Shown in pieces: positions 1 to 27,815 of a stretch of DNA of 27,815 nucleotides; position 1 is the first letter of the stretch, and each line of letters starts with the position of its first letter. A model generated the notes under the pieces. It saw only the letters and a list, made by a program, of their open reading frames with translations. It was not told the origin of the DNA and ran no database searches. The DNA comes from a virus: IMG/VR virus record IMGVR_UViG_3300042542_001474, positions 1 through 27,815 of that record; one strand, 5' to 3'. A program made the position numbers and the translations under genes.

Positions 1-180
1 ATCCTTATCCTCAAAAAACCTATCACCTATGGTTCTCATATTATAGCATTCTTTGTCTTTATCAAAGAAAGCAATCACATAACAATATTCTTTTTCAGAA
101 CCATTGTCTTTATGCCACCTGACGAGTTCATACTTGTTGTTGAATTTACACCAACGGAACTCAATATCACGAAATCTCAT
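1..180 (-). CDS. Conserved-looking small phage protein, C-terminus beyond window
   Basis: The frame opens with ATG at 180-178 and stays open for 60 codons to the window edge, so the C-terminus is missing. The product starts MRFRDIEFRW and is rich in charged and aromatic residues, with segments such as YVIAFFDKDKE and MRTIGDRFFED. I recall similar reading frames in marine T4-like phages but know no function. Its ATG overlaps the TGA of the upstream 58-residue gene (ATGA), which indicates translational coupling. There is no signal peptide, membrane segment or known catalytic motif. I am fairly sure it is a gene and give no function. Confidence 0.75.
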   Translation of the reverse strand, partial: MRFRDIEFRWCKFNNKYELVRWHKDNGSEKEYCYVIAFFDKDKECYNMRTIGDRFFEDKD

Positions 181-353
181 TCTTCTTCCTCTTCATAAGG
201 GAACATTTCATCATACTCTTCATCAGTCAGAGTAAGATACTGAACATCAGCATCTTTATGTTCTTCGGCATACACTAACTGATAGTGAGCAAAACTACTT
301 TCAGAAGTGCTAGCGTACTCTATGAGTCCATCAACAATACAAAGGTAATTCAT
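177..353 (-). CDS. Small acidic hypothetical protein (58 aa)
   Basis: ATG at 353-351 is preceded by GGAGGTGCTCTA, a strong ribosome binding site. The frame runs 58 codons to TGA at 179-177. The product begins MNYLCIVDGLIEYAS and ends in a glutamate-rich tail (MFPYEEEEE). The start shares one base with the TAA of the upstream gene (TAATG), and its stop overlaps the ATG of the next gene, so it sits firmly inside an operon. Strong SD and overlaps at both ends support it as a real gene. Function is unknown. Confidence 0.75.
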   Translation of the reverse strand: MNYLCIVDGLIEYASTSESSFAHYQLVYAEEHKDADVQYLTLTDEEYDEMFPYEEEEE

Positions 354-565
354 TAGAGCACCTCCCAGTGTGCATCAGATTTGTCACCGAAACGATTAGT
401 TCCAGTTCTTGTACTAACCCAAAAAAAGTATTTGCGGTTTTCGGAAGCAAGAAACAACTCACCGCCAGTATCCTGCTCCACAATACAGATAGGGTTGTTG
501 TCCATGATATTTGCTAATCTATTCTTCGCCTTGCTGCTTTTGGGTCTTACGGTTACTTTTCTCAT
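353..565 (-). CDS. Small conserved-looking phage protein (70 aa)
   Basis: I start it at the ATG at 565-563 (MRKVTVRPKSSKAKNRL) rather than the TTG four codons upstream. The N-terminal third is strongly basic (K/R-rich) and could contact nucleic acid. The rest (CIVEQDTGGELFLASENRKY, then FFWVSTRTG) looks like a compact beta domain. Its 5' end overlaps the preceding gene by 47 nt in another frame, which is long even for a phage. The TAA stop forms TAATG with the next gene. Nothing in it points to a known family. It is likely real because of the operon spacing and the following gene's coupling. Confidence 0.7.
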   Translation of the reverse strand: MRKVTVRPKSSKAKNRLANIMDNNPICIVEQDTGGELFLASENRKYFFWVSTRTGTNRFGDKSDAHWEVL

Positions 566-782
566 TTTGAATCTCAAGTTTCAGTTTGCGAATACCAGTA
601 ATAAAGTAAGCAAAGTCACGGGATTCAGTCACCCGTTTTTCCTCACCACATACACCACACTTACCATTCCAGACAGATGAACAACCTACAGAATATACTC
701 CATAGGTTTGCCCACAATCCATACAAGTGGTGCCTGCCTGCTCAAGTCGTTTGAGTAGTGCCTTCTTCTCTTTGAGAGTCAT
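519..782 (-). CDS. Zinc-ribbon-like small protein (87 aa)
   Basis: The start is the ATG at 782-780 (MTLKEKKALLKRLEQ). Longer starts upstream overlap the promoter -10 at 804-809 and would not be transcribed from it. Two CxxC knuckles are visible (C20/C23 in CMDCG and C42/C45 in CGVCG) with another cysteine at 34, the arrangement of a small zinc ribbon. A lysine-rich helix and a basic/polar tail (KSNRKTQKQQGEE) follow. Small zinc ribbons in phages often bind nucleic acid or polymerase, but that role is inference here. The 3' end overlaps the next gene by 47 nt. Confident as a gene, moderately so as a zinc ribbon. Confidence 0.75.
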   Translation of the reverse strand: MTLKEKKALLKRLEQAGTTCMDCGQTYGVYSVGCSSVWNGKCGVCGEEKRVTESRDFAYFITGIRKLKLEIQNEKSNRKTQKQQGEE

Positions 783-803
783 AGGGGCGTTTCGTATAAG
801 AGT

Positions 804-809
804 ATTATA
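804..809 (-). promoter_or_regulatory. Sigma70-type -10 (TATAAT) ahead of zinc-ribbon gene
   Basis: A TATAATACTC block on the minus strand lies 22 nt upstream of the ATG at 782, just past the stop of the preceding gene. The same TATAATACTC string occurs in the promoter at 2912. I do not see a good -35 at 16-18 nt spacing, so it may be weak or activator-dependent. Confidence 0.4.
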
Positions 810-814
810 AGGCA

Positions 815-1180
815 TCAAGACTCTTCAGTATCTTCTGGTGTACCAGTTTCCAAAGTGTCCTCATCGCCAGTAAGGTCTTTAAGTCTATTCATAAAGTCTT
901 CATCAAGTGGATAGACCTTTTCTTCACCACGATCAATCCTATCACACATATCCATCAAGTATTCTAGAAACTCTTTGGGGTAAGTTTCATCCATATTGAT
1001 GCTACACCAGAACCACTGATAACATTCTTCATATGGATCGTCGTTTTTCAGCAGAGCATAATCAGCATAGTTTCCACTGATGAGATCTCTCCACATCTTA
1101 AAGTTGTTCCAGATCTCTCTCCAACCAGTCTGGAAACAATGTCCGAAGTAATACTCAAACCAGTTCAGTTTTTTCTTCAT
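815..1180 (-). CDS. Hypothetical acidic phage protein (121 aa)
   Basis: I start it at ATG 1180-1178 (MKKKLNWFEYYFGHC), which forms TGATG with the stop of the upstream gene. GTG and TTG codons just upstream are possible but unnecessary. The first half is aromatic and Trp-rich (WFEYY, GWREIWNNFKMW, QWFW). The second half is acidic, ending in D/E/T-rich sequence (GDEDTLETGTPEDTEES). There is no membrane segment or known motif. Aromatic small proteins like this are common in T4-like phage early regions. Function is unknown. Confidence 0.7.
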   Translation of the reverse strand: MKKKLNWFEYYFGHCFQTGWREIWNNFKMWRDLISGNYADYALLKNDDPYEECYQWFWCSINMDETYPKEFLEYLMDMCDRIDRGEEKVYPLDEDFMNRLKDLTGDEDTLETGTPEDTEES

Positions 1181-1467
1181 CAACACTCATCCATTCCAAG
1201 ATAATCAGTCTCTTTTTCATCCACTTCCTCTAAATGGTCCCATCTCCAAGTGCGGGAAAGCAAATCAATATCAAACCCAAACTTATATGCCCAGAACAAA
1301 ATACCCAAAAGACCATTACTTCCCATTGTAATCTGAAGGTAAGGTGAAGAAGGGAAGTCATTCCAACTTACAGAAAACTGAAACAAACTCCATCGTTTAA
1401 TATTAACAACTTGGACATAAACTTCGTGTCCAAAATCATAGCGGTGTTTAAATTTAATCAGATTCAT
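1180..1467 (-). CDS. Hypothetical phage protein (95 aa)
   Basis: ATG at 1467-1465 (MNLIKFKHRYDFGHEVYVQ) is chosen because GAGGAGA lies 5-10 nt upstream, a good SD; the longer frame start lacks one. The predicted product has alternating beta-like segments (EVYVQVVNIKRWSLFQFSV) and a hydrophobic stretch LLGILFWAYKFGFDI of about 15 residues that is short for a membrane span. It overlaps the preceding 61-residue gene by 14 nt, and its TGA couples to the next ATG. No family is recognised. Confidence 0.72.
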   Translation of the reverse strand: MNLIKFKHRYDFGHEVYVQVVNIKRWSLFQFSVSWNDFPSSPYLQITMGSNGLLGILFWAYKFGFDIDLLSRTWRWDHLEEVDEKETDYLGMDEC

Positions 1468-1639
1468 TGTTCTCCTCAAAGTCAAACCATTCATACAGGG
1501 AATTCATCGCACCATCTACCACACAATCAACCACAGCATCTTCGTGTGGGTTCTCTACGTGTTTATGGGCACGATTGTATCCATAACGGACACCTTCTTC
1601 CAGTGCCATTTCCAATACCTTACGGAAGTTGGGTTTCAT
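1454..1639 (-). CDS. Hypothetical small helical protein (61 aa)
   Basis: ATG at 1639-1637 follows one base after the stop of the previous gene. The product (MKPNFRKVLEMALEEGVRYG, then YNRAHKHVENPHEDAVVDCV) looks all-helical with an acidic C-terminal tail (FDFEENNESD). The tail is encoded in the overlap with the next gene. No motif gives a function. The tight operon position supports it being translated. Confidence 0.7.
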   Translation of the reverse strand: MKPNFRKVLEMALEEGVRYGYNRAHKHVENPHEDAVVDCVVDGAMNSLYEWFDFEENNESD

Positions 1640-1640
1640 A

Positions 1641-1844
1641 TCAATAAGGAAGAGATTTCAGACCATCCAGAACTTCTTGAAAGCGTTCGGCACGACTCTT
1701 GTGGTGCTCTACATTCTCCTCAAGCACACTCACAATATCGTCCAAGACAACATCCAGAGACGCATCAGTATCAAAGTATTGTTGGATTGCTTCGGCAAGA
1801 TACCGCCGCCGACTCCATTCCATACTATAGGGTTTGTAGTCCAT
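1641..1844 (-). CDS. Hypothetical small protein (67 aa)
   Basis: The start is set at ATG 1844-1842 (MDYKPYSMEWSRRRYLAEAI) because the consensus promoter at 1867-1895 places the transcript start near 1860, inside the longer frame. The product is helical and acidic, with a regular heptad-like run (LDVVLDDIVSVLEENVEHH) that could form a short coiled coil. It is the first gene of a unit going into 1454-1639 and onward. No SD is obvious in the roughly 16-nt leader. Function is unknown. Confidence 0.72.
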   Translation of the reverse strand: MDYKPYSMEWSRRRYLAEAIQQYFDTDASLDVVLDDIVSVLEENVEHHKSRAERFQEVLDGLKSLPY

Positions 1845-1866
1845 AATAATGGGTGTATATGGGTGT

Positions 1867-1895
1867 ATTATAAAGGTTTTTTCAGATCTTGTCAA
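1867..1895 (-). promoter_or_regulatory. Perfect consensus sigma70 promoter
   Basis: On the minus strand TTGACA (1895-1890), a 17-nt spacer and TATAAT (1872-1867) match the bacterial sigma70 consensus in both hexamers. It overlaps the stop codon of the gene at 1892-2218 and would start transcripts near 1860, driving the small genes from 1844 downward. Such promoters in T4-like phages are read by unmodified host RNA polymerase early in infection. Confidence 0.85.
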
Positions 1896-2218
1896 TCACG
1901 CTGACGCCAGTCGTCTGGTTTATCTCTATCTTCCGTCCACCAGTCAACCATATCATCAACACTATCAAATCCACGCTTACCAAAACGTTCGTGACCCAAT
2001 CCACCAATATCAAGTTGGTTCAAAAAATCATCCATATCTCCTTTTTGCATATCGGGATTTTCTGATGTCCTTCTTGCTTGACGAAGCATTGTAGCAGCAG
2101 AGCGATTTGCCTTTGCAAGTTTCTCTGCCCAGATCATATCTTCTAAACTTACTTCTTTATGAAGTACAATCTTCTCACAGATTGCTTCCAGTCTCAATCT
2201 GTACTGCGTAGAGAGCAT
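1892..2218 (-). CDS. Hypothetical phage protein (108 aa)
   Basis: ATG at 2218-2216 opens MLSTQYRLRLEAICEKIV. The N-terminal two thirds is helical and basic/polar (EDMIWAEKLAKANRSAATML, then RQARR). The C-terminus is acidic and tryptophan-rich (DDMVDWWTEDRDKPDDW). A late promoter lies 22 nt upstream at 2240-2247, and its own stop lies in the early promoter at 1867-1895. I recall comparable frames in cyanophages but not a function. Confidence 0.75.
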   Translation of the reverse strand: MLSTQYRLRLEAICEKIVLHKEVSLEDMIWAEKLAKANRSAATMLRQARRTSENPDMQKGDMDDFLNQLDIGGLGHERFGKRGFDSVDDMVDWWTEDRDKPDDWRQRD

Positions 2219-2238
2219 ATGTATTACCAGATGTAGTG

Positions 2239-2472
2239 TTATTTATTTTTATATTCGTCCATTAACTCTTTTGCGAGTTTCATATAACGACGCCACATTA
2301 AATATTTTACCACAGGATTACGTGGATTGTTTAACAACCACCACTTTTGTTTCTCATAGTTAGACTTTGCTAACTTAAGCACATAATAAAAGGCAGCAGC
2401 GATACTATCATCTGTTGCGATAAAGTATGCCGCTACTGCAAATACGATAAACCAAGCGTAATAAGACATCAT
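2239..2472 (-). CDS. Small membrane protein (77 aa)
   Basis: Two adjacent ATGs (2472 and 2469) open MMSYYAWFIVFAVAAYFIAT. Residues 5-32 form one strongly hydrophobic segment (WFIVFAVAAYFIA, then SIAAAFYYVL), followed by a basic, aromatic cytoplasmic-type tail (KLAKSNYEKQKWWLL, RRYMKLAKELMDEYKNK). The topology suggests an inner-membrane protein with a short outside N-terminus and a positively charged inside C-terminus. Its role is unknown; holin-like or host-takeover functions are possible but not supported by any motif. Confidence 0.7.
   Translation of the reverse strand: MMSYYAWFIVFAVAAYFIATDDSIAAAFYYVLKLAKSNYEKQKWWLLNNPRNPVVKYLMWRRYMKLAKELMDEYKNK
2240..2247 (-). promoter_or_regulatory. T4-type late promoter (AATAAATA)
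   Basis: AATAAATAAC on the minus strand matches the T4/cyanophage late promoter core (TATAAATA-like -10, no -35 needed). It is 22 nt upstream of the ATG at 2218. Its final TAA is the stop codon of the upstream gene at 2239-2241. Confidence 0.6.
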
Positions 2473-2502
2473 CTAGGTCTCATAGTTTTATTATTTAATC
2501 AG

Positions 2503-2745
2503 TTAGAGAAACTGATCCAAACTGGAAACCGATGCGCCTTTTGCGGACTTTTGAATGTAGGTTTTGGCGGATTTGTAATTGTTTGCTAGATGAACCTGCT
2601 GTCCGTTATGAATAATCATAAATTTTTTACCAAATGGAACAGCAGCCCACATTCCATCTTTAGTGATATAACCTTGTGGATCTGATGGTTTTGGATTTAA
2701 GATTCCTGGACGATCTACAAAAGGTTTCTGAAAGTTTTCGCTCAT
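2503..2745 (-). CDS. Hypothetical phage protein (80 aa)
   Basis: ATG at 2745-2743 overlaps the TGA of the 47-residue gene before it. The product starts MSENFQKPFVDRPGILNP and has a beta-rich centre (GMWAAVPFGKKFMIIHNGQQ) and a helical C-terminus with basic residues (YKSAKTYIQKSAKGAS). The core looks like a small SH3- or PAS-like sheet, but I cannot assign a family. The coupling with its neighbour and clean coding composition support it. Confidence 0.72.
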   Translation of the reverse strand: MSENFQKPFVDRPGILNPKPSDPQGYITKDGMWAAVPFGKKFMIIHNGQQVHLANNYKSAKTYIQKSAKGASVSSLDQFL

Positions 2746-2885
2746 CCGAATACAGCGGTCACACCAACAACTTTAGCACTTGGGTTGCGTGCCAGAGCAG
2801 TCCGCTTGGCATCATCATAATCGCGTGCTTCAACGATCTCATCAAAGACTTTACCAGCGACATAGAGTTGAACTTTGCAGCGCAT
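2742..2885 (-). CDS. Small hypothetical protein (47 aa)
   Basis: The frame runs from ATG 2885-2883 to TGA 2744-2742. A strong SD, GGAGGAAT, lies upstream. The peptide reads MRCKVQLYVAGKVFDEIVEA and continues with ARDYDDAKRTALARNP, ending KVVGVTAVFG. It looks like a compact beta-alpha-beta mini-domain, with the pattern of a small phage protein carrying one amphipathic helix. It is the first gene after the extended -10 promoter at 2912 and couples by ATGA to the next gene. Function is unknown. Confidence 0.75.
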   Translation of the reverse strand: MRCKVQLYVAGKVFDEIVEARDYDDAKRTALARNPSAKVVGVTAVFG

Positions 2886-2911
2886 TGGGGGATTCCTCCT
2901 TGTGTGTGAGT

Positions 2912-2920
2912 ATTATAGCA
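2912..2920 (-). promoter_or_regulatory. Extended -10 promoter (TGCTATAAT)
   Basis: TTTCTGCTATAATACTC on the minus strand gives an extended -10 (TGnTATAAT) 27 nt upstream of the ATG at 2885, within the 41-nt gap after the helicase. No good -35 is seen, as expected for extended -10 promoters. The same CTGCTATAATA block sits before the helicase at 4176. Confidence 0.65.
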
Positions 2921-2926
2921 GAAAAA

Positions 2927-4162
2927 TCAGCGTTTGACCACGCTGATAGCAGGCAAACCCTGCTGGAACACGGTGTCCACCACCGCCTGCACCTTCCTAG
3001 CGGTGCTCACGCCCACTGCAGAGTAGACAGGGATGCAGACCAACCCAAACGACTTGGTGTAGTCTACAAGGCGCCCAGGGGCGATCCTACCGCTCTGGAG
3101 ACCCGCTGCGTCGTCCTTGTGAAGGCGAATGACCCGCCCGATGGTCTGGGAGATGCCGATGTAGTCCATGGAGCGCATGAACAGCACTGCCTCCAGACCA
3201 GACACGTTGATGCCCTCGCTCAGAATGCTGTGGTGAAGAACAACGAACTTCTTGTCATCATCCTTACCCCAAGCACTCAGAGTGTCAAAGAATACCTCAC
3301 GGTTGACTTTCTGACCATCAATCACAGCACCAGTCTTGGAAGTGATATACATCCAAGAGAACCCACGATCCTCCAGTTGCTTACAGAAATCAGTTTGAGA
3401 AACCAGACTCTGAATTTGCTTGGTTGCCTTGGAGCAGATAAGAACCTTACCTACCTCTTGAGCATCGATGGTCTGAATCAGATTCTCACAATCAACATCA
3501 GCAATGATTTGACCCTTACCCAGCATCTCAAACTGCTGCACCACAACTTTAGGGGGCACAATGAAACCACCCTCTACAAGTTCAGGGGCAGGAACATTGC
3601 AAATCACCTGCCCATAAACAGTGCCGTCATTCATCCCAGGTTTGGAAATAGTAGCAGAATGTTTAGGAGTAGCAGTGAAGAAATAGCAGCGGTCAGCAGT
3701 AGAAGCGAAGTGCTCCGTAGCAGGAAAAAAGTGACGCTGAACAGAGTTGTGTGCCTCATCAAAGTAGATGGTATCAACGTGAATATCTGCTTGCTGAAGA
3801 CGCTGAAGAGAATTATAAGTAGTGAAGATTAGTTTGTGACCTTGAGTTGCTTCTACCCAAGTACGAATCACATTGGGACGAGTGCTGCTGAAGTGATGAG
3901 TCTCACCACTGTGACAATGGAGAACTTGTGCGTTTGTGATAAACTCAAGAAACTCACTGGACAACTGCTCTACCAGGATGATGCGCGGGCAGCAGACTAC
4001 AATCGTCTGGGGAGTATCTTTTAGAAACTGGCGAATAGCATCAAAGATCATCGTGGGGGTCTTGCCAGCACCAGTCGGCATGATCAGTTGACCGAGTTGA
4101 TACTGTTCCATAGCATCAAGACCACGTTGCTGGTGAGGGCGGAGTTGAATCACAGGTCTCAT
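2927..4162 (-). CDS. Superfamily 2 DEAD/DEAH-type helicase
   Basis: The 411-residue product has the ordered SF2 helicase motifs: a Q-motif-like RPHQQRGL (8-15), Walker A MPTGAGKT (28-35), motif Ia around CCPRIILVEQL (57-67), DEAH box (135-138), motif III FTATP (162-166), a second RecA domain with SEGINVSGLEAV (motif V, about 315-326), and motif VI QTIGRVIRL (339-347). It should use ATP to unwind or translocate on DNA or RNA. T4-like phages carry UvsW, a related SF2 branch-migration helicase, but this protein is shorter and I do not assign that name. The gene is visibly richer in G+C than its neighbours, which may reflect separate acquisition. It has its own extended -10 promoter. Confidence 0.92.
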   Translation of the reverse strand: MRPVIQLRPHQQRGLDAMEQYQLGQLIMPTGAGKTPTMIFDAIRQFLKDTPQTIVVCCPRIILVEQLSSEFLEFITNAQVLHCHSGETHHFSSTRPNVIRTWVEATQGHKLIFTTYNSLQRLQQADIHVDTIYFDEAHNSVQRHFFPATEHFASTADRCYFFTATPKHSATISKPGMNDGTVYGQVICNVPAPELVEGGFIVPPKVVVQQFEMLGKGQIIADVDCENLIQTIDAQEVGKVLICSKATKQIQSLVSQTDFCKQLEDRGFSWMYITSKTGAVIDGQKVNREVFFDTLSAWGKDDDKKFVVLHHSILSEGINVSGLEAVLFMRSMDYIGISQTIGRVIRLHKDDAAGLQSGRIAPGRLVDYTKSFGLVCIPVYSAVGVSTARKVQAVVDTVFQQGLPAISVVKR

Positions 4163-4175
4163 CGCGTATGAAACT

Positions 4176-4184
4176 ATTATAGCA
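4176..4184 (-). promoter_or_regulatory. Extended -10 promoter before helicase
   Basis: CTGCTATAATAG on the minus strand (TGn plus TATAAT, 4184-4176) is 14 nt upstream of the helicase ATG at 4162, immediately after the hairpin at 4188-4218. No clear -35. The leader would be only about 7 nt with no SD, so translation may be weak or leader-independent. Confidence 0.6.
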
Positions 4185-4187
4185 GAA

Positions 4188-4218
4188 AACCGCCCCTGGT
4201 GCGGACCCGAGGACGGTT
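4188..4218 (-). terminator. Possible weak intrinsic terminator after sulfotransferase
   Basis: Minus-strand AACCGTCCT (4218-4210) pairs with GGGGCGGTT (4196-4188) in a 9-bp stem with two G-T wobbles and a 13-nt loop. Only TTTTC follows, so the U-tract is short. Position supports termination of the sulfotransferase transcript just before the helicase promoter. Confidence 0.45.
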
Positions 4219-4231
4219 CTAGAACTGTCTT

Positions 4232-4900
4232 TTATATCCAAAAAGGATTTAAATCATACTCAAAATATTCAAAATCTCTACGAAAATTTATTTGAACCCA
4301 CTCAATAAGGTCTTTTGTGTATATTTCTTTGTAATTTTTATTGTATGAAAAAGAATTGTATTTGTGTGTGTTTATATCTGAAATATTAAAATCTTTCTCT
4401 AAATTTTGTAATTCTGATTCCATTTTATAAAATTTATTGATTCTAATGTCTCCATTTAGATCAATAAAAAAATCTAATTGATTAGTAGTGGTGGAAAAAC
4501 AATTATAGGGAAGTTTTTTCAATAAGTTATTACAGTAATCGTCAAGAAGAAATTGCTCAAATGTAAAATTAAAGTCTGTTATGGTTCTCTTTATTTCATT
4601 ATACCAAGATAAAATTCTTGTGTATGGATTTCTTACAATTGAAAATATTTTATGATGATTTAAATCAATGACCTTATGTTTTAACCAAAAAGAAAGAGGA
4701 ATGTGTTTTTGTTCATAAAAACCATATATGGAAGGAATATAATCTTTGAAAAAGAGATAATCATATCCTTCCCAAAATAAATTTCTATATTCCATCCCAT
4801 CAAAATAGTTGACTCTATTTGATGGAAAAATATTCTTTAAATTTGTTCCAGACGTTTTTGGTATGTGAATAAAACACCAAGCATCATCTACTATAAACAT
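4232..4900 (-). CDS. Sulfotransferase, Sulfotransfer_2-like (222 aa)
   Basis: The N-terminus carries the PAPS 5'-phosphosulfate loop in the form FIHIPKTSGTNL (10-21), and a second signature SIVRNPYTRILSWYNE (87-102) matches the 3'-phosphate binding block with R90 and S98. This arrangement is typical of the carbohydrate-type Sulfotransfer_2 family, which moves sulfate from PAPS to sugars or glycans. The catalytic-type Lys15 and His12 are present, so it looks intact. The gene is very AT-rich compared with both neighbours, has its own sigma70-type promoter (4931-4960) and a hairpin behind it, so it is a self-contained transcription unit inserted between a tail-fibre gene and a helicase. The substrate is unknown; host surface glycans or a phage product are possible. 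Confidence 0.85.
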   Translation of the reverse strand: MFIVDDAWCFIHIPKTSGTNLKNIFPSNRVNYFDGMEYRNLFWEGYDYLFFKDYIPSIYGFYEQKHIPLSFWLKHKVIDLNHHKIFSIVRNPYTRILSWYNEIKRTITDFNFTFEQFLLDDYCNNLLKKLPYNCFSTTTNQLDFFIDLNGDIRINKFYKMESELQNLEKDFNISDINTHKYNSFSYNKNYKEIYTKDLIEWVQINFRRDFEYFEYDLNPFWI

Positions 4901-4930
4901 ATAATACTTATCTTCTACCGGAACAAAGGT

Positions 4931-4960
4931 ATTCTAGCAGTATTTGGGTACTTATGTCAA
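4931..4960 (-). promoter_or_regulatory. Sigma70 promoter of the stand-alone sulfotransferase
   Basis: Minus strand TTGACA (4960-4955), 18-nt spacer, TAGAAT (4936-4931) with TGC before the -10 (extended -10). It lies in the 63-nt gap after the 629-residue fibre gene. It would start transcripts near 4924, giving a leader of about 24 nt. Confidence 0.75.
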
Positions 4961-4963
4961 GAG

Positions 4964-6853
4964 TTACCAGAAATCATTCCAAGCAGATCCATCATAACCT
5001 TGATGTTTGCCAGTGCTGGAGTTAAAGATAATGGCACCAGCAGCAACAGCTGTTGGAGTGATTGCGTTTCTTTGTGTTGTTGTTAAGACTGGTGGGTAGA
5101 ATACACCTCTTAATGATGCTGTAAGATTCGCAAAACGTAAGTCAATTGGTCCAATAGGAAAAGCAGAATTAATCCCGATTCCACCAATTCCACGAATGAT
5201 TAAATTACTATCGTAGATATTTGTTTGTCCAAAAACTTGAAGAGCACCAGAATCTAGACTTCCATTTGCTGGATCAGTAATTGACGCTAATGGTACTGTA
5301 GTTCCGATACCAACCTTCTGAACAAATCCAGCGCCACCATTAACAAATAATTCTGGGGTAAAACTTGGTGATGTAGTATTAACACCAATCTTACCAAGGA
5401 GAGCAGTTTTACCTCTCGCATCTAAATCAGTGGTTGGATCTGGTGTTCCAATTCCAATTTCACCACTTACATACAAATTGGCAAGTGTGCTGATACCTGA
5501 TGTATTGTTTAGGTTGACATTCGCAAGAACACCACCAGAACCACCTAGAACTGCTTTGTTAGCACCAGAACCAACTGTAAGAGTATTAGGAATCTCAACG
5601 TTTCCACCAAAGAAAGCATTTCCAGTGACTGTAGAGGTTCCAACAACGTGTAAGGTGTTGTCTGGATTTGTCTTTGCGATTCCTAACTTACCATCATAAG
5701 TCAGAGTCATTAATTCATTATTTGTCTGACCATAAATCCAGTTAAAGTTTCCAGTTCCAATACCAGATCCACCAGCGTGAAGATACTGATTGAACGAACC
5801 CGTGGATTTGTTTAGAATATCAAAAGAGCTTTGTGAATTACCAAATCTCAAAACAACAGAACTATTACCAAGTCCTACTGATTGTCCAATACTAATTCTT
5901 GCTTCACCAGTATTGCTTAAGACTTCAACTGTTGTGGTTCCATCCTTACGAACTTGAATTTCTGATGTGGGATTTGCTGTTCCCACTCCAATTAAACCAG
6001 CACCAGTTGCTGTGAATCCAGTTCCGCCAGTTCCAACATTTAGAGTATTAGCAATTGTAGTAACACCAATTGGAGACTGAATAACTTCAATCGTATCTGT
6101 TACAATTCTCGTAGCCGTAATAACACCAACATTAATATTTGGTGTGCCTGTCAGTGAAGAAGCACTTTGAGCAGTTCCAGTTACGTTTCCAGTTACGTTT
6201 CCAGTAACTGATCCAATGAATCCACCAGTCGCAGTGATGATTCCAGAGACACTGATATTTGCTGGAAGTTTGGCATTATCAATGGTTGGAAGGACCGTAT
6301 TAAGAATCGTTCCGTTTGTAATATTGTCAGCATTTAAGTTGGTTATATTTGTTCCAAAACCAGCAAAAGCGTATGCTGTGACGACTCCAGATGCCCTTAT
6401 ATCGCCTGTTGAATTGAATCCTACCCCTCTACCACTAGCGTTTGGATTAGCACCAACCTGGAAGGTGCTACGGGGATCTGTGGTCCCCACACCAACATTA
6501 CCAGCGGCATAAATTGAAGTAAAACCAAGACCTACATCAATATCAACCCATTGTGATGTTGGAAGATTAGAAAGAGTCGCACCATTACCATAAAAAGCAG
6601 TGGCTGTAATGATGCCACTGCTTGCCGAAGCACTGATATTATTACCAACTCTAAGTTCTGTGGTTGTTGATACACCAGTTACAAAAAGATTTCTAGAAGT
6701 AACAAGTCCTACCGAACGAATATTTCCATTTACATCTAATCTTTCGGTTGGAACTGTGCTACCAATTCCAACCTGACCACCACGAACGACTAGATCGTCA
6801 TCATCAACTTGAACTCCATCCCTAAAGTTAAAAGTCTTTCTAATATTAGACAT
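4964..6853 (-). CDS. Tail-fibre-like virion structural protein (629 aa)
   Basis: The product opens MSNIRKTFNFRDGVQVDDDD and then repeats short beta-type modules of the form VGIGTT.P or VGVGTTDP along its length (for example near residues 28, 120, 290, 470, 520), mixed with Gly/Ser/Thr/Asn-rich strands. This is the texture of trimeric fibre shafts found in marine T4-like phages. A local triple GNVTG repeat sits around residues 217-226. The C-terminus (PPVLTTTQRNAITPT, then FNSSTGKHQGYDGSAWNDFW) is a compact tip domain seen on fibre-like proteins and lacks an S74 chaperone domain. It follows the 1762-residue gene with 13 nt between them and has a late promoter overlapping that gene's stop. Probably a fibre or fibre-connector; exact location in the virion is unknown. 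Confidence 0.82.
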   Translation of the reverse strand: MSNIRKTFNFRDGVQVDDDDLVVRGGQVGIGSTVPTERLDVNGNIRSVGLVTSRNLFVTGVSTTTELRVGNNISASASSGIITATAFYGNGATLSNLPTSQWVDIDVGLGFTSIYAAGNVGVGTTDPRSTFQVGANPNASGRGVGFNSTGDIRASGVVTAYAFAGFGTNITNLNADNITNGTILNTVLPTIDNAKLPANISVSGIITATGGFIGSVTGNVTGNVTGTAQSASSLTGTPNINVGVITATRIVTDTIEVIQSPIGVTTIANTLNVGTGGTGFTATGAGLIGVGTANPTSEIQVRKDGTTTVEVLSNTGEARISIGQSVGLGNSSVVLRFGNSQSSFDILNKSTGSFNQYLHAGGSGIGTGNFNWIYGQTNNELMTLTYDGKLGIAKTNPDNTLHVVGTSTVTGNAFFGGNVEIPNTLTVGSGANKAVLGGSGGVLANVNLNNTSGISTLANLYVSGEIGIGTPDPTTDLDARGKTALLGKIGVNTTSPSFTPELFVNGGAGFVQKVGIGTTVPLASITDPANGSLDSGALQVFGQTNIYDSNLIIRGIGGIGINSAFPIGPIDLRFANLTASLRGVFYPPVLTTTQRNAITPTAVAAGAIIFNSSTGKHQGYDGSAWNDFW

Positions 6854-6866
6854 CTTGGTTTTTTAG

Positions 6867-9800
6867 TTATTTATCGTTCAGTTTTTGCTGAAGGTCATCA
6901 ACTTTATGTGATAACTCTTTAATCGCTTCAATCAGAAGTGGGGTGATCTTTTCATACTGAACTGCCTTGAAACCATTCTCTCTAGTCGTCACAATCTCAG
7001 GAAGAACTTTTTCAATTTCTTGTGCGATGACACCAATGTCTTTACCAGTATGTGAGGACTGATTATTCCAATCAAAACTGTTTCCACTGAGGGAGAGAAC
7101 CTTTGCCAGTGGATCTTCAATTGGAGTGATGTTGTCTTTCAGTCTTTCATCAGAACTGAAGAATGCGGTAATATCATCAGTGACGCTCAGAATGCCAGTG
7201 ATAACCGTGTTGTCATTGATGTTCAGTTGTCCACCATTGCTATCCAGAGTCAGTTGTCCAGTTGAAGTGTCAATTGTATTGTCATTAGCAACACCAATTC
7301 TAATATTGTCAATCGTGGCACCACCGTTAGCGTCAACGAGATTATTAAATGTGGTGACACCAGTGATCGTCATACCTTGAGAGACACCAAATGTTCCTGC
7401 TACAGAAACATTTCCACCAACATTCAGATTCTTCTCAAGTCCAAATCCACCATCAACAATCAGAGCACCACTATCTTTGCTGGTTGATTGTGTTGTATTG
7501 GTGATCTCAACGGTGTTATTAACCTTCAGAGTTCCGTTAATGATGGTGTCATCGTTAATTTTAATTTCCTTATTGAATGTAACAGGACCATCAAACTGTG
7601 ACAGAACTGTTCCAGAGTTTCCACCTTCAACAATCAGTCTTTCTTTAATGACAACTTCATCAAATACAGCAGACAATCTTGAAGGATCTTGTCCTGTAAT
7701 TGTTGGTGTTGGAATATCAAATGTTTTTTGAGTTCCCGAAGATGATGAATACTTAGTATTACCAATGAAGAAGTCACCATCGCTGTTCATACCAGTATAA
7801 ACAACGGTTCCACAAGATCTTTCTTGTGCCTGGACAAGAAAGTCCTCTCTTTCGGTCAGAGTCTTGACTTGAACTTGTGGTAAACCAGTTGAATAGTTAC
7901 CAGGACCATATCCAAGATATTCAAATGTGTGTCCAGAAGCACGAATAATGGATGGTCTACGGAATTCAATTGCCAGTGGTTTGATCTTCTTAATCAATGA
8001 TCCACCAGAATGATTCTGTTTTCTTGTTCCCAGAACACCACGAATGACTGTAATTTCATTAAGACTTGATCCAGTCAATGTAGAACTGGTGATTCTCATA
8101 ATCTCATTATCAATCTGAATATAAGATCCAAGTGGGAATCTTGTTACTGTTCCAATTCCAGAGTTAGTTGTCTGAACATGGAATGTAGTATCATTTGTAA
8201 CATTTGAAAGCAGAGTCAGGGTCTCTCCAGCATAGAAAGAAATACCACGAGCACCTAGGCTCTCTGTTGAAGAATCAGATGTTCCTTCATTTGCCGACAA
8301 ACCGTGTCTTAGAATATAAAGTGGAGATAGGGAACGATTAGTCGTTGCCGAGAATGTATTAACACCGACTCTCTCTTTAACCAGGAAGTCTCCAATGTTA
8401 TTATTAGAACTGTCTAGAACTCTAAAACGATTTCCAGATACAAGAGCGTGACCTGAAGAACAATTGAAGGTTGAGACTCCACTGACTGAATCGTAAGAAC
8501 TTGTAGAGACACGAATTGATGGTCCCAAATCAATCGCATATTGATTTGTGGCGATTCTTGGATCACCATTTGTAATCGCAATCGCAACTGTTGTGGTTGA
8601 AGGAACCGACGAGATTCTGTAGTATCCGTCTGAAGTGGTTCCAATACCAGTGATTTGGAGAACATCACCGATATTTGTAGAAATACCAGCAGTTGTGACT
8701 GTAAGACCAGCACCAGCACCAGCCCCGATCAGTGATGTATCAAAGTCAAGTTGTTCGTTGTTTGTATATCCTGAACCACCATCAATGATCTCTGCAGATC
8801 TAATACTTCCACCAGCGATAGTGACTTTTGCTGTGGCACCATCCCAATTGCTGGTTCCATCATTGAACAATTTAACATTATAGAAGGTTCCGTTTGTATA
8901 TCCAGAACCACCAGTTAGAGCATTGTATGTGATGATACCACTGAATCCATGCTCTCTTTCAAATGTAATTGTGGCAATACCAGCAGTAGTGCTTGTGAAT
9001 GAAGTAGAAACTCCAGAAATCTTAAGACCAACGCCAAAGTCCTTGACAAATTGGTCTGTTGCTTCTCTGGTAATACTCTTCTTTAGATCATTAGTTGAGA
9101 CATCACCAAGAGGACTTCTCTTCGCAAATGTCTTTGCTGATCTTGGATTATCATCTATATTGTCCTTATCAAGTTGTGGATACAAATCTACAACATTCTG
9201 ACTATACTTAAGGCCAGTAAATTCAGTTGAAATCGCATTGTCTGCCTTCAGAACATACAGATGGTAGATTCCATCTTGAGTGTTGAAGATATAAGGACTG
9301 ATGACATCACTTCTATAAACAAAGTAGTTAGACTTAAGATCATTTCTCTCAAATCTTGGCAGTGATGTATTTCTTGTGGATACATTGTTTGTAAATGTTC
9401 CGACGCTATGAGTGACTCCATTAACATCAGTAGTTGAATATTGAAATCTCTTGTCGTCAACAACTGCTGTGACTTCAAAGGTTCCGTTGTATCCAATGTC
9501 ATTTGTTCCAGCAGTATTTGTTGTGCTGGTTACATTACGAACAATGATTTGCTCACCAACATTCAAGTTGTGTGGAAGTTCTGCGAGAACTGTTACTGTG
9601 TTAGTAGAAACAGAACAAGTACCAATGAATCTTGGATTTCTATTATACGCATAATCCGTATCACTGATTGATGTGAGTGTAAAGTCAGTATTGGTTCTAG
9701 CACCAGTGCTGCTAGATTCTTGAATGATAAATCCATCGCTAGGATTTTTTCCGTTAATGGATTCTTTTGGAATAACGACACGAACCTTATAGAGTTTTTC

Positions 9801-12155
9801 GTCCAGAGATCTTGGATCGTCCTTTCTCTTGACAAAAGATACATTGGTTCTTGAAGTCAGATTTGCGACACCTTGAGAGGCAATCGCACTATAGATTTGA
9901 TTGCTTGATTGTGTTTTTACGAACCAATTTGAGCGTAAAGTATCCCATTGAACTGGAGATCCAATCTCACCAGCATTTTTATCAGATACTCTGCTGACAA
10001 TGGAAAGTTTTGCTCCACCATAAACAGTAACTGCTGATCCATTTTCTGCGTTTGTTTGTGATGAAGCAAGTTTAATTTCAGTGGATGATTGGCGAATCGC
10101 ATAGTAAAGAGTATTATCAAGAATGTTTTCTGGCAGATCGCCATCATCACTGAAGATTCTGACTGTTTCACCAGTTTGAATCTGATGAGTTCCAAGAGTA
10201 AAGATATTAGATGAAGGTCCAGAAAGAACAGGATAGTTCTTTTCCGATACGCTTGTACCCTGAGCAATGGTTGTTCCTGATCCAAGAACATTGTCAAGCA
10301 TACAGATTGATGCTTCACTGGTTCCAGAACCAATGTTTACATACAGTTTATCGTTCTGTCTAGCACCAATACGATAACCTTGAATGATGATTGGTGGAGC
10401 ATCGTCTTGGTCATTATAACCAAACAGATACAGGTGACTTGAAATGCCGACAGAGGTTGTTAGTCCAACATCAAGCGAGATCCAGTCAATGTTGACTTCT
10501 TCTTCTACATTTGCTCTTGGAGTAATAATAGAAGTCACATAGGCATTATTGTCTTTCGCAAATGCTTCTTTTTTGAATCCATCTGCTGATAGCGAGATCT
10601 GACCAAAGTTGGAGTTGGAGTTGGTAATAGATCCGTCACCACCAGATTCAGAATCAAAGTGCTTGTTAAATCCAATCGCAAAAACAGAAACGATCTGAAC
10701 GAACGAATCATTTGTCATTTTGACGTGACTGGTTTCCCAACCGTGTCTGTAAATCGCATCGGCATCTAGGTGATAGACTGTTGCTGGATCAAGAGATGAT
10801 GCTGCCGCAGAAAGAGCAGCACCTTTGGCAAGACTAACAGTTATACCTTCATAAAGTCTAGAGGTCTTGTTATATTTTACAAATGAACGGTCGTCTTTTT
10901 GTAGAGAAACAGCGGTGAACTGTGCCACGACCATTGAACGGAAACCAGATGCCTTGCTACCATCAGCAAGCATTCCATTCATACCCCATACGGATCTCAG
11001 AGATACGTTGAAAATGTATGGAGAAGCACCAGAAACCGTATCAGTTTCAATGGTTACGGTTCCAGAAGCAACACCAGGAGAAGCAGGGAGATTATCTCTT
11101 ACAAAAGGAAGGAGATAAGTGAATTGTGTCGCACTGATAACATTCTGAACTTTTGTTGAGATGTTATAATCTAGTGTGCTGATTCCATTAATCTTAATTG
11201 GAGTTCCAGCGGTCAATCCGTGAGCAGAACTTGTTGTGACAGTGATGACAGCACTTGGAGTTGACCCATCTCCAGAAATAATCGCAGAAATATTAACTGG
11301 ATCGGTAGCAAAAGCACCAACGATTTCCCATTCTGGACGCTGCTTGGCAAATCCAAGAGTATCGGATGGGTACTTTTGATCAATATCTCTACCAGACGCA
11401 CTGTTAAATGCGTTTGATAGTTTGCTATAATACATATCAAGATCGGTGATCGTATATCCCTGTGGGACATTGACACCATCAGCATACTCAAAGCAAGTCA
11501 GTTTATGGTGAGAGAATGTTGGTTTTGACTGATTATTCGCAGAGAAATCAGCATCATCCGTATAAACTAGACCAGTTTCATCACCATCAAACAGAGAGAA
11601 CTGCCAGAAGTAACAAGCACCAGTGATTCTAAAGATCGCTGACTTTTCTACGCTTGTATCAGTTGGGTTTGGAACATACTTTGGACGCAGTTTGGTCTTT
11701 CTTAAGTCAAGACCAACGATAGATGTACCTCTTGGAACAACAACACCACCATTAATACTGTTAAACTTGTAGAGAATGTTGTCGTTTTGTGTGATATCAA
11801 AGTTAGAGGATAGTGTCAGAGTCAGAGTATCTTGTGCTGCCGTCTCTGCTCCTGATGGTGATACCGCAGTCGCAACACCACCTACATCTTTGATCGCAAA
11901 ACCAGGTCTGTTATCAATGACGTGCTCGCCAGGAAACAGAAGAATGGTTGTTTTTTCTGTAATATCGTTATTGCTGCCTCTCAAGTATGAGAATCTTGCC
12001 GACTCAATAAGAGCTCTTTGAATTGTTTTGAAAGGTTGGGTTAGGGAGTTTCCCTGATTTGAAATACTATCAGTTGCGTCAATGTCATTTGGATTAACGT
12101 AGAGAATTCTTCCCTCTGTGTTTTTAACAAAATTCTCTAATTTATTAAGAGGCAT
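6867..12155 (-). CDS. Giant tail fibre / virion protein with C-terminal S74 chaperone (1762 aa)
   Basis: This is the largest gene in the window. The N-terminus (MPLNKLENFVKNTEGRILYV, then IDATDSISNQGNSLTQPFKT) resembles the start of pectate-lyase-fold structural proteins, with an 'FKTIQRALI' opening helix before parallel beta coils. The middle is long and Gly/Ser/Thr-rich, with repeated GGSGYTN turns near residues 1085-1130. From about residue 1520 it becomes a fibre shaft (VDGGFGLEKNLNVGGNVSV). The last 96 residues form a Peptidase_S74 intramolecular chaperone domain: SSDERLKDNI holds the Ser nucleophile and Lys, followed by IGVIAQEIEKVLPE and a C-terminal coiled coil. S74 domains trimerise the fibre and then cleave themselves off. 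A late promoter sits at 12188-12195. Likely a host-recognition or baseplate-attached fibre. Confidence 0.88.
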   Translation of the reverse strand: MPLNKLENFVKNTEGRILYVNPNDIDATDSISNQGNSLTQPFKTIQRALIESARFSYLRGSNNDITEKTTILLFPGEHVIDNRPGFAIKDVGGVATAVSPSGAETAAQDTLTLTLSSNFDITQNDNILYKFNSINGGVVVPRGTSIVGLDLRKTKLRPKYVPNPTDTSVEKSAIFRITGACYFWQFSLFDGDETGLVYTDDADFSANNQSKPTFSHHKLTCFEYADGVNVPQGYTITDLDMYYSKLSNAFNSASGRDIDQKYPSDTLGFAKQRPEWEIVGAFATDPVNISAIISGDGSTPSAVITVTTSSAHGLTAGTPIKINGISTLDYNISTKVQNVISATQFTYLLPFVRDNLPASPGVASGTVTIETDTVSGASPYIFNVSLRSVWGMNGMLADGSKASGFRSMVVAQFTAVSLQKDDRSFVKYNKTSRLYEGITVSLAKGAALSAAASSLDPATVYHLDADAIYRHGWETSHVKMTNDSFVQIVSVFAIGFNKHFDSESGGDGSITNSNSNFGQISLSADGFKKEAFAKDNNAYVTSIITPRANVEEEVNIDWISLDVGLTTSVGISSHLYLFGYNDQDDAPPIIIQGYRIGARQNDKLYVNIGSGTSEASICMLDNVLGSGTTIAQGTSVSEKNYPVLSGPSSNIFTLGTHQIQTGETVRIFSDDGDLPENILDNTLYYAIRQSSTEIKLASSQTNAENGSAVTVYGGAKLSIVSRVSDKNAGEIGSPVQWDTLRSNWFVKTQSSNQIYSAIASQGVANLTSRTNVSFVKRKDDPRSLDEKLYKVRVVIPKESINGKNPSDGFIIQESSSTGARTNTDFTLTSISDTDYAYNRNPRFIGTCSVSTNTVTVLAELPHNLNVGEQIIVRNVTSTTNTAGTNDIGYNGTFEVTAVVDDKRFQYSTTDVNGVTHSVGTFTNNVSTRNTSLPRFERNDLKSNYFVYRSDVISPYIFNTQDGIYHLYVLKADNAISTEFTGLKYSQNVVDLYPQLDKDNIDDNPRSAKTFAKRSPLGDVSTNDLKKSITREATDQFVKDFGVGLKISGVSTSFTSTTAGIATITFEREHGFSGIITYNALTGGSGYTNGTFYNVKLFNDGTSNWDGATAKVTIAGGSIRSAEIIDGGSGYTNNEQLDFDTSLIGAGAGAGLTVTTAGISTNIGDVLQITGIGTTSDGYYRISSVPSTTTVAIAITNGDPRIATNQYAIDLGPSIRVSTSSYDSVSGVSTFNCSSGHALVSGNRFRVLDSSNNNIGDFLVKERVGVNTFSATTNRSLSPLYILRHGLSANEGTSDSSTESLGARGISFYAGETLTLLSNVTNDTTFHVQTTNSGIGTVTRFPLGSYIQIDNEIMRITSSTLTGSSLNEITVIRGVLGTRKQNHSGGSLIKKIKPLAIEFRRPSIIRASGHTFEYLGYGPGNYSTGLPQVQVKTLTEREDFLVQAQERSCGTVVYTGMNSDGDFFIGNTKYSSSSGTQKTFDIPTPTITGQDPSRLSAVFDEVVIKERLIVEGGNSGTVLSQFDGPVTFNKEIKINDDTIINGTLKVNNTVEITNTTQSTSKDSGALIVDGGFGLEKNLNVGGNVSVAGTFGVSQGMTITGVTTFNNLVDANGGATIDNIRIGVANDNTIDTSTGQLTLDSNGGQLNINDNTVITGILSVTDDITAFFSSDERLKDNITPIEDPLAKVLSLSGNSFDWNNQSSHTGKDIGVIAQEIEKVLPEIVTTRENGFKAVQYEKITPLLIEAIKELSHKVDDLQQKLNDK
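6868..6875 (-). promoter_or_regulatory. T4-type late promoter (GATAAATA)
   Basis: GATAAATAAC on the minus strand, 15 nt before the ATG of the 629-residue gene. Its last TAA is the stop codon of the 1762-residue gene. The leader would be short, about 8 nt. Confidence 0.55.
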
Positions 12156-12187
12156 CGGATTATATTCGCCAAAATATTTCTATCTTT

Positions 12188-12195
12188 TATTTATC
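12188..12195 (-). promoter_or_regulatory. T4-type late promoter (GATAAATA)
   Basis: GGGATAAATAAAAG on the minus strand, 33 nt upstream of the 1762-residue gene's ATG. The stop codon TAA of the preceding 101-residue gene (12193-12191) lies inside the motif. Confidence 0.65.
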
Positions 12196-12496
12196 CCAGT
12201 AAATCCTCTTCATTATATTCATATTCAATGTTATCTGGCATATCTTCAGGGTTCTCTAACTCAACTGGAAAGAAGCAAGGATGAACCTCCTCATCTATCA
12301 GATAGAAGGAACTTCTGTATAAATCGTCTGGTTCAAATGTGCGATTCTTATCTGCTGCTCTACAAAGATCTAAATCATACAAATGGCCATCAGGCATTTC
12401 ATCAAACGTAAAAGGAACGTGATTGATGAAATACATTTTCACAATCATACTGCCATCATTGTACCAGCAATATGCGTGATCTATACGATAAGACAT
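12191..12496 (-). CDS. Hypothetical acidic protein (101 aa)
   Basis: ATG at 12496-12494 opens MSYRIDHAYCWYNDGSMIVK. The product is acidic and aromatic with beta-like segments (YFINHVPFTFDEM) and an acidic tail (MPDNIEYEYNEEDLLG). It resembles no family I know. It has a late promoter 20 nt upstream (12516-12523) and its stop is part of the next late promoter, so it is probably expressed late with the fibres, though it could also be read from the tRNA promoter. Confidence 0.7.
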   Translation of the reverse strand: MSYRIDHAYCWYNDGSMIVKMYFINHVPFTFDEMPDGHLYDLDLCRAADKNRTFEPDDLYRSSFYLIDEEVHPCFFPVELENPEDMPDNIEYEYNEEDLLG

Positions 12497-12515
12497 TGGG
12501 TTTTCCCATATCTTA

Positions 12516-12523
12516 TATTTATT
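12516..12523 (-). promoter_or_regulatory. T4-type late promoter (AATAAATA)
   Basis: AAAAATAAATATAAG on the minus strand, 20 nt before the ATG at 12496, in the gap between tRNA-Leu and that gene. Confidence 0.6.
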
Positions 12524-12613
12524 TTTACTTACATACCCGTCCCTTTCTGTAACCTTCTGGAATAGGGTCGTTTTTGTTTATCTTATACGTTTCCTCTTTT
12601 GTTCCATAGGTTA

Positions 12614-12697
12614 TGCTTCGGAGGAGATTCGAACTCCTAATCCCATACGGGCGCGACATTTTAAGTGTCGAATGTATACCAGTTCCATCACCGAAGC
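12614..12697 (-). tRNA. tRNA-Leu (anticodon UAA)
   Basis: An 84-nt class II tRNA. Acceptor arms GCTTCGG/CCGAAGC pair over 7 bp with discriminator A at 12614. The anticodon stem CGACA/TGTCG holds the loop CTTAAAA, anticodon TAA. A long variable arm (CGCCCGTATGGGAT) is typical of tRNA-Leu, and the T arm has GGAGTTCGAATCTCC. The 3' CCA is not encoded. It reads UUA (and UUG by wobble), codons favoured in AT-rich phage genes. A separate promoter lies directly upstream. Confidence 0.93.
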
Positions 12698-12702
12698 AAT
12701 AA

Positions 12703-12735
12703 GACCATTATAACTCTTGAAGTTGTAATGGTCAA
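12703..12735 (-). promoter_or_regulatory. Sigma70 promoter inside an inverted repeat, ahead of tRNA-Leu
   Basis: On the minus strand TTGACC (12735-12730), a 17-nt spacer and TATAAT (12712-12707) form a near-consensus promoter whose -10 ends 10 nt before the tRNA-Leu 5' end. The same interval is a 13-bp inverted repeat (12703-12715 against 12721-12733, one G-T) with a 5-nt loop, so the RNA from upstream would fold into a hairpin and the DNA offers a palindromic protein site. There is no U-tract, so I do not call it a terminator. Confidence 0.6.
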
Positions 12736-12736
12736 G

Positions 12737-12809
12737 TGCTGGTTGCGTGGATCGAACACGCCTGTGTCGTCTTATGAGGACGCTCCTATCACCAGATGGG
12801 TAAACCAGC
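12737..12809 (-). tRNA. tRNA with CAU anticodon, probably Met
   Basis: A 73-nt cloverleaf: acceptor GCTGGTT/AACCAGC, discriminator A, anticodon loop CTCATAA (anticodon CAT) on a stem of four good pairs plus a G-A base, T arm GCGTG-TTCGATC-CACGC. The D stem is weak. The anticodon stem lacks the three G-C pairs of initiators, so this is an elongator. A CAU tRNA could also be an Ile tRNA modified with lysidine, but a UAU tRNA-Ile is next door, which makes Met more likely. CCA is not encoded. Confidence 0.88.
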
Positions 12810-12813
12810 AAGG

Positions 12814-12885
12814 TGGTTCTGCGGAGAATTGAACTCCGTTCAGACACTTATAAGGTGTCGGCCTTAACCAATAGGCGACAGAACC
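12814..12885 (-). tRNA. tRNA-Ile (anticodon UAU)
   Basis: A 72-nt cloverleaf: acceptor GGTTCTG/CAGAACC, discriminator A, anticodon stem GACAC/GTGTC with loop CTTATAA, anticodon TAT, and T arm CGGAG-TTCAATT-CTCCG. It should read AUA. Most bacteria decode AUA with a lysidine-modified CAU tRNA, so a directly encoded UAU anticodon is unusual and phage-like. It is 4 nt upstream of the CAU tRNA and is presumably co-transcribed with the two small genes before it. CCA is not encoded (CCT follows). Confidence 0.9.
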
Positions 12886-12896
12886 TAGACAATGAA

Positions 12897-13070
12897 CTAT
12901 GATGCTTCGTTATTACACTCTGTGTGTATTCGAACAAAGTCATCATCGGCAGGTATCATAACTGCTGCTCTACCATTCTCGTCTACTATACCTAAACTCT
13001 CTCCGTTTTCCACTCTTTCAATTAGTTCGTCAAATCTTTCTTGAAACTCTTCCACAGTGAAAACTTCCAT
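12897..13070 (-). CDS. Phd/YefM antitoxin-like small protein (57 aa)
   Basis: A frame from ATG 13070-13068 to TAG 12899-12897. The start MEVFTVEEFQERFDELIERV followed by ENGESLGIVDENGRAAVMIP matches the Phd/YefM fold pattern: a first beta strand, an amphipathic helix with 'ERVENGE', a two-strand hairpin around 'ENGRAAV' and 'IP'. Members of that family bind operator DNA and neutralise toxins such as Doc, YoeB or RelE. The usual C-terminal toxin-binding tail is short here, and no toxin-like gene lies next to it. It follows the 63-residue gene by 3 nt and precedes the tRNAs, all downstream of a perfect early promoter. Family assignment is by pattern only. Confidence 0.65.
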   Translation of the reverse strand: MEVFTVEEFQERFDELIERVENGESLGIVDENGRAAVMIPADDDFVRIHTECNNEAS

Positions 13071-13073
13071 TTT

Positions 13074-13265
13074 TCAAAGAGGGTTAGCGTAGGCAAGACA
13101 ATCTTCGCTTACTTGATTCCTGACAACATCCAGGACACTCATAAACTGATCAACAGTCTCACATTCTACGATTCGCTCGTCACCTTCATTAGAATACAAA
13201 TAAAACTTACGTGCCAGAGTATCCACGACACAGCGGGATAGAAACTCTTCGGTGTTGGCAGTCAT
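13074..13265 (-). CDS. Small hypothetical early protein (63 aa)
   Basis: The start is ATG 13265-13263 (MTANTEEFLSRCVVDTLARK). The earlier in-frame ATG at 13289 overlaps the transcription start predicted from the promoter at 13292-13320 and cannot be used from it. The product has an amphipathic helix, a beta hairpin (KFYLYSNEGDERIVECET) and a second helix (VDQFMSVLDVVRNQV). No known motif. It is the first gene of the early-type operon that includes the antitoxin-like gene and the tRNAs. Confidence 0.72.
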   Translation of the reverse strand: MTANTEEFLSRCVVDTLARKFYLYSNEGDERIVECETVDQFMSVLDVVRNQVSEDCLAYANPL

Positions 13266-13291
13266 GGGGTGGTTTCGTTGATTACCCACAT

Positions 13292-13320
13292 ATTATAGGG
13301 CATCTGGGGGCGCCTGTCAA
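13292..13320 (-). promoter_or_regulatory. Perfect consensus sigma70 promoter
   Basis: Minus strand TTGACA (13320-13315), 17-nt spacer, TATAAT (13297-13292). It overlaps the stop of the upstream oxygenase gene and drives the 63-residue gene, the antitoxin-like gene and probably the tRNAs. Confidence 0.87.
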
Positions 13321-13829
13321 GGGTCTTGTGGTGCTATTACAGAAATACCATAGGATATCGCTATTCTGGGTTTATTCCCCTCAACAGGAAGTGAACTATG
13401 CCACTGATTGTTTACATGATACTTAATATACTCTCGCTCTTCAAAGTGTAACTTTTGACCCATTAATATGGGATCTCCACCTTTTTTTGGTTTAGATAGA
13501 AACAAATTAAATCGAATGTGTTCTTTGTTTGGTTCTGCCTCATCCTTATGATTATGAATAAAACCCCCTGTGGTATTGAAGGTAATGATATCACCAAAAA
13601 AAGGATCTAATTTCCATTCAGTTATCTTTTCCCTTTCAAGAATTCTTTTTTTTATTTCATAAAACAATGTAGGAACATTTTCTGTCTTATGAAGAGTTAA
13701 AAATTTTCTATGTGGTCCAGCATAATTTGCAAGAAATTTGTCTTCGTTTTTAAAAATCCAATCTAATAAAAATTTTTGTTCTTTTCTTGTGATGATTTTT
13801 TTATGAAGGAAAATGGTTTTAAATATCAT
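13317..13829 (-). CDS. 2-oxoglutarate/Fe(II)-dependent oxygenase (170 aa)
   Basis: The double-stranded beta-helix metal site is visible: HKD (His94, Asp96) in FIHNHKDEAEP, a distal histidine at 144 (NQWHSSLPVEG), and Arg155 in KPRIAISYG for binding the 2-oxoglutarate carboxylate. Strand RFNLFLSKPKKGGDPIL and the GG turn are typical of small phage members. Such enzymes hydroxylate protein side chains or small molecules using O2. T4-like cyanophages carry several, mostly with unknown substrates. The ATG overlaps the end of the sulfotransferase gene by 11 nt, so the two are co-expressed. The gene is AT-rich like its partner. Family confident, substrate unknown. Confidence 0.85.
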   Translation of the reverse strand: MIFKTIFLHKKIITRKEQKFLLDWIFKNEDKFLANYAGPHRKFLTLHKTENVPTLFYEIKKRILEREKITEWKLDPFFGDIITFNTTGGFIHNHKDEAEPNKEHIRFNLFLSKPKKGGDPILMGQKLHFEEREYIKYHVNNQWHSSLPVEGNKPRIAISYGISVIAPQDP

Positions 13830-14664
13830 TCTCTACCATCCCTTCTAAAATTTCAGGATAAAAATGCTCATAATACCACTTATGAGTTTCTATAATATAA
13901 TCACAAAAATTTTGTGGAAGATAAGGAAGATCTTCATCACATCTCTCTAATTTATTTCTAATTTTATGATTTCCGTATGGTAAGTATATGTTATCAAAAT
14001 GATTAGTCATATCTTGAATATTTTCAAAATCATGATTAAATTTAGGAAGTTTTAAAAAATCATAAATTCTATTCATAGATTCTTGAGGTTCTTGTAGAAG
14101 ATTTTCATATCTAAAAATAAGAATGTTATCTCTACATTTTGGAGCAACTTCAATTAACTCTTTAAGACTTACAAGAGATTCCTTTATAAACCACAAATCT
14201 AATATATTATCAACTCTTTGATGAAGAAAATCTTTTTCAAATCCATTATAATAATTTTGAAAGTTCATGCACAAAGAATTGTGATGAATTTTTTCCACTG
14301 AATTTACAATTTCTCTAAGGTCACGAATGTTCAATATCATTTTTATGTTTGGAAATACTTTAAACATAAACTGATATTGATATAACCAATATCTAGACTT
14401 ATCTAAAAAAATATTTGTTGGGCAAATTTCATTTACCCAAGATTCTGAACCTGATCTACAAAACTTCAAAACACAATCATTAAAAGTTTTATTAGGCAAT
14501 TGTTCGGTTGTTGTGTTATCTTGAACAAAGGATCTAATATTGTTTAAAACTACAGGTAAAGAAGAATCAGCACCAACTGTAAAATCTGGATTTTGATTCA
14601 AAATGTGCATCAATAATGTAGAACCAGATCTTGGAGTTCCTGTCAGTGGGACAATAGTTTTCAT
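13819..14664 (-). CDS. Sulfotransferase (281 aa)
   Basis: PAPS-binding signature TGTPRSGSTLLMHIL (8-22) at the N-terminus, with Arg12 and Ser/Thr of the 5'-phosphosulfate loop, and a 3'-phosphate block LNIRDLREIVNSVEKI (111-126) with R114 and S122. Length fits a complete Sulfotransfer-type domain. The C-terminal half has the usual 'FRYENLLQEPQESMNRIYDF' region, in which sulfotransferases fix the substrate pocket and oligomer contacts. It overlaps by 4 nt (ATGA) with the fibre-assembly-like gene upstream and by 11 nt with the oxygenase downstream. It belongs to a different subfamily from the sulfotransferase at 4232-4900. The acceptor is unknown; a glycan, a tyrosine or a lipid are all possible. 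Confidence 0.87.
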   Translation of the reverse strand: MKTIVPLTGTPRSGSTLLMHILNQNPDFTVGADSSLPVVLNNIRSFVQDNTTTEQLPNKTFNDCVLKFCRSGSESWVNEICPTNIFLDKSRYWLYQYQFMFKVFPNIKMILNIRDLREIVNSVEKIHHNSLCMNFQNYYNGFEKDFLHQRVDNILDLWFIKESLVSLKELIEVAPKCRDNILIFRYENLLQEPQESMNRIYDFLKLPKFNHDFENIQDMTNHFDNIYLPYGNHKIRNKLERCDEDLPYLPQNFCDYIIETHKWYYEHFYPEILEGMVENDI

Positions 14665-15200
14665 AATTTAATGTTTAAAAAATCAGTTATTTTCTTACAG
14701 GATTCTATTTGTTGATATATTTTCATTTCCCAGTCAAAGCAATCTTGAATACGTTCTTCTATCATATCACAGATTTCAATAATTTGTTCTTTAGTGAGAG
14801 TATAGTACTTGTTAAAAGATTTATAGTTGACTGTATCTAGATTACTCAATTTCTTAATAAAAAGTGAATATCTAGTTTTTTCATCAGCAGTAAATTTTAT
14901 TCCTTGATATTCAATTCCATCTAGTATTTTTTCTTTTTTGAAATTAGAAACTAACTTCTTAAAAGTATTTTTATTCAACTCCAAATTTTCCGAACTAGAA
15001 TGATAGTCATTCAAAGAAGGTGAATTCAGTTTTATCCATCCGTAATGTTCATACCCTGCCCACTTGAAGTCACTAAGTTGTTCGTCAGTTAAACCAGAAA
15101 GACCAGCAATATTTTTCCAGTTTTCTGGAAGTTTTTGTATCTTATCAATGATTATTTTTTGACGAGTATCAACTAAAACATAAAGTTCATCAAGATTCAT
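14661..15200 (-). CDS. Putative tail-fibre assembly protein, DUF4376-like (179 aa)
   Basis: Residues about 95-174 follow the DUF4376 pattern: GIEYQGIKFTADEKTRYSLF, then a variable part, then a Lys-Phe-Asn-Lys strand, a 'TLTKEQIIEICD' helix, and a final helix ending in 'IYQQIESCKKITDF'. DUF4376 occurs in phage tail-fibre assembly chaperones and fibre-tip proteins. The N-terminal part (ELYVLVDTRQKIIIDKIQKL, then GLTDEQLSDFKWAG) resembles the start of such proteins. Position between fibre genes supports a fibre role. It couples to the sulfotransferase by ATGA and overlaps the upstream gene by 11 nt. The gene is AT-rich. Confidence 0.6.
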   Translation of the reverse strand: MNLDELYVLVDTRQKIIIDKIQKLPENWKNIAGLSGLTDEQLSDFKWAGYEHYGWIKLNSPSLNDYHSSSENLELNKNTFKKLVSNFKKEKILDGIEYQGIKFTADEKTRYSLFIKKLSNLDTVNYKSFNKYYTLTKEQIIEICDMIEERIQDCFDWEMKIYQQIESCKKITDFLNIKL

Positions 15201-15630
15201 CTTTTGATTCGTTAAGCAGTTTATCTTTACTTTCTTCTATTGCTTTTATATTCTTTTCTCTAATCTCTGTTAATTTTTCCCTTTGTTCGTCGTCAAGTTG
15301 CCAAGGAGCTGTTCCCAACCAATGAGATTCACTTGGAATTGTAGTATCCCAAGATCTCCAGGTACTAAAATCTTGTTTGGGACGCATAGCAATTTGTAGA
15401 CCACATGCAGCAGCAAGTTGCTCCATAACTTCAACTGCTTCAACAGGATGTAAAATATACCAAAGATTGGAAAAGTCTCCTCTCATGTTGACTTCAATTA
15501 GTCCACCAGTACATGTTCCAACAGAAAGAGATCTTGCTCTGGTTTGATTTTGTTTTAAACCAGCAAGCTCATTGTTTTCATATTCTGCATGTATTTGTTT
15601 TCTTGTTTTGGAAATTTTTTTCTGTGCCAT
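15190..15630 (-). CDS. Conserved-looking fibre-region protein (146 aa)
   Basis: MAQKKISKTRKQIHAEYENN opens a basic helix, followed by a beta-rich middle (RSLSVGTCTGGLIEVNMRGD, NLWYILHPVEAVEVMEQLA) and a charged helical C-terminus (EKLTEIREKNIKAIEESKDK). The HPVEAVEVMEQLAAACGLQI segment looks like an amphipathic helix with a small-residue face. I do not recognise the family. It sits among fibre genes and has a late-like promoter (15654-15661) before it. It is likely structural or an assembly factor. Confidence 0.7.
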   Translation of the reverse strand: MAQKKISKTRKQIHAEYENNELAGLKQNQTRARSLSVGTCTGGLIEVNMRGDFSNLWYILHPVEAVEVMEQLAAACGLQIAMRPKQDFSTWRSWDTTIPSESHWLGTAPWQLDDEQREKLTEIREKNIKAIEESKDKLLNESKDES

Positions 15631-15653
15631 AATCTAAAATTATTGTTTCTGCT

Positions 15654-15661
15654 AATTTATA
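15654..15661 (-). promoter_or_regulatory. Late-like promoter (TATAAATT)
   Basis: ATATATAAATTAGC on the minus strand, 24 nt upstream of the ATG at 15630, differing from TATAAATA at the last base. The TAA stop of the upstream gene (15659-15657) lies inside it. Confidence 0.45.
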
Positions 15662-16013
15662 TATTGTCACTTTTCCAAGTTGGAATCCAACAAGTATTTT
15701 CATCATCATACCGATACATTTTACCATCATTTTTCAAATCATATTCTAATGATGGATCTGGTTTCCAACTCCACGATGTTTGGTCTAAAAGATAAGTTGG
15801 ATCTGGTTGAGGTGGAATAAAGGCATTTAAATTTTCATCTAAACTATATCCAATAGACGCTTCATTTAAAATTAAAGAATTTTCTGATCCATATTCAATA
15901 ATACCGTAAGGTTCTAAAGAACTTCCAATTTCGGTTAAAATACCAACAGACACTATACAATTGACTACTATGTTATTCCTATCTAAGAAAGCATATTTCG
16001 TAAATGTGTCCAT
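15657..16013 (-). CDS. Small fibre-associated protein (118 aa)
   Basis: The start is ATG 16013-16011 (MDTFTKYAFLDRNNIVVNCI), forming TAATG with the stop of the glycine-rich gene; the longer frame begins with TTG. The pattern 'YAFLDRNNIVVNCIVSV', an aromatic-proline stretch (AFIPPQPDPTYLLDQTSWSW) and an ending of 'GKMYRYDDENTCWIPTW' is one I know from small cyanophage fibre-region proteins, with two Trp/Pro-rich beta motifs. It probably decorates or caps a fibre. Function by context only. Confidence 0.7.
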   Translation of the reverse strand: MDTFTKYAFLDRNNIVVNCIVSVGILTEIGSSLEPYGIIEYGSENSLILNEASIGYSLDENLNAFIPPQPDPTYLLDQTSWSWKPDPSLEYDLKNDGKMYRYDDENTCWIPTWKSDNI

Positions 16014-16873
16014 TATTGTGTGTTCCAAGAAATGGTTATGAATCCTCCAGATCCAACAGTGATTGGATAAGAAGTTGCGGGAGTTACAGATACTCCTGGA
16101 GAAGTTGATGGAGATCCTGCAGATCCACTATTTCCTGGTCCTGATGAACCAGGGGCTCCAGGATTTCCAACATTAGCGCCGCCACCACCACCGCCAGATC
16201 CCATATTATTAGCTACCCCAGCGCGACCTGGTCTTACATTTCCACCGGCTCCGCCGTTTCCACCGCTAGCCGCACTTCCTGCGCCTCCATTTCCTCCAAC
16301 AGAGCTACCTGTGTTTTTTGGTCGGTTGGTTCCTGGATTACCTCCGGGGTTTCCTCCAGCCCCGTTTGGACCGCCATAGTTGGCGCCACCGCCGCCGCTG
16401 CCGCCGTTGCCGCCTCCGCCTCCAGTACCTGCTGTTCCTGGATTAGCAGTTCCCCCATTTCCACCAGCACCTCCAGGAAAACTAACTCCTAAAGCTGAAG
16501 AACTTTGTCCAGAAGTTCCTGTATTTCCAGCAGTTCCAGGATTTGCAGCACCAGGATTACCTGCAGCCCCTGATCCTCCAGAATTTCCTCTATATCCTGA
16601 ACTGCCTCCACCCCCGCCAGTTCCTGGGTTTCCTGGAGAACCACCATTGTGGTTTGGTGAGCTACCTCCACCTCCGCCACCACCACTAGTTCCAGAATTT
16701 CCTGGGCCGCCAGTGCCTGCTGTTCCAGAATTTCCTGGACTTCCTGTTCCACCTTGTCCCTGAACAGTTACTTGAACCAGTCTATTTGGAGAAGTCCAAT
16801 TTCCTGGAGAATTAAAAGTTACACTTCCGGCAATTTGTTGGGATGAAGAAAGTCTTCTAGAATTGGCAGTCAT
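16013..16873 (-). CDS. Glycine-rich, collagen-like putative adhesin (286 aa)
   Basis: A short beta-type N-terminal cap (SVTFNSPGNWTSPNRLVQVT) leads into about 200 residues dominated by Gly with Ser, Asn, Thr, Ala and Pro: patches such as GSPGNSGTAG, GNPGAANPGTAG and poly-Gly runs. A C-terminal strand set (YPITVGSGGFITISW) closes it, as in phage glycine-rich tip domains. Similar Gly-rich regions form polyglycine-II bundles in the receptor-binding gp38 adhesins of T-even phages. Some stretches keep collagen-like Gly-X-Y spacing. It lies 4 nt after a prolyl-hydroxylase-like oxygenase gene. It is probably a receptor-binding or fibre-tip protein; I am confident about the composition and moderately so about the role. 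Confidence 0.75.
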   Translation of the reverse strand: MTANSRRLSSSQQIAGSVTFNSPGNWTSPNRLVQVTVQGQGGTGSPGNSGTAGTGGPGNSGTSGGGGGGGSSPNHNGGSPGNPGTGGGGGSSGYRGNSGGSGAAGNPGAANPGTAGNTGTSGQSSSALGVSFPGGAGGNGGTANPGTAGTGGGGGNGGSGGGGANYGGPNGAGGNPGGNPGTNRPKNTGSSVGGNGGAGSAASGGNGGAGGNVRPGRAGVANNMGSGGGGGGANVGNPGAPGSSGPGNSGSAGSPSTSPGVSVTPATSYPITVGSGGFITISWNTQ

Positions 16874-16876
16874 ACT

Positions 16877-17467
16877 TCATTCTATGTAAAACCATCCAGT
16901 CACTATGTATTTAGATTTGTCACCATGAACTACGTTACCTCTATGAGTATGTGTAAATGATGCTGGCCAAATTACCATTGTGTTTTCTTTTGGGGGTATT
17001 CTAATTCTTTGATATAAAAACTCTGTTTCTCCTGCTTCTTCTATATCATTCAAATAAGCGATATATACTAAACATCTTGCTGCATCAGCATCTGGACTTT
17101 GTTCTGCGTGCCATCTATGATACCCACCACCAGGAACAGTTTTTTGCATTTTAAGATGGGTACATCTCAAATCATAATCTCTTAGAATATCATATTCATT
17201 TACATAATCATTAAAACATTTTTGTAGTCCATTTACAAATACATCTACTACAGATTCATTATTAAAAAAATCCATAGGATTAGTTTTAATATTCATAAAG
17301 TAGTGATAATCGTCTTTCGCAGTTTTTAGTGCATTTTCATATGTTTGTCTATTGCCACAAGCACCAGAAACTAGTAATCTTTCAAATTCATCAATTAAAT
17401 GACTACAAAATCCATCAGGAAATACATCATGATACATTCCAATAAAATTGTTATATTTTGAATCCAT
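16877..17467 (-). CDS. Prolyl-4-hydroxylase-like 2OG-Fe(II) oxygenase (196 aa)
   Basis: The C-terminal half has the P4Hc-type oxygenase core: GGGYHRWHAEQSP with His120 and Glu122 (an HxE variant of the HxD metal triad), a glycine-rich turn (EEAGETEFLYQ), a distal histidine in ASFTHTHRGN (His173 or His175), and Lys184/186 before YIVTGWFYIE for 2-oxoglutarate binding. The family hydroxylates proline or other residues and needs Fe(II), O2 and 2-oxoglutarate. HxE instead of HxD is uncommon but occurs in active enzymes. It stands directly before the Gly/Pro-rich collagen-like gene. Family confident, substrate inferred only. Confidence 0.88.
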   Translation of the reverse strand: MDSKYNNFIGMYHDVFPDGFCSHLIDEFERLLVSGACGNRQTYENALKTAKDDYHYFMNIKTNPMDFFNNESVVDVFVNGLQKCFNDYVNEYDILRDYDLRCTHLKMQKTVPGGGYHRWHAEQSPDADAARCLVYIAYLNDIEEAGETEFLYQRIRIPPKENTMVIWPASFTHTHRGNVVHGDKSKYIVTGWFYIE

Positions 17468-17471
17468 AATA

Positions 17472-17852
17472 TCAATAGTTGTATTGTGCTAGATTACCAT
17501 ACCAGGTTGATCCAGAGTTTACAGTGAAAAAAGTATAAACATCAGTTTTATTTGCTGATGTAGTTCTAGTGGGAATTGATCCAGATGGCCAAATTACTGC
17601 TGCTGGCCAAGTAATTGTTCTACCACCGGTGCCATCATTTGTAAGAACTAAAGTAAAAGCAAAAGCATTGGTAGTAGGATTTGAAAAAGAAAAAGTGCAA
17701 CTACCTGTAAGAGTAGCAGTTATAAAATTTCCGAGAGACAAATCTAAAGTTGCAGAGGTTCCAGTGTTACCAAGCGAATTTAACGTATCGCCATATTGCT
17801 TTAAACCTCTGTTATTATCAATTATTGTGGTTCCAGAAATTTGAAATGCCAT
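17472..17852 (-). CDS. Small fibre-like structural protein (126 aa)
   Basis: MAFQISGTTIIDNNRGLKQY opens a product that is almost entirely beta: TATLDLSLGNFITATLTGSC, then FTLVLTNDGTGGRTITWPAA, ending SGSTWYGNLAQYNY. This resembles the tip or shaft modules of cyanophage fibre proteins. It is 4 nt before the oxygenase gene and 7 nt after the S74 fibre gene. No enzymatic motif. Probably a virion fibre component. Confidence 0.75.
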   Translation of the reverse strand: MAFQISGTTIIDNNRGLKQYGDTLNSLGNTGTSATLDLSLGNFITATLTGSCTFSFSNPTTNAFAFTLVLTNDGTGGRTITWPAAVIWPSGSIPTRTTSANKTDVYTFFTVNSGSTWYGNLAQYNY

Positions 17853-17859
17853 TTTATTT

Positions 17860-18513
17860 TTATTTATTGACCTGTTTTTTGAGCTCGTCTATTTGCTGTT
17901 GTTGCTCTTTAATTGCTTCTATCAGTAATCCAATCAAACCATCATAATTAACTGTCTTAAAGTTTTCAGTTTCATTTACAAGTTCTGGAAATACTTTTTC
18001 AACTTCTTGTGCTATTACACCAACAGAAGGTCTATTATCTTTTTTCCAGTTGAAAGTTATACCATTAAGTTGAAGTAACTTGGATAATGGTGAAAGAATT
18101 GGTTTGATATTGGTTTTCAGATTGATATCTGATGTTGAGTTAAAGTCTGTTGCTGTAATAGTTCCAGCACTAAAATTGCCAGATCCATCACGAGCAACTA
18201 TTGCGCCGCCAGTGTTAGAACTTGTTGCATTGCTTGTAACAGTGAACGTAACTGCGGAAGCATTATTGTATGTTGCAATACCAGATAATCCAGTCCCAGA
18301 AGTATTAAGTGTTAATATGTTGTTCAGAGTTCCATTAAAGGTATTTGCGGAAGCATACGTTGTAGAGTCAATAGAACCATCTGCTTTTAAGAATTGACTT
18401 GAAGTTCCGCCAGATTTTACAATTTTAGGAGTTTCGATACTTCCATAGGCATATATGTTTTCAAAAATAGAATTACCAGATTGTGTTTTTTGCTGATCAA
18501 ATGGTAGTGCCAT
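17860..18513 (-). CDS. Tail fibre with C-terminal S74 chaperone domain (217 aa)
   Basis: The N-terminal half (MALPFDQQKTQSGNSIFENI, then FLKADGSIDSTTYASANTF) is a short fibre shaft of Gly/Ser/Thr/Asn beta repeats. From residue 126, TSDINLKTNI starts a Peptidase_S74 intramolecular chaperone with Ser128 as nucleophile and Lys133, followed by VGVIAQEVEKVFPELV and a coiled-coil tail rich in Q and K (EQQQQIDELKKQ). The domain drives trimerisation and then is cleaved off. It is clearly related to the S74 end of the 1762-residue protein. Complete and intact. Confidence 0.9.
   Translation of the reverse strand: MALPFDQQKTQSGNSIFENIYAYGSIETPKIVKSGGTSSQFLKADGSIDSTTYASANTFNGTLNNILTLNTSGTGLSGIATYNNASAVTFTVTSNATSSNTGGAIVARDGSGNFSAGTITATDFNSTSDINLKTNIKPILSPLSKLLQLNGITFNWKKDNRPSVGVIAQEVEKVFPELVNETENFKTVNYDGLIGLLIEAIKEQQQQIDELKKQVNK
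17861..17868 (-). promoter_or_regulatory. Possible late promoter (AATAAATA), very close to the start
   Basis: CAATAAATAAAAATAAA on the minus strand matches the late core and its TAA is the stop of the S74 fibre gene (17862-17860). The ATG at 17852 is only 9 nt away, so a transcript from it would be nearly leaderless, and there is no SD. It may be chance in an AT-rich linker. Confidence 0.35.
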
Positions 18514-18517
18514 ATTT

Positions 18518-19063
18518 TTATCCCAGTAGTCCTAGAGAAACACCCTTGACGAGATCTGTAACCTTATCGGTCACATAACTTCCAGCAAATGCCTTAAAAA
18601 TATTACTTGTTCCCAGAAGGTCTGACATATTACCTTCCGAAGAAAGAATATTAGTCTCATTACCAATAATGTCTATCTGACTTGTTCTTCCTTCTTCTTC
18701 ATAACCAATACGAATCTTACGAGATTGAAGAACTAGTTCATCAGCAGCTTCAAGAACAATCTGCTTTCCTTTAATTCTAATAAATCCAGTATCGGCATTC
18801 ATTGCCAGGTCGCCCTTATGAGCAACCAACATATAACTCACATCACCTTCACTGTTCTTGACGCCACACTCAACCTGAAGTGTTTTTTCGGCATAGTGAC
18901 GAGAAAGACCACTCTGATAAAGTCCTTGATTATACTTTATACCAGACTCATTTTGTGCCTGTATAGTGTAAGAAGTTTTTCCAGCAACTCCTACTTGAGA
19001 TCCACCCGTTTCAAGAAACAGATTTGGTCCAAATACATCTATAGATCTTGCTTCTTGCGTCAT
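18518..19063 (-). CDS. Putative baseplate/spike-associated protein (181 aa)
   Basis: I start it at ATG 19063-19061 (MTQEARSIDVFGPNLFLETG), overlapping the TGA of the 735-residue gene as ATGA; the longer frame starts with TTG. The middle is regularly beta: VSYMLVAHKGDLAMNADTG, then FIRIKGKQIVLEAADELVLQ and SRKIRIGYEEEGR. Strands of this length and spacing resemble the triple-stranded beta-helix spikes of T4-type tails. The C-terminus is helical. With gp5-like and hub genes nearby, a role in the spike or baseplate is plausible, but no specific homologue is recognised. Confidence 0.65.
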   Translation of the reverse strand: MTQEARSIDVFGPNLFLETGGSQVGVAGKTSYTIQAQNESGIKYNQGLYQSGLSRHYAEKTLQVECGVKNSEGDVSYMLVAHKGDLAMNADTGFIRIKGKQIVLEAADELVLQSRKIRIGYEEEGRTSQIDIIGNETNILSSEGNMSDLLGTSNIFKAFAGSYVTDKVTDLVKGVSLGLLG

Positions 19064-21267
19064 AATACACAATCAATAACTCTTACGACCTCTGTTTGTG
19101 GTCTTTGTGTAGTCGTCATAACAGGTCGCAGGATTGCTCCAGAACCAGTTAGTGTCCTAATATTTAGTTCTGGCAGGGACTGATAGGTGCTCTGCTTTCT
19201 AATCTCAACTGTTGATACTCTACCACCACTGAATGTAACCTTAACATCGTCATTCTCAACTACATCATTATCAGCATATCCACTACCAGGATTCTCAATT
19301 ACCACAGTACCAATATAAGATTCTTCTGGTGCTTCTGCTGGATAGTTTTCACCTTCACTGAATACAACGACAGATGTCACCTGACCATAGGTTGGTGAAT
19401 TTTGATTTGTATCAATGATTGCTCTACCATAGGCACCATATCCCTGCTCACACCCATCACTAAAGGCAACAAATGGAGCATCTGTATATCCTTCTCCAGG
19501 TCTTGTGATGTTTACACCGATGATACTTGCGGTCTTCTGAACTCCACCAAAAATATCATCTTTGTCTATCTTATTAATGAAGTTGCCAAGAATAACCTGT
19601 CCAGACGCACCAGCACCACCACCACCGAAGAATTCAACTTTAGGCGCTCCACACTTAAAGATGTTTCCAGTATTACATGGTGGTAGTTCTGAACCAGAGT
19701 CACCAACGGTCTCACCAAAGATAGACCATTTTCCATACTGTCTTTGGAAGTCACCAATAAGATTTCCAGCACCTTCAGACAGTGAATAATCAAGTGCCTT
19801 ATCTAGTAAGTCTTTCTGTTGAGTATTGTCCTTATCCTTTTGAACACCCTTATCAATCACATACTTATAAGTTGTTGGGCACTTCTTCTTCTCACCGCAT
19901 TTGAATAGATTGGCAATCTTACGAATCGTATTAATTCCTTTCAAAATTGCGTCTCGTAGATTAAACACCACTCCAATAATTTTTGAGATTGGTCCAAGAA
20001 GTGGTCCAATGAAAGAATCAATAAGACCAGTAATCTTTGATGTAAGTGCTCCAATGAATTCTTGTACGGCACAGACAGGAACATTGAGAACATTCTTGAC
20101 CATACTGACAATCATATCCTCAATCATACCAACCAATGCGTCTGATATTTTGGCAACCAGACATTTAATTGCGTCAAATAATTTCTTGGAGAAATTTAGT
20201 ATCTCTGATTGAACACCAATCACTTTTGCTAAAGCTTCAATTGGATTGGAAATGGCATTAAAGATCTTTTGAGCAATACCAGCAAGACCTCCATTAATCC
20301 ATTTGACCAGTGCTTTTGTCACCGTGTTCATGATCTGCCCAATAAACTGTTTGGAAGCAGTTCCAATCAAATCAACAACTGATTTGATTTCTCCAGGTAG
20401 ATTTAGAACAAAATTACCAGCTTTTGTAATCTTTTTAAAGAAGTTTTGGAGGAATGATTCAACTTGGGCAAAGAAGTTATTTTTACAAGGATCAGCAAGA
20501 ATAACAGAATTGCCTGTGGTTTCTGATGCTGGATCAACATCTGGTTTTTTTCTTCTCTTCCATTCTTCTTGCCTCTGTTGCCATGCTACAAATTCTTCTG
20601 CCGAAAACTTATCCTTCTCTTCCTTTGTATATGGTTCTACACTTCCAAATTGATCTGGATATTGTTTTTTAAGAAAATCAATTGTACTTTCCCACTCTGG
20701 TGGATTGTCTTCTATTAATTGAGTAAAAGATTCAATCTGATCTTTTGTCAGTTCTTCTGCTTTTGGTATTGGACTCTCTGTTGCTTCTTGTCCTGGTTGT
20801 GGTGTTTCTGCTTGTCCTGGTTGCGGTGTTTCTGCTTGTCCTGGTTGCGGTGTTTGTGTTGTAGGTGGTGGAGTTGGTGTTCTTCTTGGAGTTGTAGTGG
20901 GTCCAACAGGACTTCCTTTTTTAAATTCTCCAAGATATTCTACTTTAATATTATTTAAAACACCAGGACGCAATGTTCCTGTTGGTGATAATGATCTAAA
21001 AGATGCTTGACTTAAATCAATTACTCTCCCAGGTTTTAGTGATCCTACATCATTGAGTTTTACTAAAATTGATTTTCTTGTATCTAGATTTGTAACACGG
21101 GCATATCCAAGTTGTTTTGTTTTTTCCGGAACACCAAACTGATTTCTAATGTCTATTTGAATCGCTGCGCTATATTCTTCAGTATTGAAACGATCACCTT
21201 GTGAAGTTCTATTGCCCTGAAAACCAGGACCATAATAAGTTGCCTGACCTTTTACGAAATCTGCCAT
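19060..21267 (-). CDS. Large tail/baseplate protein with N-terminal RlpA-like barrel (735 aa)
   Basis: Residues 5-112 follow the RlpA/double-psi beta-barrel pattern: ATYYGPGFQGNRTSQGDRF, a central ARVTNLDTRKSILVKLNDVG and RVIDLSQASFRSL. Asp73 and Asp84 of the barrel are kept, but the TAAHRTLP block of active RlpA is changed (SAAIQIDIR), so activity is uncertain. A Pro/Thr linker with three AETPQPGQ repeats follows (about 137-160). Residues 250-470 are helical with many hydrophobic, Gly/Ile/Val-rich stretches and 'CLVAK', 'CAVQEFIGAL', 'FKCGEKKKCP' cysteines. The C-terminus is beta-rich with GEGYT and GSGYADN turns. SD AGGAGG and a late promoter lie upstream. It sits between the gp5-like and spike-like genes, so a baseplate hub or wedge role fits. 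Confidence 0.75.
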   Translation of the reverse strand: MADFVKGQATYYGPGFQGNRTSQGDRFNTEEYSAAIQIDIRNQFGVPEKTKQLGYARVTNLDTRKSILVKLNDVGSLKPGRVIDLSQASFRSLSPTGTLRPGVLNNIKVEYLGEFKKGSPVGPTTTPRRTPTPPPTTQTPQPGQAETPQPGQAETPQPGQEATESPIPKAEELTKDQIESFTQLIEDNPPEWESTIDFLKKQYPDQFGSVEPYTKEEKDKFSAEEFVAWQQRQEEWKRRKKPDVDPASETTGNSVILADPCKNNFFAQVESFLQNFFKKITKAGNFVLNLPGEIKSVVDLIGTASKQFIGQIMNTVTKALVKWINGGLAGIAQKIFNAISNPIEALAKVIGVQSEILNFSKKLFDAIKCLVAKISDALVGMIEDMIVSMVKNVLNVPVCAVQEFIGALTSKITGLIDSFIGPLLGPISKIIGVVFNLRDAILKGINTIRKIANLFKCGEKKKCPTTYKYVIDKGVQKDKDNTQQKDLLDKALDYSLSEGAGNLIGDFQRQYGKWSIFGETVGDSGSELPPCNTGNIFKCGAPKVEFFGGGGAGASGQVILGNFINKIDKDDIFGGVQKTASIIGVNITRPGEGYTDAPFVAFSDGCEQGYGAYGRAIIDTNQNSPTYGQVTSVVVFSEGENYPAEAPEESYIGTVVIENPGSGYADNDVVENDDVKVTFSGGRVSTVEIRKQSTYQSLPELNIRTLTGSGAILRPVMTTTQRPQTEVVRVIDCVL
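20787..20858 (-). repeat. Three tandem 24-bp repeats (AETPQPGQ linker)
   Basis: Units at 20787-20810, 20811-20834 and 20835-20858 differ by only one or two bases. On the minus strand each encodes AETPQPGQ in the proline-rich linker of the 735-residue protein. Whole-codon units mean copy number can change without breaking the frame. Confidence 0.9.
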
Positions 21268-21291
21268 TATACTGTTACCTCCTTGTTCTGA

Positions 21292-21299
21292 TATTTATT
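21292..21299 (-). promoter_or_regulatory. T4-type late promoter (AATAAATA)
   Basis: GTAATAAATATC on the minus strand, 25 nt before the ATG of the 735-residue gene; AAGGAGG lies between them as a strong SD. Confidence 0.65.
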
Positions 21300-21301
21300 A
21301 C

Positions 21302-22195
21302 TCACCAAAGATTTCCAGTTTCTGTCGGAGTAGGTAATTCGGCAGCGGGATTGTATATCTTTGCTTTTGCAGGATCATATGTAACTGGTTTATCAAATTT
21401 TGTTCCACCCGTTCTGGCATCGGCAGGTTGAAGTTCTTGTCCTGCCGAATAATACCCAACTCCATTCCACCTATATCCTTTATCATTATATAACTTTCCA
21501 TCTGGTGGTGTAAAAGTTGGACTTCCAGTGCGAGTTGTTCCAGTTTGAAGCATTGGTGGATCAGAATTATTCAAACGATTGTAAAGTGATGCCGAAACTG
21601 AATTTTTTATTGGTGTTGGTGGAGGTGTGACTGCTGCGACTTTGTTTTCTGTTTTGGGATCTATTCCCATCTGTTTTTGTAACTGTTCCTTTGGAGTTTG
21701 TCTTTGCTGATTGGTTCCGTTATTATTTGTCTGTGGTTTTAATTGTGGAGTGCTTGGACCGTCATTCTCGTTTGCCTCTTGATTCTTAAGCAATCCTGGT
21801 TTTAGAGTATTGGTAAATCCAGACTTTGGATCAAACTTTCCAGATCCACCGTACTTAATACCAGATGTTCTTGGAAAGGCACCAATGATTAATGGGATTT
21901 CTGCGTTTGCTCCCATGTAAATTCCAAATACTACATCACCTTGAGAATATCTTGCCGATCTATATCTACCACCGCCACCTGTACCATCAGATGCCGAAAG
22001 TAAAGATATGGCATAAACTGTATTTTCATCAGTAACTTCATCACTGTTGGGATAGTATCCCATAATACGAACTTTATATCTCCATCCCCAACCAAAACCA
22101 GATACTTGTTCCTTTTGGGAATTAAATGGGACTATAATTCCAGTCCAAAAAGAAGATGAATTCTTACCAAAAAATCCTATGTTGTCTATTGCCAT
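21302..22195 (-). CDS. gp5-like baseplate hub OB-fold protein, no lysozyme (297 aa)
   Basis: Residues about 15-110 form an OB-type barrel as in T4 gp5 (SFWTGIIVPFNSQKEQ, YKVRIMGYYPNSDEVT, then SQGDVVFGIYMGANAEIPLI, IGAFPRT). In T4 the barrel joins the gp27 hub to the tail lysozyme and spike. Here the length (297 versus 575 for T4 gp5) leaves no room for the lysozyme and beta-helix; after the barrel the chain is Pro/Gln/Asn/Thr-rich and low complexity (NNNGTNQQRQTPKEQLQKQ), ending in a tail with PDGKLYNDKGYRW. It follows the gp27-like gene with a 1-nt gap. The homology is by pattern; the gp5 name is not certain enough to give as a symbol. Confidence 0.72.
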   Translation of the reverse strand: MAIDNIGFFGKNSSSFWTGIIVPFNSQKEQVSGFGWGWRYKVRIMGYYPNSDEVTDENTVYAISLLSASDGTGGGGRYRSARYSQGDVVFGIYMGANAEIPLIIGAFPRTSGIKYGGSGKFDPKSGFTNTLKPGLLKNQEANENDGPSTPQLKPQTNNNGTNQQRQTPKEQLQKQMGIDPKTENKVAAVTPPPTPIKNSVSASLYNRLNNSDPPMLQTGTTRTGSPTFTPPDGKLYNDKGYRWNGVGYYSAGQELQPADARTGGTKFDKPVTYDPAKAKIYNPAAELPTPTETGNLW

Positions 22196-22196
22196 T

Positions 22197-23459
22197 TTAC
22201 TTCTTATACAATCCGTAAGTGTCTCTCACTAAAGTTAATGATGTAAATGATCTCTTTGGATCAAAACTATGACACAAATGTGCTATTAGATATTTACCAC
22301 TTTGGTGCTCATCAAATGCCCCTAGGTTTTTATTTTCTACCGTAACCTTCTCAAAGAAACAATTTACAACATCACCCGCTTTTAATTGCGGATTACAAGG
22401 TACTACTATATTTAAACCTTGAGTGAACAGAAGATTATATCTCATTGAGGATCTTGCTTGCCACTCTCTAGGATCATTATTCACATTAATACTAATTTCA
22501 GAGTCCATACTACCAACATCTAAAATATGATAATGTATTCTTGTGAAATTATCAAGATCCACTGGAATGTCTACTTGCTTTCCAAGATATGTTTCCAGTT
22601 TTTGATCACTCAATTTTACAATTTTTTCACTATACTCATAATTGTATGGATTAAAGAATATATTTTTAGAGGCATAGACCCCAGATCTCAAAGCATTTAT
22701 AGTATTTTGATTCTTAAATGGTTTTAGAGAAAGAATTTTAAAATCATTATCATCATCTGCTCTTAATACTGAATTTCTTACATAAGTTGCCTTTGGAGCC
22801 TGCGAGATCAATTTTGTTATTGATTTAAAGTTGACTCCATCAGCGGTTTCATAAAAGAAATAACCAGGATCTTTACCATCTGCTGGAATAGATTTTGATG
22901 CCAATTCCAAAACAACTTTAAAGGCATCTTTACCACTACCATTAAAGTTATATGGTATTTTTGTGTCATCAATAAAAATTTTATTCTTTTTAATTTTTAA
23001 GTTTTGCTCCAGAATACTTCTAACACTATCGGATATTTTACCAGTGTACTTTCTGTATACAATAGATTTTTCATTTAGTACTGATAATCTTGATGTTAAG
23101 GCAATCGCAAATGCTTCTCTATTTGCTTCTTGTGCGGCAACTGGAGCTCCATTAACAACCAATGGATTTAATTCAAAGTCTAGAGTGCCTTGTTTAGATC
23201 TAATCTTAAATTCAACATTTTCATTTCCAGTAATTGGTAGTGAGTTGACAATTGATCCAACCCTACCTTGACTGTCTTGTGCTCTATCAGTCGGAACTGG
23301 TGAACTACCAGTGTCAACTAATACCATGTTGGCAGTTACAACAGGAGAAAAAAGACTTTCATAATACTTAAATGAAATCGTTTTGCCAGCAAGATCTACT
23401 CTCTTTCCATTTCGGTCAATGAATAAGTGTTCGTATAAAGAGGATACTGATGCTGACAT
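22197..23459 (-). CDS. gp27-like baseplate hub protein (420 aa)
   Basis: MSASVSSLYEHLFIDRNGKR opens a protein of T4 gp27-like length (391 in T4). It has features expected of hub proteins of the gp27/gpD type: an N-terminal beta domain (DLAGKTISFKYYESLFSPVV), a central region with YRKYTGKISDSVRSILEQ and FKVVLELASKSIP of the type that forms the tail-tube-like ring, a segment YFFYETADGVNFKSI typical of hub folds, and a C-terminal barrel (VVPCNPQLKAGDVVNCFFEK) ending SFDPKRSFTSLTLVRD. Such C-terminal 'TSLTLVRDTY' endings occur in phage hub proteins. Downstream is the gp5-like partner. Role: central hub ring of the baseplate. Confidence 0.75.
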   Translation of the reverse strand: MSASVSSLYEHLFIDRNGKRVDLAGKTISFKYYESLFSPVVTANMVLVDTGSSPVPTDRAQDSQGRVGSIVNSLPITGNENVEFKIRSKQGTLDFELNPLVVNGAPVAAQEANREAFAIALTSRLSVLNEKSIVYRKYTGKISDSVRSILEQNLKIKKNKIFIDDTKIPYNFNGSGKDAFKVVLELASKSIPADGKDPGYFFYETADGVNFKSITKLISQAPKATYVRNSVLRADDDNDFKILSLKPFKNQNTINALRSGVYASKNIFFNPYNYEYSEKIVKLSDQKLETYLGKQVDIPVDLDNFTRIHYHILDVGSMDSEISINVNNDPREWQARSSMRYNLLFTQGLNIVVPCNPQLKAGDVVNCFFEKVTVENKNLGAFDEHQSGKYLIAHLCHSFDPKRSFTSLTLVRDTYGLYKK

Positions 23460-23464
23460 TTATT

Positions 23465-25066
23465 TTAAGATAAAAGTAAAGGATTGATTTCTGGTATAAA
23501 ATTGTTTGATGATTCACTATTACTATTTACTTGTACTGGCATTGGAAATGGAACTGGTTTTTCTATAATTTGTGTAATGAGAAAATCAACTCCACCCCCC
23601 ATTGCCAACAAAGAGTCTTCTGGATTTGTTCCGATTTTTGTACTCGTTTGTAATGGTTTTACTTGTTTTTGTTTATCTTTTATTTTTTTAAGGGCACTTG
23701 GTGTGGGTCCACTACTTAAGTGCCCTAACAAATACTTATTTCCACTTTCATCAATAATAATTAGACTATTTCCATATCCCCCGTTGTATCCTTCATCATA
23801 CTCTATAAATTTTAGATTTGATCCAATACTAATTGGAGATCCTGTATTTGCCGAATAATCAAATCCTTTATGACCTCTTCCAGCGCCAAGACCATCTCCT
23901 TGTGATAATTTGCTCAAAGGAACTCCACCAATAAAAACATTATCAAGAACATTTTTTGGAATTGTTCCACCAGCACCGCCACGGCCATCTCCTGTTTCAA
24001 TGTGTAAATGTGGTCCCGTAGAATAACCCGTGCTTCCAATCGCTCCGAGTATATCGGTAGGATCAACTTTAACACCACTTGGGGCATTTACTCCACCAGA
24101 TGTTGGTGAAGGTGGAGTTCTTCTAGCACTAGATGGTATTTTTGAAGTTGGAGGTTTCTTATCTTTGTCTTCTCTATCTTTTAAATTAATTAAAAATTGA
24201 TTAAAACTTTCATTAACGTCAGTGAAGTTTTCATTGACACCTCCTTTACCATCAAGAAGAATTGAATGTTCTTTAAGTTGTTCGGTAACAGTCGCAAATG
24301 TGCCAAAAGCATTAGTGCTTTCAATTGCTTTTCTTCCCATTGGGCTTGGAGTGGCTCCCCTGAATGTCCCAGTAGTTGTACTTTTTGTGGTTTGTTTTTT
24401 TGCTGGTTTTGATCCACTTGGTTTTCTTACCGTTCCACCTCTAGATTTTTTTTGAGTATCCTGTGACTCATCTGGATTTTTTGTCGGAGAATTATCTTCT
24501 GGTTTAGAATTGGTAGATTTAGAGTTAAGGTCTTTATCAAGTTTAGTATACTCAAGATTCATTGGATCAATAATTTTGTCAAGTTCAAGAATAAATTTTT
24601 CTAATTTATCTTTTTCCTCTATAAGTTTTCTTTTTGTTATTTCGGGAAAACTCTGAATAATACTTATAAATCCATTGACACCATTTACTGTCGCCTCAAC
24701 TACTTTAATAATTGAATTTGCAACATTTATGAGTGTTTCTCCCACTTCAGTAACTTTATTAATAATTTGTGGAAGATTATTAATCACCAATCCCAAAAAT
24801 ACAATACCAAAAAACTCTTTAACCTTGTCAAAGAAACCCAGTGGTCCAGAAAGCAGTTTAGATTTTATTTTTTCAAGAGGTTGTTGAACAATATCTTTAC
24901 CCTCTATTTTTTCCTCCTTTTTTCTCAATTTCTTCTCTTTATCCTCATTAAAAGAAAAACGAAATTCATCCTTCCTCAATTTAATCGCTTGCTTATTATA
25001 ATTAACTAAGGTATTTTTTATATTCGTAGCATTGATTTTTAATTTTTGTAGTTGTACTTGTTCCAT
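23465..25066 (-). CDS. Tape-measure-region protein with permuted M23 peptidase-like domain (533 aa)
   Basis: The N-terminal third is helical and charged (EDKEKKLRKKEEKIEGKD), with one hydrophobic segment FFGIVFLGLVINNLPQII (86-103) shared with the preceding gene, then Ser/Thr/Lys/Pro-rich linkers (185-245). Residues 331-452 hold all M23/lysostaphin-type motifs but in switched order: first IGSTGYSTGPHLHIE (343-357, the normal C-terminal block with the HxH zinc ligand), then, after a Gly-rich linker, GRGHKGFDYS (397-405, the normal N-terminal HxxxD ligands), then GGYGNSLIIIDESGNKYLLG with His449 in GHLSS. All zinc and catalytic residues appear kept, so it may cut peptidoglycan peptide bridges during DNA entry. 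It follows the related 524-residue gene after 3 nt. Confidence 0.8.
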   Translation of the reverse strand: MEQVQLQKLKINATNIKNTLVNYNKQAIKLRKDEFRFSFNEDKEKKLRKKEEKIEGKDIVQQPLEKIKSKLLSGPLGFFDKVKEFFGIVFLGLVINNLPQIINKVTEVGETLINVANSIIKVVEATVNGVNGFISIIQSFPEITKRKLIEEKDKLEKFILELDKIIDPMNLEYTKLDKDLNSKSTNSKPEDNSPTKNPDESQDTQKKSRGGTVRKPSGSKPAKKQTTKSTTTGTFRGATPSPMGRKAIESTNAFGTFATVTEQLKEHSILLDGKGGVNENFTDVNESFNQFLINLKDREDKDKKPPTSKIPSSARRTPPSPTSGGVNAPSGVKVDPTDILGAIGSTGYSTGPHLHIETGDGRGGAGGTIPKNVLDNVFIGGVPLSKLSQGDGLGAGRGHKGFDYSANTGSPISIGSNLKFIEYDEGYNGGYGNSLIIIDESGNKYLLGHLSSGPTPSALKKIKDKQKQVKPLQTSTKIGTNPEDSLLAMGGGVDFLITQIIEKPVPFPMPVQVNSNSESSNNFIPEINPLLLS

Positions 25067-25069
25067 ATC

Positions 25070-26644
25070 TTATACAAAAATTCCATACATTCTTGGTGTG
25101 AGCATCATATAGTCATTTGCTAGATTTACACTTGAAATATCTGGTTCATCAGTTGCCATACCACCATCAATTGCTGGCATTTTATAATTAGCAGTTTTTG
25201 TTGGTAATGTAATTGGAATCGTCGTTCTAGTTGCTGGTCTCGTTGGTTTTTTGAGATCAGAATGAATTATAGTGGTAGGTAAAACTAATGTTGTAATAGA
25301 ATCTTTTGATGGCGTTCTTAATCCATATCCGCCACCACCTGCTTTTTTAGACTTTTCAAGTTTTTCCTGATTGACAAAATCATCTAATTGCTTTTTAAAA
25401 GTCTCTAGATTTCTACTCAATTCATCTAAAGCATAACGCATAGTTTCATTATAAGAAATCATATTGCGGATAGCATTACTGAATGTAATCCACATTCTTC
25501 CAGCATTATTATTAATGTCCTTCAACAATGGTCTAAACATCATTGCTGCTGATGTGCGAATGACTTCCTCACCAGGAGCGAGCATTGTTCGGACACTATC
25601 AACCAATCCAGATCCTGCTCCACCAACTGTTCCACCTTCAGAGAACTTTTGAGTTATATTTTGATATTGTTTTACTATACTTGTTTTAAAATTATATGAA
25701 GATAAATTAGGTATAGTTCCACCTTTAGATCTTGTTGTTGGAACTAATGGTCCAGCACCACCCGCTTGTTGTGCTTCAGCAACATCTCTAATAAATTTTA
25801 AAAATGGATTATTTCTCGTTCTTTCATATTCTTGAATTACTTCTTCTTTTTTTATACCTCTTCTTGCTGCTTCTTTTTCAGATGCTTTATTAAAAATTTC
25901 TTTTTCTTTTTGATTTATATAATTTTGTGCTGCGATAGCTGCTACAATTCCAGCAGCATTAAGAAACGCGGAACTTAATAAAACTGCCGATACTAATTGA
26001 ATAGCAGTTAACAAACTAGCAATAGTAGAAACTAATTGGAGTCCTATCAAAACTCCAAAAATTTCTTTCCAATATTTCCCTACAAAACCAAGAGTCTCTG
26101 ATAGTTTCTTTTGATTATTTTTATCAGACAACCAATTAAAAGCATTATTAACAACCAATCCAGTTACAATTATACCAAAAAAATCTAATAACTTCTGAAA
26201 TATGCTTTTAGCGGGGGCAGTTACTTTATCAAAAAAATTACCAACTCCACTACCAAACTTATTCAAAGATTCAATAGATTGTTCTTTCCTAGTTATTTTT
26301 TCTTTTTCTGCTTTTCTCTTTTTACCGCGAATTATATCTTTTCTCTCTACAATTCTTGAAGCAAAATCTAATGCCAATTGCTTTTGAATTTCTACAAGAA
26401 TTTTATTTGTTTCTACAAGAGTTTCATATACCTTATTTCCAGAAATTGTCTCTGATTCTGATGAAGTTTCAACTTGAGAAGTTAGTGTAGGAGTCTGAAT
26501 TCTTGGTTTTATAAAACTAAAAGATGATTTTCTCAATCTTGGAGCAGCAACAGATTGAGCACCACGAATTATGGGAGAAGAAATATTTCTTCTACTAATC
26601 TTTGGTAGTGATGGTGCCTTATAAATCGGACTATCAAATTCCAC
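25070..26644 (-). CDS. Putative tape-measure/hub-length protein (524 aa)
   Basis: The gene starts with GTG at 26644-26642 (MEFDSPIYKAPSLPKISRRN); AAAGG upstream is a possible SD, and it overlaps the small chaperone frame by 11 nt. Residues 1-60 are basic/Pro/Ser-rich. Helical, charged segments (70-130) follow, then two hydrophobic regions, FFGIIVTGLVVNNAF (155-169) and a long 196-240 stretch (FGVLIGLQLVSTIASLLTAI and onward) of membrane-span type. Later SEGGTVGGAGSGLVDSVRTM and LAPGEEVIRTSAAMMFRPLL (335-374) match the 'GG.V.G.GSG.DSV..ML.PGE.V' block common in tape-measure proteins. Its position right after the tail chaperone frames is where lambda-like phages place the tape measure. T4's gp29 is of similar length. 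Confidence 0.7.
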   Translation of the reverse strand: MEFDSPIYKAPSLPKISRRNISSPIIRGAQSVAAPRLRKSSFSFIKPRIQTPTLTSQVETSSESETISGNKVYETLVETNKILVEIQKQLALDFASRIVERKDIIRGKKRKAEKEKITRKEQSIESLNKFGSGVGNFFDKVTAPAKSIFQKLLDFFGIIVTGLVVNNAFNWLSDKNNQKKLSETLGFVGKYWKEIFGVLIGLQLVSTIASLLTAIQLVSAVLLSSAFLNAAGIVAAIAAQNYINQKEKEIFNKASEKEAARRGIKKEEVIQEYERTRNNPFLKFIRDVAEAQQAGGAGPLVPTTRSKGGTIPNLSSYNFKTSIVKQYQNITQKFSEGGTVGGAGSGLVDSVRTMLAPGEEVIRTSAAMMFRPLLKDINNNAGRMWITFSNAIRNMISYNETMRYALDELSRNLETFKKQLDDFVNQEKLEKSKKAGGGGYGLRTPSKDSITTLVLPTTIIHSDLKKPTRPATRTTIPITLPTKTANYKMPAIDGGMATDEPDISSVNLANDYMMLTPRMYGIFV

Positions 26645-26810
26645 TCTGTTGTGCCTTTAAGTTTTCTTCTTCTATGTGACTTTGAAGTAGGCTGACATAA
26701 ACTTCACGTTCCCAAGGCATCATATTCTCAAGTTCAGTCAATGAATATTTATGATGCTGCATCAAGGCAAAGTTTGTTTGATAGTATGACTCAAGACTTG
26801 TATGAGCCAT
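26634..26810 (-). CDS. Small second tail-assembly chaperone frame, gp51/lambda-T-like (58 aa)
   Basis: Start ATG 26810-26808 (MAHTSLESYYQTNFALMQHH); a TTG two codons upstream is also in frame. The product has 'YSLTELENMMPWEREVYVSL', a pattern seen in small chaperones that follow the first tail-chaperone gene (the 'PWxRE' block and an acidic helix LLQSHIEEENLKAQ). It has no clear SD and lies in the -1 frame relative to the gp26-like gene, whose last codons are T TTT TTC, a slippery heptamer. It may therefore be made mainly as a fusion to the gp26-like protein, as lambda T is fused to G. It overlaps the putative tape-measure gene by 11 nt. Confidence 0.78.
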   Translation of the reverse strand: MAHTSLESYYQTNFALMQHHKYSLTELENMMPWEREVYVSLLQSHIEEENLKAQQSGI

Positions 26811-26812
26811 AC

Positions 26813-27535
26813 TCAAGTGAAAAAACTCGCAAGACCCTCCAGGACAATATCACTTTCAATTTTTGTATTTGGATTCTTAACTTTGATTGTATGGGAAAGT
26901 TTAGGCATCGTCACAAAAAAGTTTTCAATTTCTTTGAATTGTTTTGTGTTCATTTGCTCCACGAACTCTTCAAGTTCTTTTTTAGTACAGTCAGCAGCAC
27001 TCCAAGATTCTTCTTCATCATAAACCATATCAATACAAGATGTAATCATTGAAAGTGACTTGTTTACATCAGAGTCAGTCTCATTAACTTCAAAGTTATT
27101 TTCAACAAATTGTTCTAGTGATGGATACTTTAATTTCATTGAAAGTCTATCATCAATTTTCACAATATTTGAATGATTTGGATCCTTCTGTACTTTAATA
27201 TCATCAATGTTAATTTCCATTTGAACTTGAGTCTCACCATCATCTGGGCAAGTCACATTGACCTCAACAGTTTCACCAACAGATTTGGCACGGACGTTCA
27301 GGAACAAATATTCAATATCAAATGTTGAAAGTTCAGAAACTTTTACTGTTTTTGTGGCAATACAATCAGAAAGAATCTGAACAATCGCATTTGAAATCTG
27401 TTTCGTATCTTCAGATTCCAATGCCATAATAAGAATCTTTTCTTCTCTCACTAGAAATGGTCTGTATCTAATTTTCTTTCCAGTAGAGGGCAATTCCAAC
27501 TCATACGTTGGTGTAGAGATCTTTGGTAAAGGCAT
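26813..27535 (-). CDS. gp26-like tail/baseplate chaperone (240 aa)
   Basis: The N-terminus (PTYELELPSTGKKIRYRPFL, then VREEKILIMALESEDTKQIS) matches the opening of the T4 gp26/'T4_baseplate' family as I know it, with the 'RPFLVREEKILLMA' core, and a later CPDDGETQVQMEINIDDIKV block. In T4, gp26 acts in hub assembly. Here it is followed at its 3' end by a slippery T TTT TTC at 26825-26819, and the next gene is a small chaperone in the -1 frame, the layout of lambda G and G-T. It has a late promoter upstream and ends in TGA 26815-26813. Family call good; the exact step in tail assembly is inferred. Confidence 0.83.
   Translation of the reverse strand: MPLPKISTPTYELELPSTGKKIRYRPFLVREEKILIMALESEDTKQISNAIVQILSDCIATKTVKVSELSTFDIEYLFLNVRAKSVGETVEVNVTCPDDGETQVQMEINIDDIKVQKDPNHSNIVKIDDRLSMKLKYPSLEQFVENNFEVNETDSDVNKSLSMITSCIDMVYDEEESWSAADCTKKELEEFVEQMNTKQFKEIENFFVTMPKLSHTIKVKNPNTKIESDIVLEGLASFFT
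26819..26825 (-). other. Putative -1 ribosomal frameshift site (T TTT TTC)
   Basis: In the gp26-like reading frame the codons read AGT TTT TTC ACT TGA. The heptamer T TTT TTC is a classic X XXY YYZ slip site. A -1 slip gives TTT TTT CAC TTG AGT ATG, which is open straight into the small chaperone frame at 26810. Confidence 0.65.
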
Positions 27536-27562
27536 AATGACCTATAGAAATTCAGTTGTAGT

Positions 27563-27570
27563 TATTTATT
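27563..27570 (-). promoter_or_regulatory. T4-type late promoter (AATAAATA)
   Basis: GGAATAAATAACTAC on the minus strand, 28 nt before the ATG of the gp26-like gene. The TAA stop of the upstream gene (27568-27566) lies inside the motif. Confidence 0.65.
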
Positions 27571-27815
27571 CCCTTACTCCAACGATTCTACCAGATGCAT
27601 CTCTAATAAAACTTCCTGGACCGGAGTAATTTGGATTATTTTGAAGTTCAACTATTTTATCTGAAATAAGTGCTCCTTCAAGTTCTCTTTGCTGTTCTGG
27701 AGATAGTGGTGATTTTGATACTTCTTTTCCATAAACATAACGATCATAATTCATTGTAACTGTAATCTTTAATAAATCAGTTGGACCATAAGATACAGGA
27801 ATGCTTGTTACGGAC
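27566..27815 (-). CDS. C-terminal part of a tail-tube-fold protein (gp48/gp54/gp19-like), 5' end outside window
   Basis: The frame is open from the window edge without a stop to TAA at 27568-27566. An internal ATG at 27754 could be mistaken for the start, but the upstream codons keep reading SVTSIPVSYGPTDLLKITVT before it, so I treat this as a truncated gene. 'IPVSYGPTDLLKITVTMNYD' resembles the final beta hairpin of phage tail-tube and tube-initiator proteins ('sYd..d.i..fTVtf.Y.yw'). A linker and a short tail (GPGSFIRDASGRIVGVRE) follow. In T4, gp48 and gp54 belong to the same gene cluster, so one of these is likely, but I cannot tell which. Confidence 0.6.
   Translation of the reverse strand, partial: SVTSIPVSYGPTDLLKITVTMNYDRYVYGKEVSKSPLSPEQQRELEGALISDKIVELQNNPNYSGPGSFIRDASGRIVGVRE

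Follow-up and report, generated by a model that had tools for sequence, protein, structure and literature searches.

The 27.8-kb virus record analysed here in full (hereafter the window) is of the T4-like cyanophage type, and it encodes a 533-aa protein in which the two blocks of an M23 peptidase occur in reverse order. Our best reading, to which we assign a probability of about 0.83, is that this is an M23 endopeptidase with a circularly permuted chain, probably active, that would open the peptidoglycan during injection; both its activity and its location in the virion are what we infer from the data below. The initial annotation had proposed a true circular permutation and not decay. We too favor this reading, because rotation of the domain restores a full-length M23 match, because the predicted model is compact with its strands in rotated order, and because the arrangement is kept in synteny in divergent relatives.

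Gene neighbourhood and architecture of the domain

On the minus strand of the window the gene order is gp26, a 524-aa GC13-like protein, the 533-aa protein, GC15, a 297-aa gp5-like protein and a 735-aa hub protein. The gp26 shares 74% identity with its counterpart in Marine virus AG-345-L05 and about 65% with those of cultured Kyanoviridae. In cultured cyanophages, GC14 is the name for the slot between GC13 and GC15. The 533-aa protein occupies this slot downstream of gp26 and has a related N-terminal region, and we treat it as a GC14 protein. The features are as follows.

26813..27535, minus strand: gp26 baseplate hub protein, the synteny anchor (PF12322, E 1.6e-74)
25070..26644, minus strand: GC13-like protein, 524 aa, upstream neighbour of the 533-aa gene (position kept in relatives)
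23465..25066, minus strand: 533-aa protein of the hub/tape-measure region, in the GC14 slot, carrying the permuted M23 (open reading frame and synteny)
24527..25066, minus strand: N-terminal region, residues 1-180, hydrophobic/helical (BLASTP to GC14 of S-T4 and P-SSM2)
23993..24079, minus strand: M23 block B, residues 330-358, SGVKVDPTDILGAIGSTGYSTGPHLHIET, normally C-terminal and here first (PF01551 HMM positions 59-87)
24008-24010, minus strand: H353 codon in block B (sequence checked)
24002-24004, minus strand: H355 codon in block B (sequence checked)
23882..23992, minus strand: linker, residues 359-395, bridging the ancestral C- and N-termini (alignments)
23711..23881, minus strand: M23 block A, residues 396-452, GRGHKGFDYS...GGYGN...KYLLGHLSS, normally N-terminal and here second (PF01551 match)
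23870-23872, minus strand: H399 codon in block A (sequence checked)
23858-23860, minus strand: D403 codon in block A (sequence checked)
23720-23722, minus strand: H449 codon in block A (sequence checked)
22197..23459, minus strand: GC15 tail/hub protein, downstream neighbour of the 533-aa gene (phrog_350, E 8.9e-87)

Against PF01551 the 533-aa protein scores 34.8 bits as two stretches, which passes the gathering score of 28.7. HMM positions 59-87 precede positions 2-54, the latter matching residues 398-452 (23711-23875), and this bears out the reversed order at the place where the initial annotation had read it. The HLH block lies ahead of the HxGxD...GHLS block, the reverse of the described M23 members. 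Because of this reversed order we speak of a permuted variant of M23 and not of an ordinary member. Four key positions (H355, H399, D403 and H449) had been listed as kept. All four are present, but the proper count is five, since H353 belongs with them: HxxxD (H399/D403), HxH (H353/H355) and the third active-site histidine (H449) are all there. In lysostaphin, HxxxD binds zinc through His279 and Asp283, and HxH binds it through His362 (PMC4286107). By analogy of position, H355, H399 and D403 would be the zinc ligands of the permuted domain, and H353 and H449 its catalytic histidines.

We suggest that residues from about 322 to 460 form one complete M23 zinc endopeptidase domain of the LytM/lysostaphin type with a circularly permuted chain. 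The ancestral N- and C-termini would be fused through about 37 linker residues, whose consensus GGAGG.IP..VL.N...G.PLS...GDG is conserved in relatives. The break that made the new termini would lie in the loop leading from the 'GHLS' strand to the 'G..IG' strand, where the initial annotation also placed it; the best rotation cut falls in the linker between the blocks.

The rotation tests place the reversed block order far above chance. With Pfam, rotation merged two partial matches, which sum to 39.7 bits, into one full-length match of 47.9 bits (HMM 2-87). With phmmer against the PDB, a split match of 16.9 and 13.3 bits in native order became a single 49-bit stretch (E 7e-12); 22 chains then fell below 1e-3, and the score to 3slu was 49 bits. 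Every rotation of the domain was also scanned with a local M23 HMM built from 28 canonical M23 domains. The native order gave a best single stretch of 33.6 bits and the best rotation, cut within the linker, gave 65.1 bits, while 50 shuffles of the domain reached at most 4.3 bits. Two canonical M23 controls, both themselves in the HMM set, gained nothing from rotation. In profile-profile comparison with hhalign, the match went from 2.3e-14 over 49 columns in native order to 1.1e-24 over 93 columns when rotated.

As the initial annotation had proposed, the structure of the domain was predicted, and the model is a confident one in which the order of the M23 strands is rotated. AlphaFold2, given an input alignment of 13 permuted sequences only, returned one compact domain (mean pLDDT 83.3, pTM 0.81). 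Written in canonical core order, the strands of the model are E81-84, E90-93, E97-103, E112-118, E123-131, E20-22 and E32-38. These seven pair one to one, in rotated order, with those of the core in a control model, that of a canonical phage M23 (E13-16, E22-25, E29-37, E42-49, E53-63, E76-81 and E90-97). Foldseek gave no significant match for the permuted model in the PDB, and in BFVD it found four phage proteins, including those of S-TIM5 and P60 and a tape-measure protein. For the canonical control it gave 63 PDB matches at E <= 1e-3, with M23/LytM entries at the top. The absent PDB match fits a permuted topology, because Foldseek aligns in chain order. Taken alone it would equally fit a non-M23 fold, but the canonical control and the strand order of the model argue otherwise.

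Conservation in relatives and the enzymes of the GC14 slot

The complete permuted domain is kept in 21 other viral contigs, at identities from 100% down to about 50%, and it adjoins gp26 and GC15 wherever the locus on the contig is long enough. The gp26-GC13-GC14-GC15 synteny is found in L001, L003, L017, L018, L064 and others. In the alignment of the permuted GC14 family the five active-site residues are invariant, as is much of the linker. The co-conservation of the two blocks contradicts the idea that they are separate, unrelated domains. The dN/dS of the domain is about 0.1-0.6 in seven of eight pairs, and in the close pair L019/L021, with few changes, dN is about equal to dS (0.081/0.089). 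Selection on the domain is mostly purifying. Since a full-length tblastn of the 533-aa protein gave no match in 50,697 phage records, there is no close relative in any isolate of that collection. In contig L066 (966-2615), identity to the window is 98-99% for GC15 and the gp5-like protein but only about 50% for GC14, which keeps the permuted M23. This has the look of a recombination event that replaced GC14 and left it with a permuted M23.

Residues 1-180 match the GC14 proteins of S-T4 and P-SSM2 (BLASTP without composition correction in a small sequence set, E 3e-15 and 7e-9). The S-T4 protein is annotated as a muramidase, and that of P-SSM2 has no recognised enzyme domain. Two further tail-region proteins in the GC14 slot, gp10 of Synechococcus phage B23 (QGT54638) and AIX21336 of ACG-2014f, also carry an M23 domain. 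Unlike in the 533-aa protein, it is in canonical order in both, and it stands alongside a tail lysozyme (PF18013) in B23 and a T4-lysozyme-like stretch, seen by eye, in ACG-2014f. We infer that the C-terminal part of GC14 is an exchangeable enzyme cassette. The protein ADO97357 of S-SM2 (L009:8982-11519) has an annotated transglycosylase domain and C-terminal motifs GHYEGRALDV...HPEHMHIE. By its motifs, this C-terminal part has more of a resemblance to a D-Ala-D-Ala (M15-type) peptidase, and Pfam gave no match to it. In the GC14 slot, AIX26729 of ACG-2014i (L050:2781-5666) has the motifs HGHF...QHSHSGDGRSVDIFVPKGTPV...WVGHL, which are perhaps suggestive of a far-diverged permuted M23. It gave no HMM signal above shuffles and is not counted as permuted.

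Permuted M23 in other virion proteins

By sequence comparison, the permuted M23 extends beyond T4-like tails. The identical break point is found in a virion protein of S-TIM54, in tape-measure proteins of Acinetobacter and Moraxella phages, in an internal virion protein of P60 and in a tape-measure-like protein of contig L044. The gain from rotation is clear in these copies except that of P60, where it is weak (7.9 to 16.9 bits). The S-TIM54 protein (UYE97289) rises from 34.0 to 72.1 bits; its carrier differs from the window protein in having a C-terminal tail lysozyme, and the domains are about 29% identical. The Acinetobacter phage (Vieuvirus) and Moraxella phage domains rise from 48.2 to 70.8 and from 43.1 to 73.2 bits, and their carriers, unlike the 533-aa protein, are long TMP_3 tape-measure proteins. 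In these domains HLD replaces HLH, so one predicted zinc ligand would change from His to Asp. HLD is seen in the permuted M23 of L048:1961-6271, L049:1673-6055, L158:7778-10780 and L156:3941-4687, and the carriers of this type are tape-measure, internal virion and small phage proteins. The S-EIVl protein AHV82231 is permuted by motif order and by alignment to the Acinetobacter type, with a rotation gain of only 1.1 bits.

In a scan of bacterial genomes, full-length matches were found in Acinetobacter only. The matches outside this genus cover one half only, and those examined look canonical. In a tree of rotated domains, the GC14 set is grouped (99/99), as is the tape-measure set with S-EIVl (89/89); with about 110 alignable columns the tree leaves the relation between the two groups unsettled. 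A single clade of permuted domains without L037 gave AU p=0.405, which neither shows nor rejects a single origin.

L037:3923-4369 (plus strand; IMGVR_UViG_3300022682_000027) encodes a stand-alone 148-aa M23 with a different permutation. It starts MKYTVRYAHL... and ends ...GYGNFALIGFEA, with YAHL at the start and GYGN at the end, and rotation raises its score from 51.5 to 75.8 bits. The gene is followed by holin-like and coiled-coil spanin-type genes, as read by eye.

Proposed role, alternatives and comparison with known systems

We hypothesize that the permuted domain serves GC14, a protein of the baseplate-hub/tape-measure region, as its C-terminal enzymatic cassette. It would bind zinc and cut the peptide crosslinks of the host peptidoglycan from the virion at DNA injection, and its chemistry is expected to be that of an ordinary M23. 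It is plausible that it would supply the activity missing from the short gp5-like protein, as a putative role. The 735-aa hub protein (19060-21267, minus strand), three genes downstream of the 533-aa gene, has an N-terminal RlpA-like DPBB domain (PF03330, E 2.8e-8). This is possibly a second murein-acting domain near the gp5-like protein.

It is conceivable that the domain keeps the M23 fold but no enzyme activity and serves to bind peptidoglycan or as a structural module, much like the degenerate LytM domain of EnvC. Structural remnants are frequent in tail proteins, Asp replaces the second His of HxH in some permuted relatives, and the GC14 of P-SSM2 shows that the slot can be filled without a recognised enzyme. 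We nevertheless consider this improbable, given that the five active-site residues do not vary within the permuted GC14 family and that sister phages carry murein hydrolases in the slot (muramidase-annotated, or tail lysozyme with canonical M23). We give somewhat less credence to an active permuted M23 with a role other than wall opening at entry, for example in virion maturation or in helping lysis. The differently permuted M23 beside apparent lysis genes in L037 would be in keeping with such a role, but the gene studied here belongs to the hub/tape-measure cluster, its product has an N-terminal region in common with GC14 proteins, and the other copies with the same break point sit mostly within tape-measure, hub or internal virion proteins.

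The least probable alternative is that the blocks do not form one single-chain domain, being paired between subunits by a domain swap or left over from two decayed M23 copies. Circular permutations usually arise by tandem duplication and subsequent loss of the two outer halves, and the reversed order and the long linker would suit this alternative. Against this, AlphaFold2 folds the single chain with a pTM of 0.81, the linker is conserved in relatives that are 50-80% identical, no second copy of either block exists within the window, and selection is mostly purifying. We favor the single-chain, probably active permuted M23 that would act on the wall at entry.

M23 is among the commonest families of wall-cutting enzymes and is a source of antimicrobial lysins. 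Since searches that rely on chain order break the permuted form up or overlook it, some permuted M23 domains in phage tails are probably annotated as partial M23, as structural protein or as nothing. Natural permutants also reveal a loop of M23 that is tolerant of new termini. Because one gene slot holds varied enzymes, one can test for each phage which murein bond is cut at entry. More tentatively, and as something we think less likely than not, the permuted M23 could be a distinct, widely spread class of injection peptidases of tailed phages. One permutation would have moved the termini so that the domain could be embedded in, or hang from, tail and ejection proteins, and it would then have spread among T4-like, T7-like and siphophage virions. 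Such a class would include a sub-class with an HLD zinc site, and a second, independent permutation would have given the free-standing endolysin of L037.

No earlier description of a permuted M23 was found in the open-access literature searched, in agreement with the initial annotation, which knew of none in T4-like phage tails. Likewise, no PDB structure with the permuted M23 order was found with Foldseek. Circular permutation is known in another superfamily of cell-wall peptidases, NlpC/P60 (PMC6403190). The permuted YaeF/LRAT-like hydrolases of that superfamily have circular permutation in a cell-wall peptidase in common with the window domain, but theirs is a cysteine peptidase fold that is unrelated to M23. 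With the M23 family itself (PF01551; LytM, lysostaphin, ShyA, NMB0315) the window domain shares HxxxD, HxH, the third histidine and the seven strands of the model, and it differs in its reversed block order, with new termini after GHLS. What is new here is the permuted M23 topology and its recurrence in phage virion proteins; that related phages keep it and that different tail and injection proteins have it in common suggests a functional variant that has been overlooked so far.
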